Under the pieces are notes generated by a model that saw only the letters and a program-made list of their open reading frames with translations, ran no database searches and had not been told where the DNA came from. From Streptococcus ilei (GTDB lineage Bacteria; Bacillota; Bacilli; Lactobacillales; Streptococcaceae), in contig NC_022584.1 of assembly GCF_000479335.1 (NCBI RefSeq), positions 1,674,001 through 1,738,000 of the forward strand: DNA of 64,000 nucleotides, read 5' to 3'. Position 1 is the first letter of the stretch; each line of letters begins with the position of its first letter. This document shows, one piece after another, positions 1-64,000 of this stretch. A program made the position numbers and the translations under genes.

Positions 1-21
1 TCATTGTTTTCTGAAAATACT

Positions 22-50
22 TTGACTACTTTCCTTTACTGTGTTATAAT
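22..50 (+). promoter_or_regulatory. adcRCBA promoter
   Basis: TTGACT at 22-27 and TATAAT at 45-50 with a 17-nt spacer form a near-consensus SigA promoter 43 nt upstream of adcR. It runs straight into the AdcR operator, so the bound repressor would block RNA polymerase at the start site. Confidence 0.85.
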
Positions 51-76
51 TAACCGGTAAAGTATTTACCGGTTAA
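50..76. promoter_or_regulatory. tandem AdcR (zinc repressor) operators
   Basis: Two inverted near-copies, TTAACCGGTAAA (50-61) and TTTACCGGTTAA (65-76), match the streptococcal AdcR box TTAACYRGTTAA. Together they form one larger palindrome covering the -10 end and transcription start. This implies zinc-dependent autorepression of the whole adc operon. Confidence 0.85.
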
Positions 77-92
77 CAGAAAGGAAATACAT

Positions 93-530
93 ATGAAAGT
101 TGCTAATCAGATTGAACATTTTTTAAATTCTATTTTACTTATTTCTGAGAATCAGCATGAAGTTTTGATTGGTTCCTGTACGAGTGGTTTTTCTTTAACC
201 AACACGCAAGAGCATATTCTAATGTTACTTTCAAAAGATAATTATTCAAATTCTGAGCTTGCTAAATTGCTAAATGTCAGTCAAGCTGCTGTGACCAAAG
301 CAGTTAAGCAATTACTTTCTTTTGGCATGTTGGAAGCTTTGAAAGACGAGAAAGATGCTCGTATTGTTTTGTATCGGTTAACAGATTTAGGGCGTCCGGT
401 TGCTGAAGAACATTCTCATCATCATGATCATACTTTGGCTGTGTATAATCAAGTTTTGAGTGAATTTTCTCAAGAAGAACAGATGGTTATTTCTAAATTT
501 TTATCGCGCTTATTGGAGGATCTTCGTTAA
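93..530 (+). CDS. adcR: AdcR, zinc-responsive MarR-family repressor
   Basis: A 145-residue winged-helix regulator that senses cytoplasmic zinc and represses zinc-uptake genes. The central [20 protein letters not shown] segment (about residues 53-72) is the MarR DNA-binding helix-turn-helix. C29, H41 and the His cluster at 107-113 are at positions expected for the zinc ligands of pneumococcal AdcR. The length is normal for the family. The start at 93 follows the GAAAGGA ribosome site and lies just after a double AdcR box, which fits autoregulation. The stop codon overlaps the adcC start by one base, so translation is probably coupled. The call rests on sequence resemblance and on the four-gene context and is very secure. 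Confidence 0.96.
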
Positions 531-1234
531 TGCGTTATATTACTGTTAAAGATCTTTCATTTTATTATGATAGAGAGCCTGTTCTAGAAGGTGTGAATTA
601 TTACTTGGATAGTGGGGAGTTTGTGACCCTGACGGGTGAGAATGGTGCTGCTAAATCTACTTTGATTAAGGCAAGTCTTGGAATTTTAAAACCCAAAGTA
701 GGAACTGTTGAAATCGCTAAGGAAAATGTAGCGGGTAAAAAATTACGAATCGCTTATCTTCCGCAACAAATTGCAAGTTTCAATGCTGGCTTTCCAAGTT
801 CTGTTTATGAGTTTGTGAAATCGGGACGTTATCCTCGTAAGGGCTGGTTTCGTCGGTTAAATCATCATGATGAGGAGCACATTTTAGCTAGTTTATCTTC
901 TGTTGGGATGTTAGAGCATCGTGATAAACCGTTAGGGGCTCTATCCGGTGGTCAGAAGCAACGGGCTGTTATTGCACGAATGTTTGCGTCTGATCCAGAT
1001 ATTTTTGTGTTGGATGAACCGACTACTGGGATGGATGCTGGTAGTAAGGATGAGTTTTACGAATTGATGCATCACAGTGCCCACCACCATGGGAAGGCTG
1101 TTTTAATGATTACGCATGATCCCGAAGAGGTGAGCCATTACGCGGATCGCAATATTCACCTGGTGAGAAAACAAAATTCTCCATGGCGTTGCTTTAATGT
1201 CCATGAGAAAGATGGAGGTGAGGAGCATGCTTAG
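530..1234 (+). CDS. adcC: AdcC, zinc ABC transporter ATPase
   Basis: The cytoplasmic ATPase of the AdcABC high-affinity zinc importer, 234 residues. Walker A is GENGAAKST (about residues 37-45), the signature is LSGGQKQR, and Walker B is DIFVLDEPT. The Walker A loop has Ala where Gly is common (GAAKST rather than GSGKST), which other AdcC and ZnuC proteins tolerate. The last 20 or so residues are rich in His, Glu and Asp. The start overlaps adcR by one base and the end overlaps adcB by eight bases, so all members are translated from one message. It would power import of zinc delivered by the lipoprotein AdcA through the AdcB channel. Confidence 0.96.
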
Positions 1235-2030
1235 TTTATTTCAATATGACTTTATGCAACGGGCTTTGTTGGCGATGGTTGCCATGAGTCTCTTCTCCCC
1301 TATCTTAGGTGTATTTTTGATTTTGCGTCGTCAGAGCTTGATGAGTGATACACTGAGTCACGTTTCTCTATCGGGGGTCGCTTTTGGCCTCTTCCTTGGT
1401 TTCTCTCCAACTATTTCGACAGTCATTGTGGTAATCATAGCGGCTGTATTTCTAGAGTATTTACGAACAGTCTATAAAGATTTTATGGAAATCGGGACAG
1501 CGATTCTCATGTCGACTGGCTTGGCCTTAGCCCTAGTGATCATGAAGGGTGGTGGTAAAAGTTCCATGAGTTTGGACCAGTACCTATTTGGTTCCACCTT
1601 GACTATTACTGATGAGCAAGTGCTAGCTTTGTTTGTCATTGCGGCGATTGTTTTATGTTTGACGGTTCTCTTTATTCGTCCTATGTATATCCTTACGTTT
1701 GACGAGGATACAGCTTATGTAGATGGTTTACCCGTACGTCTCATGTCTATCCTATTTAATATTGTGACAGGAGTGGCTATCGCCTTGATGATCCCGGCTG
1801 CAGGCTCCTTGTTGGTATCTACTATTATGGTCTTGCCAGCTAGTATTGCTTTAAAGCTAGGAAAAACTTTCCGTTCAGTCATGCTGTTGGCAGTAGTCAT
1901 TGGTTTTGTGGGGATGGTCAGTGGTCTCATTCTTTCTTATTACCCGGATACACCGGTTAGTGCGACCATCACTCTCTTATTTGTATCCTTCTTTTTGCTC
2001 TCAAATCTTTTTGTTAAATTTAGAAAATAG
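1227..2030 (+). CDS. adcB: AdcB, zinc ABC transporter permease
   Basis: The integral membrane channel of the zinc importer (ABC-3/ZnuB family). I chose the ATG at 1227 ([10 protein letters not shown]) rather than an in-frame ATG at 1197 because GGAGGTGAGGAG lies directly upstream and it gives the family's usual length of 267 residues. About eight hydrophobic helices are visible, with the conserved ABC-3 stretch [18 protein letters not shown] near residues 30-47. The gene overlaps adcC by eight bases and ends 8 nt before adcA. Identification is firm from family and operon order. Confidence 0.95.
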
Positions 2031-2038
2031 GTGATCTT

Positions 2039-3538
2039 ATGAAAAAACTTGCATGGCTCGTGTTAGCCTTCTGTAGTCTTCTTTTAGTAGCTTGTAGTGG
2101 CGGTCAAAATCAGTCAGGGAAATTGAAAGTCATGACTACTTTCTATCCTGTCTATGAATTTACTAAGCAAGTCATCGGAGACGAGGGAGATGTGGAGCTC
2201 TTGATTGGGTCTGGTTCGGAACCCCATGATTTTGAATTGTCTGCCAAAGGTCGCGCAAAAATTCAAGAGTCAGATGTCTTTGTCTATGAGAACGAGAACA
2301 TGGAAACTTGGGTGCCTCAGTTGTTGAAATCAATGGATGGCAAGAAAACCAAGGTTGTCAAAGCGACTGAAAATATGCTTCTTTTACCAGGTGGTGAAGA
2401 AGAGCATGACCATGAGGGAGGGGAAGAACACCATCATGACTACGATCCCCATGTCTGGCTGTCTCCACAGAGAGCCATTAAAATGGTGGAAACGATTCGT
2501 GATCAACTGGTGAAACAGTACCCAGATAAAAAAGATAGCTTTACAGCTAATGCGGACGCTTATATTGCTAAGTTGAAAAAATTGGATGACAGCTATACGA
2601 AGAGCCTATCTGCAGCGAAACAGAAAAACTTTGTAACGCAGCACGCGGCTTTCCGTTATTTGGCCTTGGACTATGGCTTGAATCAAGTCTCTATTTCAGG
2701 TTTATCACCGGATAGTGAGCCGTCTGCGAGTCGTTTGAGTGAATTGACAGAGTACATCAAGAAGAACGATATCAAGGTTATCTACTTTGAAGAAAATGCT
2801 TCTAAATCCTTATCGAAAACCTTGTCTGCTGAAACCGGTGTAGATCTAGCTGTTTTGAATCCACTAGAGAGCTTGACAGATGAGCAGATGAAAGATGGTG
2901 AAGACTACATCTCTATCATGGGAGCCAACCTCAAGTCTTTAGAGTTAACAACGACTCAAGCCGGAAAAGAAATCGCTCCAGAAGAGGAAGAAGACACCAA
3001 AACAGTAGCCAATGGCTACTTTGAAGACAGTGCTATTAAGGACCGAACTCTTTCAGACTATGCGGGAGACTGGCAGTCTGTGTATCCTTATCTAAAAGAT
3101 GGAACCTTGGATCAAGTCTTTGACTACAAAGCTAAATTAACCAAGTCCAAAACAGCTGAAGAGTATAAAGACTACTACACCACAGGTTATAAAACAGATG
3201 TCGACCGGATTGTCATTACAGACAAAACCATGACCTTCTATAAGAATGGGGAAGAGAAGAAGTTCGAATACCGCTATGCTGGGAAGCATACACTAACCTA
3301 TACAAAAGGGAATCGTGGAGTGCGTTATCTCTTTGAAGCAACTGATCCAAATGCGGGTGAATTCAAGTATGTTCAATTCAGTGACCACCAAATTGCTCCT
3401 AATAAGGCAGCTCACTTCCACATTTTCTTCGGTGGGGAAAGTCAAGAGGCTCTTTATAAGGAATTAGAAAATTGGCCTACTTACTACCCAAGTGACTTGA
3501 CAGGATTTGAAATTGCACAGGAAATGTTAGCCCATTAA
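2039..3538 (+). CDS. adcA: AdcA, zinc-binding lipoprotein with ZinT domain
   Basis: The extracellular zinc-capture lipoprotein of the importer, 499 residues. The signal peptide ends in lipobox LVAC with lipidated C19. Residues about 28-305 form the ZnuA-type cluster A-I fold, with likely metal ligands H63 (EPHDFE), H138 (DPHVW) and H202 (TQHAAF) and a flexible His/Glu-rich loop at 120-135. Residues about 322-499 form a ZinT domain with the typical AHFHIFFGG metal site, as in pneumococcal AdcA. The start follows AGGTGATCTT. It is the last gene of the operon; 12 nt after its stop a structured repeat begins that ends in a terminator. Confidence 0.96.
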   Translation: MKKLAWLVLAFCSLLLVACSGGQNQSGKLKVMTTFYPVYEFTKQVIGDEGDVELLIGSGSEPHDFELSAKGRAKIQESDVFVYENENMETWVPQLLKSMDGKKTKVVKATENMLLLPGGEEEHDHEGGEEHHHDYDPHVWLSPQRAIKMVETIRDQLVKQYPDKKDSFTANADAYIAKLKKLDDSYTKSLSAAKQKNFVTQHAAFRYLALDYGLNQVSISGLSPDSEPSASRLSELTEYIKKNDIKVIYFEENASKSLSKTLSAETGVDLAVLNPLESLTDEQMKDGEDYISIMGANLKSLELTTTQAGKEIAPEEEEDTKTVANGYFEDSAIKDRTLSDYAGDWQSVYPYLKDGTLDQVFDYKAKLTKSKTAEEYKDYYTTGYKTDVDRIVITDKTMTFYKNGEEKKFEYRYAGKHTLTYTKGNRGVRYLFEATDPNAGEFKYVQFSDHQIAPNKAAHFHIFFGGESQEALYKELENWPTYYPSDLTGFEIAQEMLAH

Positions 3539-3550
3539 TCAAATAGAGAA

Positions 3551-3725
3551 GAGAGTGGGACAGAAATCAGTCATTCGTTAGAATTCGATTTCGTCGTCCC
3601 ACCTCCGCACAGTTGAGTAGGGCTGTAAAAGCTGATGAAATCAGCGTAGTAGAGCCCACTCAACCACTGCGTCTTGCTCAACAATCCAAAGACAATTGAG
3701 AGGCTAGGACTTTTGTCCCAGCCTC
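3551..3725 (+). repeat. 175-bp three-hairpin intergenic repeat, copy 1
   Basis: This block is nearly identical (about a dozen changes) to 54513-54687 and equal in length. It can fold into three hairpins. The 5' arm is GTGGGAC paired with GTCCCAC about 40 nt later, the central arm is GTTGAGT..GGGCT paired with AGCCC..ACTCAAC, and the 3' arm is the terminator at 3700-3732. It begins 12 nt after the adcA stop. It contains no credible ORF. It is probably a dispersed streptococcal element used as an operon end; I cannot assign a named family. Confidence 0.85.
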
Positions 3726-3732
3726 ATTTTTT
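3700..3732 (+). terminator. intrinsic terminator of adcRCBA (inside repeat)
   Basis: GAGGCT-A-GGAC, a TTTT loop, then GTCC-C-AGCCTC, followed by a six-T run at 3727-3732. It forms the last hairpin of the 175-bp repeat. Confidence 0.85.
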
Positions 3733-3747
3733 GATAGTAAAAGAAAC

Positions 3748-3776
3748 TTGTCAATTTGCTAGAAAAAGGATAAAAT
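3748..3776 (+). promoter_or_regulatory. promoter of the 3.8-kb lipoprotein gene
   Basis: TTGTCA (3748-3753) and TAAAAT (3771-3776) are separated by 17 nt. The ribosome site AGGGAG lies at 3801-3806. Confidence 0.65.
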
Positions 3777-3813
3777 TAGGTTTATAGAATAGTTTGAATT
3801 AGGGAGATTCATG

Positions 3814-4356
3814 ATGAAAAAGTATCGTTTGTTATTGTTGCTTTCTGCTCTACTGTTTTTCCTTGGAGCCTGCGGTGAGAAAAAGCAGGAGACAGGGGCT
3901 GAAAGTAAAGAAAGTACGGTTCGTCAATCGAAGGATAGCTCAGCTACTAGTGAAACAAAGAAAGCTGAAAGTTCGAGCGAGAAGAAAGAGAAAACAAAGA
4001 TGGATATTGAAGCAATCGCTCAAGGGGATTATAGTAGCGTAGCTGGTGTCTGGCAAGATGATAAGGGAAATAAATTGGTCTTTGATCAAAATGGTTTGGT
4101 CTCTAACGAATATGAATCTTACGGTCTCTCCTTGACGGATTATGGGACTGTTTCGGGAGGAGTTTACGGAGGAATCACAGGTGGATTTTTAATGGAATTC
4201 ATCCCTGCCGGGCTTACGATTGATGATCAAACGGACGAAAATGGAGAAGTCGTCTTCCATGATGACTCTGATGCAAGTAAAGACCGTCTCTGGACTGGAA
4301 CTGGGATGTACAGTTTTACAGAACAAGGGTCTTTCCTCTATAAGGTTGGGGATTAG
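3814..4356 (+). CDS. putative lipoprotein of unknown function
   Basis: A 180-residue secreted lipoprotein. MKKYRLLLLLSALLFFLGAC is a signal peptide ending in a lipobox with Cys at about residue 20. Next comes a Lys/Glu/Ser-rich linker (to about residue 62) and a small C-terminal domain (MDIEAIAQGDYSSVAGVWQD onward) of the kind seen in DUF6287-like streptococcal lipoproteins; that family name is a guess. I prefer the second ATG of an ATGATG pair because it sits 7 nt from AGGGAG; the first is at 3811. The gene is monocistronic, with its own promoter and a terminator shared with the convergent GH92 gene. No zinc-binding motif links it to adc. Confidence 0.75.
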   Translation: MKKYRLLLLLSALLFFLGACGEKKQETGAESKESTVRQSKDSSATSETKKAESSSEKKEKTKMDIEAIAQGDYSSVAGVWQDDKGNKLVFDQNGLVSNEYESYGLSLTDYGTVSGGVYGGITGGFLMEFIPAGLTIDDQTDENGEVVFHDDSDASKDRLWTGTGMYSFTEQGSFLYKVGD

Positions 4357-4375
4357 GGAATATTAGTGCCATAGA

Positions 4376-4410
4376 AAAAGAATGAAGAGTGTCCAACTCT
4401 TCATTCTTTT
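4376..4410. terminator. bidirectional terminator between lipoprotein and GH92 genes
   Basis: A perfect 15-bp stem, AAAAGAATGAAGAGT with ACTCTTCATTCTTTT, with T runs on both strands, lies between convergent genes. Confidence 0.85.
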
Positions 4411-4417
4411 TCGTTTT

Positions 4418-6496
4418 CTAGATCTTAGGGAGCCAAGAGAGGTGGAAATCCAGCTTCTCTGCTTTCAAGAGGTCTTGGTGACTCACTCTGTCGATTCTTT
4501 TCCCATCAAGTGAAACATCTTGAAGGAAGTGTGCCTGAGCTGTGTGGGCTGTACGATGGATATGGATCCATTTTTTCTCTTGAGGGAGATAGAGGCGTAG
4601 GTGTTTGAAGAGAGGAATCCCCAGGTCATAAACTGGTTTTCCGGGGCAAGTCGGATAGAGTCCCAAAACTGACCAGATATACCAAGAAGATAGACTGCCA
4701 TTATCCTCATCTCCTGGATAGGCCTGGAAGCTTGACTGGAAGGCTTCTTTGCGAATGGCTTGAATCAGTAAGCTAGTGTATTCTGGGTGTTGGCTATAGC
4801 GAAAGAGATAGGGGATGTGGAAACTCGGTTGGTTCGAAATGGCAATTTGCCCAAAAGGAGCTTGGGCCATCTCACTCATTTCGTGAATTTCGTAGCCATA
4901 GCCCGTCACTTCATAATGTGGTGCTTGGGTTGCCAGTCGGGTTAAGTAGTGGGTAAAGCCTTCTTCTCCTCCAAAGAGTTGCTTGAGTCCCTCTATGTCG
5001 TGAAGGGCGCCTAAGGTTGCCTGAATGGCAGAGCACTCTGCATAGTCGCGTCCCCAACTGATCGGAGAGAAGTCTGGTCTGAAATGACCCTTCTTATCTT
5101 TGGCTCGGATATAACCTGTTTCTGGATCAAAGAGGGTTCGGTAGGAAAGGCTAGATTGGGCATATTCTTTGGCAAGATCTTCCTTGCCAAGTATCTGAGC
5201 AGTTTGGGCGATACAAAAGTCGCTATAGGAGAAGTCGATGGTATGACTCACGCTTTCGTGATAGTCGGTGGATAGATAACCTAATTTTTTGTACTCTTTC
5301 GCTCCTCGTCGACCGTAATGACCATTTGGATCTTCCTTCCTAGCTGTATCCAGCATGGCTTCAAAAAGTTCCGTGTGAAGGTCGGGAGCCAGGCCTTTCT
5401 GAATGGCATCTGCAATGACCCCATCAACGAGTGTCCCAGGCATCATGCCTCTTTCGTCTGGCGCTAGCCATTTAGGGAGGAAGCCTGTATCCCGGTAATG
5501 GTTAAGGAAGCCTTCGAGAAATCCCTGATAGAGCTCAGGATAGACCAGGCTATAAAGAGGAAAGGTGGTCCGAAAGAGGTCCCAGAAGCCCAGACTAGTG
5601 AAGTATTTTCCTTCTTGAATGCGGTTGTGGGCGAAGTCACGATGAACTGCTTTCCCTTCAGGGGTCACTTCATAACAAGTCTGAGGAAAGAGCAGACTAC
5701 GATAGAGACAGTGATCGAAAAAGGTTCGATCCTCTCCGCCCGTATCTAAAATTTCAAATCGGTCCATTAGCTCTTGCCACTTGCGACCGGCTTTTTCTTT
5801 CATATCTTCAAAGCTAGCTTTAGGGAGGTGAGATTTGGCCAAGTCAGGGCTAATAAAGGAAGTGCCTAATCGAGCTTCTAGTATGGGGCTGTCAAACTCT
5901 AGGATCAAATCCTGCCCTAGCCAGTGAGTTCGAGTGATAGCTTGGTCAAATTCGAAATGAAGATAGAACGGAAAGTCATGTTGGTCTGTATGATTTTGAT
6001 CTAGGATGTGGAAGTGAAGATTTGTTTCTCCGAATTCTAGCTCAGTTAGTCCATTGGGACAGTGCAAGGCAAGTGCTAGTTCAGATGGCCCCCTAAAGCG
6101 AAGGAAGGCTCCATAGAGGCTGGGCGTCACCTCTGTGTGGATTTGATAGCGCTCTGAGGTGAGGGCTAAATAATGGGGCTGAAAGATAGCTTCTTGGATC
6201 CGGTAACTGCTCTGTCTAAAATAGAGGTCTTCTTGAGTTGGTATGTCTGTTAGTGGGGTGAGGAGACACCAAGAAAAATCCCCAATCCAAGGGCTCGGCT
6301 GATGGGTCAAGCGAATGCCTTGAAAGATTGGAAGGTTGGGGTTGAAAAACCAAGCACCCTGTTCATGTGTCGTCTGTGGGAGAAAATAATTCATCCCAAA
6401 AGGAACTCCTGTGTAAGGGAGGGTGTTGCCGTTGGAATAAGCTGGGTGATTGTCTGTTCCTAAGCGGGTATCAATGCAAGTCAAATCGGTCTTCAT
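4418..6496 (-). CDS. GH92 alpha-1,2-mannosidase
   Basis: An exo-alpha-mannosidase of family GH92, 692 residues, which removes alpha-1,2-linked mannose from high-mannose N-glycans using calcium. There is no signal peptide (MKTDLTCIDTRLGTDNHPA), so it should act in the cytoplasm on imported glycan, as predicted for pneumococcal SP_2145. Visible GH92 hallmarks are HEMSEMA, ISNQPSFHIPYLF (compare GNEPSHHIPY in other members) and PGDEDNGSLSSWYIW at 594-608, whose acidic residues fit the paired catalytic Asp residues. It is the only gene of the glycan locus on the minus strand and is divergent from the GH125 gene, with a 193-bp shared promoter region. AGGAGGT precedes the ATG. Confidence 0.93.
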   Translation of the reverse strand: MKTDLTCIDTRLGTDNHPAYSNGNTLPYTGVPFGMNYFLPQTTHEQGAWFFNPNLPIFQGIRLTHQPSPWIGDFSWCLLTPLTDIPTQEDLYFRQSSYRIQEAIFQPHYLALTSERYQIHTEVTPSLYGAFLRFRGPSELALALHCPNGLTELEFGETNLHFHILDQNHTDQHDFPFYLHFEFDQAITRTHWLGQDLILEFDSPILEARLGTSFISPDLAKSHLPKASFEDMKEKAGRKWQELMDRFEILDTGGEDRTFFDHCLYRSLLFPQTCYEVTPEGKAVHRDFAHNRIQEGKYFTSLGFWDLFRTTFPLYSLVYPELYQGFLEGFLNHYRDTGFLPKWLAPDERGMMPGTLVDGVIADAIQKGLAPDLHTELFEAMLDTARKEDPNGHYGRRGAKEYKKLGYLSTDYHESVSHTIDFSYSDFCIAQTAQILGKEDLAKEYAQSSLSYRTLFDPETGYIRAKDKKGHFRPDFSPISWGRDYAECSAIQATLGALHDIEGLKQLFGGEEGFTHYLTRLATQAPHYEVTGYGYEIHEMSEMAQAPFGQIAISNQPSFHIPYLFRYSQHPEYTSLLIQAIRKEAFQSSFQAYPGDEDNGSLSSWYIWSVLGLYPTCPGKPVYDLGIPLFKHLRLYLPQEKKWIHIHRTAHTAQAHFLQDVSLDGKRIDRVSHQDLLKAEKLDFHLSWLPKI

Positions 6497-6689
6497 AAAG
6501 GACCTCCTGTATTAAAGTAGAGCTTCTAAGCCCTTTTCTTTCTTTATTTTAGCAGAAGCTACTAGAATCTGAAAGCAATTTTTAAAACTAGAAAAGTTTG
6601 TAGAAAAAGGGCTATAATTTGCGTATGTATTTCCCCTTTGAAATCTTTTATACTGAATAGGAAAGAATCGATACGTGTGAGGAAAACAA
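6497..6689. promoter_or_regulatory. divergent promoter region between GH92 and GH125 genes
   Basis: On the minus strand an extended -10 (TGCTAAAAT, 6546-6554) can serve GH92. On the plus strand TATAAT (6613-6618) or TATACT (6649-6654) can serve GH125. Neither plus-strand -10 has a good -35, which suggests an activator. I saw no convincing cre here. Confidence 0.45.
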
Positions 6690-7970
6690 ATGACCTATTC
6701 AAAAGAAATCGTAAGAGAATGGTTGGACCAAGTAGCAGAACGTGTCAAGGATTACCCTGAGTGGGTGGATGTCTTTGAGCGTTGCTACACAGATACTTTA
6801 GACAATACAGTTGAAATTTTGGAAGATGGCTCGACTTTTGTCCTGACTGGAGATATCCCAGCTATGTGGCTTCGTGACTCGACAGCCCAGCTGAGACCCT
6901 ACCTTCATGTGGCAAAAAGAGACCCGCTCTTGCGCCAGACCATTGCCGGTTTGGTCAAACGTCAGATGACCTTGATCCTCAAGGATCCCTATGCGAACTC
7001 TTTTAATATTGAGGAAAACTGGAAGGGGCACCACGAAACAGACCATACAGACCTCAATGGATGGATCTGGGAACGCAAATATGAAGTAGATTCGCTTTGC
7101 TACCCCTTGCAATTGGCTTATCTCCTTTGGAAAGAAACTGGTGAGACTAGCCAGTTTGATGAAACGTTTGTCTCAGCGACCAAGGATATCCTTCATCTCT
7201 GGACGGTGGAACAAGACCACAACAACTCCCCTTATCGCTTTGTTCGGGATACCGATCGTAAGGAAGACACTTTGGTAAATGATGGTTTTGGTCCTGACTT
7301 TGCCGTGACAGGAATGACCTGGTCGGCCTTTCGTCCGAGTGATGACTGCTGTCAGTATAGCTACTTAATCCCGTCCAATATGTTTGCAGTTGTTGTCTTG
7401 GGATATGTCCAGGAAATCTTTGCAGAATTGAATCTAGCTGATAGTGAGAGCATGATTGCTGATGCCAAACGTCTCCAAGCTGAGATTCAAGAAGGAATCG
7501 AAAACTACGCCTACACCACCAACAGCAAGGGTGAAAAGATTTACGCCTTTGAAGTGGACGGTTTGGGAAATGCTAGCATTATGGACGATCCTAACGTACC
7601 AAGTTTGTTAGCTGCTCCATATCTTGGTTACTGTGATGTCAATGACGAAGTGTATCAAGCAACTCGTCGCACCATTCTCAGCCCAGAAAATCCATACTTC
7701 TACCAAGGAGAATACGCTAGCGGTCTCGGAAGTTCTCATACCTTCTATCGTTATATCTGGCCGATTGCCCTATCTATCCAAGGCTTGACAGCTACAGATA
7801 AAGCTGAGAAGAAATTCTTGCTTGATCAGTTGGTTGCTTGCGATGGTGGAACAGGAGTGATGCACGAAAGCTTCCACGTAGATGATCCGACTCTCTACTC
7901 GCGCGAATGGTTCTCTTGGGCCAACATGATGTTCTGCGAATTAGTCTTGGATTACTTGGATATTCATTAA
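6690..7970 (+). CDS. GH125 exo-alpha-1,6-mannosidase
   Basis: A family GH125 enzyme, 426 residues, that removes alpha-1,6-linked mannose, a step needed to dismantle the N-glycan core. The conserved AMWLRDSTAQ (about 58-67) shapes the substrate pocket. D218/D219 in FRPSDD and E393 in MHESFH are the likely acid/base pair, and E393 falls at the number reported for a characterised family member. There is no signal peptide, so the protein is cytoplasmic. The start follows GTGAGGAAAACAA. It is the first gene of a co-directional glycosidase run (GH125-GH38-ROK-GH20) equivalent to pneumococcal SP_2144-SP_2141. A short hairpin (7988-8004) lies in the 76-nt gap before GH38. Confidence 0.95.
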   Translation: MTYSKEIVREWLDQVAERVKDYPEWVDVFERCYTDTLDNTVEILEDGSTFVLTGDIPAMWLRDSTAQLRPYLHVAKRDPLLRQTIAGLVKRQMTLILKDPYANSFNIEENWKGHHETDHTDLNGWIWERKYEVDSLCYPLQLAYLLWKETGETSQFDETFVSATKDILHLWTVEQDHNNSPYRFVRDTDRKEDTLVNDGFGPDFAVTGMTWSAFRPSDDCCQYSYLIPSNMFAVVVLGYVQEIFAELNLADSESMIADAKRLQAEIQEGIENYAYTTNSKGEKIYAFEVDGLGNASIMDDPNVPSLLAAPYLGYCDVNDEVYQATRRTILSPENPYFYQGEYASGLGSSHTFYRYIWPIALSIQGLTATDKAEKKFLLDQLVACDGGTGVMHESFHVDDPTLYSREWFSWANMMFCELVLDYLDIH

Positions 7971-8046
7971 TGAGCTGTCGCTCAACAGATTCTTCTAAAG
8001 AATCACCAATCTATTTTTAAATTTAAGTTAGAATGAGGTTTTACTC

Positions 8047-10692
8047 ATGGAAAATGTTGTTGTACATATCATCTCTCACAGCCACTGGGATCGTGAGTGG
8101 TATCTACCTTTTGAAAGTCACCGGATGCAATTGGTGGAACTTTTTGACAATCTTTTTGATCTTTTTGAAAATGATCCTGAATTCAAGAGCTTCCACTTAG
8201 ATGGCCAAACGATTGTCCTTGATGACTATTTAGAAATTCGCCCTGAAAACCGTGACAAGGTGCAGCGTTATATCGACGAAGGCAAACTCAAGATTGGACC
8301 CTTCTATATCTTGCAGGATGATTACTTGATTTCCAGTGAAGCGAACGTCCGCAATACCTTGATTGGACAAGCGGAATGTGCTAAATGGGGCAAATCTACG
8401 CAGATCGGTTACTTCCCAGATACCTTTGGGAATATGGGACAAGCTCCTCAAATCCTTCAAAAATCAGGCATTCACGTAGCAGCCTTTGGTCGCGGTGTCA
8501 AACCAATCGGATTTGACAATCAAGTCCTTGAAGATGAACAGTTTACCTCTCAATTTTCTGAGATGTACTGGCAAGGGGCTGATGGTAGCCGTGTACTCGG
8601 CATTCTTTTTGCTAACTGGTACAGTAACGGGAATGAAATTCCAGTGGATAAAGACGAAGCCTTGACTTTCTGGAAACAAAAATTGGCGGATGTCCGTGAC
8701 TATGCATCGACCAACCAATGGTTGATGATGAACGGCTGTGACCACCAACCCGTTCAACGAAACTTGAGTGAAGCCATTCGCGTCGCCAATGAACTCTTCC
8801 CTGACGTGACCTTTATTCACAGTTCCTTTGATGACTACGTGCAAGCAGTAGAAAGTGCCCTTCCTGAACAATTATCAACCGTCACAGGTGAGTTGACCAG
8901 TCAGGAAACGGATGGTTGGTATACTCTTGCTAACACCTCTTCATCTCGTATTTACCTCAAGCAAGCCTTCCAAGAAAATAGTAACTTGCTCGAGCAGGTC
9001 GTGGAACCATTGACCATTCTCACAGGAGGTCATAATCATAAGGATCAATTGACCTATGCTTGGAAAGTGCTTTTGCAAAATGCGCCACACGATAGTATCT
9101 GTGGCTGTAGTATAGACGAGGTCCACCGTGAAATGGAAACTCGTTTTGCCAAGGTCAATCAAGTCGGAAATTTTGTTAAGAGCAACCTTCTTAATGAATG
9201 GAAGGGCAAACTGGCTACCCAAAATGCACAAAGCGAACACCTCTTCACCGTTGTTAACACAGCTTTACATGACAAGGTAGATACTGTGAGTGTTGTGGTG
9301 GATGTTGCTACTTGTGATTTCAAAGAGTTACATCCAACTGAAGGCTACAAGAAGATGGCAGCCATGTCCTTGCCAGAGTACCATGTTGAAGATTTGGATG
9401 GTCATGTCATTGAAGCCAAGATTGAAGACTTGGGAGCAAGTTTTGGCTACACTTTACCCAAGGATAAGTTCCGCCAACCTTATATTGCTCGTCAAGTGCG
9501 CGTGACAATCCCAGTTCATCTGGCTCCACTTTCTTGGGCAAGCTTCCAATTGATTGAAGGGCAAGTAGAATACCGAGATGGTATTTATCAAAATGGAGTG
9601 ATTGATACACCGTTTATAACTGTGAGTGTAGATGAAGGCATCACCGTCTATGACAAGACTACAAACGAAGCTTACCAAGACTTTATCCGCTTTGAGGATC
9701 GTGGAGATATTGGTAACGAATATATTTACTTCCAACCAAAAGGAACCGAACCAATCTATGCTCAATTGAAAGGATACGATGTCTTAGCAAACAACGCTCG
9801 TTATGCTAAGGTATTGCTCAAACATGACTTGACGATTCCAGTCAGTGCAGATGAAAAATTGGATGCTGAACAAAGAGGCATTATCGAGTTTATGAAACGA
9901 GATGCTGGTCGTTCAGAAGAGTTGACAACCATTCCTCTTGAAACGGAGATGACCATCTTTGTGGATAACCCACAGATTCGCTTTAAGACTCGTTTTACCA
10001 ATACTGCCAAGGATCACCGCATCCGTCTTTTGGTCAAAACTCATAACACTCGTCCAAGCAATGATTCTGAAAGCATTTATGAAGTTGTGACAAGACCAAA
10101 TAAACCAGCGGCTTCTTGGGAAAATCCTGAAAATCCACAACACCAACAAGCCTTTGTCAGCTTGTATGATGATGTCAAAGGAGTGACCGTATCCAATAAA
10201 GGATTGCACGAGTATGAAATCCTCGGAGACGACACCATGGCTGTAACTCTTCTTCGTGCTTCAGGGGAACTCGGTGACTGGGGCTATTTCCCAACGCCGG
10301 AAGCTCAGTGCTTACGTGATATCGAAGTTGAGTTTGCAGTAGAATGCCACCAAGCAGGCGAACGCTTCTCAGCTTTCCGTCGTGCCAAAGCCTTCCAGGT
10401 GCCATTTACAGCTCTTCAAGTTGCAAAACAAGAGGGTAGTGTTGCCGCAACGGGTAGCCTCTTTAACCATGCGGCACTGAACTTACCACAAGTCTGCCCA
10501 ACGGCATTTAAGGTGGCTGAGAATGAAGAAGGTTATGTCCTTCGTTACTACAATATGAGTCAAGAAAATGTTCGCGTTTCTGAAAAACAACAAACCATTC
10601 TTGATTTGCTGGAACGCCCATACCCAGTTCATTCAGGACTATTGGCACCACAGGAAATTCGTACAGAATTCATTCAAAAAGAAGAAATTTAA
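8047..10692 (+). CDS. GH38 alpha-mannosidase
   Basis: A zinc-dependent class II alpha-mannosidase, 881 residues, comparable to SP_2143 and the GH38 enzyme of S. pyogenes, which acts on alpha-1,3-mannose. The N-terminal HSHWDREWY holds zinc ligands H13 and D15. D125 in GYFPDTFGNMG is the expected nucleophile, and ILTGGHNHKDQLTYAWK with the following HDSICGCSIDEVH is a typical central segment. The C-terminal half is the beta-rich GH38 domain. There is no secretion signal. GAGGT precedes the ATG. It probably works after GH92 and beside GH125 on imported oligosaccharides. A terminator-like hairpin separates it from the ROK gene. Confidence 0.95.
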   Translation: MENVVVHIISHSHWDREWYLPFESHRMQLVELFDNLFDLFENDPEFKSFHLDGQTIVLDDYLEIRPENRDKVQRYIDEGKLKIGPFYILQDDYLISSEANVRNTLIGQAECAKWGKSTQIGYFPDTFGNMGQAPQILQKSGIHVAAFGRGVKPIGFDNQVLEDEQFTSQFSEMYWQGADGSRVLGILFANWYSNGNEIPVDKDEALTFWKQKLADVRDYASTNQWLMMNGCDHQPVQRNLSEAIRVANELFPDVTFIHSSFDDYVQAVESALPEQLSTVTGELTSQETDGWYTLANTSSSRIYLKQAFQENSNLLEQVVEPLTILTGGHNHKDQLTYAWKVLLQNAPHDSICGCSIDEVHREMETRFAKVNQVGNFVKSNLLNEWKGKLATQNAQSEHLFTVVNTALHDKVDTVSVVVDVATCDFKELHPTEGYKKMAAMSLPEYHVEDLDGHVIEAKIEDLGASFGYTLPKDKFRQPYIARQVRVTIPVHLAPLSWASFQLIEGQVEYRDGIYQNGVIDTPFITVSVDEGITVYDKTTNEAYQDFIRFEDRGDIGNEYIYFQPKGTEPIYAQLKGYDVLANNARYAKVLLKHDLTIPVSADEKLDAEQRGIIEFMKRDAGRSEELTTIPLETEMTIFVDNPQIRFKTRFTNTAKDHRIRLLVKTHNTRPSNDSESIYEVVTRPNKPAASWENPENPQHQQAFVSLYDDVKGVTVSNKGLHEYEILGDDTMAVTLLRASGELGDWGYFPTPEAQCLRDIEVEFAVECHQAGERFSAFRRAKAFQVPFTALQVAKQEGSVAATGSLFNHAALNLPQVCPTAFKVAENEEGYVLRYYNMSQENVRVSEKQQTILDLLERPYPVHSGLLAPQEIRTEFIQKEEI

Positions 10693-10726
10693 TTTCAATT
10701 TAATTTCAAATAGTAAACAGAAAAAG

Positions 10727-10774
10727 AAAGGAGGAGCGAAGAAGTAAGAACCAACTGCTGACTCGCTCCTTTTT
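10727..10774 (+). terminator. terminator or attenuator between GH38 and ROK genes
   Basis: GGAGCGA (10733-10739) pairs with TCGCTCC (10763-10769) and is followed by five T. The flanking AAAGGA and TTTT can extend the stem. The downstream ribosome site starts within 10 nt. It would partly uncouple ROK-GH20 from the mannosidase genes. Confidence 0.7.
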
Positions 10775-10787
10775 GCAGGTGAAAGTA

Positions 10788-11657
10788 ATGACCATTGCAA
10801 CGATTGATATCGGAGGGACTGGCATTAAGTTTGCTAGTCTGACTCCTGATGGAAAGATTTTAGATAAGACCAGCACCCCAACTCCAGACACTCTAGAAGA
10901 TTTGTTGGCTTGGTTGGACCAACGCTTGTCAGAACAGGACTATCGTGGGATTGCGATGAGTGTGCCAGGTGCGGTCAATCAAAAAACAGGAGTGATTGAG
11001 GGGATTAGTGCCATTCCATATATCCATGGTTTTTCATGGTACCAGGTCCTTGCTCATCACCAGCTACCTGTCCATCTAGAAAATGATGCCAACTGTGTTG
11101 GACTTAGTGAACTGCTGGCTCATCCTGAGACTGAAAATGCAGCCTGCGTCGTGATTGGTACAGGAATCGGTGGGGCTATGATGATCAATGGGAAACTACA
11201 CCGTGGTCGCCATGGCTTGGGTGGAGAGTTTGGTTACATGACGACTCTTGCACCAACTGAGAAACTCAATAACTGGTCGCAACTTGCGTCAACTGGAAGT
11301 ATGGTTCGCTATGTGAATGAAAAATCTGGTCAATCCGATTGGGACGGTCGTAAGATTTACCAAGAGGCTGCAGCAGGCAATGTCCTTTGTCAAGAAGCCA
11401 TTGAGCGTATGAATCGTAATCTTGCTCAAGGACTACTCAATATTCAGTATCTGATCGACCCAGATGTCATTAGCCTAGGTGGTTCTATCAGTCAGAACCC
11501 AGATTTTATCAAAGGGGTCCAAAAAGCAGTAGATGCTTTTGTCGAAAGATATGAAGAGTATACAATTGCACCAGTCATCCAAGCCTGCACCTATCAGGCA
11601 GATGCCAATCTCTACGGTGCCCTTGTCAACTGGTTACAGGAGGAAAACCAATGGTAA
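10788..11657 (+). CDS. ROK-family sugar kinase
   Basis: A cytoplasmic ROK (repressor, ORF, kinase) protein of 289 residues with no DNA-binding N-terminus, so a kinase, not a repressor. DIGGTGIKF (7-15) is the phosphate-binding loop, and [11 protein letters not shown] and LGGEFGYM are the second ATP motif and the sugar-binding region. The Cys-rich zinc motif of many ROK kinases (CXCGXXGCXE) is absent. By position it equals SP_2142 and probably phosphorylates mannose or GlcNAc released by the neighbouring glycosidases; the exact sugar cannot be read from sequence. I chose the ATG at 10788, since AGGTGAAAG lies just upstream; an in-frame TTG occurs at 10773. It overlaps the GH20 gene by seven bases. 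Confidence 0.88.
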
Positions 11658-13531
11658 GTTTTACAGGACTTAGTCCCAAACAAGCGCAAGCTATTGAAGT
11701 ATTAAAAAATCACATTTCCCTACCAGACGTAGAAGTGGCAGTTGCTCAGTCTGATCAAGCCTCTATCTCTATCAAGGGTGAGGGTGGTCACTATCAACTG
11801 ACCTATCGTAAACCACACCAACTCTACCGCGCCTTATCCGTTCTAGAAACAGCTTTAGCAGAAGGTGACAAGGTGGAGATTGAAGAGCAGGCAGCTTATG
11901 AAGACTTGGCCTATATGGCGGATTGTTCCCGTAATGCTGTAATGAATGTCGCCTCTGCCAAACAAATGGTTGAGGTCTTGGCTCTCATGGGCTACTCAAC
12001 CTTTGAACTCTACATGGAAGATACCTATCAAATCGAGGAACAACCTTACTTTGGCTATTTCCGTGGAGCTTATTCAGCTGAAGAGTTACAGGAAATCGAA
12101 GCTTACGCTCAGCAGTTTGATATGACTTTTGTTCCTTGTATTCAGACCTTGGCCCACTTGTCAGCCTTTGTCAAATGGGGTGTCAAAGAAGTCCAGCAAC
12201 TTCGTGATGTTGAGGACATTCTCCTCATTGGCGAAGAAAAGGTTTATGACCTGATTGACGGCATGTTTGCGACCTTGTCTAAACTGCAAACTCGCAAGGT
12301 CAATATCGGAATGGACGAAGCCCACCTGGTTGGTTTGGGACGCTACCTCATCCTAAACGGCGTTGTGGATCGTAGTCTCCTTATGTGCCAACACTTGGAG
12401 CGCGTGCTGGATATCGCAGACAAGTATGGTTTCCACTGCCAGATGTGGAGCGATATGTTCTTCAAGCTCATGTCAGCAGATGGCCAGTATGACCGTGATG
12501 TAGAAATTCCAGAAGAAACTCGCATTTATCTCGACCGTCTAAAAGACCGTGTGACTTTGGTTTACTGGGATTATTACCAAGATAGCGAGGAAAAATACAA
12601 CCGCAACTTCCGTAACCATCACAAGATTAGCAAGGATATCGCCTTTGCAGGTGGTGCTTGGAAGTGGATTGGTTTCACGCCTCATAACCATTTCAGTCGT
12701 CTCATCGCAGTCGAAGCTAATAAAGCCTGCCGTGCCAATCAAATCAAAGAAGTCATTGTGACTGGTTGGGGAGATAATGGTGGTGAAACAGCCCAGTTCT
12801 CTATTTTACCGAGCTTGCAAATCTGGGCAGAGCTAAGCTACAGAAATGACTTAGAACGTTTGTCAGCTCACTTCAAGACCAATACAGGCCTATCCGTCGA
12901 GGACTTTATGCAGCTTGACCTGGCCAATCTTTTGCCAGACCTACCAGGAAATCTGAGTGGGATTAATCCTAACCGCTATATCTTTTATCAAGATGTTCTT
13001 TGCCCAATTCTTGATCAGCACATGACACCAGAGCAGGATAAGCCTCACTTTGCTCAGGCAGCTGAGATTCTGTCTGCTATTAAAGAAAAAGCAGGCATCT
13101 ATGCTTATCTTTTCGAAACTCAGGCTCAGTTGAATGCTATTTTAAGTAACAAAGTGGATGTAGGACGACGCATTCGCCAAGCCTATCAAGCAGATGATAA
13201 AGACGGCTTGAAACAAATTGCCAGAGAAGAATTACCAAAACTTAGAAGTGAGATTGAAAACTTCCATGCTCTCTTTAGCCAGCAATGGCTGAAAGAAAAC
13301 AAGGTCTTTGGTTTGGATACGGTCGATATTCGTATGGGTGGACTCTTGCAACGGATTAAGCGAGCAGAAAGTCGTATTGAAGACTATCTAACTGGTTCTA
13401 TCTCACGTATTGATGAGTTGGAAGTAGAGATCTTGCCATTTAATGATTTCTACGCAGACAAGGACTTTGCAGCCACGACAGCCAACCAATGGCATACGAT
13501 TGCAACAGCTTCGACCATTTATACAACCTAA
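11651..13531 (+). CDS. GH20 exo-beta-N-acetylhexosaminidase (GH20C-like)
   Basis: A cytoplasmic glycosidase of 626 residues resembling pneumococcal GH20C (SP_2141). It removes terminal beta-linked GlcNAc or GalNAc by substrate-assisted catalysis. The catalytic pair is D222-E223 in NIGMDEAH. The N-terminal 85 residues form the GH20b-like alpha/beta domain and the barrel runs to about residue 420. A helical C-terminal region follows. There is no signal peptide. GGAGGAAAACC precedes the ATG, and the start overlaps the ROK gene, so expression is coupled. A strong terminator follows and ends the glycosidase transcription unit. Confidence 0.9.
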
Positions 13532-13563
13532 TCTAAAAAGGTGTCTTTAAAAAGATGATGTTG

Positions 13564-13612
13564 AAGGAGAAGAAGAATGTCCGATGAGTGGAGACATTTC
13601 TTCTCCTTTTTT
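13564..13612 (+). terminator. terminator after GH20 gene
   Basis: AAGGAGAAGAAGAATGTC pairs with GACATTTCTTCTCCTT, with a two-base bulge, followed by a six-T run. Confidence 0.88.
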
Positions 13613-13667
13613 CTCCATTTTTAAGGCTATGTCATAAATTTGTAGAATTTTTTCTATAATTAGGAGT

Positions 13668-13696
13668 TTGAAAAAGTTTTCATAGAGTTTTATAAT
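13668..13696 (+). promoter_or_regulatory. promoter of the glycan ABC transporter operon
   Basis: TTGAAA (13668-13673) and TATAAT (13691-13696) are separated by 17 nt, 50 nt before the first permease gene. Confidence 0.82.
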
Positions 13697-13701
13697 TGAT
13701 A

Positions 13702-13716
13702 ATGTAAACGTTACCA
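13702..13716. promoter_or_regulatory. perfect cre (CcpA) site
   Basis: ATGTAAACGTTACCA matches WTGNAANCGNWNNCW at every fixed position. It begins 5 nt after the -10, covering the start site, the arrangement for CcpA-mediated carbon catabolite repression. Confidence 0.85.
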
Positions 13717-13746
13717 AAGGGAGAAAACGACAAAGGGGGGAGTCAG

Positions 13747-14676
13747 ATGAAAAAGTTTTTGAAGACCTTGAGAGAAAATCTTATTTTCTTCTTGATGGTT
13801 TTACCAGGTGCAGTGTGGTTGATTTTATTCTTCTACATACCTGTTTTGGGAAACGTTGTTGCATTTAAAGACTATCATATCACTGGAGAGGGATTTATTG
13901 ATAGCGTAATGAAAAGTAAGTGGGTTGGGTTTGATAACTTCAAATTCCTCTTTAGCTCCAACGATGCTTATATCATTACGAGAAATACTGTTCTATACAA
14001 CTTAGCCTTTATTTTCTTGGGCTTGATTGTTTCTGTTGGGATTGCCATTATCTTTAGTGAGATGCGGTCTAAACGATTGGTCAAAGTATTTCAAACATCA
14101 ATGCTGTTCCCTTATTTCTTGTCATGGGTTATCATTAGCTTCTTTACAGATGCCTTCTTAAACGTCGATAAAGGCTTGATTAACCATGTCTTGACATCTC
14201 TTGGGATGAAAGGAATTAACTTCTATACAGAGGTTGCCATTTGGCCGGCTCTTCTCCTTTTCTTAGGAATCTGGAAGGGCTTTGGTTATAGTAGTGTCAT
14301 GTACTACGCAACCATCATGGGAATAGATCCAACCTTTTACGAAGCAGCAACAGTGGACGGGGCATCCAAGTGGCAACGGATTCGCCACATCACCATTCCT
14401 CAGTTGTCTTCCTTAATTACGGTTTTGACCATCCTTGCAATCGGAAATATCTTCCGTGCTGACTTTGGATTGTTCTACCAAATTCCACATAACTCAGGTG
14501 CCCTTTATAGTGTGACAAACGTAATTGATGTCTATGTCTACAATGGACTTGCTAAATCAGGAGATATTGCGATGGCCGCAGCGGCTGGTCTTTACCAATC
14601 AGTTGTCGGATTGATTCTCGTTTTACTTTCTAATATTGTAGCACGTCGGATTGATAAGAATGCAGCGCTCTTCTAG
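13747..14676 (+). CDS. oligosaccharide ABC transporter permease 1 (NgtP1/LplB-like)
   Basis: An inner-membrane permease of the MalF/LplB group, 309 residues with six predicted helices. The cytoplasmic EAA loop reads EAATVDGASKWQRIRHITIP, where the ATPase docks. With the next two genes it forms a CUT1-type importer lacking its own ATPase, as in pneumococcal NgtS-P1-P2 (SP_0090-0092), which imports N-glycans and relies on the shared ATPase MsmK. Its place beside the N-glycan glycosidases supports that substrate. The start follows AAGGGGGGAGTCAG. Transcription is from the cre-containing promoter. Confidence 0.88.
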   Translation: MKKFLKTLRENLIFFLMVLPGAVWLILFFYIPVLGNVVAFKDYHITGEGFIDSVMKSKWVGFDNFKFLFSSNDAYIITRNTVLYNLAFIFLGLIVSVGIAIIFSEMRSKRLVKVFQTSMLFPYFLSWVIISFFTDAFLNVDKGLINHVLTSLGMKGINFYTEVAIWPALLLFLGIWKGFGYSSVMYYATIMGIDPTFYEAATVDGASKWQRIRHITIPQLSSLITVLTILAIGNIFRADFGLFYQIPHNSGALYSVTNVIDVYVYNGLAKSGDIAMAAAAGLYQSVVGLILVLLSNIVARRIDKNAALF

Positions 14677-14689
14677 AAAGGAGGATACC

Positions 14690-15622
14690 ATGGCAAAATC
14701 AAAAATTAAAAAAGAAAAAGTTGATAATGTTGGGATCCACTCCTTTAGTAAGAAAGCAGACCTCTTCTTTAGTAGCATTGTTGGCTTGGTTGCTCTATCC
14801 TGTATCTTGCCCTTCATCTTTGTTGTCATGATTTCCTTGACCGACGAACAAAGTTTGGCGATTCACGGCTTCCAATTTTGGCCTGCTAAGTTTGGTGCAG
14901 ATGGCTATCTTTTCCTTGTTCAATTTAAGGATAAGATTCTTCAAGCCCTCTTTATTACCTTGTTTGTGACGATTGTAGGGACAGCATGTAATGTCTTCAT
15001 TACAACGACCTACGCCTACGCAATCTCTCGTAGAACCTTTAAGTACAGAAACTTCTTTACTGTCTTTGCCCTCTTGAGCATGCTCTTTAGTGCAGGGATG
15101 GTACCAGGATATATCGTTACTACTCAGTTGCTTCATTTAGGAGATACCGTTGGAGCCCTCATCATTCCAATGTTATTGAGTCCCTTCAATATTATTTTGA
15201 TGCGGACCTTCTTCAAACGGACGATCCCAGAAGCAATTCTTGAGTCTGCTCGGATAGATGGAGCAAGTGAGACGAGGATCTTCTTCCAGATCTGTTTGCC
15301 ACTTTCTCTACCAGGGATTGCGACAATCAGTCTCTTCACAGCCCTTGGCTTCTGGAATGACTGGTTCAACGCCCTTCTCTATATCAAGAGTGAAAACCTC
15401 TATCCTCTTCAATACTTGCTGATGCAAATCCAAAATAACATGGATTACATTTCTAAATCAGTCGGTGCATCTAGCCAAATCGCTGGTGCGGTCCAATCCC
15501 TTCCTAAGGAAACTGGACGGATGGCCATGGTGGTGGTAGCAACAGTTCCAATCGCTATCCTCTATCCATTCTTCCAACGTTACTTTGTAAAAGGATTGAC
15601 CATCGGTGGTGTTAAAGAGTAA
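14690..15622 (+). CDS. oligosaccharide ABC transporter permease 2 (NgtP2/YtcP-like)
   Basis: The second permease subunit (MalG group), 310 residues. I chose the ATG at 14690, since AAAGGAGG is 7 nt upstream; an upstream in-frame start at 14651 would overlap permease 1 and add an unsupported tail. Six helices follow a charged N-terminus (MAKSKIKKEKVDN). The EAA loop is ESARIDGASETRIFFQICLP. It lies 13 nt after permease 1 and 63 nt before the binding protein gene. It should form the heterodimeric channel with permease 1. Confidence 0.88.
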   Translation: MAKSKIKKEKVDNVGIHSFSKKADLFFSSIVGLVALSCILPFIFVVMISLTDEQSLAIHGFQFWPAKFGADGYLFLVQFKDKILQALFITLFVTIVGTACNVFITTTYAYAISRRTFKYRNFFTVFALLSMLFSAGMVPGYIVTTQLLHLGDTVGALIIPMLLSPFNIILMRTFFKRTIPEAILESARIDGASETRIFFQICLPLSLPGIATISLFTALGFWNDWFNALLYIKSENLYPLQYLLMQIQNNMDYISKSVGASSQIAGAVQSLPKETGRMAMVVVATVPIAILYPFFQRYFVKGLTIGGVKE

Positions 15623-15685
15623 GCAACTCTTGTTCATCCACTCTTCATAATGTTAATAAAGAAAAATAAAAAAGGAGTTTTTCTC

Positions 15686-17167
15686 ATGAAAAATTGGAAA
15701 AAATATGCTTTAGCTTCTGCTAGCGTTCTCGCACTTGGAGCAACTCTTGCTGCTTGTGGCAACTTGACAGGTGATAACCAAAAATCATCTAAGAGTGAAG
15801 ATGGTAAAACAGTTATCAAAATGTACCAAATCGGTGACAAACCTGATAACTTGGATACTTTGTTAGAAAATGCTAACAAGATCATCGAAGAAAAAGCTGG
15901 TGTTAAATTAGACATCCAATACCTTGGTTGGGGTGACTATGACAAGAAGATGAACGTTATCATTTCATCTGGTGAAAACTACGATATTGCCTTTGCAAAC
16001 AACTATGTCATCAACGCTCAAAAAGGTGCTTATGCTGACTTGACAGACTTGTATAAGAAAGAAGGAAAAGAGCTTTATGAAGCACTTGACCCAGCTTATA
16101 TCAAAGGGAATACTGTAAACGGCAAGATTTATGCTGTTCCAGTTGCAGCTAACGTTGCATCTTCACAAAACTTTGCCTTCAACGGACCACTTCTTGAAAA
16201 ATATGGTATCGATATTTCAGATGTGAAAGACTACGCTTCACTTGAACCAGTCTTGAAAGCCATCAAAGAAAAAGATCCAAACGTTGTTCCATTCGCAATG
16301 AACAAGAGCTACGGTGGACCTTCTGATGACTTCGATTACATTGCAGTAGATGGTCTTCCATTCGTTGTCGATTTGCAAGGTGACACAACTAAGATTGTTG
16401 ACCGTTACACTATTCCACGTTATGTTGAAAACTTGAAGACTCTTCATAAATACTATGAAGCTGGTTACATTCCAAAAGACGTAGCTACAAGTGACACTGG
16501 ATATGACCTTTCTCAAGATACTTGGTTGGTACGTGAAGAAACAGTAGGACCTGCTGACTACGGTAACAGCTTGCTTACTCGTGTAGCAAACCGTAAGATT
16601 GAAATCAAACCATTCACTCAACTTTACAAGAAAAATAACACTACTCAAGTTGCAAACTTTGTTATCTCAAACAACTCTAAGAACAAAGAAAAAGCAATGG
16701 AAGTATTGAACCTCTTGAATACAAACCCAGAACTCTTGAACGGTCTTGTTTACGGACCAGAAGGCAAGAACTGGGAAAAAGTTGAAGGTAAAGAAAACCG
16801 TGTGAAAGTCTTGGATGGCTACAACGGAAACACTCACATGTCTGGATGGAACACTGGTAACAACTGGATCCTTTACATCAACGAAAACGTAACGGATGAG
16901 CAAATTGCACAATCTAAGAAAGACTTGGAAACTGCAAAAGAATCTCCAGCACTTGGATTCATCTTCAACACTGAAAACGTGAAATCAGAAATCACTGCCC
17001 TTACAAACACTTTGAACCAATTCACAAGTGCCATCAATACAGGTACAGTAGATCCTGAAGTTGAAATTCCTAAGATGCTTGAAAAATTGAAATCAGAAGG
17101 TGCCTACCAAAAAGTATTGGATGAAATCCAAAAACAATACGATGAGTACCTTGCTGCTAAGAAATAA
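15686..17167 (+). CDS. oligosaccharide-binding lipoprotein (NgtS-like)
   Basis: The extracellular substrate-binding lipoprotein of the importer, 493 residues, solute-binding family 1. MKNWKKYALASASVLALGAT is the signal peptide, and ATLAACGN gives the lipobox with lipidated Cys at about residue 26. I placed the start at 15686, after AAAAGGAG, not at an in-frame site at 15650. The mature domain includes a DUF3502-like C-terminal part, as in pneumococcal NgtS (SP_0092). Codon use is highly biased, suggesting strong expression. It would capture N-glycan fragments freed at the cell surface; the surface enzymes (such as EndoD or NanA) are not in this window. Confidence 0.9.
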   Translation: MKNWKKYALASASVLALGATLAACGNLTGDNQKSSKSEDGKTVIKMYQIGDKPDNLDTLLENANKIIEEKAGVKLDIQYLGWGDYDKKMNVIISSGENYDIAFANNYVINAQKGAYADLTDLYKKEGKELYEALDPAYIKGNTVNGKIYAVPVAANVASSQNFAFNGPLLEKYGIDISDVKDYASLEPVLKAIKEKDPNVVPFAMNKSYGGPSDDFDYIAVDGLPFVVDLQGDTTKIVDRYTIPRYVENLKTLHKYYEAGYIPKDVATSDTGYDLSQDTWLVREETVGPADYGNSLLTRVANRKIEIKPFTQLYKKNNTTQVANFVISNNSKNKEKAMEVLNLLNTNPELLNGLVYGPEGKNWEKVEGKENRVKVLDGYNGNTHMSGWNTGNNWILYINENVTDEQIAQSKKDLETAKESPALGFIFNTENVKSEITALTNTLNQFTSAINTGTVDPEVEIPKMLEKLKSEGAYQKVLDEIQKQYDEYLAAKK

Positions 17168-17193
17168 GCTAGCATTACTTGCTTAAGTCTATT

Positions 17194-17231
17194 AAAAGAC
17201 TTTGAGGTCTTCGCACTTCAAAGTCTTTTCT
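17194..17231 (+). terminator. terminator of ABC transporter operon
   Basis: AAAAGACTTTGA (17194-17205) pairs perfectly with TCAAAGTCTTTT (17218-17229). Confidence 0.85.
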
Positions 17232-17268
17232 GTTGATGATTTCGAAATCGAAACCATCAGAGGAAATG

Positions 17269-17277
17269 TGCTATAAT
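17269..17277 (+). promoter_or_regulatory. extended -10 promoter of DUF624-kinase-regulator operon
   Basis: TGCTATAAT at 17269-17277 is an extended -10 with no clear -35. It gives a leader of about 80 nt before the DUF624 gene. Confidence 0.6.
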
Positions 17278-17364
17278 ATAGGGTATAATCATCAGTTGTA
17301 CTAGGGAAACTATACTAACTTGATTGAAGTTCCCCTCTACAGCAAATGAATATGGAGACAAATT

Positions 17365-17976
17365 ATGGGAAGAATGATTGAATTTATTTTTACAAGAGTC
17401 TACTTAGCCATGCTGGCAACAGGAATTTTTTGGGCGCTAACTCTTTGTGGAGGAATCTTATTTGGATTTGGGCCAGCTAGCGCAACGATTATGAGTCTAT
17501 ATGCCGAACATGGATCTGATTACAAGCAATATGCTTGGTCTGAAGCTTGGTCGCTCTATAAAGAAAACTTCCGTCCTGCCAACCAGGTTTTCTATACATT
17601 TTTTTTAATCGAAGCTATTCTTGTTTATGGCATGTATCTGATGATTCAATTGCCCCACTTGTCCCTATTTCAGATTTTTATCTTATTGGTTAATTTGATT
17701 TTTTTATTGGTGGCTCCCTTGACTTTTGCAGTCTACCTCAAGCTTCAAGTCCATTTTGAGTTGTCCTATCTCAACAGCTTGAAGCTGAGCTTTATTGGTG
17801 CTTTTCTTGATATCCGTGCAGTGACAAAGTTTCTCTTGGGTACCTTTCTTCTAGGAGTTGTTACCCATTTCGTTCCGGCTTTATTTTTCTTTGTTTTACT
17901 GGGCTTGTGGCATTTCTTTGTCAATGATATTTTTCAACCCGTCTATGAAACAATTCGCTCTAAAGTGGTTTCTTAA
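17365..17976 (+). CDS. DUF624 (YesL-like) membrane protein
   Basis: A 203-residue membrane protein with about five hydrophobic helices. The opening FIFTRVYLAMLATGIFWALT and GGILFGFGPASATI are typical of DUF624/YesL proteins, which accompany YesMN-type two-component systems and carbohydrate ABC importers in Firmicutes. The biochemical role is unknown. The gene ends 2 nt before the histidine kinase gene. The start could also be the ATG three codons later; GGAGACAAATT is closer to the first. Its presence with kinase, regulator and transporter supports an accessory role in sensing or uptake of glycan. Confidence 0.85.
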   Translation: MGRMIEFIFTRVYLAMLATGIFWALTLCGGILFGFGPASATIMSLYAEHGSDYKQYAWSEAWSLYKENFRPANQVFYTFFLIEAILVYGMYLMIQLPHLSLFQIFILLVNLIFLLVAPLTFAVYLKLQVHFELSYLNSLKLSFIGAFLDIRAVTKFLLGTFLLGVVTHFVPALFFFVLLGLWHFFVNDIFQPVYETIRSKVVS

Positions 17977-17978
17977 TT

Positions 17979-19625
17979 ATGAAAAAAATATGGTTAGCAA
18001 CACTTTTGAAGTTCTATGCCTATATCATGGTGGGGATCATCACGACTTTAGGTGTGACGGTATCGTTGGTCTATTGGCATAATCAACGAGCAGAGACAGA
18101 TCGAATCGCTCAGTTGATTTCCTCTCGCTTGACTGCTGAGGTGGAGGATATTTATAAGAGATCTTCTCAATGGGGGAAGAGTCTGGTTGAAAATCCAGCC
18201 AAACTTGAAGGTGTTTACAAGTATTTTTCAATGACACCTTCTGAATATGAAAGTTGGCGCCTGGACAATTATTTTTCCAACTATATTCAAGTCTCCCTAC
18301 ACCGCAATGTTGAGACTCTTTACTTGGAACACGACGCCCTGGATGAAATTGATTTGGTGTTAAATGACTACACAACGGTCTTTGTCTCCAGTAAAAGTAA
18401 AAAAGGAGGGCAACAAGTTCCAGCGGATCAATACGTGGCTAGTTCACAAGCGATTCCGGTTTCCTTGACGGATGTTACGACTGGCGAAGATATTGGACTG
18501 GCTTATATTAAAATCAATCCAGCGCTTTTGGATTCTGTTGTCGACAATATTCAAGACACGATTCCAGTTGCCGTCCAGATTTATAATCCCTTGGGGAAGG
18601 TTTTTTACCACAGGGGAGACATCAATCCAGAAGATCATAGTCAGTGGATTGTGCGGGATACTGCTTACGGTTATCAAATCTGGGTTGGGATTCCGACCTC
18701 TTACACGGTTCGAACAGCCTTATTTAGTTTTACCTGGATGATTTCGGTCGCCTTAATCCTGGTCTTAGTCTTGTATCTCTTGCTTCAACGAATTTTCCGT
18801 AATTACCAAAGACAAGTGTTGGATTTGGTAGATACCATGGAAGCCATCAGCCAGGGGGACTCTGAGCGACGGATCAATGTGGATACCAAAGAGCAGGAAC
18901 TCCTCCTAGTTGCAGAAATGACCAATACCATGTTGGACAATATGGACAAGTCTATTCGGGATATCTATCAGCTACAACTGAGCCAAAAAGATGCCAATAT
19001 GAAGGCCTTACAAGCGCAGATTAATCCGCATTTCATGTATAATACCATGGAGTTTATTCGCATGTATGCAGTCATGCAGGATCAAGAAGAATTAGCCGAT
19101 ATTATTTACGAATTTAGCAGTCTCCTTCGAAACAATATTTCAGAGGAGAAAGAGACGACCATCGAAAATGAGTTGGAATTTTGTAGAAAATACAGCTATC
19201 TCTGTATGGTGCGCTATCCAAAATCAATTGCCTATGGCTTTAAAATTGAACCCGGTCTGGAAGAGATGGTTATTCCGAAGTTTACTCTTCAGCCGCTAGT
19301 GGAAAATTATTTTGTTCATGGAGTTGATCACAAACGCAAGGACAATGTCATTAGTATCAAAGTCCGTCGTGTTGGAGAAGCTGTGGAGATTCGTGTTCAA
19401 GACAACGGGAGAGGAATGGAACCGAACCAGTTGCAACGGATCCAACAAATATTGAGTCATAGGGATCCTCGAGAAGAAGTAGAAGAGAGTAAGGAACGAC
19501 AATCAATTGGGATTGTCAATGTCCACGAGCGTTTCCTTCTCTACTTTGGGGATCGTTACCACATTCAAATTACATCAGAAAAAGGAAAAGGTGTTCTCTA
19601 TACGATTACCATCGAGGACACTTAA
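17979..19625 (+). CDS. sensor histidine kinase, YesM/LytS type (TCS07-like)
   Basis: A membrane sensor kinase of 548 residues. Helix 1 (about 8-33) and helix 2 (about 247-270) bracket an extracellular sensing domain of about 210 residues. A HAMP linker follows, then the His_kinase domain with phospho-acceptor H351 in QINPHFMYNTMEF, and a C-terminal ATPase with DNGRGM. Pairing with an AraC-type regulator is typical of YesMN and of pneumococcal TCS07 (SP_0155/0156), reported to control host-glycan use. The start lies 2 nt after the DUF624 stop with no good ribosome site, so translation is probably coupled. The ligand is inferred to be a glycan or its binding protein. Confidence 0.9.
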   Translation: MKKIWLATLLKFYAYIMVGIITTLGVTVSLVYWHNQRAETDRIAQLISSRLTAEVEDIYKRSSQWGKSLVENPAKLEGVYKYFSMTPSEYESWRLDNYFSNYIQVSLHRNVETLYLEHDALDEIDLVLNDYTTVFVSSKSKKGGQQVPADQYVASSQAIPVSLTDVTTGEDIGLAYIKINPALLDSVVDNIQDTIPVAVQIYNPLGKVFYHRGDINPEDHSQWIVRDTAYGYQIWVGIPTSYTVRTALFSFTWMISVALILVLVLYLLLQRIFRNYQRQVLDLVDTMEAISQGDSERRINVDTKEQELLLVAEMTNTMLDNMDKSIRDIYQLQLSQKDANMKALQAQINPHFMYNTMEFIRMYAVMQDQEELADIIYEFSSLLRNNISEEKETTIENELEFCRKYSYLCMVRYPKSIAYGFKIEPGLEEMVIPKFTLQPLVENYFVHGVDHKRKDNVISIKVRRVGEAVEIRVQDNGRGMEPNQLQRIQQILSHRDPREEVEESKERQSIGIVNVHERFLLYFGDRYHIQITSEKGKGVLYTITIEDT

Positions 19626-19637
19626 GAGGAAGAAATC

Positions 19638-20936
19638 GTGTATAAAGTCTTATTGGTTGACGATGAATATATGATTACTGAGGGGTTGAAAAAACTGATT
19701 CCCTTTGAAAAATGGGACATGGAGGTTGTGTACACAGCAGAGGATGCGGATCAGGCCTTGGCTTATGTTGCGGATTATCCAGTAGATATTGTGATTACGG
19801 ATGTCAATATGCCAGGAAAAACTGGTCTGGAAATGATTGATCAAATGCAGTCTATTCTTCCCCATGCAGCTTATATCATTATGTCGGGTTACCAAGATTT
19901 TGCTTATGTAAAAAAAGCCTTAAACCTCCGGGTAGCAGACTATCTGTTAAAGCCTGTCAATAAGGTGGAGTTGGGGAATATCCTAGAAAAATTATCTCAA
20001 ACTCTGAAAAAACCAGATCAAGAGACGGCCAATCGGCTCCTTCATGAAGATTGGTCAGAAGAAGAGTTTGAGCAGGCCATCCGAGGAAGAAAGCAACTCT
20101 GGATTGGAGTGGATAAGGAAAGGAAAGGCTTTGCCAGTTCGTCTTATCAGGTCTTGGGACAAAATCTTCAACTCTATCTTTCAGATGAGGATGAGGGGGC
20201 TTTCCTACAGCGTCGTTTCCAAGCACCTTATAAGGAACATTTTCAACAATTTAAAGAGCTTGTTGAACGAAGTCTATTTTATGGGGATCTCCCTTTGGAA
20301 GAAGAAGATGGCGTCTTTAATTACTACGAACCCATCTACCGTGTCATCATCCAGGGGAATATCCAACAGATTTTAGAGGAGTTGAACTGGTTGGAAGAAA
20401 CCGTGAAAAGCCATACTCCAAAAGTGGCGATAGCCAAGCAACTCTTTATTCAGTTCATTATGGATGTCTTTCATTTATTTGAACACTTGCATGGAGATGA
20501 CCTGACAGAAGTTGTGAAAACTGTTCATGAGACAACGACTTTCGAGGATCTTGTTACCTGCGTTCGGAACCAATTGGAGAATTTCTTCTCTCAATATCGA
20601 ATGAACAATAATGTGGCGACTGTCTTGGAAGTTATCGGACGTGACTATCGGAAGGAACTGTCGCTCAAGGATATCAGCAAAGATCTCTATATCAATCCCG
20701 TTTATTTAGGACAATTGATTAAACGTGAGACCAATTCTACCTTTGCTGAGCTCTTGAATAAACAACGGATCAAAGCGGCCCAACAGTTACTTTTATCCAC
20801 AACTGAAAGTATTGAAGATATTTGCTATGAAGTCGGCTACAGTAATGTCGGTTACTTTTACAAGGTTTTCCGCAAGTTGTGTGGCAAGTCGCCCAAAGCC
20901 TACCGTCAACAAATCGGCGTAGAGGAAAGTGACTAA
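19638..20936 (+). CDS. AraC-type response regulator (YesN/TCS07-like)
   Basis: The DNA-binding partner of the upstream kinase, 432 residues. The receiver domain has D8-D9, phospho-acceptor D55 (DIVITDVNMPG) and the Lys of LLKPVNK. A middle linker domain of about 180 residues follows, then two AraC helix-turn-helix motifs in the last 100 residues (SLKDISKDLYINPVYLGQLI and EDICYEVGYSNVGYFYKVFR). Translation begins at GTG (19638) after AAGAGGAAG. It probably activates the glycosidase and transporter promoters in this locus, several of which lack a good -35. Confidence 0.9.
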   Translation: MYKVLLVDDEYMITEGLKKLIPFEKWDMEVVYTAEDADQALAYVADYPVDIVITDVNMPGKTGLEMIDQMQSILPHAAYIIMSGYQDFAYVKKALNLRVADYLLKPVNKVELGNILEKLSQTLKKPDQETANRLLHEDWSEEEFEQAIRGRKQLWIGVDKERKGFASSSYQVLGQNLQLYLSDEDEGAFLQRRFQAPYKEHFQQFKELVERSLFYGDLPLEEEDGVFNYYEPIYRVIIQGNIQQILEELNWLEETVKSHTPKVAIAKQLFIQFIMDVFHLFEHLHGDDLTEVVKTVHETTTFEDLVTCVRNQLENFFSQYRMNNNVATVLEVIGRDYRKELSLKDISKDLYINPVYLGQLIKRETNSTFAELLNKQRIKAAQQLLLSTTESIEDICYEVGYSNVGYFYKVFRKLCGKSPKAYRQQIGVEESD

Positions 20937-20955
20937 TCTATAAACATAAAAAAAG

Positions 20956-20983
20956 ACCCTCCATTTGTCAATCAATGGAGGGT
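20956..20983. terminator. bidirectional terminator between response regulator and rlmA
   Basis: ACCCTCCAT pairs with ATGGAGGGT. A run of A precedes it and a T-rich tract follows, which suits both converging genes. Confidence 0.8.
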
Positions 20984-20988
20984 GTTTG

Positions 20989-21831
20989 TTAGTTGTTTCT
21001 TCCAACCAAAATAGTGGCAGAAATCGTGATGTGAGTCAAATCACTCCAGTCGATTTGAGATGCATCGACATGAAAGAGGAGAGGCGTCATGCTCAGAAGA
21101 GCCTCCCGCAATGCTGGTGTGAGTTCGAAAGTTTCCTGGCAATGGAGGCTTTGTTCAACCGTAAAATGATCAGAGAAATGTCGAATAATTTGCTCATTGG
21201 AATAATCGGCCTGATCGAGGTGCTCCTTAACCTTCTGACGAATTTCTTGCAGATGGCTTGGTGTTGGGATAACCTTAATAAGGCGACCGTCTGGGGCCAG
21301 GATCCGTTTAAATTCCTGATAGTTCGCTGGCGAAAAGATGTCTAGAAGAAGGTCCATACTCTGGTCTAAAAGAGGGAGGCGAGCTAGGTCCCCGACAAAC
21401 CACTTGACCTTCCATTCATGGTCGCTCTTAGCAGCCAGCTGGATCGATTCCTTAGACAAATCAAAGGCGTAAAAGGAATGGTCTGGATACCGTTCTTGTA
21501 AGATGCGAGAATAGTACCCTTCCCCGCAACCAATATCTAAAATGTTAGATGGATGGTCCAGTGGAGACAAGCATTCTGATAGGGTAGTAAGGATATGGTC
21601 GTAGAAGCCGTTCTCTAAAACTAGTTGCCGGTTTTGGAAACTCTCCTTGTCATAGTCCTTAGAGGGCTTCACTTGTGGAGCCAAGTTCACATAGCCAAAC
21701 TTAGCAAGATCAAAGGAGTGGCGGTTGGGACAAGTCAAGCTTTGTTGGACCAGGTCAAGGGCTTCCTGACAGATGGGACAGGCAAAAGCTGTTGCGGTCT
21801 GAAATCGTTGTAATTTTGGTTTGATCGTCAT
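20989..21831 (-). CDS. rlmA: 23S rRNA (guanine-N1)-methyltransferase RlmA
   Basis: A SAM-dependent methyltransferase of 280 residues. The N-terminal zinc ribbon CPICQEAL with CPNRHSFD (about residues 18-42) binds rRNA. ILDIGCGEGYYSRIL (about 100) is the SAM motif. Gram-positive RlmA(II) enzymes methylate G748 of 23S rRNA, which affects binding of macrolides such as telithromycin. The gene is just downstream of tyrS on the minus strand, separated by a terminator; a weak TACACT -10 lies beyond that hairpin. The protein has the usual length and all motifs. Confidence 0.92.
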   Translation of the reverse strand: MTIKPKLQRFQTATAFACPICQEALDLVQQSLTCPNRHSFDLAKFGYVNLAPQVKPSKDYDKESFQNRQLVLENGFYDHILTTLSECLSPLDHPSNILDIGCGEGYYSRILQERYPDHSFYAFDLSKESIQLAAKSDHEWKVKWFVGDLARLPLLDQSMDLLLDIFSPANYQEFKRILAPDGRLIKVIPTPSHLQEIRQKVKEHLDQADYSNEQIIRHFSDHFTVEQSLHCQETFELTPALREALLSMTPLLFHVDASQIDWSDLTHITISATILVGRNN

Positions 21832-21848
21832 GATACTTCTAGTGTACC

Positions 21849-21879
21849 AAAAAACCTCTGAAAGTCATAGTTTCAGAGG
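21849..21879 (-). terminator. tyrS terminator
   Basis: Read on the minus strand, CCTCTGAAA pairs with TTTCAGAGG, followed by six T, nine bases beyond the tyrS stop. Confidence 0.85.
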
Positions 21880-21887
21880 TCTTCTTT

Positions 21888-23144
21888 TTAATAAGTCAAG
21901 ACAAAGTATTTTTTCTTCCCACGGCGGATAACAGTGAGTTCGTTCTCTAACTTATCTGCATCACTTAAGACATAGTCAAGATCTTGGATGCGGTCACCGT
22001 TGACGTAGATAGCTCCGTTTTGTACATCTTCACGGGCTTGGCGTTTTGAGTTAACCACGCCAGATGACACGAGCAATTCGACGATGTTGTGGTTTTCGTC
22101 TGCTTGTACTTGGTAGTTTGGCACGCCACGAAGTCCTTGCTTAAGCTCTTTAACAGAAAGGTTTTTGATGTTTCCAGCAAAGAGTTGCTCCGTGATGTTG
22201 AGGGCTTCTTTGTAAGCTTCTTCACCGTGGACAAGGGTAACCACTTCACGCGCCAAGACTTTTTGAGCCAAGCGTTCGTGTGGCGCAGCTTCAAACTGTT
22301 TGCGGATCTCTTCAATCTCATCAAGAGACAAGAAGGTAAAGATTTTCAAGAAGCGAACAGCGTCAGCGTCCATGACATTCATCCAAAATTGGTACATTTC
22401 GTATGGAGAAGTCTTTTCAGGGTTGAGCCAAACCGCATTCCCTTCAGATTTACCAAATTTCTTACCAGTTGCGTCTGTAATGAGGGGTACAGTAATCACG
22501 TGACCAGTCTTGTCAGCCTTCCGACGCAACAATTCGGTACCAGCAGTCATATTTCCCCATTGGTCAGAACCACCGATTTGCAGAGTGACATTGTGCTCTT
22601 GGTTCAAGACAAAGAAGTCGTAGCCTTGCATGATTTGGTAGGCAAATTCAGTGTAAGAAATCCCTGTTTCAATCCGTTTCTTCACAGATTCCTTGCTCAT
22701 CATGTAGTTGACAGTAAAGTATTTTCCGATGTCGCGAAGGAAGTCAATGAAGCTAATGCTGCCAAACCAGTCGTAGTTATTGACCATGACAGCCTTATTT
22801 TCCCCATTTTCAAAATCTAAGAAACGAGACAATTGCCCTTGGATAGAAGTGACCCAACCGTCTACAGTCTCCTTAGTTTGTAAACTGCGCTCGGCATCTT
22901 TGAAAGAAGGGTCTCCAATGAGTCCGGTCGCACCACCGACAAGCGCATAAGGTTTGTGGCCTGCCAATTGTAAGCGACGACTGGTCAAGATGGCAACAAG
23001 GTGCCCAAGGTGTAAACTATCAGCAGTTGGATCGTAGCCAGTATAATACGATACTTGTCCTTCTTCTAGGGCTTTACGCAAAGCATCTTCGTCAGTCGTT
23101 TGGAAAATCAAACCACGTTCTTTTAGCTCATCAAAAATGTGCAT
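21888..23144 (-). CDS. tyrS: tyrosyl-tRNA synthetase
   Basis: A class Ic aminoacyl-tRNA synthetase of 418 residues that charges tRNA-Tyr. The HIGH-type motif is SLHLGHLVA (about 43-51), the KMSKS-type motif is KKFGKSEG, and the C-terminal S4 RNA-binding domain covers about the last 70 residues. The length is normal for bacterial TyrRS. AAAAGGAGAG precedes the ATG. The leader is only about 60 nt and has a simple hairpin (ACTGG/CCAGT), too short for a T-box, so attenuation by uncharged tRNA is not supported here. Confidence 0.98.
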
Positions 23145-23213
23145 CGTTCTCTCCTTTTCTAAGCTACTGGCCGGATCGATGAAAACAGTCCAGTATCTGT
23201 ATGGTTTCTCTCT

Positions 23214-23241
23214 ATTTTACCATAATGACTTGAAATAGCAA
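23214..23241 (-). promoter_or_regulatory. tyrS promoter
   Basis: On the minus strand TTGCTA and TAAAAT are separated by 16 nt, with an extended TGG before the -10. Confidence 0.65.
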
Positions 23242-23291
23242 TGAATGGACGAAAAAAATCCAATTGGAAACAGTGTTCTCAACTTTAGGAA

Positions 23292-23321
23292 TTGAAAAGA
23301 AAGTAGTCCATTTGGTATAAT
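23292..23321 (+). promoter_or_regulatory. pbp1b promoter
   Basis: TTGAAA (23292-23297) and TATAAT (23316-23321), spaced 18 nt, with an extended TGG before the -10. Confidence 0.75.
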
Positions 23322-23343
23322 AGGAAGGACAAGGAGAAATAGA

Positions 23344-25803
23344 GTGAGTCAAATGAGAGAATTTTTTACAAAGTGCGGGAAGAAAATAAAAGGCTTCTTT
23401 GCCAAAATGACTGTTGAAGTCAATGAGAAAGAAGACAAGGAGGGCTGGTCACTAGGAGATTTCGTAGCGACAGTTCTCCGAACCATGAAGCTCCTTTGGG
23501 ATGTGTTATTGGTGTTTGCTTTAGGTGGCCTCTTGTTTGGAGCAGGGATTGCGATTGGCTATGCGGCCAGTCTATTTAATGCGACAGAAACACCGGATCC
23601 AACACAGCTGGTTCAACAAGTACGAAATATTTCCAGTGTTTCAAAGATTTCCTACTCAGACGGGAGTGTCATTTCTGATATTGATAGTGACCTCATTCGG
23701 ATTCCTGTTCAAAAGGATGCGATTTCGGATAATGTTAAAAAGGCCGTCATTGCCACAGAGGATGAAAATTTCAATAGCCATAACGGGGTTGTTCCAAAAG
23801 CAGTAATCCGGGCGACTTTAGGTTCAGTTGCCGGAGTAGGTTCCTCAAGTGGGGGTTCAACTTTGACCCAACAGTTGATCAAACAACAAGTTGTGGGAGA
23901 TGCACCGACCTTCTCACGGAAAGCTGCGGAGATTATCGATGCCCTTGCTCTTGAGCGGGTAATGGATAAGGACGAAATTTTAACGACCTACCTCAATGTA
24001 TCTCCATTTGGTCGAAACAACCGTGGACAAAATATTGCTGGAGTAGAAGCGGCAGCTCAAGGGATCTTTGGAGTTTCTGCCAAAGACTTGACCATTCCAC
24101 AGGCGGCCTTTATTGCTGGTTTGCCACAGAGCCCAATTGTCTACTCACCTTATGCTTCTGATGGAAGTCTCAAAACTCCAGAAAATCAAGCTTTAGGCTT
24201 GGATCGGGCAAAGGATGTCTTGTACAATATGTATCGGACAGGGGCTATCACTAAGGAAGAGTACGACCAATATAGTCAATATGATTTAAGTAAGGATTTC
24301 CTTCCGTCAAATGGCATCGAGAAGACGCCACACGACTACTTGTATTTCCAAGCCGTCAGTGAAGCGGAAGAAGCCATGTATGAGTATTTAATCAAGAGAG
24401 ACAACGTCTCTAGCCACGACCTAAAAAACAATTCGACCGTTAAATCTTATCAAGAGTTGGCGAAGAAAGAATTGAGAGAGGGTGGCTATACGGTCCAAAC
24501 CACTATTAACAAAGCTATCTACAATGCCATGCAAGAAGCAGTTGCCAATTATGGAGGTATCTTGGACGATGGAACGGGTACGGTAGAGGTAGGGAATGTC
24601 CTTATGGACAACCGAACAGGGGCTATTCTTGGCTTTGTTGGGGGACGGAATTTTGACGGGAATCAAAATAACCATGCTTTTGACACGGAGCGTTCTCCAG
24701 GGTCTACCATTAAACCCTTGCTGGCCTATGGAATTGCCATTGACCAAGGCTTGATGGGAAGCAATAGTATCCTCTCCAATTACCCAACCAACTTCTCTAG
24801 TGGAGAGCCAATTATGCACGTGGATAACCGAGGGACTGGGATGATGGACCTCCGAGAGGCCCTCAACACCTCATGGAATATCCCAGCTTATTGGACCTAT
24901 CGTACTCTTCGTGAAAAGGGTGTCGATGTCCCAGGCTATATGGAAAAAATGGGCTACGACATCGCTGAGTATGGGATTGAAAGTCTGCCAATGGGAGGCG
25001 GAATCGAAGTAAGCGTTGCTCAACATACAAATGGTTATCAAACCCTTGCCAATAATGGGAATTACCAAAAGCGCTACATGATTGAAAAAATCATGGATCG
25101 CAATGGGGAAGTGGTCTACCAACATGAGAGCAAGGCGACCCGCGTCTACTCAGCAGCAACTGCGACTATCATGCAGGACCTGTTAAGAGGTGTCATCAGC
25201 TCTGGTGCAACAACGACCTTTAAGAGCCGAATCAGCCAGGTCAATCCAACTCTTGCAAATGCCGATTGGATCGGGAAAACTGGAACCACCAATGAGAATG
25301 GAGATATGTGGCTCATGCTGTCTACTCCAAATCTTACCTTAGGTGGCTGGATTGGACATGACAACAATGCTTCCATGGCTCCGTTGACAGGCTACAATAA
25401 TAACGCAAGTTACATGGCCTATTTAGCGAATGCCATCTACCAGGCGGATCCAGCTGCTTGGGGCGTGCAAGATCGCTTTACCTTAGATAGCAGTGTTATT
25501 TCATCGACTGTTCTCAAATCGACAGGACAACGACCTGGTCGTGTCAATGTCAATGGTCGTGATATCGATGTGTCGGGTGCGACGGTTACCAGCTATTGGG
25601 CTAAAAATGGCGCTCCACAAACGACCTACCGCTTCGCAATTGGTGGATCGGATAGTGATTATGCTAGTGCCTGGGCTGGAATTCTAGGCGGTTCAGCTAA
25701 TACTTCCAATGGAAATCGCAATAGCAACCGGACAAGCAATTCGAACACGCCAAGTAGTTCGAACACGACAGCTAGTTCATCATCTAGTGGACAAAATAGA
25801 TAA
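23344..25803 (+). CDS. pbp1b: penicillin-binding protein 1B (class A)
   Basis: A bifunctional peptidoglycan synthase of 819 residues. The cytoplasmic tail (1-50) is followed by one membrane helix (about 52-75). The GT51 glycosyltransferase has [11 protein letters not shown] and [13 protein letters not shown]. The transpeptidase has the active serine in SPGSTIKP, an SWN motif (NTSWNIPA) and [10 protein letters not shown] Ser/Asn/Thr-rich tail of about 45 residues ends the protein. Translation begins at GTG (23344) after AAGGAG; an in-frame ATG follows at 23353. The gene stands alone under its own promoter, upstream of the rpoB leader. Confidence 0.95.
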
Positions 25804-25853
25804 AAATAACGAGTTGCAATACCATAAAATCGTTTTCATGTCTAGAGAAAACC

Positions 25854-25882
25854 TTGTGTTTTTTATGAAAATACGATATAAT
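25854..25882 (+). promoter_or_regulatory. upstream promoter (P1) before rpoB
   Basis: TTGTGT (25854-25859) and TATAAT (25877-25882) with 17-nt spacing. Transcription from here meets a terminator hairpin about 55 nt downstream. Confidence 0.65.
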
Positions 25883-25939
25883 AAGGACAAGTAATTTGTC
25901 GTGCGCTTTATTTGAAATATTGTCCAAATAGAAGCTTAC

Positions 25940-25985
25940 AGCAGTTAAATCAAACTTTATAAAAGTCGATTTAGCTGCTCTTTTT
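25940..25985 (+). terminator. terminator or attenuator between pbp1b and rpoB
   Basis: AGCAGTTAAATC (25940-25951) pairs with GATTTAGCTGCT (25968-25979), with an inner ACTTT/AAAGT extension and a five-T run. It can end pbp1b transcripts and attenuate those from P1. Confidence 0.85.
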
Positions 25986-26011
25986 GTGCCTATTTTTAGA
26001 AAAAACGGAGC

Positions 26012-26040
26012 TTGTCACACAAACTTAATCTTTCTAAAAA
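26012..26040 (+). promoter_or_regulatory. probable main rpoBC promoter (P2)
   Basis: TTGTCA (26012-26017) and TAAAAA (26035-26040), 17-nt spacer, placed after the terminator. It would give a leader of about 180 nt. Confidence 0.55.
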
Positions 26041-26046
26041 TTCCAA

Positions 26047-26217
26047 AAAGGATGAATGATACGGAGGAGATTTCTTCTCACGTGATGTAGATCACACCCC
26101 CTTCATAACATCGTTTCGACTGGATCAGAACCATTCTGATATGGTCAGAAGCGATCTAGAAACCGGATTTTCAGAGAGGGTTTTCCCCTAGCTGGTATCC
26201 TAGTATAGAAAAGGAGT
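26047..26217 (+). ncRNA. structured rpoB leader (Lacto-rpoB-type RNA candidate)
   Basis: The leader holds nested pairings: GTGAT/ATCAC (26082-26095), CTGGATC (26120-26126) with GATCTAG (26153-26159), and inside the latter ACCAT/ATGGT. A conserved RNA named Lacto-rpoB is known upstream of rpoB in Lactobacillales; position and structure fit, but I could not align it to the covariance model. The ends given are approximate. Confidence 0.5.
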
Positions 26218-26224
26218 TAAAACT

Positions 26225-29200
26225 TTGGCAGGACATGACGTTCAATACGGGAAACATCGGACCCGTCGTAGTTTTTCAAGAATCAAAGAAGTTCTTGATT
26301 TACCAAATTTGATTGAAATCCAAACGGATTCATTTAAAGATTTTCTGGATCATGGTTTGAAAGAAGTTTTCGAAGATGTATTGCCAATTTCGAACTTCAC
26401 AGACACAATGGAGTTGGAATTCGTCGGCTATGAAATCAGAGAACCAAAGTATACCTTGGAAGAAGCACGTATCCATGATGCGAGCTATTCTGCCCCAATC
26501 TTTGTAACCTTCCGCTTGGTCAACAAGGAAACAGGCGAAATCAAAACGCAAGAAGTCTTCTTTGGTGATTTCCCAATCATGACCGAGATGGGAACCTTTA
26601 TCATCAATGGTGGAGAGCGGATCATCGTATCTCAGCTCGTGCGTTCACCAGGTGTCTACTTCAATGATAAGGTGGACAAGAACGGTAAGGTTGGCTATGG
26701 ATCAACGGTTATTCCGAACCGTGGAGCTTGGCTAGAACTTGAAACAGACTCAAAAGATATTGCTTATACTCGTATCGACCGTACGCGTAAGATTCCATTT
26801 ACGACCTTGGTTCGTGCCCTTGGTTTCTCTGGGGATGACGAGATTTTTGATATCTTTGGGGATAGCGAATTGGTTCGCAACACAGTTGAAAAAGATATCC
26901 ACAAAAACCCAATGGATTCTCGCACAGATGAAGCCCTTAAAGAAATTTATGAGCGTCTTCGTCCAGGTGAGCCAAAAACAGCGGAAAGCTCTCGTAGCTT
27001 GTTGGTAGCCCGTTTCTTTGACCCACGTCGTTATGACTTGGCTCCAGTTGGTCGCTACAAGATCAATAAGAAACTCAATATCAAGAACCGTTTGTTGAAC
27101 CAAACGATTGCAGAACCATTGGTAGATGCTGAAACAGGAGAAATCCTTGTAGAAGCTGGTACCGTGATGACACGCGATGTCATCGACAGCATCTCAGAAC
27201 ATTTGGACGGTGATTTGAACAAGATTGTCTACACTCCAAATGATTCAGCAGTATTGACAGAACCAGTCGTTCTTCAAAAATTCAAGATTGTGGCACCAAC
27301 GGATCCAGACCGCGTTGTCACTATCATCGGCAATGCTAATCCAGATGATAAGGTTCGTACCATCACTCCAGCTGATATCCTTGCTGAGATGAGCTACTTC
27401 CTTAACTTGGCTGAAGGTATTGGCCGCGTGGATGATATCGACCACCTTGGAAACCGTCGTATTCGTGCCGTTGGTGAATTGCTTGCCAACCAAGTGCGTC
27501 TTGGACTTTCACGGATGGAACGTAACGTTCGTGAACGGATGTCTGTTCAAGATAACGAAGTATTAACACCTCAACAAATCATTAACATCCGTCCAGTAAC
27601 TGCAGCAATCAAAGAATTCTTTGGTTCTTCCCAATTGTCCCAGTTCATGGACCAACACAACCCACTTTCTGAGTTGTCCCACAAACGTCGTTTGTCTGCC
27701 TTAGGGCCTGGTGGTTTGACACGTGACCGCGCTGGATATGAAGTCCGTGACGTGCACTACACTCACTATGGTCGTATGTGTCCAATCGAAACACCTGAAG
27801 GACCAAACATCGGTTTGATCAACAACTTGTCATCCTATGGACACTTGAACAAGTATGGTTTCATCCAAACGCCATACCGTAAAGTAGACCGTGAAAAAGG
27901 TGTGGTCACCAACGAAATCGTTTGGTTGACAGCTGATGAAGAAGATGAGTACATCGTAGCCCAGTCCAACTCTAAGTTGAACGAAAAAGGTGGTTTTGCT
28001 GAGCCGATCGTTATGGGACGTCACCGTGGTAACAACCAAGAGTTCCCATCTGATCAAGTCGACTACATGGACGTATCTCCAAAACAGGTAGTTGCCGTTG
28101 CGACAGCATGTATTCCTTTCTTGGAAAACGATGACTCCAACCGTGCCCTCATGGGTGCCAACATGCAACGTCAGGCTGTGCCATTGATCGATCCAAAAGC
28201 GCCTTACGTGGGTACTGGTATGGAATACCAAGCAGCCCATGACTCAGGAGCTGCAGTCATTGCGCAACATGATGGGAAGGTTACTTATGCCGATGCTGAC
28301 AAGGTAGAAGTTCGTCGGGAAGATGGATCTCTTGATGTTTACCATATCCAAAAATTCCGTCGTTCAAACTCAGGTACGGCTTACAACCAACGTACCCTTG
28401 TAAAAGTTGGCGATGTCGTTGAAAAAGGCGACTTTATCGCAGACGGTCCATCGATGGAAAAAGGGGAAATGGCCCTTGGTCAAAACCCAATTGTTGCCTA
28501 CATGACATGGGAAGGTTACAACTTCGAGGATGCCGTTATCATGAGCGAACGCTTGGTGAAAGAAGATGTCTATACATCTGTTCACTTGGAAGAATTCGAA
28601 TCAGAAACGCGCGACACTAAGTTAGGCCCTGAAGAAATCACTCGTGAAATTCCAAACGTTGGGGAAGATGCTCTCAGAAACCTTGACGAAATGGGTATTA
28701 TCCGTATCGGTGCGGAAGTAAAAGAAGGCGATATCTTAGTTGGTAAGGTAACACCGAAGGGTGAAAAAGATCTTTCTGCTGAAGAACGTCTCCTCCACGC
28801 TATCTTTGGAGATAAATCTCGTGAAGTGCGTGATACTTCTCTTCGTGTACCTCACGGTGGAGATGGTGTTGTTCGCGATGTCAAGATCTTTACGCGTGCA
28901 AACGGAGATGAATTGCAATCGGGTGTCAACATGTTGGTTCGTGTTTACATCGCACAAAAACGCAAGATCCGCGTCGGAGATAAGATGGCCGGTCGTCACG
29001 GAAACAAAGGGGTTGTATCCCGTATTGTTCCTGTGGAAGACATGCCTTACCTTCCAGATGGTACACCGGTTGATATCATGTTGAACCCACTTGGGGTGCC
29101 ATCACGTATGAATATCGGTCAGGTTATGGAACTTCACCTTGGTATGGCGGCTCGTAACTTGGGTATCCACATCGCAACACCAGTCTTTGACGGAGCAAGC

Positions 29201-29794
29201 TCAGAAGACCTCTGGGATACCGTTCGTGAAGCTGGTATGGATAGCGATGCTAAGACCATTCTTTACGATGGCCGTACAGGTGAGCCATTTGACAACCGTG
29301 TTTCTGTCGGTGTCATGTACATGATCAAGCTTCACCACATGGTTGATGATAAACTCCACGCTCGTTCTGTCGGACCATACTCAATGGTTACCCAACAACC
29401 ACTCGGAGGTAAAGCTCAGTTTGGTGGACAACGTTTCGGGGAAATGGAAGTTTGGGCCCTTGAGGCTTATGGTGCGTCTAATGTCCTTCAAGAAATCTTG
29501 ACCTACAAGTCAGACGATGTCAACGGACGTTTGAAAGCTTATGAAGCGATTACCAAAGGAAAACCAATTCCAAAACCAGGTGTGCCAGAGTCCTTCCGAG
29601 TACTTGTGAAAGAATTGCAATCACTTGGATTGGATATGCGTGTCCTAGATGAAGATGACAAAGAAGTTGAACTTCGCGACCTTGACGAAGGGGAAGACGA
29701 CGATGTTATCCACGTAGATGATCTAGAAAAAGCACGTGAAAAAGCAGCTAAGGAAGCTCGCGCAGCTTTCGAAGCTGAAGGGAAAGAAGATTAA
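26225..29794 (+). CDS. rpoB: RNA polymerase beta subunit
   Basis: The beta subunit of RNA polymerase, 1189 residues, the usual streptococcal length. Translation begins at TTG (26225), 8 nt after AAGGAG, giving [20 protein letters not shown], the form seen in other streptococci. The rifampicin region is recognisable ([29 protein letters not shown] in two parts around residues 465-495) and looks wild type. [12 protein letters not shown] and the C-terminal [19 protein letters not shown] are present, and the tail is acidic. Strong codon bias fits high expression. It is separated from rpoC by 150 nt containing two hairpins and no terminator. Confidence 0.99.
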
Positions 29795-29820
29795 TAAAAT
29801 ATGTAGTTCAAGAGAGTAGA

Positions 29821-29889
29821 AAGCCTGAGAAGGTTGTCTATCTCGAAGCTTTAGGCTTGAAGGTGTGAAGGAAAGTCCTTCTCACCTTC
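29821..29889 (+). other. paired hairpins in the rpoB-rpoC spacer
   Basis: AAGCCT (29821-29826) pairs with AGGCTT (29853-29858), with an inner GAGA/TCTC. GAAGGTGTGAAGGA (29859-29872) pairs with TCCTTCTCACCTTC (29876-29889) with one mismatch and a 3-nt loop. No T run follows, so this is more likely an RNA processing or stability element than a terminator. Confidence 0.6.
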
Positions 29890-29944
29890 ACAAAAAGCAA
29901 AAGAACATACAATCGATAATGAACATAAAGAAAGGTAAGAAATA

Positions 29945-32900
29945 GTGGTTGATGTAAATCGTTTTAAAAGTATGCAAATCACCCTAGCTTCTCCAAGCAA
30001 GGTCCGTTCATGGTCTTATGGAGAGGTCAAGAAACCTGAAACAATCAACTACCGTACATTGAAACCAGAACGTGAAGGTCTCTTTGATGAAGTCATCTTT
30101 GGTCCTACAAAAGACTGGGAATGTGCGTGTGGAAAATACAAACGAATCCGTTACAAAGGGATTGTTTGTGACCGCTGTGGTGTGGAAGTAACACGTGCCA
30201 AGGTTCGTCGTGAACGAATGGGGCATATCGAGTTGAAAGCTCCTGTATCACACATCTGGTACTTCAAAGGAATCCCTTCTCGTATGGGATTGACCTTGGA
30301 CATGAGTCCTCGTGCCCTTGAAGAAGTCATCTACTTCGCAGCTTACGTGGTTATCGATCCAAAAGATACACCGCTTGAGCACAAATCCATCATGACAGAA
30401 CGCGAATACCGTGAACGCTTGCGTGAATACGGACCAGGTTCCTTTGTTGCCAAGATGGGGGCAGAAGCGATCCAAGACCTCTTGAAACAAGTGGATTTGG
30501 AAGCTGAAATTGCTGTCTTGAAAGAAGAATTGAAGACTGCAACTGGTCAAAAACGTGTGAAGGCTGTTCGCCGTTTGGATGTCTTAGATGCCTTCTACAA
30601 ATCTGGAAACAAACCAGAATGGATGGTTCTCAACATCCTTCCTGTTATTCCACCAGATCTTCGTCCGATGGTCCAATTGGATGGTGGCCGTTTTGCTGCC
30701 TCTGACTTGAACGACCTTTACCGTCGTGTGATCAACCGGAACAACCGTTTGGCTCGTTTGCTTGAGTTGAATGCTCCTGGTATCATTGTGCAAAACGAAA
30801 AACGGATGCTTCAAGAAGCGGTTGACGCTTTGATTGACAATGGCCGTCGAGGTCGTCCGATCACAGGACCAGGTAGCCGTCCACTTAAATCATTGAGCCA
30901 CATGCTCAAAGGGAAACAAGGACGCTTCCGTCAAAACTTGCTCGGGAAACGGGTAGACTTCTCAGGACGTTCCGTTATCGCCGTTGGTCCAACCCTTAAG
31001 ATGTACCAATGTGGTGTGCCACGTGAAATGGCCATCGAGCTTTTCAAACCATTTGTCATGCGTGAAATCGTTGCGCGTGATATCGTGCAAAACGTCAAAG
31101 CCGCTAAACGCTTGGTGGAACGTGGCGATGAGCGTATCTGGGATATCCTAGAAGAAGTCATCAAAGAACACCCAGTTCTCTTGAACCGCGCACCGACCCT
31201 CCACCGCCTGGGGATCCAAGCCTTCGAGCCAGTCTTGATTGACGGGAAAGCTCTTCGCTTGCACCCACTTGTCTGTGAAGCCTACAACGCCGACTTTGAC
31301 GGTGACCAAATGGCCATCCACGTACCGCTTTCAGAAGAAGCCCAAGCAGAAGCCCGTATCTTGATGCTGGCTGCTGAGCACATCTTGAACCCGAAAGATG
31401 GTAAACCAGTTGTTACCCCATCTCAGGATATGGTCTTGGGGAACTACTACCTTACTATGGAAGAAGCTGGTCGTGAAGGCGAAGGAATGGTCTTCAAAGA
31501 CCGCGATGAAGCGGTCATGGCCCTTCGCAATGGTTATGTTCACTTGCATACACGTGTCGGAATTGCGACGGATAGCTTGAACAAACCATGGACAGAAGCT
31601 CAACAACACAAGATTCTCTTGACAACAGTTGGTAAGATTCTCTTTAACGATATCATGCCTGCAGAACTTCCATACCTCCAAGAGCCAAATAATGCCAACT
31701 TGACAGAAGGTGTTCCAGCTAAGTACTTCTTGGAGCCTGGTCAAGATGTCAAAGTGGCGATTGAACAATTGGAATTAAACGTTCCATTCAAGAAGAAAAA
31801 TCTTGGAAATATCATCGCGGAAATCTTCAAACGCTTCCGTACAACAGAAACATCTGCTTTCTTGGACCGTTTGAAAGACTTAGGTTACCACCACTCAACC
31901 CTTGCTGGTTTGACAGTGGGGATTGCCGATATTCCAGTTGTTGAAGATAAGGCTGAAATCATTGAAGAATCTCACAAACGTGTAGAACAAATCACCAAAC
32001 AGTTCCGTAAAGGGATGATTACAGATGATGAGCGTTACAATGCCGTTACAGCTGAATGGCGTGCAGCACGTGAGAAATTGGAAAAACGCTTGGTAGATAA
32101 CCAAGATCCGAAGAATCCAATCGTTATGATGATGGACTCTGGAGCTCGTGGTAACATCTCAAACTTCTCACAGCTTGCCGGTATGCGTGGTTTGATGGCT
32201 GCTCCAAACGGACGGATTATGGAATTGCCGATCCTTTCAAACTTCCGCGAAGGTTTGTCAGTACTCGAAATGTTCTTCTCTACTCACGGTGCTCGTAAAG
32301 GGATGACCGATACGGCCCTCAAGACAGCCGACTCAGGTTACTTGACACGTCGTTTGGTTGATGTTGCCCAAGACGTCATTATCCGTGAGGATGACTGTGG
32401 AACTGACCGTGGACTCGTGATCCGTGCGATTACCGATGGCAAAGAAATGATTGAACCATTGGAAGAGCGTTTAACAGGTCGTTATACGAAGAAATCTGTC
32501 AAACATCCTGAAACAGGTGCAGTCATTGTTGGTCCAGATACTTTGATTTCAGAAGACCTAGCACGTGAAATTGTCAATGCTGGTGTCGAAGAAGTAACTA
32601 TCCGCTCCGTATTTACATGTAACACTCGTCATGGGGTCTGCCGTCACTGTTATGGTATCAACTTGGCGACTGGTGATGCGGTTGAAGTTGGTGAAGCAGT
32701 CGGAACCATCGCTGCCCAATCTATCGGGGAACCTGGTACACAGCTTACAATGCGTACCTTCCACACGGGTGGGGTTGCCTCAAATACCGATATCACTCAG
32801 GGTCTTCCTCGTGTCCAAGAAATCTTTGAAGCCCGCAATCCTAAAGGGGAAGCGGTCATCACAGAAGTCAAAGGACAAGTTACAGCAATCGAAGAAGATG

Positions 32901-33598
32901 CTTCAACTCGTACTAAGAAAGTCTTCGTTAAAGGTGAAACTGGCGAAGGCGAATACGTGGTACCATTTACAGCCCGTATGCGTGTAGAGGTTGGCGATCA
33001 AATCTCTCGTGGTGCAGCATTGACAGAAGGTTCAATCCAACCAAAACGTCTCCTTGCTGTACGTGATGTCTTATCAGTTGAAACTTACCTCCTTGCGGAA
33101 GTACAAAAAGTATACCGTAGCCAAGGGGTAGAAATCGGTGACAAACACATCGAGGTAATGGTGCGTCAAATGATCCGTAAGGTTCGTGTTATGGATCCAG
33201 GAGATACAGACCTTCTCATGGGTACCCTCATGGATATTACAGACTTTACAGATGCTAACCGTGATGTGGTCATTTCTGGTGGGGTTCCTGCAACGGCTCG
33301 TCCAGTCCTTATGGGGATCACCAAGGCCTCTCTTGAAACCAATAGTTTCTTGTCAGCGGCTTCCTTCCAGGAAACAACTCGTGTCCTCACTGACGCAGCG
33401 ATTCGCGGTAAGAAAGACCATCTCCTTGGACTCAAGGAAAATGTTATCATTGGTAAGATTATTCCTGCTGGTACAGGTATGGCTCGTTACCGTAACTTGG
33501 AACCACAAGCAGTCAATGAAGTCGAAATTATCGAAGAAGTTCCTGTTACAGAAGAAGCAACTGAAACTGTTGAACCAATTGTAGTGGAAGAAAATTAA
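29945..33598 (+). CDS. rpoC: RNA polymerase beta-prime subunit
   Basis: The beta-prime subunit, 1217 residues. The N-terminal zinc finger is [20 protein letters not shown] (about residues 60-80), the catalytic magnesium site is [12 protein letters not shown], and the second zinc site includes [13 protein letters not shown]. Translation begins at GTG (29945) after GAAAGGTAAG. The C-terminus is acidic. It is co-transcribed with rpoB and ends at a strong terminator. Confidence 0.99.
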
Positions 33599-33605
33599 CC
33601 CTAAA

Positions 33606-33640
33606 AGAAGCTTTACTGATCTTCAGTAAGGCTTCTTTTT
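33606..33640 (+). terminator. rpoBC terminator
   Basis: AGAAGCTTTACTGA pairs with TCAGTAAGGCTTCT (one G-U pair), followed by a T tract. Confidence 0.9.
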
Positions 33641-33983
33641 ATGCCTAAAAATAACCATATAGGCACCGCTTTTTCCTATAATATCAGTTTAAAAATATGC
33701 GCAAAAATAAATATATATTTAAAATAATGAATACTTTAGTAATGAAAATGAAACTTCATAAACGTTTGAATGTTTAAAAAAAATAGTATAAAAACCAGCT
33801 ATTTCAAGGGTTCTAAGGGTTCGAAAGATTCGAATGTTACATATAAATTACGGATTATTAAAATTCGATTAAATGTATTACGAAAGCATTGAGATAGTTT
33901 GACTTTTGAAGCTATTGAAGGTAGAATGGATGGGAAAAGCGTTGTCGATTTTGTTAAAAAATTCACAAGATTAAAAAGGTGAG
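33641..33983 (+). promoter_or_regulatory. AT-rich region upstream of the polysaccharide operon
   Basis: About 340 nt with no credible gene and clearly higher A+T than its surroundings. It contains many TATA-like hexamers, so no single promoter stands out; one TATAAT is at 33678-33683. A repeated motif TTCGAA-AGA-TTCGAA lies at 33820-33834, and AAGGGTTC is directly repeated just before it. A long untranslated leader or a silencer/activator target is possible. The base composition could also mark acquired DNA. Confidence 0.4.
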
Positions 33984-35138
33984 ATGATGAAAAAGATTAA
34001 AGTGATGGTTGTTTTTGGAACGCGCCCAGAAGCGATTAAAATGGCTCCCCTGGTTTTAGAGCTTCAAAAGCAAAGTGAGACCTTTGAAACGATTACAGTA
34101 GTGACTGCTCAGCATCGTCAAATGTTAGATCAAGTGCTAGAGACCTTCCGTATTCAACCGGATTACGATCTAGATATTATGGGGAAAAACCAATCTCTTC
34201 TAGATATTACGGCTAAAATCCTTGAAAAATTTGACCCAGTCGTGAAAGAAATGCAACCGGATATGATTTTGGTCCATGGGGACACAACGACGACTTTTGC
34301 AGCCAGTCTTGTTGCTTTTTATAATCAAGTCCGTATAGGTCATGTAGAGGCGGGGCTCAGAACTTTCGATAAGTATTCGCCTTTCCCTGAGGAAATGAAC
34401 CGTCAAATGACGGATAACCTAGCAGATCTCTATTTTGCCCCAACCAGTGAAAGCAAGGCCAATCTTCTCATGGAACATCATCCAGAGTCGTCCATTTTCA
34501 TTACGGGGAATACGGCGATTGATGCCCTGCGATTAACCGTGCAAGAGAATTATCACCACCAGGTGCTTGATCAGTTAGATCCACAGAAGAAACTGGTCCT
34601 AGTGACCATGCACCGTCGGGAAAACCAAGGCCAACCGATGCGAGCTGTCTTTGCTGCCTTGAGAGAAATGGTAGATGCTCATCCGGAGTTGGAGGTTGTT
34701 TATCCAGTCCACCTCAGTCCGGCTGTTCAAGAGGCGGCTAAGGACATCTTAGGAGATCACGACCGTATTCATTTGATTGCTCCTTTGGACGTCTTTGATT
34801 TTCATAACCTAGCATCGAGAAGTTACTTTATTATGTCTGATTCGGGAGGAGTTCAGGAGGAGGCCCCTTCCTTAGGCAAGCCTGTCTTAGTCCTTCGGGA
34901 TACGACCGAACGTCCAGAAGGTGTCAAAGCTGGAACTTTAAAATTGGTCGGAACGGATCCTGAGCGCGTCAAGGAAGAAATGACGGCTCTGTTGACGGAC
35001 CCAGATCTGTATCAAAAAATGGCTTCAGCTCGAAATCCATATGGAGATGGGAAGGCATCTGAGCGGATTGTTCAAGCTATTCAGCACTATTATGGCCTCG
35101 TTGACTCGGTATCTGAATTTATGGAGGGAGAGATTTAG
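33984..35138 (+). CDS. wecB: UDP-N-acetylglucosamine 2-epimerase (non-hydrolysing)
   Basis: A cytoplasmic enzyme of 384 residues that interconverts UDP-GlcNAc and UDP-ManNAc. Family marks are FGTRPEAIKMAPL (10-22), VHGDTTTTFAASL, IGHVEAGLRT, VTMHRREN and SDSGGVQEEAPS. ATG occurs twice (33984, 33987) after AGGTGAG; the second has better spacing. It heads a tight operon with a GT2 synthase and a GH8 hydrolase (2 to 9 nt between most genes), so the UDP-ManNAc probably feeds a polysaccharide made by the neighbours and not general wall teichoic acid or capsule synthesis. The symbol wecB (mnaA) is used for the enzyme family; its role here is inferred. Confidence 0.93.
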   Translation: MMKKIKVMVVFGTRPEAIKMAPLVLELQKQSETFETITVVTAQHRQMLDQVLETFRIQPDYDLDIMGKNQSLLDITAKILEKFDPVVKEMQPDMILVHGDTTTTFAASLVAFYNQVRIGHVEAGLRTFDKYSPFPEEMNRQMTDNLADLYFAPTSESKANLLMEHHPESSIFITGNTAIDALRLTVQENYHHQVLDQLDPQKKLVLVTMHRRENQGQPMRAVFAALREMVDAHPELEVVYPVHLSPAVQEAAKDILGDHDRIHLIAPLDVFDFHNLASRSYFIMSDSGGVQEEAPSLGKPVLVLRDTTERPEGVKAGTLKLVGTDPERVKEEMTALLTDPDLYQKMASARNPYGDGKASERIVQAIQHYYGLVDSVSEFMEGEI

Positions 35139-35140
35139 GA

Positions 35141-35929
35141 ATGAAAAAAAGGAATCATTTAGGAGACTGGATGCTTATTTTAGTCGGCTTTGTATTGGCC
35201 GTCCTGATATACTGTCTATTCTTTGCACGGGAAATTATTATTGAGGAAGCTCTCTTTCTTGTGTTAGCCTTGTTTGCCTCTCTTGTCTTATCCAATTTGC
35301 TGCTGACCTGGACGATTTTAATTTCAGTCGGTTTAGGAATTGTCTTTCTGGTAGCAGGAGTCGTGTATATCCCTGCAAACCAGGCACTGTTATTGCTTTT
35401 CTCTTTCCCTATTCTGATTGGAATACTATCAAAAATTCGCTACTATTTATTTAAAGAAGTTGCAAAGGTTCAAAACCAAGAAGAAGACGCTGAAGTTGCC
35501 TACCGTGGCTTGCTGGAACACATGGGTGTTCAACAGGAACAGAAATTACAAGCCCTCTTGATCCATTGGTCTCATGAGGAACTCTTCTATCAAATTCATC
35601 CTCGTGAGTACAATCGGACGCTGAACCAAATTCATTATCTGATTGGCCACCATTTGATACAAGATGAGAGACTTTATTATGTTTCAGATGGCAATTTTCT
35701 AGTACTTACGAATAGTCAGCAACGAAATTTGCAAGAATATTATCAGTTGTATTTAAAAAATCAATTGGAATCTTTGGTCTTTAAGGGAGAAGACGGTAAT
35801 CAAGCGATTCAATTTCAAAAAGGATACTTGGTGGTGGATTCGACCAATCGGACGAAATTCCATAGCTACCAGGAAGCTATTAGTAACTTGAAATGTCAAC
35901 TTGAAACGGATATTATTGTGGAATATTAG
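35141..35929 (+). CDS. membrane protein with degenerate GGDEF domain (YdaK-like)
   Basis: A 262-residue protein with four membrane helices (about 10-28, 33-52, 54-76, 82-100) and a cytoplasmic domain of about 150 residues. I read this domain as a degenerate GGDEF fold. The elements in order are a first strand (QALLIHW), two helices, ERLYYVSDGNFLVLT where SDGNF (182-186) replaces GGDEF, and FQKGYLVVDS followed by a helix, as at the end of diguanylate cyclases. Catalytic residues and the RXXD inhibitory site are missing. B. subtilis YdaK has the same layout and sits in an exopolysaccharide operon. The gene is 2 nt after wecB. The likely role is a regulatory subunit of the synthase. The fold assignment is from pattern reading only. 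Confidence 0.62.
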   Translation: MKKRNHLGDWMLILVGFVLAVLIYCLFFAREIIIEEALFLVLALFASLVLSNLLLTWTILISVGLGIVFLVAGVVYIPANQALLLLFSFPILIGILSKIRYYLFKEVAKVQNQEEDAEVAYRGLLEHMGVQQEQKLQALLIHWSHEELFYQIHPREYNRTLNQIHYLIGHHLIQDERLYYVSDGNFLVLTNSQQRNLQEYYQLYLKNQLESLVFKGEDGNQAIQFQKGYLVVDSTNRTKFHSYQEAISNLKCQLETDIIVEY

Positions 35930-35938
35930 GAGGAACCG

Positions 35939-36181
35939 ATGACTCTTACAAATCTATTTTTTGGGCTAGCCTTAGGGATTAGTCTATTCTTTGCGGTGTG
36001 CTTCTGTGCATTATTCATTGCCTACTTGGTCATCTACCATCGGGTAAACAAAAACTTTAAGGCGGTGGACCATGATCAGTCAAATTTTAATGATTTTCAC
36101 CTTGATTTCTATCTGGTTATCTCTAGCCTGGGGCTTGGTAATCTTGATTTCAGCGGTTCAATTCTGGTTGAAACACAGTGA
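35939..36181 (+). CDS. small membrane protein overlapping the synthase gene
   Basis: An 80-residue protein with one clear N-terminal membrane helix (about 5-33) and a charged segment (YHRVNKNFKAVDHDQ). The start has an excellent ribosome site (AGGAGGAACCG), so translation is likely. Its last 37 codons overlap the GT2 gene in another frame, and that part may be a by-product of the synthase N-terminus. Small membrane proteins partner processive GT2 synthases (for example IcaD, PgaD and the Pss small subunits), so an accessory subunit is the natural guess. I do not recognise a family. A frameshift from a longer form cannot be excluded. Confidence 0.55.
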   Translation: MTLTNLFFGLALGISLFFAVCFCALFIAYLVIYHRVNKNFKAVDHDQSNFNDFHLDFYLVISSLGLGNLDFSGSILVETQ

Positions 36182-37382
36182 TTTTCGAGTGGATACGAGC
36201 CCGCTTCTCTATTATCCTAAAGTAACCATTGTGGTACCTGCCCACAATGAAGATGTGGTCATTGCTCAAACTGCTAAGGCGATTTTGGATATGAATTACC
36301 CTCATGATCGTGTGGAGTTGCTTCTCTTTGCAGATAACTGCTCGGATCGTACCTATGAGGAGTGTTTGGCTGTCAAGGCCCTTCCGGAATACGCTGGACG
36401 TGACGTGACCATTATTGACCGTACCGGTACAGGTGGGAAAGCTGGAGTATTAAATGATGCCTTGAAGATGGCGACAGGAGATTATATCTGTGTCTATGAT
36501 GCAGATGCTATGCCTGAGAAAAATGCTCTTTATTTCTTGGTTAAGGAAGTTCTTAAAGATCCAGAACGTCATGTGGCTTCATTTGGACGCAATAAGACGA
36601 GAAATGCTAACCAGAACTTCTTGACGCGCTGTATCAACCAAGAAATCGTCGTGACCCAACGGGTTCACCACGTCGGGATGTGGAATCTCTTCAAAATCGG
36701 ACGGATTCCAGGGACCAACTTTATTATCCAAACAGAATTTGTCAAAAGTATCGGTGGTTGGAAGAATGGTGCCTTGACGGAAGATACGGATATTTCCTTC
36801 AAGATTATGCAAAGCGGAAAACTGATCGCCTTGGCTTACAACTCGGAAGCCTTCCAACAAGAGCCAGAGACCCTAAAAACCTACTACATGCAACGGAAAC
36901 GTTGGGCAAAAGGGAACTACGAGGTTGTACTTTCCAACTTTAAACACTTATTCGGAAAAGGGAACTGGCGGGTAAAACTAGAGGTCTTCAACTATTCATG
37001 TATTTTCTTCTGGTTTAATGCAGCGATTGTCTTGTCAGACTTGATTTTCTTTGCCAATGTCCTTGCCATGTTTATCCATCTCTTTGCTCCGGGTGTACAG
37101 ATTCCTTTTGCTTTTGACTCCGAAAATATCTACATTGCCCAATTGATGCTCTTTAACTGGGTGCTAATGATTGGTTTGTATTTGTTGCAAATCAACATTG
37201 CCATGGCTTCTCAGTTTGGTCAGGCGACGGTGAAACAGATTTGGTTGGCCCTAGCAGCCTACTTTAGCTATTCCCAACTCTTTATCATTGTTTCGATTGA
37301 TTCGATTTCATCCATCATCATGGATAAATTGCTTCACCGTGAAGGAACCAAGTGGGTGAAAACGAAACGGTTTGCTGGTTAG
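36072..37382 (+). CDS. processive GT2 glycosyltransferase (polysaccharide synthase)
   Basis: A membrane glycosyltransferase of 436 residues like IcaA/PgaC/BcsA cores. An N-terminal helix (about 4-33) precedes the GT-A domain with PAHNE (56-60), FADN, DAD (143-145), TED (236-238) and the processivity motif QRKRW (274-278). Three to four C-terminal helices would form the export channel. It should polymerise a beta-linked hexose or hexosamine from a UDP-sugar and pass it through the membrane. The adjacent epimerase suggests ManNAc as the sugar. There is no PilZ domain. GGCGGTGG is the ribosome site, inside the small upstream ORF. Confidence 0.88.
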   Translation: MISQILMIFTLISIWLSLAWGLVILISAVQFWLKHSDFRVDTSPLLYYPKVTIVVPAHNEDVVIAQTAKAILDMNYPHDRVELLLFADNCSDRTYEECLAVKALPEYAGRDVTIIDRTGTGGKAGVLNDALKMATGDYICVYDADAMPEKNALYFLVKEVLKDPERHVASFGRNKTRNANQNFLTRCINQEIVVTQRVHHVGMWNLFKIGRIPGTNFIIQTEFVKSIGGWKNGALTEDTDISFKIMQSGKLIALAYNSEAFQQEPETLKTYYMQRKRWAKGNYEVVLSNFKHLFGKGNWRVKLEVFNYSCIFFWFNAAIVLSDLIFFANVLAMFIHLFAPGVQIPFAFDSENIYIAQLMLFNWVLMIGLYLLQINIAMASQFGQATVKQIWLALAAYFSYSQLFIIVSIDSISSIIMDKLLHREGTKWVKTKRFAG

Positions 37383-37390
37383 GAGGACTT

Positions 37391-38494
37391 ATGAGAACAA
37401 AAAAAATGAAATATTTATGGTTTGTGGTCATCCTGGCAGTCTTTTGTTTGACTCTCTTCTTGGCTCGGACAAGAAGCAAGGTGGAGATGCGGAACCGCCT
37501 CTATCGTCAATGGACGGAACACTACCTCGTGACGGATGGAAAACAGTCCTATGTTCGTACGACTAACAGTGACCAAGAAACGGTTGTCTTATCAGAAGCG
37601 CAAGGTTATGGCATGCTAATCACAGTAGAGGCTGCCAAGAAAGACCTAGCCAATCAAGAGGATTTTGACCGTCTGTATCGGTATTATCAAAACAATCGCT
37701 TAGACGATACCCAATTAATGGCTTGGAAACAAATCATCAAAAAAGGGGAGCTTTCATCTGAGCATCAAAATGCGACGGATGGTGATCTATATATAGCCTA
37801 TGCCTTGATGGAGGCAGCAAAACAGTGGCCTGAAAAAGGTAAAGGCTATCAACAGCAAGCCAAGGCTATCTTGGACGATATTCTCAAGTACAACTACAAT
37901 GAGACAACGGGTGTCTTGACCGTTGGGAATTGGGCCAATCAAGATTCCGAATTCTATCACTTGATGAGAACCTCTGATACCCTTCCATCCTTTTTCCAAT
38001 CCTTCTATGAGTTGACTGGAAATGAACAATGGTTAAGTATTAAAGAGAAGATGTTGGCCCAGCTTGACGCTATCAGTTCACAAACTAAAACAGGCCTTCT
38101 GCCAGACTTTATGTGGGTAGATGAACAAGGAGCGCGTGTAGCGGATCCAGATACCATCGAATCCAAGTACGATGGTGCTTATTCTTACAATGCTTGTCGT
38201 CTGCCATACAACTTGGCTCAAAGCCAGGACAAGACCAGTCAAAAATTGGGCAAGAAGATGCTGGATTTCTTCATGAAGCAACGGAATATCTATGCAGGCT
38301 ATGATCTGAAAGGCAATGCCCTTCATCAGTACCAAGCAGCTAGCTTCATTGCTCCGGTATCTTATGCGGCTGAAAATGGAGATGGCTATCTCAAATTGGT
38401 GCAGCAGAACAAGTTTATCTTTATGCAAGATCTATCAACAGAAAATTATTACGATGCAACCATGACAACCATGATTGCCCTTCAATTGTTCTAA
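37391..38494 (+). CDS. GH8 family glycoside hydrolase, membrane-anchored
   Basis: A family 8 endo-hydrolase of 367 residues (the cellulase/chitosanase/BcsZ group). An uncleaved-looking N-terminal helix (about 7-25) anchors it outside the membrane. E69 in LSEAQGYGM is the family general acid, and D130 in NATDGDLYIAYALM matches the second conserved motif. I placed the start at 37391 after AGGAGG; the open frame extends back into the GT2 gene. GH8 enzymes accompany synthase-dependent polysaccharides (BcsZ, PssZ, YdaJ) and trim or release the polymer. Its specificity here is unknown. A strong terminator follows, making it the last gene of the operon. Confidence 0.88.
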   Translation: MRTKKMKYLWFVVILAVFCLTLFLARTRSKVEMRNRLYRQWTEHYLVTDGKQSYVRTTNSDQETVVLSEAQGYGMLITVEAAKKDLANQEDFDRLYRYYQNNRLDDTQLMAWKQIIKKGELSSEHQNATDGDLYIAYALMEAAKQWPEKGKGYQQQAKAILDDILKYNYNETTGVLTVGNWANQDSEFYHLMRTSDTLPSFFQSFYELTGNEQWLSIKEKMLAQLDAISSQTKTGLLPDFMWVDEQGARVADPDTIESKYDGAYSYNACRLPYNLAQSQDKTSQKLGKKMLDFFMKQRNIYAGYDLKGNALHQYQAASFIAPVSYAAENGDGYLKLVQQNKFIFMQDLSTENYYDATMTTMIALQLF

Positions 38495-38510
38495 TGGATC
38501 ATCATTTGAA

Positions 38511-38540
38511 AAACTGAGAACTTTAGGTTCTCAGTTTTTT
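38511..38540 (+). terminator. terminator of the polysaccharide operon
   Basis: AAACTGAGAAC pairs with GTTCTCAGTTT, followed by further T. Confidence 0.88.
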
Positions 38541-38700
38541 CTTGTCAAAAAATAGCCTTTCTCTCCTCCATAAGGGGAGATTTTGAAAGAAAAGCATGAA
38601 AATGTTCGGAAAATTTACTTTATCTTTCTTTCATAAGCAGAATTCTTTTGTTATCAAAGGATTTTATATATAATATTGGATACAAAGGACGGAGAGAAAC

Positions 38701-39078
38701 ATGTATCAAGTGATTGAAATGTATGGGGATTTCGAACCCTGGTGGTTTTTAGAAGATTGGGAGAAGGACATTGTCGCTAGTCAAAGATTTGATGACTATT
38801 ATGAAGCCCTAAAATATTACAAACGCCAATGGTTACTTTTAAGAGAGCAATCTCCATTATTTAAAAGTAGAAGTGATTTAATGACAATTTTTTGGGATCC
38901 TGAGGATCGCCGCTGGTGTGAAGAATGTGCGGAATATGTGCAGCAGTACCATTCGGTTGCCCTATTAGAGAATGACCAGCAGATTCCGAGAAGCAAGCGC
39001 CGTCCAGGCTACGAAAAGGAGAATGCTCACACGGCTCATCGCTCTTGTAAGCTAGACAACGAGACAAATCAGTTATAG
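38701..39078 (+). CDS. DUF1033 family protein
   Basis: A soluble 125-residue protein of DUF1033, a family restricted to lactic streptococci and relatives and commonly located upstream of comGA. It is rich in Trp, Tyr and acidic residues (YGDFEPWWFLEDW near the start; CEECAEYVQQY about 80-90). No function is known. It has its own TATAAT-type promoter (38669-38674, with a poor -35) and lacks a CIN-box, so it is probably not part of the competence regulon despite its position. GGACGGAGAG precedes the ATG. Confidence 0.82.
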   Translation: MYQVIEMYGDFEPWWFLEDWEKDIVASQRFDDYYEALKYYKRQWLLLREQSPLFKSRSDLMTIFWDPEDRRWCEECAEYVQQYHSVALLENDQQIPRSKRRPGYEKENAHTAHRSCKLDNETNQL

Positions 39079-39144
39079 TAAGAGAAATTCAATATGTAGT
39101 TGAGTTTCTTTTTTTTTTACTTTTTTTCCAAATCGAGTGCTAGT

Positions 39145-39164
39145 TGGCTATTTATTTGCGAATT
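39145..39164 (+). promoter_or_regulatory. SigX (CIN-box) promoter of the comG operon
   Basis: TGCGAATT (39157-39164) followed by ATATA is a CIN-box variant 20 nt before the comGA ATG. TGGCTA (39145-39150) lies 6 nt upstream of it. Both elements and both spacings recur at ssbB (54708-54727). Confidence 0.75.
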
Positions 39165-39184
39165 ATATAGTGAAAGGAGGAAAT

Positions 39185-40144
39185 ATGGTTCAAGAAATTG
39201 CACAATCCATTATTCGAATGGCCTCGAGTGCCGAAGCTCAGGATATTTATTTTGTTCCTCGAGCGTCAGACTATCAGCTCTTTCTAAGGGTTGGGGATGA
39301 GAGACGGTTTATTGAGACTTATTCGCAAGAACAAATGGTAGCGGTCATCAGCCATTTTAAATTTATGGCAGGGATGAACGTGGGGGAGAGGCGGAGGAGT
39401 CAGTTAGGCTCCTGTGACTATTCTCTAGGAGATAAGGTCTTGTCCTTACGCTTGTCCACAGTGGGGGACTATAGGGGATATGAAAGTTTGGTCATTCGCC
39501 TGCTCCACAATGAGGACCGGGAGCTCCGTTTCTGGTTCGATCAACTGCAAGAGCTAGAAGAGAAGGTGAGTAAGCGGGGGCTCTACTTATTTGCGGGTCC
39601 AGTCGGATCGGGGAAGACGACACTGATGCATGCCCTAGCCAAGAAAAAATTTTCGGGGCAACAAGTCATGTCGATTGAAGATCCGGTAGAAATTAAGCAA
39701 GAAGAAATGCTGCAATTGCAACTCAATGAAGCGATTGGCATGACCTACGATAGCTTGATTAAACTTTCTTTGCGCCATCGTCCGGATCTTCTCCTTATCG
39801 GAGAAATACGCGACACGGAGACAGCTCGTGCAGTTATTCGGGCTAGTCTGACAGGTGTGACAGTTTTTTCCACCATCCATGCCAAGAGCATTCCTGGGGT
39901 GTACGAACGCCTGTTGGAGTTGGGGGTGAGTGAGGAGGAGTTAAGGGTTGTTCTTCAAGGGATCTGTTACCAGCGTTTGATAAAGGGAGGAGGTGTCACT
40001 GACTTTGTCATCCAAGATTACCAAAACCATTCCAGTCAAAAGTGGAACCAGCAAATTGATACACTTTATGAAGCGGGACATATTGAGTTGGATCAGGCGC
40101 AGGCCGAAAAAATTATCGATTGCCAAGCAAGAGCATGTCATTGA
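39185..40144 (+). CDS. comGA: ComGA/ComYA, competence pilus assembly ATPase
   Basis: The cytoplasmic traffic ATPase (GspE/PilB-like) that powers assembly of the transformation pilus, 319 residues. Walker A is GPVGSGKTTLMH (about 139-150), followed by IEDPVEI and LLIGEIRD (Walker B). I chose the ATG at 39185 after AAAGGAGG; the open frame extends 16 codons upstream across the promoter. The SigX promoter restricts it to competent cells. Its 3' end overlaps comGB by up to 77 nt. It is named comYA or cglA in other streptococci. Confidence 0.95.
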   Translation: MVQEIAQSIIRMASSAEAQDIYFVPRASDYQLFLRVGDERRFIETYSQEQMVAVISHFKFMAGMNVGERRRSQLGSCDYSLGDKVLSLRLSTVGDYRGYESLVIRLLHNEDRELRFWFDQLQELEEKVSKRGLYLFAGPVGSGKTTLMHALAKKKFSGQQVMSIEDPVEIKQEEMLQLQLNEAIGMTYDSLIKLSLRHRPDLLLIGEIRDTETARAVIRASLTGVTVFSTIHAKSIPGVYERLLELGVSEEELRVVLQGICYQRLIKGGGVTDFVIQDYQNHSSQKWNQQIDTLYEAGHIELDQAQAEKIIDCQARACH

Positions 40145-41090
40145 GCTCTTTCACAATCTCTACAGTAGTGGCTTTCATCTATCAGAGGTCATCGACTTCC
40201 TACGTCGGAGCCATTTGGTAGAGGCAGATTTTGTTGAAAGAATGCAAGTTGGACTTGCCAACGGCAAGCCCTTGTCAGCCATTCTTTCTGATCTAGGCTT
40301 TTCCGATCAGGTAACGACTCAATTAGCACTGGCAGAGCAGCATGGAAATGTCACCTTAAGTTTAGAAAAAATCCGTAGCTACCTGGAAAATCTGACCCAG
40401 GTTCGAAAGAAACTAGTTGAGGTGGCCACCTATCCAGTACTATTGTTGGGATTTTTGATGTTCATTATGCTGGGTCTGAAAAACTATCTCTTGCCTCAGT
40501 TGGAGAGTCAAAATGGTGCGACACGATTGATCAGTGTCTTTCCCCAGTATGTTTTGTTAGGAAGTGTGTTACTAGCAATTGGAGTTTTGATTCTCCTCTT
40601 CCTAGGTCGTCGAGCCAAGCGTCTGGCCCTTGTTTCGTTTTTGGCTACCCTTCCTTTTCTTCGCCCCTTCTTACAGGATTATCTGACGGCTTTTTATGCT
40701 CGAGAATGGGGGAGTATGATTGCCCAAGGGTTGGAGCTGAATCAAATCTTTCCTATGATGCAGGGGCAACGTTCCCGTCTGTTTCGTGAGATTGGACAGG
40801 ATTTGGAAGTAGCCTTGGCTCGGGGGACTTCTTTTTCTGACCATATTCAGACCTATCCTTTCTTTAAGCGAGAGTTGGCCCTCATGATTGAATATGGAGA
40901 GGCCAAGTCCAAGCTCGGTAGTGAGCTGGAGATCTACGCAGACAAGACCTGGGCAGGCTTTTTCCATCGTTTGAACAAGGCTATGAATGTCGTCCAACCA
41001 CTGGTCTTTGTCTTTGTCGCCCTTATGATTGTTTTGCTCTATGCAGCCATGTTGCTGCCTATTTATGAAAATTTGGAGGTTCCTTTATGA
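40068..41090 (+). CDS. comGB: ComGB/ComYB, competence pilus membrane platform
   Basis: The polytopic platform protein (GspF family) of the transformation pilus, about 340 residues. KKLSIAKQEHVIELFHNLYS starts the conserved N-terminal cytoplasmic domain. Membrane helices are at about 145-165, 185-205 and near the C-terminus (PLVFVFVALMIVLLYAAMLL). The start is uncertain: the ATG at 40068 gives a normal length but has no good ribosome site, and a TTG at 40083 is possible. The open frame begins further upstream inside comGA. The stop overlaps comGC by four bases. Confidence 0.92.
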   Translation: MKRDILSWIRRRPKKLSIAKQEHVIELFHNLYSSGFHLSEVIDFLRRSHLVEADFVERMQVGLANGKPLSAILSDLGFSDQVTTQLALAEQHGNVTLSLEKIRSYLENLTQVRKKLVEVATYPVLLLGFLMFIMLGLKNYLLPQLESQNGATRLISVFPQYVLLGSVLLAIGVLILLFLGRRAKRLALVSFLATLPFLRPFLQDYLTAFYAREWGSMIAQGLELNQIFPMMQGQRSRLFREIGQDLEVALARGTSFSDHIQTYPFFKRELALMIEYGEAKSKLGSELEIYADKTWAGFFHRLNKAMNVVQPLVFVFVALMIVLLYAAMLLPIYENLEVPL

Positions 41091-41404
41091 AATCATTGCG
41101 TACACTCAAAGTAAAAGCTTTTACGCTGATTGAAATGCTAGTTGTTTTGCTGATTATTAGTGTTCTTCTCTTGCTCTTTGTTCCGAACTTGACCAAGCAG
41201 AAAGATTCGGTAACGGATACAGGAAATCGAGCAGTTGTCAAAGTTGTGGAGAGTCAGGCTGAGCTCTATGAACTCAATCATCAGAATGAAAAAGCCAGTC
41301 TTTCTAAGCTTGTCGCAGAAGGACAAATCACTCAAAAACAAGCAGAAGCCTACCGTGCTCACTATGTGAAGAATGCAGGTGATCACCGTGCGGTTGGAGA
41401 TTAA
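41087..41404 (+). CDS. comGC: ComGC/ComYC, major competence pilin
   Basis: The major pilin of the transformation pilus, 105 residues. KVKAFTLIEMLVVLLIISVL has the class III signal: cleavage by the prepilin peptidase is expected before Phe, leaving the conserved Glu at position +5. The hydrophobic stretch is followed by a soluble helical domain of about 65 residues. The ATG overlaps the comGB stop (ATGA). GGAGG lies upstream. ComGC is the main subunit of the DNA-binding pilus in S. pneumoniae. Confidence 0.95.
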   Translation: MKSLRTLKVKAFTLIEMLVVLLIISVLLLLFVPNLTKQKDSVTDTGNRAVVKVVESQAELYELNHQNEKASLSKLVAEGQITQKQAEAYRAHYVKNAGDHRAVGD

Positions 41405-41798
41405 GGCTTTTACCCTTCTAGAGAGCTTACTAACTCTAGGTATCGTCAGCCTTTTATGCTGGCTGCTAGCTGGATCAGTTCATCAGGGCTTTGGGCAGGT
41501 GGAAGAAACATTGTTTTTCTCAGAATTTGAACGGGTCTATCAAGAGACACAAAAGATGAGCATTGCAAGAGAGGAAAGAACCCTCCTTTCCATCGACCAT
41601 GTGGGGGTTCACAGCCCCTATCAAGAACTGCCACTTCCAAAAGGGGTGAAACTGATTAAAGAGAAGCAACTAACGTTTGATCCAGCAGGAGGCAATTCAA
41701 GCTTGACCAAGATTCAATTTCAGACAGAGAAAGAGGTGGTGACCTATCAGTTGGCAATTGGGAATGGAAAAATTAAGAAATCGACAGCTCCCCGCTAG
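41388..41798 (+). CDS. comGD: ComGD/ComYD, minor competence pseudopilin
   Basis: A minor pilin of about 136 residues. EIKAFTLLESLLTLGIVSLL holds the prepilin cleavage site and the Glu at +5. The start is probably GTG at 41388 (5 nt after AGGTGA), inside the comGC end; ATG 41373 and TTG 41394 are alternatives. FDPAGGNSSLTKIQFQT near the C-terminus is typical of streptococcal ComGD. Overlaps with both neighbours indicate coupled translation. It likely forms part of the pilus tip-initiation complex. Confidence 0.88.
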   Translation: MRLEIKAFTLLESLLTLGIVSLLCWLLAGSVHQGFGQVEETLFFSEFERVYQETQKMSIAREERTLLSIDHVGVHSPYQELPLPKGVKLIKEKQLTFDPAGGNSSLTKIQFQTEKEVVTYQLAIGNGKIKKSTAPR

Positions 41799-42057
41799 TC
41801 TCTTGTTAGAAGGGCTAATCGCCCTAGCGATGTTCGGCGTCCTAACGACCCTTGTTCTGGGAGAGCTGGGCCAGTCACGACAGCAACGCTTAGAAGAATT
41901 GAGGCAAGCAGAAGTCTTGCGAGTCGCAAAAATGGCCATCCAGACAAGGCAGGATCAATTAACCATCAATCAGGTCAGTGTTCAAGTGGAGAAATCGGCT
42001 AAGTCCTTAAAGGTCTACCAAGAAGGAAAGGTTGTGATTGCTGTTGAAAAGAAATAA
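41764..42057 (+). CDS. comGE: ComGE/ComYE, minor competence pseudopilin
   Basis: A short minor pilin of 97 residues. MEKLRNRQLPASLLLEGLIA shows a pilin-like leader, with Ala before Ser at the probable cleavage point and the conserved Glu five residues later. The hydrophobic helix runs to about residue 32. I prefer ATG 41764; a TTG two codons upstream is in frame. It overlaps comGD by 35 nt and comGF by 20 nt. It is assigned by order in the operon and by the pilin signal. Confidence 0.85.
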   Translation: MEKLRNRQLPASLLLEGLIALAMFGVLTTLVLGELGQSRQQRLEELRQAEVLRVAKMAIQTRQDQLTINQVSVQVEKSAKSLKVYQEGKVVIAVEKK

Positions 42058-42493
42058 AGTTCCAGCCTTTACTTTACTGGAAGCCTTGGTTGCCCTGCTC
42101 GTCATTAGCGGTGGTTTATTGGTGTTTCAAGGATTGACAAGCCTCTTGCGTCAAGAGCTCCAGTACCAAAGTCAAATCAAGCAAGAAGAGTGGTTGCTCT
42201 TTCAGGACCAACTGGACATTGAATTATCTCGTAGCCAATTTGAAGAGGTCAGAGACAATAAACTCTATCTTGTTCAGGATCAGAAACCCATAGCCATTGG
42301 ATTGGCTAAAGGGGGAGATATCCGAAAGACAGATGCGACTGGCCGTGGCTATCAACCGATGATAGACGGAGTCGAATCCGCCTTGATTGAAAAAAGAGGG
42401 GATTTGGTGTCTATTCAACTTCGCTTTGCAGAAGGATTAGAAAGGGAGGTGGTCTACCGTGTGGTGGAAAAGGATAAAAAAGAAGCAGATTGA
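42038..42493 (+). CDS. comGF: ComGF/ComYF, minor competence pseudopilin
   Basis: A minor pilin of 151 residues. KVPAFTLLEALVALLVISGG is the prepilin signal. The frame has an upstream stop at 42035 and no ATG, so translation must begin at a non-ATG codon: TTG 42038, 6 nt after AAGGAAAGG, is the best choice, and TTG 42044 is possible. It overlaps comGE and is overlapped by comGG. Length and position agree with streptococcal ComGF. Confidence 0.87.
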   Translation: MLLKRNKVPAFTLLEALVALLVISGGLLVFQGLTSLLRQELQYQSQIKQEEWLLFQDQLDIELSRSQFEEVRDNKLYLVQDQKPIAIGLAKGGDIRKTDATGRGYQPMIDGVESALIEKRGDLVSIQLRFAEGLEREVVYRVVEKDKKEAD

Positions 42494-42905
42494 GGCCGGG
42501 ATCCTTCTTTATGCCCTTTTTATGTCGGCGGTTTTTAGTCTCTTGCTTCAGTTTTACCTGAACAGACAAGTGGCAGAGAGACGGATCCTCCTTGCTAGTC
42601 AGCACCGGATCCAGGCTTATGCGCAAGCTCAATTGGCGATTGATACTTGGGATCGGGAAGAAAAAACCATAACCTTCTCAACTGGTCGAGTCGATTTGGA
42701 AGAAAAATCGGGCTTTGCCAACGTAACGAGTCACTTACAAGATGGGGGAAGCTATCATTTCACCTTTGCTCTACCTCCTCGTGAAAAGAAAAAAACCGAC
42801 AAGAAGGAAAAGGAGAAGCAGGCTCCAGATTCGGCCACAGACCACCCGACCACGACTGAGGAAGAGAAGCCTCAGGCCTTCGAAAAGCATAGCGAAAACT
42901 CTTAA
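42459..42905 (+). CDS. comGG: ComGG/ComYG, competence pilus component
   Basis: A 148-residue protein starting at GTG (42459) after AAGGGAGGTGG. A single N-terminal helix (about 13-32) is followed by a soluble domain and a highly charged Lys/Glu/Thr-rich tail (from about 108). It lacks the canonical FTLIE pilin signal but has AGILLYALFMSAVFSLLLQF at the same place, as in other ComGG proteins. It overlaps comGF by 35 nt and is the last pilus gene. Confidence 0.87.
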   Translation: MWWKRIKKKQIEAGILLYALFMSAVFSLLLQFYLNRQVAERRILLASQHRIQAYAQAQLAIDTWDREEKTITFSTGRVDLEEKSGFANVTSHLQDGGSYHFTFALPPREKKKTDKKEKEKQAPDSATDHPTTTEEEKPQAFEKHSENS

Positions 42906-42936
42906 AATTTGATATGATTAAGAGATGGAGGAAAGC

Positions 42937-43890
42937 ATGAATTTCGAAAAAATTGAGAAAGCCTACGGCTACCTATTAGAGAATACCCAAACTATCCAAA
43001 ATGATTTGCAGACCAACTTTTATGATGCTCTAGTTGAGCAGAATGCCATCTATCTGGATGGGCAAACAGAGTTGACTCTAGTGAAGGAAAACAACCAGCG
43101 CCTGAAGGACTTGAACTTAAACAAGGAAGAGTGGCGTCGTTCCTTCCAGTATCTTTTGATGAAGGCTGCCCAAACAGAGCCCCTACAGGCCAATCACCAA
43201 TTTACGCCAGATGGGATTGGATTTCTTCTGGTCTTCCTAGTGGATCAGTTGGCGAGTTCCGATCAAGTAGATGTGCTAGAAATGGGGAGTGGAACAGGGA
43301 ACTTGGCCCAAACCTTGATGAACAACTGTCAGCGTTCCTTAGATTATTTGGGCTTGGAAATTGATGATCTCTTGATTGACCTTGCGGCTAGTATGGCAGA
43401 AGTGATGAAGGCGGATGTGAATTTTGCCCAAGGTGATGCCATTCGTCCACAGGTTTTGAAAGAGAGTGATGTGATTATCAGTGATTTACCTGTCGGTTAT
43501 TATCCAGATGATGCCATTGCAAGTCGTTATCAGGTCGCTTCCCCTCAGGGCCACACCTATGCCCATCATTTATTAATCGAACAATCGTTAAAATACTTAA
43601 AGCCGGGTGGTATCGCTATTTTTCTAGCTCCGAATGATCTGTTGACGAGCGAGCAGAGCCCTCTCTTGAAAAAATGGATGAAGGATCATGCTCAGGTCTT
43701 GGCCATGGTTACCTTGCCAGAGAACCTCTTTCGATCAGCTAATCTAGCAAAAACCATCTTTGTTTTGCGCAAGCAAGAAGAAGCAGTGGTCCAACCATTT
43801 GTCTATCCCTTAACCGATTTGCAAAATCAGGAAGACGTCATGAAATTCCGTGAAAGTTTTCAAAACTGGAATAAAGAAAGTGAAATTTAA
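42937..43890 (+). CDS. comYH: ComYH, class I SAM-dependent methyltransferase
   Basis: A 317-residue protein of the YtxK/N6-adenine methyltransferase-like group at the end of the comG/comY operon. DVLEMGSGTGNLAQTL (about 107-122) is the SAM-binding motif I, and VIISDLPVGYYP (about 180-191) stands where N6-methyltransferases have an (D/N)PPY motif. The target is unknown. In S. mutans the gene at this position is needed for efficient transformation. I chose ATG 42937 after GGAGGAAAGC; the frame extends four codons upstream. It lies 31 nt after comGG. Confidence 0.88.
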   Translation: MNFEKIEKAYGYLLENTQTIQNDLQTNFYDALVEQNAIYLDGQTELTLVKENNQRLKDLNLNKEEWRRSFQYLLMKAAQTEPLQANHQFTPDGIGFLLVFLVDQLASSDQVDVLEMGSGTGNLAQTLMNNCQRSLDYLGLEIDDLLIDLAASMAEVMKADVNFAQGDAIRPQVLKESDVIISDLPVGYYPDDAIASRYQVASPQGHTYAHHLLIEQSLKYLKPGGIAIFLAPNDLLTSEQSPLLKKWMKDHAQVLAMVTLPENLFRSANLAKTIFVLRKQEEAVVQPFVYPLTDLQNQEDVMKFRESFQNWNKESEI

Positions 43891-43899
43891 ACAAAATTT

Positions 43900-43908
43900 T
43901 GCTATAAT
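43900..43908 (+). promoter_or_regulatory. ackA extended -10 promoter
   Basis: TGCTATAAT with no strong -35, 30 nt before the ackA start. Confidence 0.7.
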
Positions 43909-43913
43909 AGGGG

Positions 43914-43927
43914 TGAAAACGCTTAAA
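43914..43927. promoter_or_regulatory. degenerate cre at the ackA start site
   Basis: TGAAAACGCTTAAA resembles the cre consensus TGAAAACGCTTTCA with two changes at the 3' end. It covers the likely transcription start, so weak CcpA control is possible. Confidence 0.45.
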
Positions 43928-43938
43928 GAGGTAAAAAA

Positions 43939-45135
43939 ATGACGAAAACAATTGCAATTAATGCAGGTAGTTCAAGTTTGAAATGGCAATTATACCAAAT
44001 GCCAGAAGAAACAGTTTTGGCAAAAGGTCTCATCGAGAGAATTGGACTCAAAGATTCCATTTCCACAGTAAAATTTGATGGTCGAGCAGAAAAACAGGTT
44101 TTAGATATTGAGAACCACACACAAGCAGTTAAAATCCTTCTAGATGATTTGATTCGTTTTAATATTATTGCTTCCTACGATGAAATCACTGGAGTAGGAC
44201 ACCGCGTCGTTGCAGGTGGTGAGTACTTCAAAGAGTCTGCTCTTGTAGATGAAGAAGTCATTCAAAAGGTTGAGGAACTTTCTTTGTTGGCCCCATTGCA
44301 CAACCCTGCAAACGCTGCTGGAATTCGCGCCTTTAAAGAGTTGTTGCCAGATATTACTAGCGTGGTTGTATTTGATACCTCTTTCCATACGACAATGCCT
44401 GAAAAAGCTTATCGTTATCCTCTTCCAACTAAATATTACACTGAAAACAAGGTTCGTAAGTATGGAGCTCACGGGACTAGCCATGAGTATGTAGCACACG
44501 AAGCGGCTAAGCTTCTTGGGAAACCAATCGAAGAGTTGAAATTAATCACCTGTCACATTGGGAATGGGGCTTCTATTACAGCGGTAGACAAAGGAATTTC
44601 AGTAGATACTTCTATGGGCTTCACACCACTTGGTGGAATCATGATGGGAACACGTACAGGGGATATTGACCCTGCCATTATTCCGTACTTAATGGAGAAC
44701 ACAGAAGATTTCAAAAATCCAGAAGATATCAGTCGTATCTTGAACCGTGAATCTGGTCTTCTAGGAGTGTCTGAACTTTCTAGTGATATGCGTGATATTC
44801 ACGAAGCCATGCGCAATGGGAATGATAAGGCGCTTTTGGCAAACGATATTTTTGTTGATCGTATTAAGAAATACATCGGGCAATACTTTGCTGTCTTGAA
44901 TGGAGCAGACGCCATCATCTTTACAGCTGGTATCGGAGAAAACTCTAAAACGATCCGTGGACAAGTCATTAACGGGATGACTTGGTTCGGCTGTGCTGTA
45001 GATCCAGAAAAGAATGTCTTTGGTGCAGAAGGAGATATTTCAACAGCGGATGCTAAAGTGAGAGTCTTGGTCATCCCAACGGACGAAGAATTAGTCATTG
45101 CCCGTGATGTTGAACGCTTTAAAAACAAGAGATAA
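43939..45135 (+). CDS. ackA: acetate kinase
   Basis: Converts acetyl phosphate and ADP to acetate and ATP, the energy-yielding last step of the acetate branch; 398 residues, cytoplasmic. [13 protein letters not shown] (6-18) is the first signature, and [13 protein letters not shown] and THIGNG-like [10 protein letters not shown] are further ASKHA-fold motifs. AAAGAGGTAAAAAA precedes the ATG. It follows comYH, the usual order in streptococci, but has its own promoter and a cre-like site. A strong terminator follows. Confidence 0.98.
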
Positions 45136-45162
45136 GACTTTTATTCTAAAAAAACAAGAAAG

Positions 45163-45192
45163 AAGAGGCTGATTCGAAACGCCTCTTTTTTC
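45163..45192 (+). terminator. ackA terminator
   Basis: AAGAGGC (45163-45169) pairs with GCCTCTT (45181-45187), followed by a T run. Confidence 0.85.
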
Positions 45193-45215
45193 TGTTGTGT
45201 GACTTCTGCTTGGGC

Positions 45216-45244
45216 TTGCCCCAGTAGCTCATCTATGCTATACT
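45216..45244 (+). promoter_or_regulatory. promoter of the CPBP protease gene
   Basis: TTGCCC (45216-45221) and TATACT (45239-45244), 17 nt apart, with an extended TGC before the -10. Confidence 0.7.
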
Positions 45245-45275
45245 AGAAAAATAGTTTGATAATCGAGGTAAAATA

Positions 45276-45962
45276 ATGGAAAATTGGATGGAGAAAAAAT
45301 GGATTTCAAATGGTCTATGGTTACTAATTGGAATACCGCTATTGTTTGCAACTCAACTACCGATGGTCGCTTTGATCTTGGGGATTGAAAATGCTTGGTC
45401 AAATTGGACGATCAATAGCCTGGTCCTTGGGGTTACCATGCTTCTCGTCTATTTGCTTTGGTGGTTTATGAAATGGAGTCCACTTGATCCACTAGATTTT
45501 TCACGAATCAAAGGCAGAGATATTGGGCGAAATTTCCTTTATTTTCTCCTTTTGATGGCCAATAATGCTCTTGGGGTCAACCTCCTCCGACAGTTGGGAG
45601 AGACGACGACGGCTAATCAAGAGACCATCCAAGGGGTGGCTTCCTTGGCCCCTCAGCTGGCAATGGGGTTGCTCATTGTCGTAGTGGCGCCTTTAGGAGA
45701 AGAAATTATCTGTCGAGCTGTGATTCCCCGCTTGATCTTTAAGGGGCACGAAAAAATTGGTTATTTGGTTGGGGCTCTTGTATTTGCCTATTTACACACA
45801 CCAAGTAATCTTGGTTCCTGGATCATCTATGGTGGCATGTCCCTCATCTTGACTTGGGTCGCCTACCGCTACAAACGAGTAGAATATTCTATTTTATTGC
45901 ACTTTACCTTGAATGCTTTTGCCTTTCTGATAACTGTTCTGGTTTCTTTTCTTCCTGCTTAA
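45276..45962 (+). CDS. CPBP family intramembrane metalloprotease
   Basis: A 228-residue membrane protein of the CPBP (CaaX protease/bacteriocin-processing, Abi) family with six to seven helices. The active-site motifs are present: APLGEEIICRAV (paired Glu and Arg), FAYLHTPSNL and LLHFTLNAFAF. Members in lactic acid bacteria give bacteriocin self-immunity or process membrane proteins; no bacteriocin gene is nearby, so its substrate is unknown. GAGGTAAAATA precedes the start. The fol leader begins 20 nt after its stop. Confidence 0.88.
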   Translation: MENWMEKKWISNGLWLLIGIPLLFATQLPMVALILGIENAWSNWTINSLVLGVTMLLVYLLWWFMKWSPLDPLDFSRIKGRDIGRNFLYFLLLMANNALGVNLLRQLGETTTANQETIQGVASLAPQLAMGLLIVVVAPLGEEIICRAVIPRLIFKGHEKIGYLVGALVFAYLHTPSNLGSWIIYGGMSLILTWVAYRYKRVEYSILLHFTLNAFAFLITVLVSFLPA

Positions 45963-45980
45963 AATATGGTAGAATGATAG

Positions 45981-47077
<1,097 letters not shown>

Positions 47078-47093
47078 AGAAAAGAGAAGAGAT

Positions 47094-48398
47094 ATGACAG
47101 TAGATCTCAGTTGGTTAGCTAGGTATCGTTCTTCCGAGCCCCATTTCGGCTTGGAACGAATGGAAGCCCTGCTAGCCTTGAGGGGGAATCCTCACCTCGC
47201 CTGTCCTGTAATCCATCTAGCTGGGACCAATGGGAAAGGATCAACCCTAGCTCATTTGCGGTCTTTACTAGAAGCTAAAGAGTTGCGGGTTGGTGTTTTC
47301 ACTTCCCCCTATCTAGTTTCCTTTAATGAGCAAATCAGTATTAATGGGCTTCCCATCTCAGATCAGGATTTAGAAACTTATCTGTCCCTCTATCAGGACT
47401 TACTTGCAAAAAACAGTTCTGATCAGACCTTACGTGGCTTGACCGAGTTCGAGTTGCTGACCGTCCTGGCTTTTGATTATTTTGCAGCAGAAAAGCCGGA
47501 TGTGGTCATTTTGGAAGTGGGCATGGGTGGTCGTCTCGATAGTACCAATGTTTGTCAGCCTATTTTGACAGCCATCACGACGATTGGTCTCGATCATGTG
47601 GCACTCTTAGGACCTGATTTAGCCTCGATTGCACGGGAGAAGGCAGGGATCATCAAGGAAAAGATTCCGGTCTTGCTAGGCCGGATGGAACTAGAAGCCC
47701 AAGAAGTCATTGTGCAGCAGGCCCGCCACCTATCTGCACCAGTAGAGTTGCTAGGACAGGACTTTTTAGTTGGCTACCAAGAATCTTTGGCTGATGGAGA
47801 AGTTTTTCATTATCGGAGCCAGTATCGGGAAGAACTGCAACTGAAGACAGGGTTATTGGGACTTCATCAAGTAGACAATGCAGGTCTGGCATTAGCTCTC
47901 TGCGATACCTTCTGTCAAGAAAAGGGGCTCTCCCTCTTGAACCAAGAAGAAATCCTCCAAGCTTGGGAGGGTGTCCAGTGGCCGGGACGCTTAGAGGTCA
48001 TTTCTAGCCAGCCTCTCATCATTCTAGATGGCGCCCATAATCCGCATGCAGTAGCCCCTCTTGTAACCACCATGAAAGAACGTTATGGACAACTGGACAA
48101 GCAAGTCTTGTTTACCTGTATCCAGACCAAGGCGATCGAGGAGATGCTGGATCTATGGAGTGGACTAGAAAAGAGTTCGTTGACCTTGACGACCTTTGAA
48201 GACCCACGGGCCTATTCCACAAAAGAAATGCAGGAAATAGCCCATCAAAAAGGCCTGCCTTATCATGAGTGGAAGCTATTTTTAACGAATTATATAGAAA
48301 AAGAATCGCAACAAACTGATCTCCTCTTAGTGACGGGATCCTTGTACTTTTTGGCTCAAGTGAGAGCCTTTCTAATCGAAGAAATCAGTAGGAGATGA
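47094..48398 (+). CDS. folC: bifunctional folylpolyglutamate/dihydrofolate synthase
   Basis: Adds glutamate to dihydropteroate and later to folates; 434 residues, cytoplasmic. [15 protein letters not shown] (about 41-55) is the ATP loop, [14 protein letters not shown] is the second signature, and LDGAHNPHA lies in the C-terminal Mur-ligase-like domain. AAGAGAAGAG precedes the ATG, 16 nt after folP. It equals sulB of the pneumococcal operon. Confidence 0.95.
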
Positions 48399-48399
48399 C

Positions 48400-48954
48400 A
48401 TGAATACAAAGAAAATTCAAGAAGCCGTGAAGATGATTATTGACGCAGTCGGTGAAGACGGAAACCGTGAGGGCTTGCAAGAAACCCCAGAACGCATTGC
48501 CAAGATGTACCAAGAGATTTTTGCAGGGCTTAACCAAACTGCGGAAGTCCACCTATCAAAATCTTTTGAGATTGTGGACAACAATATGGTGGTGGAAAAG
48601 GATATCTTCTTCCACTCTATGTGTGAACACCATTTCTTGCCCTTCTATGGTAAGGTCCACGTTGCCTATATCCCCAATGGGCGCGTAGCAGGTCTATCTA
48701 AGTTGGCTCGGACGGTGGAAGTGTACGCCAAAAAACCTCAAATCCAGGAGCGCTTGACAGTGGAAATCGCGGATGCCTTGATGGAGTATCTGGGAGCACA
48801 GGGAGCTCTTGTTTGGGTGGAGGCAGAGCATATGTGTATGAACATGCGTGGAGTGCGGAAACCAGGAACGGCTACTGTGACGACAGCGGCGCGTGGCTTG
48901 TTAGAGACAGATAAAGACCTGAAAAACGAAGCTTATAAACTGATGGGACACTAA
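48400..48954 (+). CDS. folE: GTP cyclohydrolase I
   Basis: The first enzyme of the pterin branch, converting GTP to dihydroneopterin triphosphate; 184 residues. [12 protein letters not shown] holds the zinc-binding Cys and His residues, [20 protein letters not shown] is the characteristic core, and [12 protein letters not shown] gives the second zinc Cys. GTAGGAGATGAC precedes the ATG; the gene starts 1 nt after the folC stop. It equals sulC. Confidence 0.97.
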
Positions 48955-48980
48955 CCCCTAGATGAACTGAGGTGACTATC

Positions 48981-49805
48981 GTGGATCAATTACGGATCAA
49001 AGATTTGGAAATTTATGCCTATCATGGTGTTTTTTCCGCTGAAAAGGAATTGGGGCAGCGTTTTGTCCTGGATGTTTGTGTCGATTATGAGATGACAAAA
49101 TCGGCGCGGACGGGTGATTTGACGGCTTCGATCCATTATGGAATCTTAGCTGAGCAACTGACAGACTGGCTTCAAGCTGAGAAGATCGATTTGATTGAGA
49201 CAGTGGCTTTTCAGCTAGTGGAGAAAATTTTTGCGACCTATGAATTTGTCAGAAAGGTTCGACTCGAGTTGAAAAAACCTTGGGCTCCAGTCCCTCTGCC
49301 TTTGGATACTTGTTCGGTCACGATTGAACGAGAAAAAAGACGGGCCTTTATTGGTTTGGGAACCAATATGGGCGATAAGGGACACCAGTTGGCAACAGCT
49401 GTATCCAAATTAGAAGAAAAGGGGCTCACTATTCTCCAAACCTCTTCTCAGATTGAGACAGCGCCTTGGGGAGGGGTCGAGCAAGATAGCTTCCTTAACC
49501 AAGTCGTAGAGGTCGAAAGCTGGTTTACGCCCCAAGATCTCATCGATACGCTACTCGGAATCGAACGAGAAATGGGCCGGGTCCGTGAGGTGAAATGGGG
49601 ACCACGTGTCATCGATTTAGATCTCCTTTATATGGAGGATCTGATACTCTATAGTACAGATTTGATTCTCCCACATCCTTATGTGGCAGAACGAGCATTT
49701 GTCCTAGAATCCTTAAATGAAATTGCTCCTTACTTTGTGGATCCTGTCCAAAGAAAACAGATCCGACAACTGTGGGAGACTGTGAAAGAAACAAAAGATA
49801 CATAA
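48981..49805 (+). CDS. folB-folK: fused dihydroneopterin aldolase / HPPK
   Basis: A bifunctional protein of 274 residues. Residues 1 to about 115 are dihydroneopterin aldolase ([31 protein letters not shown]). Residues about 118-274 are hydroxymethyl-dihydropterin pyrophosphokinase ([44 protein letters not shown]). The same fusion is sulD in S. pneumoniae. I chose GTG 48981, 5 nt after AGGTGA; a GTG at 48972 is in frame. It closes the folP-C-E-BK operon. Confidence 0.93.
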
Positions 49806-50080
49806 ACTGTTTCTTGATATAAAACAACCTAAGTGATGTTGAAAAGAAGCAAATGCTCCATATTATTAGGTTTATTCAAACATGTACAGGAACTTTCAGC
49901 GGTGAAAAAAGTGCTAGAAACAATAGTGTTTCTAGCACTCGGGAGTTTTGGAACCTTAGATCCAAAACTAAGTCATGGAACTTCTTCGAAGTTCGCTGAC
50001 GTCCGTACTCACCTAAGGAAAGTTTCTAATATTACTTTGTATTCAATCAGAGGTAGCTGATCCAAGGGTCAACTACCTTT
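49806..50080 (+). other. gene-free structured region after the fol operon
   Basis: It contains several hairpins: GTGCTAGAAAC with GTTTCTAGCAC (49910-49937), GAACTT/GAAGTT at about 49979-49994 within a larger CCTTAG/CTAAGG pairing (about 49954-50017), and AGGTAG/CTACCT followed by six T (about 50051-50083), a terminator. A 75-codon frame across it (49833-50060) has no ribosome site, and its translation resembles repeat-derived spurious ORFs I associate with streptococcal genomes. I read it as a non-coding repeat or RNA element plus the fol terminator. Confidence 0.5.
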
Positions 50081-50087
50081 TTTCACC

Positions 50088-50116
50088 TTGACAAGTTGTT
50101 TGAGCAGGACTATACT
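50088..50116 (+). promoter_or_regulatory. promoter of the 51-aa membrane protein gene
   Basis: Consensus TTGACA (50088-50093) and TATACT (50111-50116) with 17-nt spacing. Confidence 0.8.
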
Positions 50117-50147
50117 GAGCTTAACTAGACTAGGAGTGGAGGGGCTG

Positions 50148-50303
50148 ATGAAATCTTATCTTGTAAGATGGTTGATCGCGATTGTCTTGGCTGTTCTTTT
50201 TCTTTGGGTGAGTTTGGAAACGGACTTACTTCCAAAAGAAGTGTATCCAATCCTCCTTGTCCTGATGCTGGTTGTGGGGCTCTATCTTTTTAAGGAAAAG
50301 TAA
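50148..50303 (+). CDS. small two-helix membrane protein
   Basis: A 51-residue protein beginning MKSYLVRWLIAIVLAVLFLW, with two hydrophobic helices (about 5-20 and 31-46) and a Lys/Glu end. I placed the start at ATG 50148, since GGAGGGG lies 5 nt upstream; the open frame extends 20 codons further but covers the promoter. It has its own near-consensus promoter and a strong terminator, so it is probably a real expressed small gene. I do not recognise the family; membrane stress peptides or toxin-like peptides are possible but unsupported. Confidence 0.65.
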   Translation: MKSYLVRWLIAIVLAVLFLWVSLETDLLPKEVYPILLVLMLVVGLYLFKEK

Positions 50304-50325
50304 TTCCCCATCCAACTAACATACG

Positions 50326-50371
50326 AAAAATCCCTTGGGTGCCAACTGTTTCGGGTACTCAAGGGATTTTT
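50326..50371. terminator. bidirectional terminator
   Basis: AAAAATCCCTTG (50326-50337) pairs perfectly with CAAGGGATTTTT (50360-50371) between convergent genes. Confidence 0.9.
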
Positions 50372-50412
50372 TGTATATGGAGCTAAGAGCAACGGTCTAG
50401 CCTTGGTTTTCT

Positions 50413-51897
50413 TTATTTGCGGTACAAGCGATCGTATTGGTAAACTGGATCCATGGTTACATGGATACCCAGTTTGCGAAGAACGTTCTTATCTTCGTCT
50501 GTCAACATCACTGTTGAATGAGCTTCGCTCCCTTTCAATCGACCTAATTCTTGCATGGCAAGATTAGCCTCTGGATGGTTCATGGCGGTAATGGCTAGGG
50601 CGATGAGGATTTCATTTGAATGGAGGCGAGGGTTGCGGCTGCCCAAGTGGTTGATCTTCAAGCCTTGGATTGGTTTCACATATTCTGGCTCAATCAACTT
50701 AGTTTCTTTATCAATATTGGCCAATTTCTTGATGGCGTTGATGAGAACAGCTGCCGTTGGACCAAATAAGTCAGAGGTCTTACCTGTCACGATTTCTCCA
50801 TTTGGTAATTCGAGGGCCAAGGCAGGATCACCAGTCTCTTCTTCTTTTTGGCGGGCAAGGATGGTGACTTGGCGATCTTTTGGTGAAATACCTAAGTCGT
50901 TCATCAAGAGTTCAATTTTCTTAATAGCCCCACTGCCAACACGCTCCGCTTTCACATCCAGAATGGTTTGGTAGTAACGGCGGATAATTTCTTGCTTAGA
51001 GGCTTCAATCGCTGCGTCATTGTCCACGATGGCAAAGCCGACCATGTTCACTCCCATATCCGTTGGGGAAGCGTAAGGAGATCTTCCTAAGATGCGTTCC
51101 AACATCCGCTTCAAGACAGGGAAGATTTCGATATCTCGGTTGTAGTTGACCGTTGTTTCGCCATAGGTTTGGAGGTGGAAGGGGTCAATCATATTGACAT
51201 CGTCAAGGTCTGCAGTAGCAGCTTCATAGGCCAAATTGACTGGGTGATGCAAAGGTAAGTTCCAAACTGGGAAGGTTTCAAATTTAGCATAACCAGACTT
51301 GATGCCATTCAATTGGTCATGGTACATGTTGGACATACAAGTAGCCAATTTACCAGAACCAGGACCAGGAGCTGTCACGACAACGAGATTGCGGCTAGTT
51401 TGAATGTAGTCGTTTTTCCCCATTCCCTCAGGAGAAATGATGTGGTCCATATCCGTTGGGTAGCCCTTAATTGGGTAGTGAAGATAAGAAGCAATGCCAT
51501 TTTTTTCCAACTGTTTACGGAAAAGGTCTGCGGCTGGTTGACCAGCATACTGAGTGATGACGACAGAGCCAACATAGATGCCCAATTCGTTGAATTTATC
51601 GATCAAGCGAAAGACCTCTTGGTCATAAGAGATTCCTAGGTCGCCACGGGCTTTTGAATGCTCAATGTTATTGGCATTAATAGCAATCACAATCTCCACT
51701 TGGTCACGAAGTTCTTGGAGAAGCTTAATTTTGTTATCTGGTTCATAACCAGGAAGGACACGAGCAGCGTGGAAATCTTCCAACATTTTTCCCCCAAACT
51801 CTAGGTAGAGCTTGCCATCAAATTGGTTGATGCGCTCGAGGATGTGATCGCGTTGCAAATTCAAATACTTTTCGGAACTAAAAGCTTGTTTCTTCAT
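50413..51897 (-). CDS. DUF1846 domain-containing protein
   Basis: A cytoplasmic protein of 494 residues, DUF1846 (PF08903), well conserved in streptococci, with no established function. The sequence has [20 protein letters not shown], which resembles a nucleotide-binding loop (GPGSGK), at about residues 182-201, and a C-terminal domain with [15 protein letters not shown]. Length and content agree with the family. GGAGGTTTAA precedes the ATG. It has its own TATAAT promoter (minus strand, 52001-52006) immediately after the pepA terminator. Confidence 0.88.
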
Positions 51898-52000
51898 TTA
51901 AACCTCCAATAAAGAAGCGAGGGTGATCTTTAGCGGTGCTCCGCCTTTCACATAAGGAAAGGGGAGTGCAAAAGAACACCCGTTGCAATATTCAATCTGT

Positions 52001-52033
52001 ATTATATCAAAAAAACCCCAAGATGGGGATTTT
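52001..52033 (-). terminator. pepA terminator abutting the DUF1846 promoter
   Basis: On the minus strand AAAATCCCC pairs with GGGGTTTT and seven T follow (52009-52015). The next bases contain TATAAT (52001-52006), the -10 for the DUF1846 gene, so the -35 region lies in the terminator stem. Confidence 0.7.
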
Positions 52034-52055
52034 AAACAATTATTTTGGAAAAATA

Positions 52056-53120
52056 TTAATAATTCTTAATTAAATCAACGGTTGAACGATCCAATTTTTT
52101 GACCAAGGCTTGAAGGAAGGCTTGGGCTTGAAGGAAGTCATCCATAGCGTAAAGAGTCTGGTGGGAGTGGATGTAGCGCGCGCAGACTCCGATGGTAGTA
52201 GATGGCACTCCACCGCTTCGTAAGTGGGCTACTCCAGCATCTGTTCCGCCTTTTCCACAGTAGTATTGGTACTTGATGCCGGCTTCTTCAGCGGTGGTGA
52301 GGAGGAAGTCTTTCATATTTGGCAACATGAGATGACCTGGATCAAAGAAACGAAGGAGGGTTCCTTCTCCGATAGCTCCTTGGCCTCCGTAGACATCTGC
52401 TGCTGGAGAACAGTCAACAGCCAGGAAGATTTCTGGATCAAACTTGGTCACAGAAGTCCCTGCACCGCGCAGTCCGACTTCTTCTTGGACAGTCGCTCCG
52501 ACATAGAGTTCGTTTGCTAGGGCTTGTCCAGAGAGGGCTTGTGCCAATTCGCTGACCATCAAGACCCCATAACGGTTGTCCCAAGCTTTGGAGATGATGT
52601 TTTTCTGATTGGCTGTTAAGATTGCAGTGCTTTCAGGGACCAAGGTGTCGCCTGGACGGATTCCAAAGCTCTCGGCTTCTTCTTTGTTGGCAAAGCCACC
52701 ATCAAAGACAATATCCCCGATTGCTGGAAGGGCAGGACCGTTTGCGCCACGTGTCAAATGCGGAGGAACAGATCCAGAAATGACAGGGTAGGAATGGCCA
52801 TCGCGGGTCAAAAGGGTGAAACGTTGGCTACTAACCACCATAGGGTTCCAACCACCGATTTCCACCACGCGGAAGGTGCCGTCTGCCTTGATCTCACTGA
52901 TCATAAAGCCAACTTCATCCATATGGCCTGCGACCATGATGCGAGGAGCATCAGCCGCTTCTGAGTGGCGTACCCCAAAAATGCTTCCCAAGCCGTCTGT
53001 GACCACTTCATCCACATGTGGAGTGATCTGTTTGCGTAGATAATCGCGAACAGGCGCTTCGTGGCCAGAGATGGCAGGAAGTTCTGTTACTTCTTTGATT
53101 TTAGAAAATAAATCAGTCAT
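52056..53120 (-). CDS. pepA: glutamyl aminopeptidase (M42 family)
   Basis: A metallopeptidase of 354 residues forming large tetrahedral oligomers, which cleaves N-terminal Glu/Asp from peptides. AGHMDEVGFMI (about 65-75) and VQEEVGLRGA contain metal ligands and the catalytic Glu pair, AVDCSPAADV and the GGTDAGVAHLRSGGVPS segment provide the others, and YIHSH is at the end of the metal site. AGAAAGAAGGTAAC precedes the ATG. It probably helps in amino-acid supply from peptides. A terminator lies just after the stop. Confidence 0.94.
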   Translation of the reverse strand: MTDLFSKIKEVTELPAISGHEAPVRDYLRKQITPHVDEVVTDGLGSIFGVRHSEAADAPRIMVAGHMDEVGFMISEIKADGTFRVVEIGGWNPMVVSSQRFTLLTRDGHSYPVISGSVPPHLTRGANGPALPAIGDIVFDGGFANKEEAESFGIRPGDTLVPESTAILTANQKNIISKAWDNRYGVLMVSELAQALSGQALANELYVGATVQEEVGLRGAGTSVTKFDPEIFLAVDCSPAADVYGGQGAIGEGTLLRFFDPGHLMLPNMKDFLLTTAEEAGIKYQYYCGKGGTDAGVAHLRSGGVPSTTIGVCARYIHSHQTLYAMDDFLQAQAFLQALVKKLDRSTVDLIKNY

Positions 53121-53230
53121 AAGTTACCTTCTTTCTGATTGTTATTTTATCACTTTTTTAGTCGAGATGGTAGTGGCAGTTGACGGGAATGAAAGCAGAT
53201 CGTCATGATGGGGAGATCTATTTTCCTTCG

Positions 53231-53259
53231 TTGTCCCAGCTTGTATTTTGTGTTACAAT
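53231..53259 (+). promoter_or_regulatory. promoter of DUF4651-thioredoxin-ytpR operon
   Basis: TTGTCC (53231-53236) and TACAAT (53254-53259), 17-nt spacing, with a very short leader. Confidence 0.7.
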
Positions 53260-53266
53260 ATGAGGT

Positions 53267-53557
53267 ATGAAAGCTAAAAAAATCATTTTATCCAGCCTTG
53301 CAGTAGCTAGTGCAAGTGCTCTTGCCCTTGGGGCCTATAAAATTGCCAAAGATCAAAAACGTCTACGGACGCAAGAAGAGTTAGTCGCAGAAGTCCGTGA
53401 GCAAATGGAGAATATGGGGAAGATTGCGACCCTTTATGTGGAACTCTATGAATCAAGCGAAGAGCGTCTGGTAGGAGGGCTCATTTTTGAAGATGAGCGC
53501 CACTATCGCTTTGTCTATGAAGAGGGTCTCCTTCACTATGAAGAGGAAAAACTATGA
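53267..53557 (+). CDS. DUF4651 family small membrane-anchored protein
   Basis: A 96-residue protein with an N-terminal helix (IILSSLAVASASALALGAYK, about 6-25) and an acidic C-terminal domain (GKIATLYVELYESSEERLVG onward). It matches streptococcal DUF4651 proteins found upstream of a thioredoxin-like gene. No function is known. GAGGT lies only 2 nt before the ATG, so initiation may be weak. The end overlaps the thioredoxin gene by four bases (ATGA). Confidence 0.8.
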   Translation: MKAKKIILSSLAVASASALALGAYKIAKDQKRLRTQEELVAEVREQMENMGKIATLYVELYESSEERLVGGLIFEDERHYRFVYEEGLLHYEEEKL

Positions 53558-53871
53558 TCATTCCGCAGTCTTTAGAGGAGTTAGCTAGCTACGTCGAGCA
53601 AGAAGGAAAGAAGGTTTTCTTCTTTTCAGCGGATTGGTGTGGCGATTGTCGGTATATCCAGCCCTTTTTGCCAGAGATTGAAGCGGAAAACCCTGAATTT
53701 ACCTTCATTTTGATCGACCGAGACCAGTATCTAGACCTGGCTAAACTTTGGAATATCTACGGCATTCCGAGTTTAGTGGTACTAGACGGGGATCGGGAAC
53801 TGGGGCGTTTCGTCAATCGTGATCGCAAAACCAAGGCTCAGATTTCAGAATTTTTAGCAGGATTGAAGTAG
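53554..53871 (+). CDS. thioredoxin family protein
   Basis: A 105-residue thioredoxin-fold protein with active site WCGDC (about residues 28-32) and the cis-Pro loop YGIPSLVVL. CGDC differs from the CGPC of TrxA, suggesting a specialised disulphide reductase rather than the main thioredoxin. It is cytoplasmic, with no signal. GAGGAAAAACT precedes the ATG, inside the previous gene. It is the middle gene of a three-gene operon with DUF4651 and ytpR. Confidence 0.9.
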   Translation: MIIPQSLEELASYVEQEGKKVFFFSADWCGDCRYIQPFLPEIEAENPEFTFILIDRDQYLDLAKLWNIYGIPSLVVLDGDRELGRFVNRDRKTKAQISEFLAGLK

Positions 53872-53885
53872 GAGAAAGAGAAAGA

Positions 53886-54512
53886 ATGATTGTAACCTAT
53901 AATAAAGAACAAGTCGGCGATGTCTTAATGATTACCTTGAAAAACAGTGGGGATGCCAAGTTAGCAGTAGAGCGTAAAGGCAAAGTAGCCCGTGTCTACC
54001 GTGAAGACAAGCAAGAAACCGTAGCCTGGAATATTTTTGAGGCTTCGACTTTCTTTGACCTTGAAGGCAAGGGGCAAATTTTCTTGAGTGATGAGCAGGT
54101 TGCACGCCTCAATCAAGAATTGCAGGCTGAAGGATTTGCAGAGGTCTTGGTCAATGACAAGGAACCTAAGTTTGTCGTGGGGCAAATCGTGGAAATGGTG
54201 GCTCATCCAGATAGTGACCACCTCAACATCTGCCAAGTGGCTGTTGGACCAGACAAGACAGTTCAAATCGTAGCAGGTGCGCCAAATGCCCGTGAAGGTC
54301 TCAAGACGATTGTGGCTCTTCCAGGTGCTATGATGCCAGATGGCAGCTTGATTTTCCCAGGAGCCCTTCGTGGAGAAAAGAGCTTTGGCATGATGTGTAG
54401 TCCACGCGAATTGCACTTGCCAAATGCTCCACAAAAACGTGGGATTATCGAATTGCAAGATACAGAAGAGGTGGGAACTCCCTTTGACCCTGCCCGTCAC
54501 TGGCAAGGATAA
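53886..54512 (+). CDS. ytpR: YtpR family tRNA-binding protein
   Basis: A 208-residue protein. The N-terminal DUF4479 domain (to about 85) is followed by an EMAP/Trbp111-type tRNA-binding OB-fold (about 90-200) with VGQIVEMVAHPDSDHLNICQ and ALPGAMMPDGSLI. This domain is similar to the N-terminus of PheT, but there is no synthetase core. Members bind tRNA; the physiological role is unclear. GGAGAAAGAGAAAGA precedes the ATG. The 175-bp terminator repeat starts with the first base after its stop codon. Confidence 0.9.
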   Translation: MIVTYNKEQVGDVLMITLKNSGDAKLAVERKGKVARVYREDKQETVAWNIFEASTFFDLEGKGQIFLSDEQVARLNQELQAEGFAEVLVNDKEPKFVVGQIVEMVAHPDSDHLNICQVAVGPDKTVQIVAGAPNAREGLKTIVALPGAMMPDGSLIFPGALRGEKSFGMMCSPRELHLPNAPQKRGIIELQDTEEVGTPFDPARHWQG

Positions 54513-54687
54513 GAGAGTGGGACAGAAATCGATAATTCGTTAGAATTCGATTTCGTTGTCCCACCTCCGCACAGTTGAGTAGGGCTGTAAAAGCTGATGA
54601 ATTCAGCGTAGTAGAGCCCACTCAACCACTGCGTCTCGCTCGATAATCCAAAGACAATTGAGAGGCTAGGACTTTTGTCCCAGTTTC
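54513..54687 (+). repeat. 175-bp three-hairpin intergenic repeat, copy 2
   Basis: The second copy of the element at 3551-3725, the same length. Its first hairpin pairs better than in copy 1: GTGGGACAGAAATCG with CGATTTC-GT-TGTCCCAC. The central stem is kept (GTTGAGT..GGGCT and AGCCC..ACTCAAC). The 3' hairpin keeps pairing through G-U pairs (GAGGCT with AGTTTC). It starts directly after the ytpR stop. Confidence 0.85.
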
Positions 54688-54693
54688 TTTTTT
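54662..54693 (+). terminator. terminator inside repeat copy 2
   Basis: GAGGCT-A-GGAC, TTTT loop, GTCC-C-AGTTTC, then a T tract. It ends the DUF4651-thioredoxin-ytpR operon. Confidence 0.75.
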
Positions 54694-54707
54694 ATTTTTT
54701 CCTCAAA

Positions 54708-54727
54708 TGGCTAAAAAACTACGAATT
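54708..54727 (+). promoter_or_regulatory. SigX (CIN-box) promoter of ssbB
   Basis: TACGAATT (54720-54727) followed by ATATA, 21 nt before the ssbB ATG, with TGGCTA (54708-54713) 6 nt upstream, matching the comGA promoter in sequence and spacing. Confidence 0.8.
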
Positions 54728-54748
54728 ATATAAGTAGGAGGAAGAAAT

Positions 54749-55144
54749 ATGTACAATAAAGTAATTTTAATCGGGCGCCTTGTGGCTGACCCAGAGCTTC
54801 ATAAGACCAGTACGGACAAGTCCGTTGCGCGTGCGACCCTGGCTGTCAATCGTCGTTATAAGGATCAAAATGGCGAGCGGGAGGCGGACTTTATCACCCT
54901 AGTGGTCTGGGGGAAATTAGCAGAGACCCTTGTCTCCTATGCCAATAAAGGGAGCTTGATCTCTGTGGACGGTGAGCTTCGAACCAGACGCTATGAGAAG
55001 AATGGAACGACCCAATATGTGACAGAAGTACTCTGTCAAGGCTTTCAGCTCTTAGAAAGTCGTGCTCAACGAGCGATGCGGGCTAATGGAGCAGGAGGAG
55101 ATTTAGCGGATCTGATCCTCGAGGAGGAAGAGCTTCCCTTTTAA
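54749..55144 (+). CDS. ssbB: SsbB, competence-induced single-strand DNA-binding protein
   Basis: A 131-residue OB-fold protein that protects incoming single-stranded DNA during transformation. MYNKVILIGRLVADPEL and GELRTRRYEKNG are SSB motifs. It keeps the acidic interaction tail (EEEELPF) but lacks the long Gly/Gln-rich linker of the housekeeping SsbA. The length and the CIN-box identify it as the competence form, equivalent to pneumococcal SsbB. GTAGGAGGAAG precedes the ATG. A terminator follows. Confidence 0.94.
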   Translation: MYNKVILIGRLVADPELHKTSTDKSVARATLAVNRRYKDQNGEREADFITLVVWGKLAETLVSYANKGSLISVDGELRTRRYEKNGTTQYVTEVLCQGFQLLESRAQRAMRANGAGGDLADLILEEEELPF

Positions 55145-55152
55145 CTGAAGAG

Positions 55153-55184
55153 AACGGTGCAGCTGGTCAGCTGTGTCGTTTTTT
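55153..55184 (+). terminator. ssbB terminator
   Basis: AACGGTGCAGCTG pairs with CAGCTGTGTCGTT (some mismatch), 2-nt loop, then a T run. Confidence 0.8.
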
Positions 55185-55239
55185 CTTTTTCGAAACTTCT
55201 CACGGAAGTTGCAGGGGTAAGTCATCATATGGATTTATG

Positions 55240-55254
55240 AGTAAAACGCATTCA
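55240..55254. promoter_or_regulatory. cre-like site upstream of the lev sensor genes
   Basis: AGTAAAACGCATTCA matches the cre consensus except that TG is replaced by GT. An almost identical sequence lies upstream of levD (59739-59753). Confidence 0.45.
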
Positions 55255-55287
55255 TTTCCTAAAGACCTTCAAGCTCTTGATAAAAAA

Positions 55288-55296
55288 TGCTATAAT
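55288..55296 (+). promoter_or_regulatory. extended -10 promoter of levQ operon
   Basis: TGCTATAAT with no strong -35. The 65-nt leader contains ACGAAC (55311-55316) and GTTCGT (55341-55346), which can pair and are followed by TCTTTT just before the ribosome site AGAGGAG. Confidence 0.6.
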
Positions 55297-55365
55297 ACAA
55301 GGTATTAAATACGAACAAAAAATCTTTATATAGTAAAATAGTTCGTTCTTTTAAGAGGAGAAGAG

Positions 55366-56352
55366 ATGGGGTTAGAAGAGGAAGCTGTTCAAAAGAAACA
55401 CAATCGAGTGATGATCTATACGATATTTTGGAGCCTGGTTTTTGTGGTAGTGGTCATCTATTTGAATGCTAGCCAACTAAAACCGGTAAAAGGGCAGATG
55501 CGGATTGGTGTGACCTACATGACCATGAACAATGAATTCTACCAAACACTGAATGCAGAGATTGAACGAGTGGCTGACGAAAAAGGGGATTTGCTTCTAG
55601 TTCGTAATCCAGAATTGGACGAGGAAAAACAAAGTCAGCAAATAGATTATTTTCGTCAACAAAAGGTCAATGTGATTGTGATTAATCCTGTAAAAGGAGA
55701 TAGCCCTAAAATCATTGCTTCCTTAAAGAGAGCCCAACAGGCAGGGATTAAAATCATTGCAGTGGACAGTCAGCTCAGCCATTTCACGGTGGATGCCAGT
55801 GTGGTGTCGGATAATTACCAAGCAGGGGTCTTGGTAGCACAGCGCTTGATGAAGCAGAAAAAAGAGGCGAAAATCCTCCTCTTAGAGCATAAGGGGACGA
55901 TATCGGCAGAGCAACGGATTCAAGGGTTCTTAGATACGATTCAGTCGGAACCTGCCTATCAGATTGTTGGGAGAGAAGAGACTCGTGGGCAAACGGAATT
56001 GGCCCTGCCAGCTGTTTCCCAGGTCATTCAGGACGGTCTTGCATTTGATGCTGTCGTGGCCTTAAATGATCGGGCAGCCATCGGAGCTTTAGCAGCGATT
56101 AAGGAAAATCAATTAGCTATGCCGATTTCTATTTATGGAATCGATGGCTCTCCGGATATGAAGGTTTTGCTTTCGACGACGGATGATATTGAAGGGACAG
56201 TTGCTCAATCTCCTCTTAAAATGGGAAGACAGGTGATGCAAGTGATTGAGTGCATGAGGACAGGTAAATCCTACAAGGAGCAATATAAGATCCCAGTAGA
56301 GATGATTGATAAGGATAATGTTGACCGATACGATGTCAACGGGTGGCAGTAA
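55366..56352 (+). CDS. levQ: LevQ-like membrane-anchored sugar-binding sensor protein
   Basis: A 328-residue protein with one N-terminal helix (about 18-36) and an extracellular periplasmic-binding-protein type I domain (RbsB-like; MRIGVTYMTMNNEFYQTLNA, NVIVINPVKGDSPKI, DGSPDM). It lacks a lipobox. There are no transport permeases, so the binding domain most likely feeds sugar information to the adjacent kinase. The order binding protein, kinase, regulator, binding protein, then mannose-type PTS is that of levQRST-levDEFGX of S. mutans. TTAAGAGGAG precedes the ATG. The stop overlaps the kinase start by one base. Confidence 0.82.
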   Translation: MGLEEEAVQKKHNRVMIYTIFWSLVFVVVVIYLNASQLKPVKGQMRIGVTYMTMNNEFYQTLNAEIERVADEKGDLLLVRNPELDEEKQSQQIDYFRQQKVNVIVINPVKGDSPKIIASLKRAQQAGIKIIAVDSQLSHFTVDASVVSDNYQAGVLVAQRLMKQKKEAKILLLEHKGTISAEQRIQGFLDTIQSEPAYQIVGREETRGQTELALPAVSQVIQDGLAFDAVVALNDRAAIGALAAIKENQLAMPISIYGIDGSPDMKVLLSTTDDIEGTVAQSPLKMGRQVMQVIECMRTGKSYKEQYKIPVEMIDKDNVDRYDVNGWQ

Positions 56353-57671
56353 TGACCAAGCTCCGTGGTATTCGTTATAGTTTGATTTTATTAAAAATCA
56401 TTAATTTCATCGCCATTTTATTTAGCAGTTCGCTCTACCTACATGCGACCAATTACATCATTGCCAAGGGGCAAGGGTATCAATTATTGGAGCAATTAAG
56501 AGCAATACCGAGTTCACCAGCTCAAAATTTTTGGATCTCCATTCTTCTCTTTGGAGGGATTCTTCTCATTACCTTTTATCGGATGCGTCAAGGGACACAG
56601 GAGTGGTCAGTTTTTGACAAATGGAATATTCTAGAAATACTGCTGATGCTAGGTGTCATGATGGCCCTCAGCTTCTCCTACAATGGGATCATCCTCTTGG
56701 TATTTGCTGATATCTTTTACGGTTCCAAAGAGTTTAGTAGTTCCAAAGATAGGCGCTACTGGTTTGCCTTTATCCTTCTGAGTTTTATAGTCCTCCTTGT
56801 GACCAATTATGACATTCTTTCTCTAGTTGTGCAATTGCCTTCGCTAGATGCCTATATTGCCTTCTATCCTTCATCGATTCGGATGCTCATCCTATTCGCT
56901 AAAAATGCGCTAGCTTCTTTAAATATGGTTGTCTTTATTATTTCTCTTCTCTTTTACATTTTATCGGTAGTGGCAGAGCACCATCGGATTGAAAAAGAGT
57001 TAGAAATGGTTTCGCAGGTTAATACGGAATTAAATAGCTACATGGCCCTTTCGGAAAAGATTGCGGAGGATCGGGAGCGCAAGCGAATAGCACGGGAAAT
57101 TCATGATACTCTGGGCCATGCCTTGACGGGTATTTCTGCAGGGATTGATGCAGTTGGGGTTTTGATTGATATTGACCCTGGTCGTGCCAAGACCCAGCTT
57201 CAATCGGTCTCTACGGTGGTACGAGATGGAATCAAGGACGTCCGGGGCTCTTTGAACAAGCTTCGGCCAGGTGCCTTGGAGGACCATACCTTGAGGGATG
57301 CGGTTTTGAAATTGGTTCACGAATACCAAGCTATTTCCAACTTACAAGTCGAGCTAACCTATGACTGGGATGATGTAGATCTGGATGTCATGGTGGAGGA
57401 CACCGTCTTTCGAGTGATTCAGGAGTCCATGACCAATTCTGTCCGCCACGGTCATGCGACCTACATGCAGATTTCATTTTTGGTGGAAGATGCCTATGTC
57501 ATGATTCTCCAAGATAATGGGGTCGGCTTTGACCAACTACAGGTCGGCTATGGCTTGAAACAAATGCGAGAGCGGGTCTCTATCTTGGGAGGAAGGATAG
57601 AATTTGCCAATCGAAATGGATTTTATACACGAATTGAATTGCCTAAAGAAAAAGGAGGAAAGATCTTATGA
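56352..57671 (+). CDS. sensor histidine kinase of the Lev system (NarX/DesK type)
   Basis: A 439-residue membrane kinase. About six helices occupy residues 10-215, with little extracellular sequence, which fits a kinase that relies on separate binding proteins for sensing. A coiled segment leads to the HisKA_3 domain with the H-box EIHDTLGHALTG and an ATPase with DNGVGF. I chose ATG 56352, overlapping the levQ stop; a GTG three codons upstream is in frame. It is one member of the LevR/LevS pair; I leave the symbol open because naming differs between sources. Confidence 0.88.
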   Translation: MTKLRGIRYSLILLKIINFIAILFSSSLYLHATNYIIAKGQGYQLLEQLRAIPSSPAQNFWISILLFGGILLITFYRMRQGTQEWSVFDKWNILEILLMLGVMMALSFSYNGIILLVFADIFYGSKEFSSSKDRRYWFAFILLSFIVLLVTNYDILSLVVQLPSLDAYIAFYPSSIRMLILFAKNALASLNMVVFIISLLFYILSVVAEHHRIEKELEMVSQVNTELNSYMALSEKIAEDRERKRIAREIHDTLGHALTGISAGIDAVGVLIDIDPGRAKTQLQSVSTVVRDGIKDVRGSLNKLRPGALEDHTLRDAVLKLVHEYQAISNLQVELTYDWDDVDLDVMVEDTVFRVIQESMTNSVRHGHATYMQISFLVEDAYVMILQDNGVGFDQLQVGYGLKQMRERVSILGGRIEFANRNGFYTRIELPKEKGGKIL

Positions 57672-58354
57672 TCAAAGTAATGATTGCGGATGACCAAGCA
57701 CTGATTCGCGAGTCGCTCCAAATTATTTTGTCTGCCCATCAAGATATTCAGGTGACTTCTGCAGTGGCGGACGGTCACGAGGTGCTAGAACGAATCCCTA
57801 AAGATCGACCAGATGTCGTATTGATGGATATTCGTATGCCCAAGATGGATGGCGTGATGGCGACAAAAGAAGTCAAGGAATGCTTCCCTGAGGTTAAAAT
57901 CATCATTCTGACCACCTTTGACGATGATGATTTCATCTTTCGTGCTTTGAAATATGGAGCTTCAGGGTATTTGCTTAAAGGGGCTTCAACAGAGGAGCTC
58001 TACCAAGCCATTCAAATTGTTTATCATGGGGGAGCCATGATAAACCCTAATATTGCTAGTAAGGTTTTTCAGATTTTTTCTCAGATGGCTCAGAGCAATT
58101 ACACAATCTCCGTTTCTGAAGAATATGTGAGCGACTTATCCCTGACTGAATGGCGGATCATCCAGCAGGTTGGTTTTGGGGAGTCTAATAAGGAAATCGC
58201 AGCCAAACTTTTCCTGTCTGAGGGAACGATTCGGAATTACCTGTCAACCATTTTGTCTAAGTTGAACCTGCGAGATCGGACCCAGCTAGCTATTTGGTCT
58301 GTTCAAAAAGGTGTGACCACTAAGGATTTTGGAACAGAAAGTGATGGCCGATGA
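57668..58354 (+). CDS. NarL-family response regulator of the Lev system
   Basis: A 228-residue regulator. The receiver domain (1-120) has DD at 8-9, phospho-acceptor Asp in VVLMDIRMPKMDG (about D54) and Lys in GYLLKGAS. The LuxR-type helix-turn-helix lies near 160-215 (SNKEIAAKLFLSEGTIRNYL). It overlaps both neighbours by four bases, so it is tightly coupled. It is the probable activator of levD, acting at the repeated TGACARATGNCA boxes at 59681-59736. Confidence 0.9.
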   Translation: MIKVMIADDQALIRESLQIILSAHQDIQVTSAVADGHEVLERIPKDRPDVVLMDIRMPKMDGVMATKEVKECFPEVKIIILTTFDDDDFIFRALKYGASGYLLKGASTEELYQAIQIVYHGGAMINPNIASKVFQIFSQMAQSNYTISVSEEYVSDLSLTEWRIIQQVGFGESNKEIAAKLFLSEGTIRNYLSTILSKLNLRDRTQLAIWSVQKGVTTKDFGTESDGR

Positions 58355-59658
58355 AGAAAAAACGTAAGATACGAGGTACCAGATTTTTTCTAGGGATCTT
58401 CTTGCTTCTTCTGCTTGCTGGAGGGATTTGGTGGCGGCGTCAGCCAAGGATTGTCCGTTTGGGGGTCTACGCAGGATCTAGCTGGGATGTACCCACCCAA
58501 ACAGAAGAAAAAGTCTTGGACCAAGCGATTGCTCGTTTTGAAAAAACGCATCCAGGGGTAAAGATTGTCTATGAAAGCGGGATTCCGAAGAATAAGTATG
58601 CGAACTGGTTAGCCAATCAGATCCTCCATGGACAGGAGCCAGATCTCTATATGGTATCCAGTACAGAGTTGCCAGTGTTAGCGGCGCGTGGGGCGGTGGA
58701 AGATTTGACCCCCTTGATGGAAAAACAGGTCGATCCTTCTCATTTTTATCCAGTTGCTCTAGAAGCCGGCAAGTACAAGAATCGTCAATATGCCCTCCCA
58801 TTTGAGAGCAATCCTGTTTTGATGTGTGTCAATAAGGATTTATTGGAAAAGGAAGGGATTGCTATTCCGAAAGAGGGGTGGACCTTGGAGGAATTTTATG
58901 CTATTTGTCAAAAAGTGACGAAGGATACGGATGGAGATGGGGAGCTAGATCAGTTTGGAAGTACAGATTATACTTGGCGAGAGGCCTTGGCAGCCTACGG
59001 GGGACAGCTGTTCCGCCAGGATAACATTAGTCTGACGAGTAAAGAAATGAAGCGCTCGCTCTATTTTGTCGAAAAACTTGAAGCTCTTCATGGGAACTTC
59101 AATGTCACTTCCAAGGATTTTGATGAAGGAAAGGTCGCTTTTTATCCGATGACCTTGGCCCAGTACAGAACTTATAAACCATATCCCTATCATGTTGCCA
59201 AGTATTCGAATTTCACTTGGACCTGTATCCCTATGCCCGGGGCTTCTGGCTCTACTCCATCAACCTTAGTGGAGACGTCCTTATTTGCTCTGTCTTCTCG
59301 GGCCAGTGCTAGCAAGGAGGCCAAGGAATTCATGGAATTTTTGACCCAGGACCAGCAGGTCCAGCAGGAGCTCTTTCGGCAGTCGCAGGGGACCTCTGTC
59401 CTCCCTTCGGTGGTCAATAGTTCGGAAAGTCGGGACCTCCTTAAAGCGGATGACTTTGGGTCCGACTCCCTGACGAATCGGACCCTGGACCGAATTATGA
59501 AAAAAGCTGTCCTAAGCACTCCTGGGAACCTGCCAACTGATATCTGGGATCGATTGGACTATCTCATTCATAATGCCCTTAAAGCAAAAGATATTGATAA
59601 TCAATTGCCTCAAATTCAAAAGATTATTGAGGAAATGCTTCGGGAAAAGTTTCGTTAA
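58351..59658 (+). CDS. levT: LevT-like membrane-anchored sugar-binding protein
   Basis: A 435-residue family 1 solute-binding protein. The N-terminal helix (about 9-25) has no Cys at a lipobox, so it is an uncleaved anchor rather than a lipoprotein. The body has PGVKIVYESGIPKN and TDTDGDGELDQFGSTDY, as in maltose-type binding proteins. There are no ABC permeases nearby. It matches LevT of S. mutans by position, as the second extracellular sensor. Its ATG overlaps the regulator stop. A terminator follows. Confidence 0.85.
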   Translation: MKKKRKIRGTRFFLGIFLLLLLAGGIWWRRQPRIVRLGVYAGSSWDVPTQTEEKVLDQAIARFEKTHPGVKIVYESGIPKNKYANWLANQILHGQEPDLYMVSSTELPVLAARGAVEDLTPLMEKQVDPSHFYPVALEAGKYKNRQYALPFESNPVLMCVNKDLLEKEGIAIPKEGWTLEEFYAICQKVTKDTDGDGELDQFGSTDYTWREALAAYGGQLFRQDNISLTSKEMKRSLYFVEKLEALHGNFNVTSKDFDEGKVAFYPMTLAQYRTYKPYPYHVAKYSNFTWTCIPMPGASGSTPSTLVETSLFALSSRASASKEAKEFMEFLTQDQQVQQELFRQSQGTSVLPSVVNSSESRDLLKADDFGSDSLTNRTLDRIMKKAVLSTPGNLPTDIWDRLDYLIHNALKAKDIDNQLPQIQKIIEEMLREKFR

Positions 59659-59669
59659 GAAGAACTAGG

Positions 59670-59699
59670 CATCTGTCAAGTGACAGATGTCATTTTTTT
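59670..59699 (+). terminator. terminator after levT
   Basis: CATCTGTCA and TGACAGATG form a perfect 9-bp stem with a 2-nt loop, followed by seven T. The right arm is also the first putative operator copy. Confidence 0.85.
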
Positions 59700-59736
59700 A
59701 TTGACAGATGTCAACTTTTCTTTGTGACAAATGACA
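59681..59736. promoter_or_regulatory. three phased operator-like boxes upstream of levD
   Basis: TGACAGATGTCA at 59681-59692, the same at 59702-59713, and TGACAAATGACA at 59725-59736. The centres are 21 and 23 bp apart, about two helical turns. They end 24 bp before a TACAAT -10 that lacks a -35, the layout expected for an activator such as the Lev regulator. Confidence 0.6.
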
Positions 59737-59738
59737 AT

Positions 59739-59766
59739 AGTAAAACGCTTTCAAAAGCAATACAAT
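59739..59766 (+). promoter_or_regulatory. levD promoter with cre-like site
   Basis: TACAAT (59761-59766) is the likely -10. AGTAAAACGCTTTCA (59739-59753) covers the -35 region and resembles cre (TG changed to GT), so CcpA could compete with the activator or polymerase. Confidence 0.5.
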
Positions 59767-59792
59767 AAGGTCATCATAAAGGAGGCGAAAGG

Positions 59793-60233
59793 ATGAAGTA
59801 TCTGGTATTAGTCAGTCATGGTGGACTGGCAGAAGGTCTGAAAAGTTCACTGGCAATGTTTGCTGGGGATAAGATAGATCAGGTGATTGCGGTCGGACTG
59901 AAAGAAGGCAAATCGGTAGATGATTTTGCTCATGATTTTCGTCAGGCTCTAGCACCTTTGGCAGATGAGGACTCTGTCTTAGTTCTAGCGGACATTGTAG
60001 GTGGAAGTCCTTTGACAACAGCTGCAACGGTGCTAGAGGAAGAAGGAAAGCTGGGTTCAGCCTTGATCTTAGGTGGAATGAACTTGACCATGGCGCTGAC
60101 AGCAGTTGTGATGAAGGACATGATGGAGGGGGCAGACTTAGCCCAAGTGATTTTATCCGAAGCTTCCACTGCCTTACAAGAATTTGCCCTTGCTTCAGTA
60201 GAGGGTGATGATGAAGAAGACGATGATATTTAA
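59793..60233 (+). CDS. levD: PTS mannose-family EIIA component
   Basis: A cytoplasmic 146-residue phosphotransferase subunit. H9 in LVLVSHGGLAEGLKSSL is the phosphorylation site receiving phosphate from HPr. VLADIVGGSPLTTA is the second family motif. It is a separate EIIA, unlike the EIIAB fusion of ManL. The acidic tail is DDEEDDDI. GGCGAAAGG precedes the ATG. It is the first gene of levDEFG, expected to import mannose or fructose. Confidence 0.92.
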   Translation: MKYLVLVSHGGLAEGLKSSLAMFAGDKIDQVIAVGLKEGKSVDDFAHDFRQALAPLADEDSVLVLADIVGGSPLTTAATVLEEEGKLGSALILGGMNLTMALTAVVMKDMMEGADLAQVILSEASTALQEFALASVEGDDEEDDDI

Positions 60234-60250
60234 TTTAGGGAGGTTAGAAA

Positions 60251-60745
60251 ATGGTAGTATCATTTGTACGCATTGATGACCGTATGATCCACGGTCAAAC
60301 AGTAACTCGATGGGCTAAAGAAAAGCCTTGTGATGGCTTAATCGCCGTCAACGACACAGCAGCTTCCAATAAGGTCTTGATCCAAGCCTATAAAGGGGCT
60401 TCAGATAAGAAAACCTTTGTTTGGACCAAGGAAGCTTTCAAGGAAAAATCTGCAAAAGTAACTGAATCAGAAACTCGCTATTTCTTGATTACCAAGAACC
60501 CCATCGATATGAAAGAAATTTTGGTCGACCAAGGATTTGTTCCAGGGGATGTCAAAGAAATCATTGTCGGTCCTGCAAATGACCGTCCGGGTGCTGTGAA
60601 ATTGGGGAACAACCAATCCATCACCCAGGAAGAAGCAGAAGCTATTGAAGCTATTCAGGCTGCTGGTTACAAGGTAAAATTCCAGTTGTTACCAGATGTG
60701 TCGATTGGTTACTGGGATGATTTTAAATCAAAATTCGGATTCTAG
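60251..60745 (+). CDS. levE: PTS mannose-family EIIB component
   Basis: A 164-residue cytoplasmic subunit. H14 in RIDDRMIHGQTVTRW accepts phosphate from EIIA and passes it to the incoming sugar. PDVSIGYWDDFK ends the conserved domain. GGGAGGTTAGAAA precedes the ATG, 17 nt after levD. There is a 64-nt gap to the EIIC gene. Confidence 0.94.
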   Translation: MVVSFVRIDDRMIHGQTVTRWAKEKPCDGLIAVNDTAASNKVLIQAYKGASDKKTFVWTKEAFKEKSAKVTESETRYFLITKNPIDMKEILVDQGFVPGDVKEIIVGPANDRPGAVKLGNNQSITQEEAEAIEAIQAAGYKVKFQLLPDVSIGYWDDFKSKFGF

Positions 60746-60809
60746 AAAGGGGAGCACATTCTAGCTCTTCGTCACTAAACTATATTTACAAACAAAAGGA
60801 GCGTTTGTT

Positions 60810-61652
60810 ATGACAATTTCATGGATTCAAGCAATCTTGCTTGGTATTTTCGCCAGCTTGTCTTCAATGCCTGGTATGGGTGGTTCCAGTATCGGGAACT
60901 ATACACTTGGTCGTCCCCTGGTCGGAGGTTTGATTTCAGGGTTGATCCTTGGAGATGTGACAACCGGTATCATGGTCGGGGTTGCCCTTCAGGTCGTATA
61001 CATCGCCTTGGTTACTCCTGGTGGAACTGTATCTGCCGATGTGCGGGCTATTTCTTATATTGGAATTCCTCTTTCTATCTTATTTGTTCATGCTAACAAT
61101 ATTACTGGTGAGGCAGCAATTGCAGCGGCAGCAGCCCCAATCGGTGCAGCCGTTGGGACTATCGGTACCGTTCTTTTCTACGGTACTGCGACAATGAATT
61201 TGCTTTGGCAACACATCGGTTGGAAAGCCGTTGAAGAAGGAAACTTCAAAAAACTCTACGCAGTTGACTGGGTTTACCCTTGGATCTCTCATTTCCTCTT
61301 CTCTTTCCTTCCAACAATGATTATCACCAAATTCGGTGAAAACATGGTGGATTTGATGAAACAATACCTTCCGATGGATGGTTACTGGATGAAAGCCCTC
61401 TTTACAGTCGGTGCCCTTCTTCCATGTGTCGGTATTGCCATCCTCTTGAAGCAAATCGTTACAGAAGTGAGAGACTTCATTCCATTCTTTGTTGGATTTA
61501 CTTTGGCAAAATCTCTTGGCTTGAACTTGGTAGCGAGTGCGGTAGTTTCATTGATTTTTGCAGTGATCTACTATGAACTTGAAGTGATTAAAACAATGAA
61601 AGTCGTCCCTGCTGGAGCAAATGACTTTGACGATGATGAGGAGGATATCTAA
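60810..61652 (+). CDS. levF: PTS mannose-family EIIC component
   Basis: A membrane permease of 280 residues. MTISWIQAILLGIFASLSSM begins the N-terminal domain, and GRPLVGGLISGLILGD is the family signature (about 34-49). About eight hydrophobic segments are visible. With EIID it forms the sugar channel. AAAGGAGCG precedes the ATG. The stop is 1 nt before the levG start. Confidence 0.94.
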   Translation: MTISWIQAILLGIFASLSSMPGMGGSSIGNYTLGRPLVGGLISGLILGDVTTGIMVGVALQVVYIALVTPGGTVSADVRAISYIGIPLSILFVHANNITGEAAIAAAAAPIGAAVGTIGTVLFYGTATMNLLWQHIGWKAVEEGNFKKLYAVDWVYPWISHFLFSFLPTMIITKFGENMVDLMKQYLPMDGYWMKALFTVGALLPCVGIAILLKQIVTEVRDFIPFFVGFTLAKSLGLNLVASAVVSLIFAVIYYELEVIKTMKVVPAGANDFDDDEEDI

Positions 61653-61653
61653 G

Positions 61654-62490
61654 ATGGCTGATAAAAAGAAAATTTCAAAGAAAACGCTAACCAAAGCATT
61701 CCATCATTGGTATTATGGTCACTTGACCTGTTTCTCTCAAGAACACATGCAAACCTTTGGGTATTTGACTTCTATGCTTCCAATCGTGGAAGAAATGTAT
61801 GATTCTAAAGAAGAACAAAAAGAAGCTATGCAAACCTATACAGCCTTCTTTAATACCGAACCCCAACTAGGATCACTGGTTGTAGGGATTACAGCTGGTT
61901 TGGAAGAAGCTCGTGCCAATGGAGAAGCAGTAGATGGCGAAACCATCAACGGGATGCGTGCTGGTTTGATGGGACCAATCGCTGGAATTGGTGACTCCTT
62001 GGTTGTTGGGACTTTAATCCCTGTACTTCTCGGTATTGCCCTTGGTCTTTCTAAAGGTGGAAACATTGCAGGGGCTCTCTTCTACATCGTCGTTTGGAAC
62101 CTCTTGGTATACTTGGGAATGCGTTTCGCTTTCTTCAAAGGTTATCACTTAGGGGACAAGGCGGTTGAATTCCTTGTAGGACCAAAAGGACAAGCCCTTC
62201 GTAAAGCGATCAGTGTAGTCGGTGGTATGGTCATCGGTGCCGTAGCAGCGACTTGGGTCTCTGTTACAACAGCCCTCGAATTTAAAAATGCTGACGGAGA
62301 GGCCTTTCTCAAAATCCAAGAAAAGATTGATGGTGTTTATCCAGGTCTCTTAACTGCTGCCTTTATCACTCTTTGCTGGTGGCTCATGGCGAAGAAGAAA
62401 GTCTCACCAAACAAGGTGATGCTTCTCTTGGTCATCATCGCCTTGGCTGGGGTAGCTCTTGGAATCTTTGATCCAGGTCTCAAATACTAA
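61654..62490 (+). CDS. levG: PTS mannose-family EIID component
   Basis: The second membrane subunit of the mannose-type permease, 278 residues. MADKKKISKKTLTKAFHHWY begins the cytoplasmic N-terminal domain, and GLMGPIAGIGDSLVVGTLIP is the EIID signature. I chose ATG 61654, preceded by GAGGAGGATATC; the open frame reaches back into levF. Mannose-family EIIC/EIID pairs are also receptors for class II bacteriocins. A perfect 15-bp terminator follows. Confidence 0.94.
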   Translation: MADKKKISKKTLTKAFHHWYYGHLTCFSQEHMQTFGYLTSMLPIVEEMYDSKEEQKEAMQTYTAFFNTEPQLGSLVVGITAGLEEARANGEAVDGETINGMRAGLMGPIAGIGDSLVVGTLIPVLLGIALGLSKGGNIAGALFYIVVWNLLVYLGMRFAFFKGYHLGDKAVEFLVGPKGQALRKAISVVGGMVIGAVAATWVSVTTALEFKNADGEAFLKIQEKIDGVYPGLLTAAFITLCWWLMAKKKVSPNKVMLLLVIIALAGVALGIFDPGLKY

Positions 62491-62524
62491 GAGAAAACTA
62501 GAAATAGTTTATTGCAACCGGAGC

Positions 62525-62578
62525 ATTGAGAATGAAGTACGTGACCTCCTTTACGAATACTTCATTCTCAATTTTTAT
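62525..62578 (+). terminator. terminator after levG
   Basis: ATTGAGAATGAAGTA (62525-62539) and TACTTCATTCTCAAT (62558-62572) pair perfectly over 15 bp with an 18-nt loop, followed by a T-rich tract. Confidence 0.9.
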
Positions 62579-62592
62579 TAAAGGAGGCATCT

Positions 62593-62886
62593 ATGCACAC
62601 CAGACAAGAATTAATAAAAGGGTATGAGACGGAAATTCGCTACCAACGGTATATGTTGGAAAACTTGGGGCGTTGGTTTAGTGTGCTCTTTCTCATGGCT
62701 AGTATCGGTGGGCTGCTGATTTATTTCTTTCACAAGACTTCCCTACTATTTTTGATCTTAGGTAGCTTGATCGCCCTGTTCGGGATTGTGGGGATGTTGG
62801 TAGTGGGATATGGGATGTATCGTGGTCGAGCCAACCTACAAAAAGTTGTCCAAGCTTACCAAGAAAAACTAGATCTGGTTGGCTAG
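62593..62886 (+). CDS. levX: LevX-like small membrane protein
   Basis: A 97-residue protein with two membrane helices (about 30-45 and 50-75) between charged ends. Its position directly after the EIID gene matches levX of S. mutans, a small protein of unknown function in the levDEFGX operon; identity is inferred from position, not from a motif. AAAGGAGGCATCT precedes the ATG. A terminator lies between it and levG, so its expression may be lower or independent. Confidence 0.65.
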   Translation: MHTRQELIKGYETEIRYQRYMLENLGRWFSVLFLMASIGGLLIYFFHKTSLLFLILGSLIALFGIVGMLVVGYGMYRGRANLQKVVQAYQEKLDLVG

Positions 62887-62892
62887 AAATCG

Positions 62893-62924
62893 AAAACACT
62901 TCGAAAAGATTGAGGTGTTTTTTT
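62893..62924 (+). terminator. levX terminator
   Basis: AAAACACTTC (62893-62902) pairs with GAGGTGTTTT (62912-62921) and a T run follows. Confidence 0.8.
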
Positions 62925-62925
62925 C

Positions 62926-62953
62926 TTGACTATTTTTGACCAAGTGATACAAT
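62926..62953 (+). promoter_or_regulatory. groESL promoter
   Basis: TTGACT (62926-62931) and TACAAT (62948-62953), 16-nt spacing, with an extended TGA before the -10. Confidence 0.85.
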
Positions 62954-62964
62954 AGAAACATGGG

Positions 62965-62991
62965 TTAGCACTCGATATCAAAGAGTGCTAA
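62965..62991. promoter_or_regulatory. CIRCE operator (HrcA)
   Basis: TTAGCACTC-N9-GAGTGCTAA, a perfect CIRCE inverted repeat at the transcription start, so HrcA represses groESL without heat stress. Confidence 0.97.
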
Positions 62992-63013
62992 AATACAGAA
63001 ATGGAGGAACGAC

Positions 63014-64000
<987 letters not shown>

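Follow-up and report, generated by a model that had tools for sequence, protein, structure and literature searches.

The stretch of DNA that we analyzed (hereafter the window, 64,000 nucleotides) belongs to a 1.99-Mb Streptococcus genome in one contig, and the closest named genomes are those of S. australis, S. parasanguinis, and S. rubneri. Five genes, which we call A to E, lie between rpoC (29945-33598) and a DUF1033 gene; comG-type genes (assigned by eye) come after the latter. A reading-frame check placed all five on the + strand within 33984-38494 (Table 1), and the gaps A/B, B/C, C/D, and D/E are 2, 9, -110, and 8 nt. The initial annotation had described a tightly spaced five-gene operon that ends in a terminator, and the coordinates, the spacing, and the hairpin agree with this. 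The order of the block recurs in Streptococcus and in Lactobacillaceae, so the gene set is more than chance.

Table 1. Features of the five-gene block, in window coordinates
Feature	Position	Strand	Basis or remark
Promoter-like TTGACT-17-TAGAAT, sigma-70-type	33899..33927	+	Motif scan
A: non-hydrolysing UDP-GlcNAc 2-epimerase, WecB/MnaA type	33984..35138	+	TIGR00236; solved structures 8ahe, 3beo
B: 4-TM protein, predicted degenerate GGDEF fold, without RxxD, C-terminal LETDIIVEY conserved	35141..35929	+	
C: one-TM microprotein	35939..36181	+	Conserved part 35939-36076 (46 codons)
D: predicted processive-type GT2 synthase; 1 N-terminal and several C-terminal TM segments	36072..37382	+	
E: membrane-anchored GH8 hydrolase	37391..38494	+	Pfam Glyco_hydro_8 (PF01270), 112.1 bits; best 5xd0, 1v5c
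Rho-independent terminator hairpin	38508..38540	+	RNA fold -17.5 kcal/mol, z -4.58

The promoter is conserved in the australis, parasanguinis, and rubneri relatives: the blocks GTTTGAC and GGTAGAATG are invariant across 7 aligned sequences. Short direct repeats (AAGGGTTCT/AAGGGTTCG/AAGATTCGA) lie 5' of the promoter, at 33806-33835. In the alignment, these repeats are present in loci L033 and L034, degraded in L050, and missing in L035 and L048.

Gene A had been called a UDP-GlcNAc 2-epimerase, and we agree. It scores 521.8 bits against wecB (TIGR00236 in NCBIfam), far over the curated cutoff of 210.15, and 419.1 bits against Epimerase_2 in Pfam; its nearest solved structures match with E = 4e-159. 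We rejected the idea that A is the genome's sole source of UDP-ManNAc, because there is a second UDP-GlcNAc 2-epimerase in a capsule-type locus of the same genome (L061, G000:C1:1416000-1434000). That locus also codes for a flippase (PF01943), an initiating transferase (PF02397), a WecG/TagA-type transferase (PF03808), an IspD-type cytidylyltransferase, and a polymerase candidate whose score is under the Wzy_C cutoff. With its own flippase, initiating transferase, and epimerase, it bears out the view that the five-gene operon is distinct from the capsule.

Gene D (436 amino acids) matches Glyco_tranf_2_3 (82.7 bits) and has no match to PilZ, both in Pfam. Its best match in NCBIfam is PgaC_IcaA, far under the cutoff (125.4 of 422.3 bits). 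DAD (143-145), TED (236-238), and QRxRW are invariant in 12/12 aligned GT2s, and K276 of QRKRW is near-invariant among them. D is also 33% identical (437 columns, E = 4e-83) to the PssC of L101, which we counted among the Listeria-type loci on account of a DKDDA hairpin and an RTSD motif. In the structural search, the model of D matched hyaluronan synthase (HAS) and cellulose synthase (BcsA) over most of its length, but the top match was the mannosyltransferase 6yv7, which is not known to be a polymerase. Overall, the motifs and the predicted fold suggest that D is a processive polysaccharide synthase, as the initial annotation proposed. If D were non-processive instead, it might put ManNAc on a lipid or a wall polymer, with the GH8 editing the product. 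We consider this quite improbable, given the invariant QRxRW, the C-terminal TM bundle, the HAS/BcsA match, the identity to a PssC, and the presence of a GH8 partner, as in bcs.

Among 147 Streptococcus genomes, 32 have an orthologue of the GT2 (69-100% identity, no internal stops); there were 33 matches, and we excluded one at 32% identity (G078). Carriers include S. sanguinis, S. parasanguinis, S. australis, S. oralis, S. sinensis, S. vestibularis, S. orisasini, S. hyointestinalis, and S. rubneri, as well as Liquorilactobacillus. The operon adjoins rpoC in australis, parasanguinis, and sanguinis and is at other chromosomal sites elsewhere, such as in oralis. In a tree of 51 GT2 sequences (the window, 17 named loci, and 33 others; 9 of the 26 named loci were omitted, as were L108 and L114 of 35 fetched loci), 32 rows form clade I, with support of 100/99. 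The 17 streptococcal rows are one group (99/94), beside lactobacillar ones. This tree is midpoint-rooted, and the long branches L094, L106, and L113 were flagged. Row L100 was also left out of the row set A6. The core gene set (B, C, D, and E) belongs to a GT2 clade apart from Listeria-type pss. In the most distant GT2 group (family f2; L111:5614-8635), there are three genes, for a hydrophobic protein, the GT2, and a third protein, and neither partner has a Pfam match over the cutoff. There are also damaged copies. In Streptococcus sp. UBA6071 (L043:4820-5120), the GH8 is down to a remnant, and in Marseille-Q5986 (L054:6001-8412), there are frame breaks in the GT2 and the GH8, which could be an assembly error.

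Gene B had been described as a four-helix protein with a GGDEF-like domain, and a structure model confirmed the predicted fold. Sequence searches of Pfam, NCBIfam, and the PDB gave only weak or chance-level matches and did not detect GGDEF. Among 417 protein matches to B, nearly all of the best 120 are 52-66% identical to the window's protein. A profile comparison with PssE-like rows was too weak (probability 9%) to establish common descent by sequence; the likeness to PssE is in the 4-TM architecture and the degenerate GGDEF domain. In the window, the hairpin place reads SDGNF, and GG(D/E)EF was found in 0/28 aligned B rows (a count without L089, whose B is split by a frame break). The RxxD motif was absent from the aligned PssE place in all 13 streptococcal rows (12 distinct). 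A literal RxxD string does occur in 4 of the 28 rows (L051, L053, L087, and L088), shifted by one residue relative to PssE. RxxD is also missing in 2/9 PssE-like sequences. Judging from these residues, B cannot make c-di-GMP and its fold is degenerate; in streptococci, it also lacks RxxD, the known binding site. In non-streptococcal B, an arginine is kept at the RxxD site in 14/15 rows, mostly followed by glutamate (RLPxE), and some residual ligand binding may occur there. Streptococcus sp. DD12 has a second, distant copy of gene B outside of the operon (L042:9028-9777, 21% identity, E = 2e-13).

GGDEF domains are unusual in Streptococcus. Strong ones were found in 2/46 Streptococcus genomes of the order-wide draw (G061 and G114, E = 3.4e-30 and 3.9e-33), and both of these genomes lack the GT2. 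Among clade I carriers, 4/34 have a GGDEF domain.

The small membrane protein of the initial annotation, gene C, is present and has one TM segment, but its length of 80 amino acids is particular to the window. Of the 34 other loci that we scanned, 33 have a one-helix protein of 44-59 amino acids, and none was found in L094 (the scan leaves out L036, L046, L048, L049, L054, and L058). In the nearest relatives, it has 46 amino acids and one helix. The stop codon of C overlaps the start of the GT2 by 1-11 bases in most loci scanned; in the relatives, the frame of C closes within the GT2 gene, 8 bases past its start. ATC is the second GT2 codon in the window, where a single change removes the stop of C and the frame runs on. 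The extra tail is probably accidental, and we rejected 80 amino acids as the true size since the relatives stop at 44-59.

Gene E most likely starts at the ATG at 37391, which is preceded by AGGAGG; we rejected the GTG at 37352 for this reason. The Pfam match and a hydrophobic segment (residues 5-29) uphold the description of E as a membrane-anchored GH8, but the likeness to the Listeria hydrolase PssZ is less clear. The nearest solved relatives are glucanases and chitosanases, PssZ (6R2M) is not among the 37 PDB matches at a threshold of 1e-3, and comparison with six PssZ-like rows (named from place and size) by hhalign gave 37% and E = 3.5e-4 over 92 columns. E is also far under the cutoff for BcsZ (63.8 of 299 bits, NCBIfam). 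The predicted general acid E69 is invariant (12/12 aligned) and D261 is conserved in 12/12, but the classical base positions are not conserved: E257, at the place of ChoK E309, is kept in 4/12, and the usual Asp place is N267 in 12/12. According to the available part of one source, CAZy places PssZ in GH126 (PMC7479077).

Could the operon be a relic, inherited and now silent or decaying? The GH8 remnant and the frame breaks described above would fit, as would one stop codon inside the GT2 match of G164 and the lost stop of gene C in the window strain. Still, the GT2s of the 32 streptococcal carriers are well conserved and free of internal stops, and the catalytic motifs are kept, so we view decay as very improbable.

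What does the GT2 polymerize? The initial annotation tied the epimerase to the GT2, and this stands: in 32/32 streptococcal carriers, an epimerase like A (61-100% identity) lies 931-1365 nt from the GT2, on the same strand. Of the 115 streptococcal genomes without the GT2, 15 have an epimerase, and all of these are 54-59% identical to A. Across the order, all 76 genomes with this GT2 family have an epimerase somewhere, as compared to 128/219 others. The trend is similar by family, in counts made by hand and from species that are not independent: 20/20 vs. 17/27 in f9, 9/9 vs. 20/36 in f3, and 2/2 vs. 18/25 in f6. An epimerase is nearby in the DNA around 3 of 16 non-streptococcal clade I loci (L052, L055, and L115), and coordinates indicate a further such linkage in G229. 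Two more distant GT2s (L106 and L107) also have an epimerase. L106:4752-10152, from another family of the order, is a four-gene operon of DUF2334, GT2, epimerase, and GH8, in that order, which makes it another operon that ties an epimerase to such a GT2. The Pss polymer of Listeria is described, in the available part of the source, as ManNAc and Gal at 2:1 (PMC7479077). Given this polymer and the epimerase linkage, UDP-ManNAc is the likeliest donor. The association is one of genetic linkage, and it supports a ManNAc polymer, short of proof.

Alternatively, the GT2 might make a chain based on GlcNAc or glucose (similar to PNAG, chitin, or cellulose), with the epimerase serving a side branch or another pathway. 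This would fit with PgaC_IcaA being the best NCBIfam match (far under the cutoff), with the chitosanase and glucanase structures nearest to E, and with the lack of a nearby epimerase at 13 of the 16 non-streptococcal clade I loci. Yet the linkage is strict in streptococci and repeated elsewhere, the nearest characterized synthase is described as making a ManNAc polymer, and the loci searched contain no candidate for a PssB-like (DUF2334) deacetylase. We think this alternative is unlikely.

Our preferred reading, with a probability of roughly 60%, is that the operon encodes a machine of the Pss/Yda kind, with a minimal set of parts for synthase-dependent exopolysaccharide production, and that its product is most likely ManNAc-based and non-capsular. 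Gene A would convert UDP-GlcNAc to UDP-ManNAc, for which the family assignment is strong. The motifs, fold, and relatives of the GT2 suggest that it would polymerize UDP-ManNAc and export the chain via its own membrane channel. B may be a membrane-bound regulatory or scaffold subunit that probably docks on the synthase, perhaps via its conserved C-terminal tail. C would be a one-helix subunit, and the stop/start overlap points to translational coupling with the GT2. Outside of the cell, E may trim or release the polymer, by analogy to the GH8 partners of other synthases. We also propose, tentatively and with some doubt, a bolder version: B, C, the GT2, and the GH8 would form a four-component synthase family in which the GGDEF fold was kept as a subunit after the loss of c-di-GMP, B would answer to another ligand or to none, the 46-amino-acid microprotein would be essential, and a ManNAc homopolymer would be an unreported matrix polymer of commensal streptococci in the mouth.

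We found no publication on the streptococcal operon in the open-licence literature, as searched by title and the start of the abstract. In early dental colonizers such as S. sanguinis and S. parasanguinis, the matrix sugars are usually put down to glucans, receptor polysaccharides of a capsule-like kind, and DNA, and a conserved synthase operon would supply a further candidate polymer. Also, a GGDEF fold seems to be retained here in bacteria without recognizable c-di-GMP enzymes, whereas streptococcal Pel lost the domain. The retained fold could give a handle on its role in synthases beyond ligand sensing.

Among known systems, Listeria pss is similar in several ways. The GT2 is 33% identical to PssC, yet falls in a separate supported clade; PssE is described, in the available part of the source, as a 4-TM protein with a degenerate GGDEF domain, and B has the same layout; and both systems include an (alpha/alpha)6-type hydrolase. 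But the initial annotation's claim that the same parts are combined is not supported. Genes similar to PssA, PssB (DUF2334), and BcsB are all present in 15/16 Listeria-like loci (the 16th, L106, has a DUF2334 protein by Pfam), and none of the three was found in the 40 clade I loci or in the window. In the case of BcsB and DUF2334, this absence extends to the window's entire genome. Also, RxxD is lost from streptococcal B, the microprotein is extra, and the hydrolase is GH8 by Pfam, closest to glucanases and chitosanases. In Listeria, the glycosidase gene lmo1913 is described as sitting in the dgc operon, while the streptococcal epimerase and hydrolase genes are inside the operon. Because two defining features of pss, the accessory genes and the RxxD receptor, are lacking, we did not file the operon as pss, despite its presumably Pss-like working.

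B. subtilis ydaJKLMN combines a GH8-type protein, a degenerate GGDEF protein, and a GT2 in one operon, as here; it codes for YdaL and YdaN in addition and is not known to include an epimerase. The bcs operons of the E. coli type share the synthase fold, and they have a GH8 (BcsZ), a small protein with one TM segment (BcsF), and a GGDEF-like partner (BcsE), but the GT2 here is short and without PilZ, E is under the BcsZ cutoff, and the genome lacks BcsB. HasA and the pneumococcal type 3 and 37 capsules illustrate that one GT2-type synthase can both make and export a polymer; these systems differ from the operon in their sugars and operon partners. In the gts operon of L. acidophilus, a GT2 is combined with a TM partner and with a degenerate c-di-GMP protein, but the latter is the EAL protein PdeB, and the available part of the source mentions neither an epimerase nor an endoglucanase (PMC6123363). 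Finally, S. intermedius pel is another synthase-dependent exopolysaccharide system in a genus that is mostly without c-di-GMP. In the available parts of two sources, streptococcal PelD is described as having lost its GGDEF domain (PMC12345266, PMC7112168), while in gene B the predicted GGDEF fold is retained.
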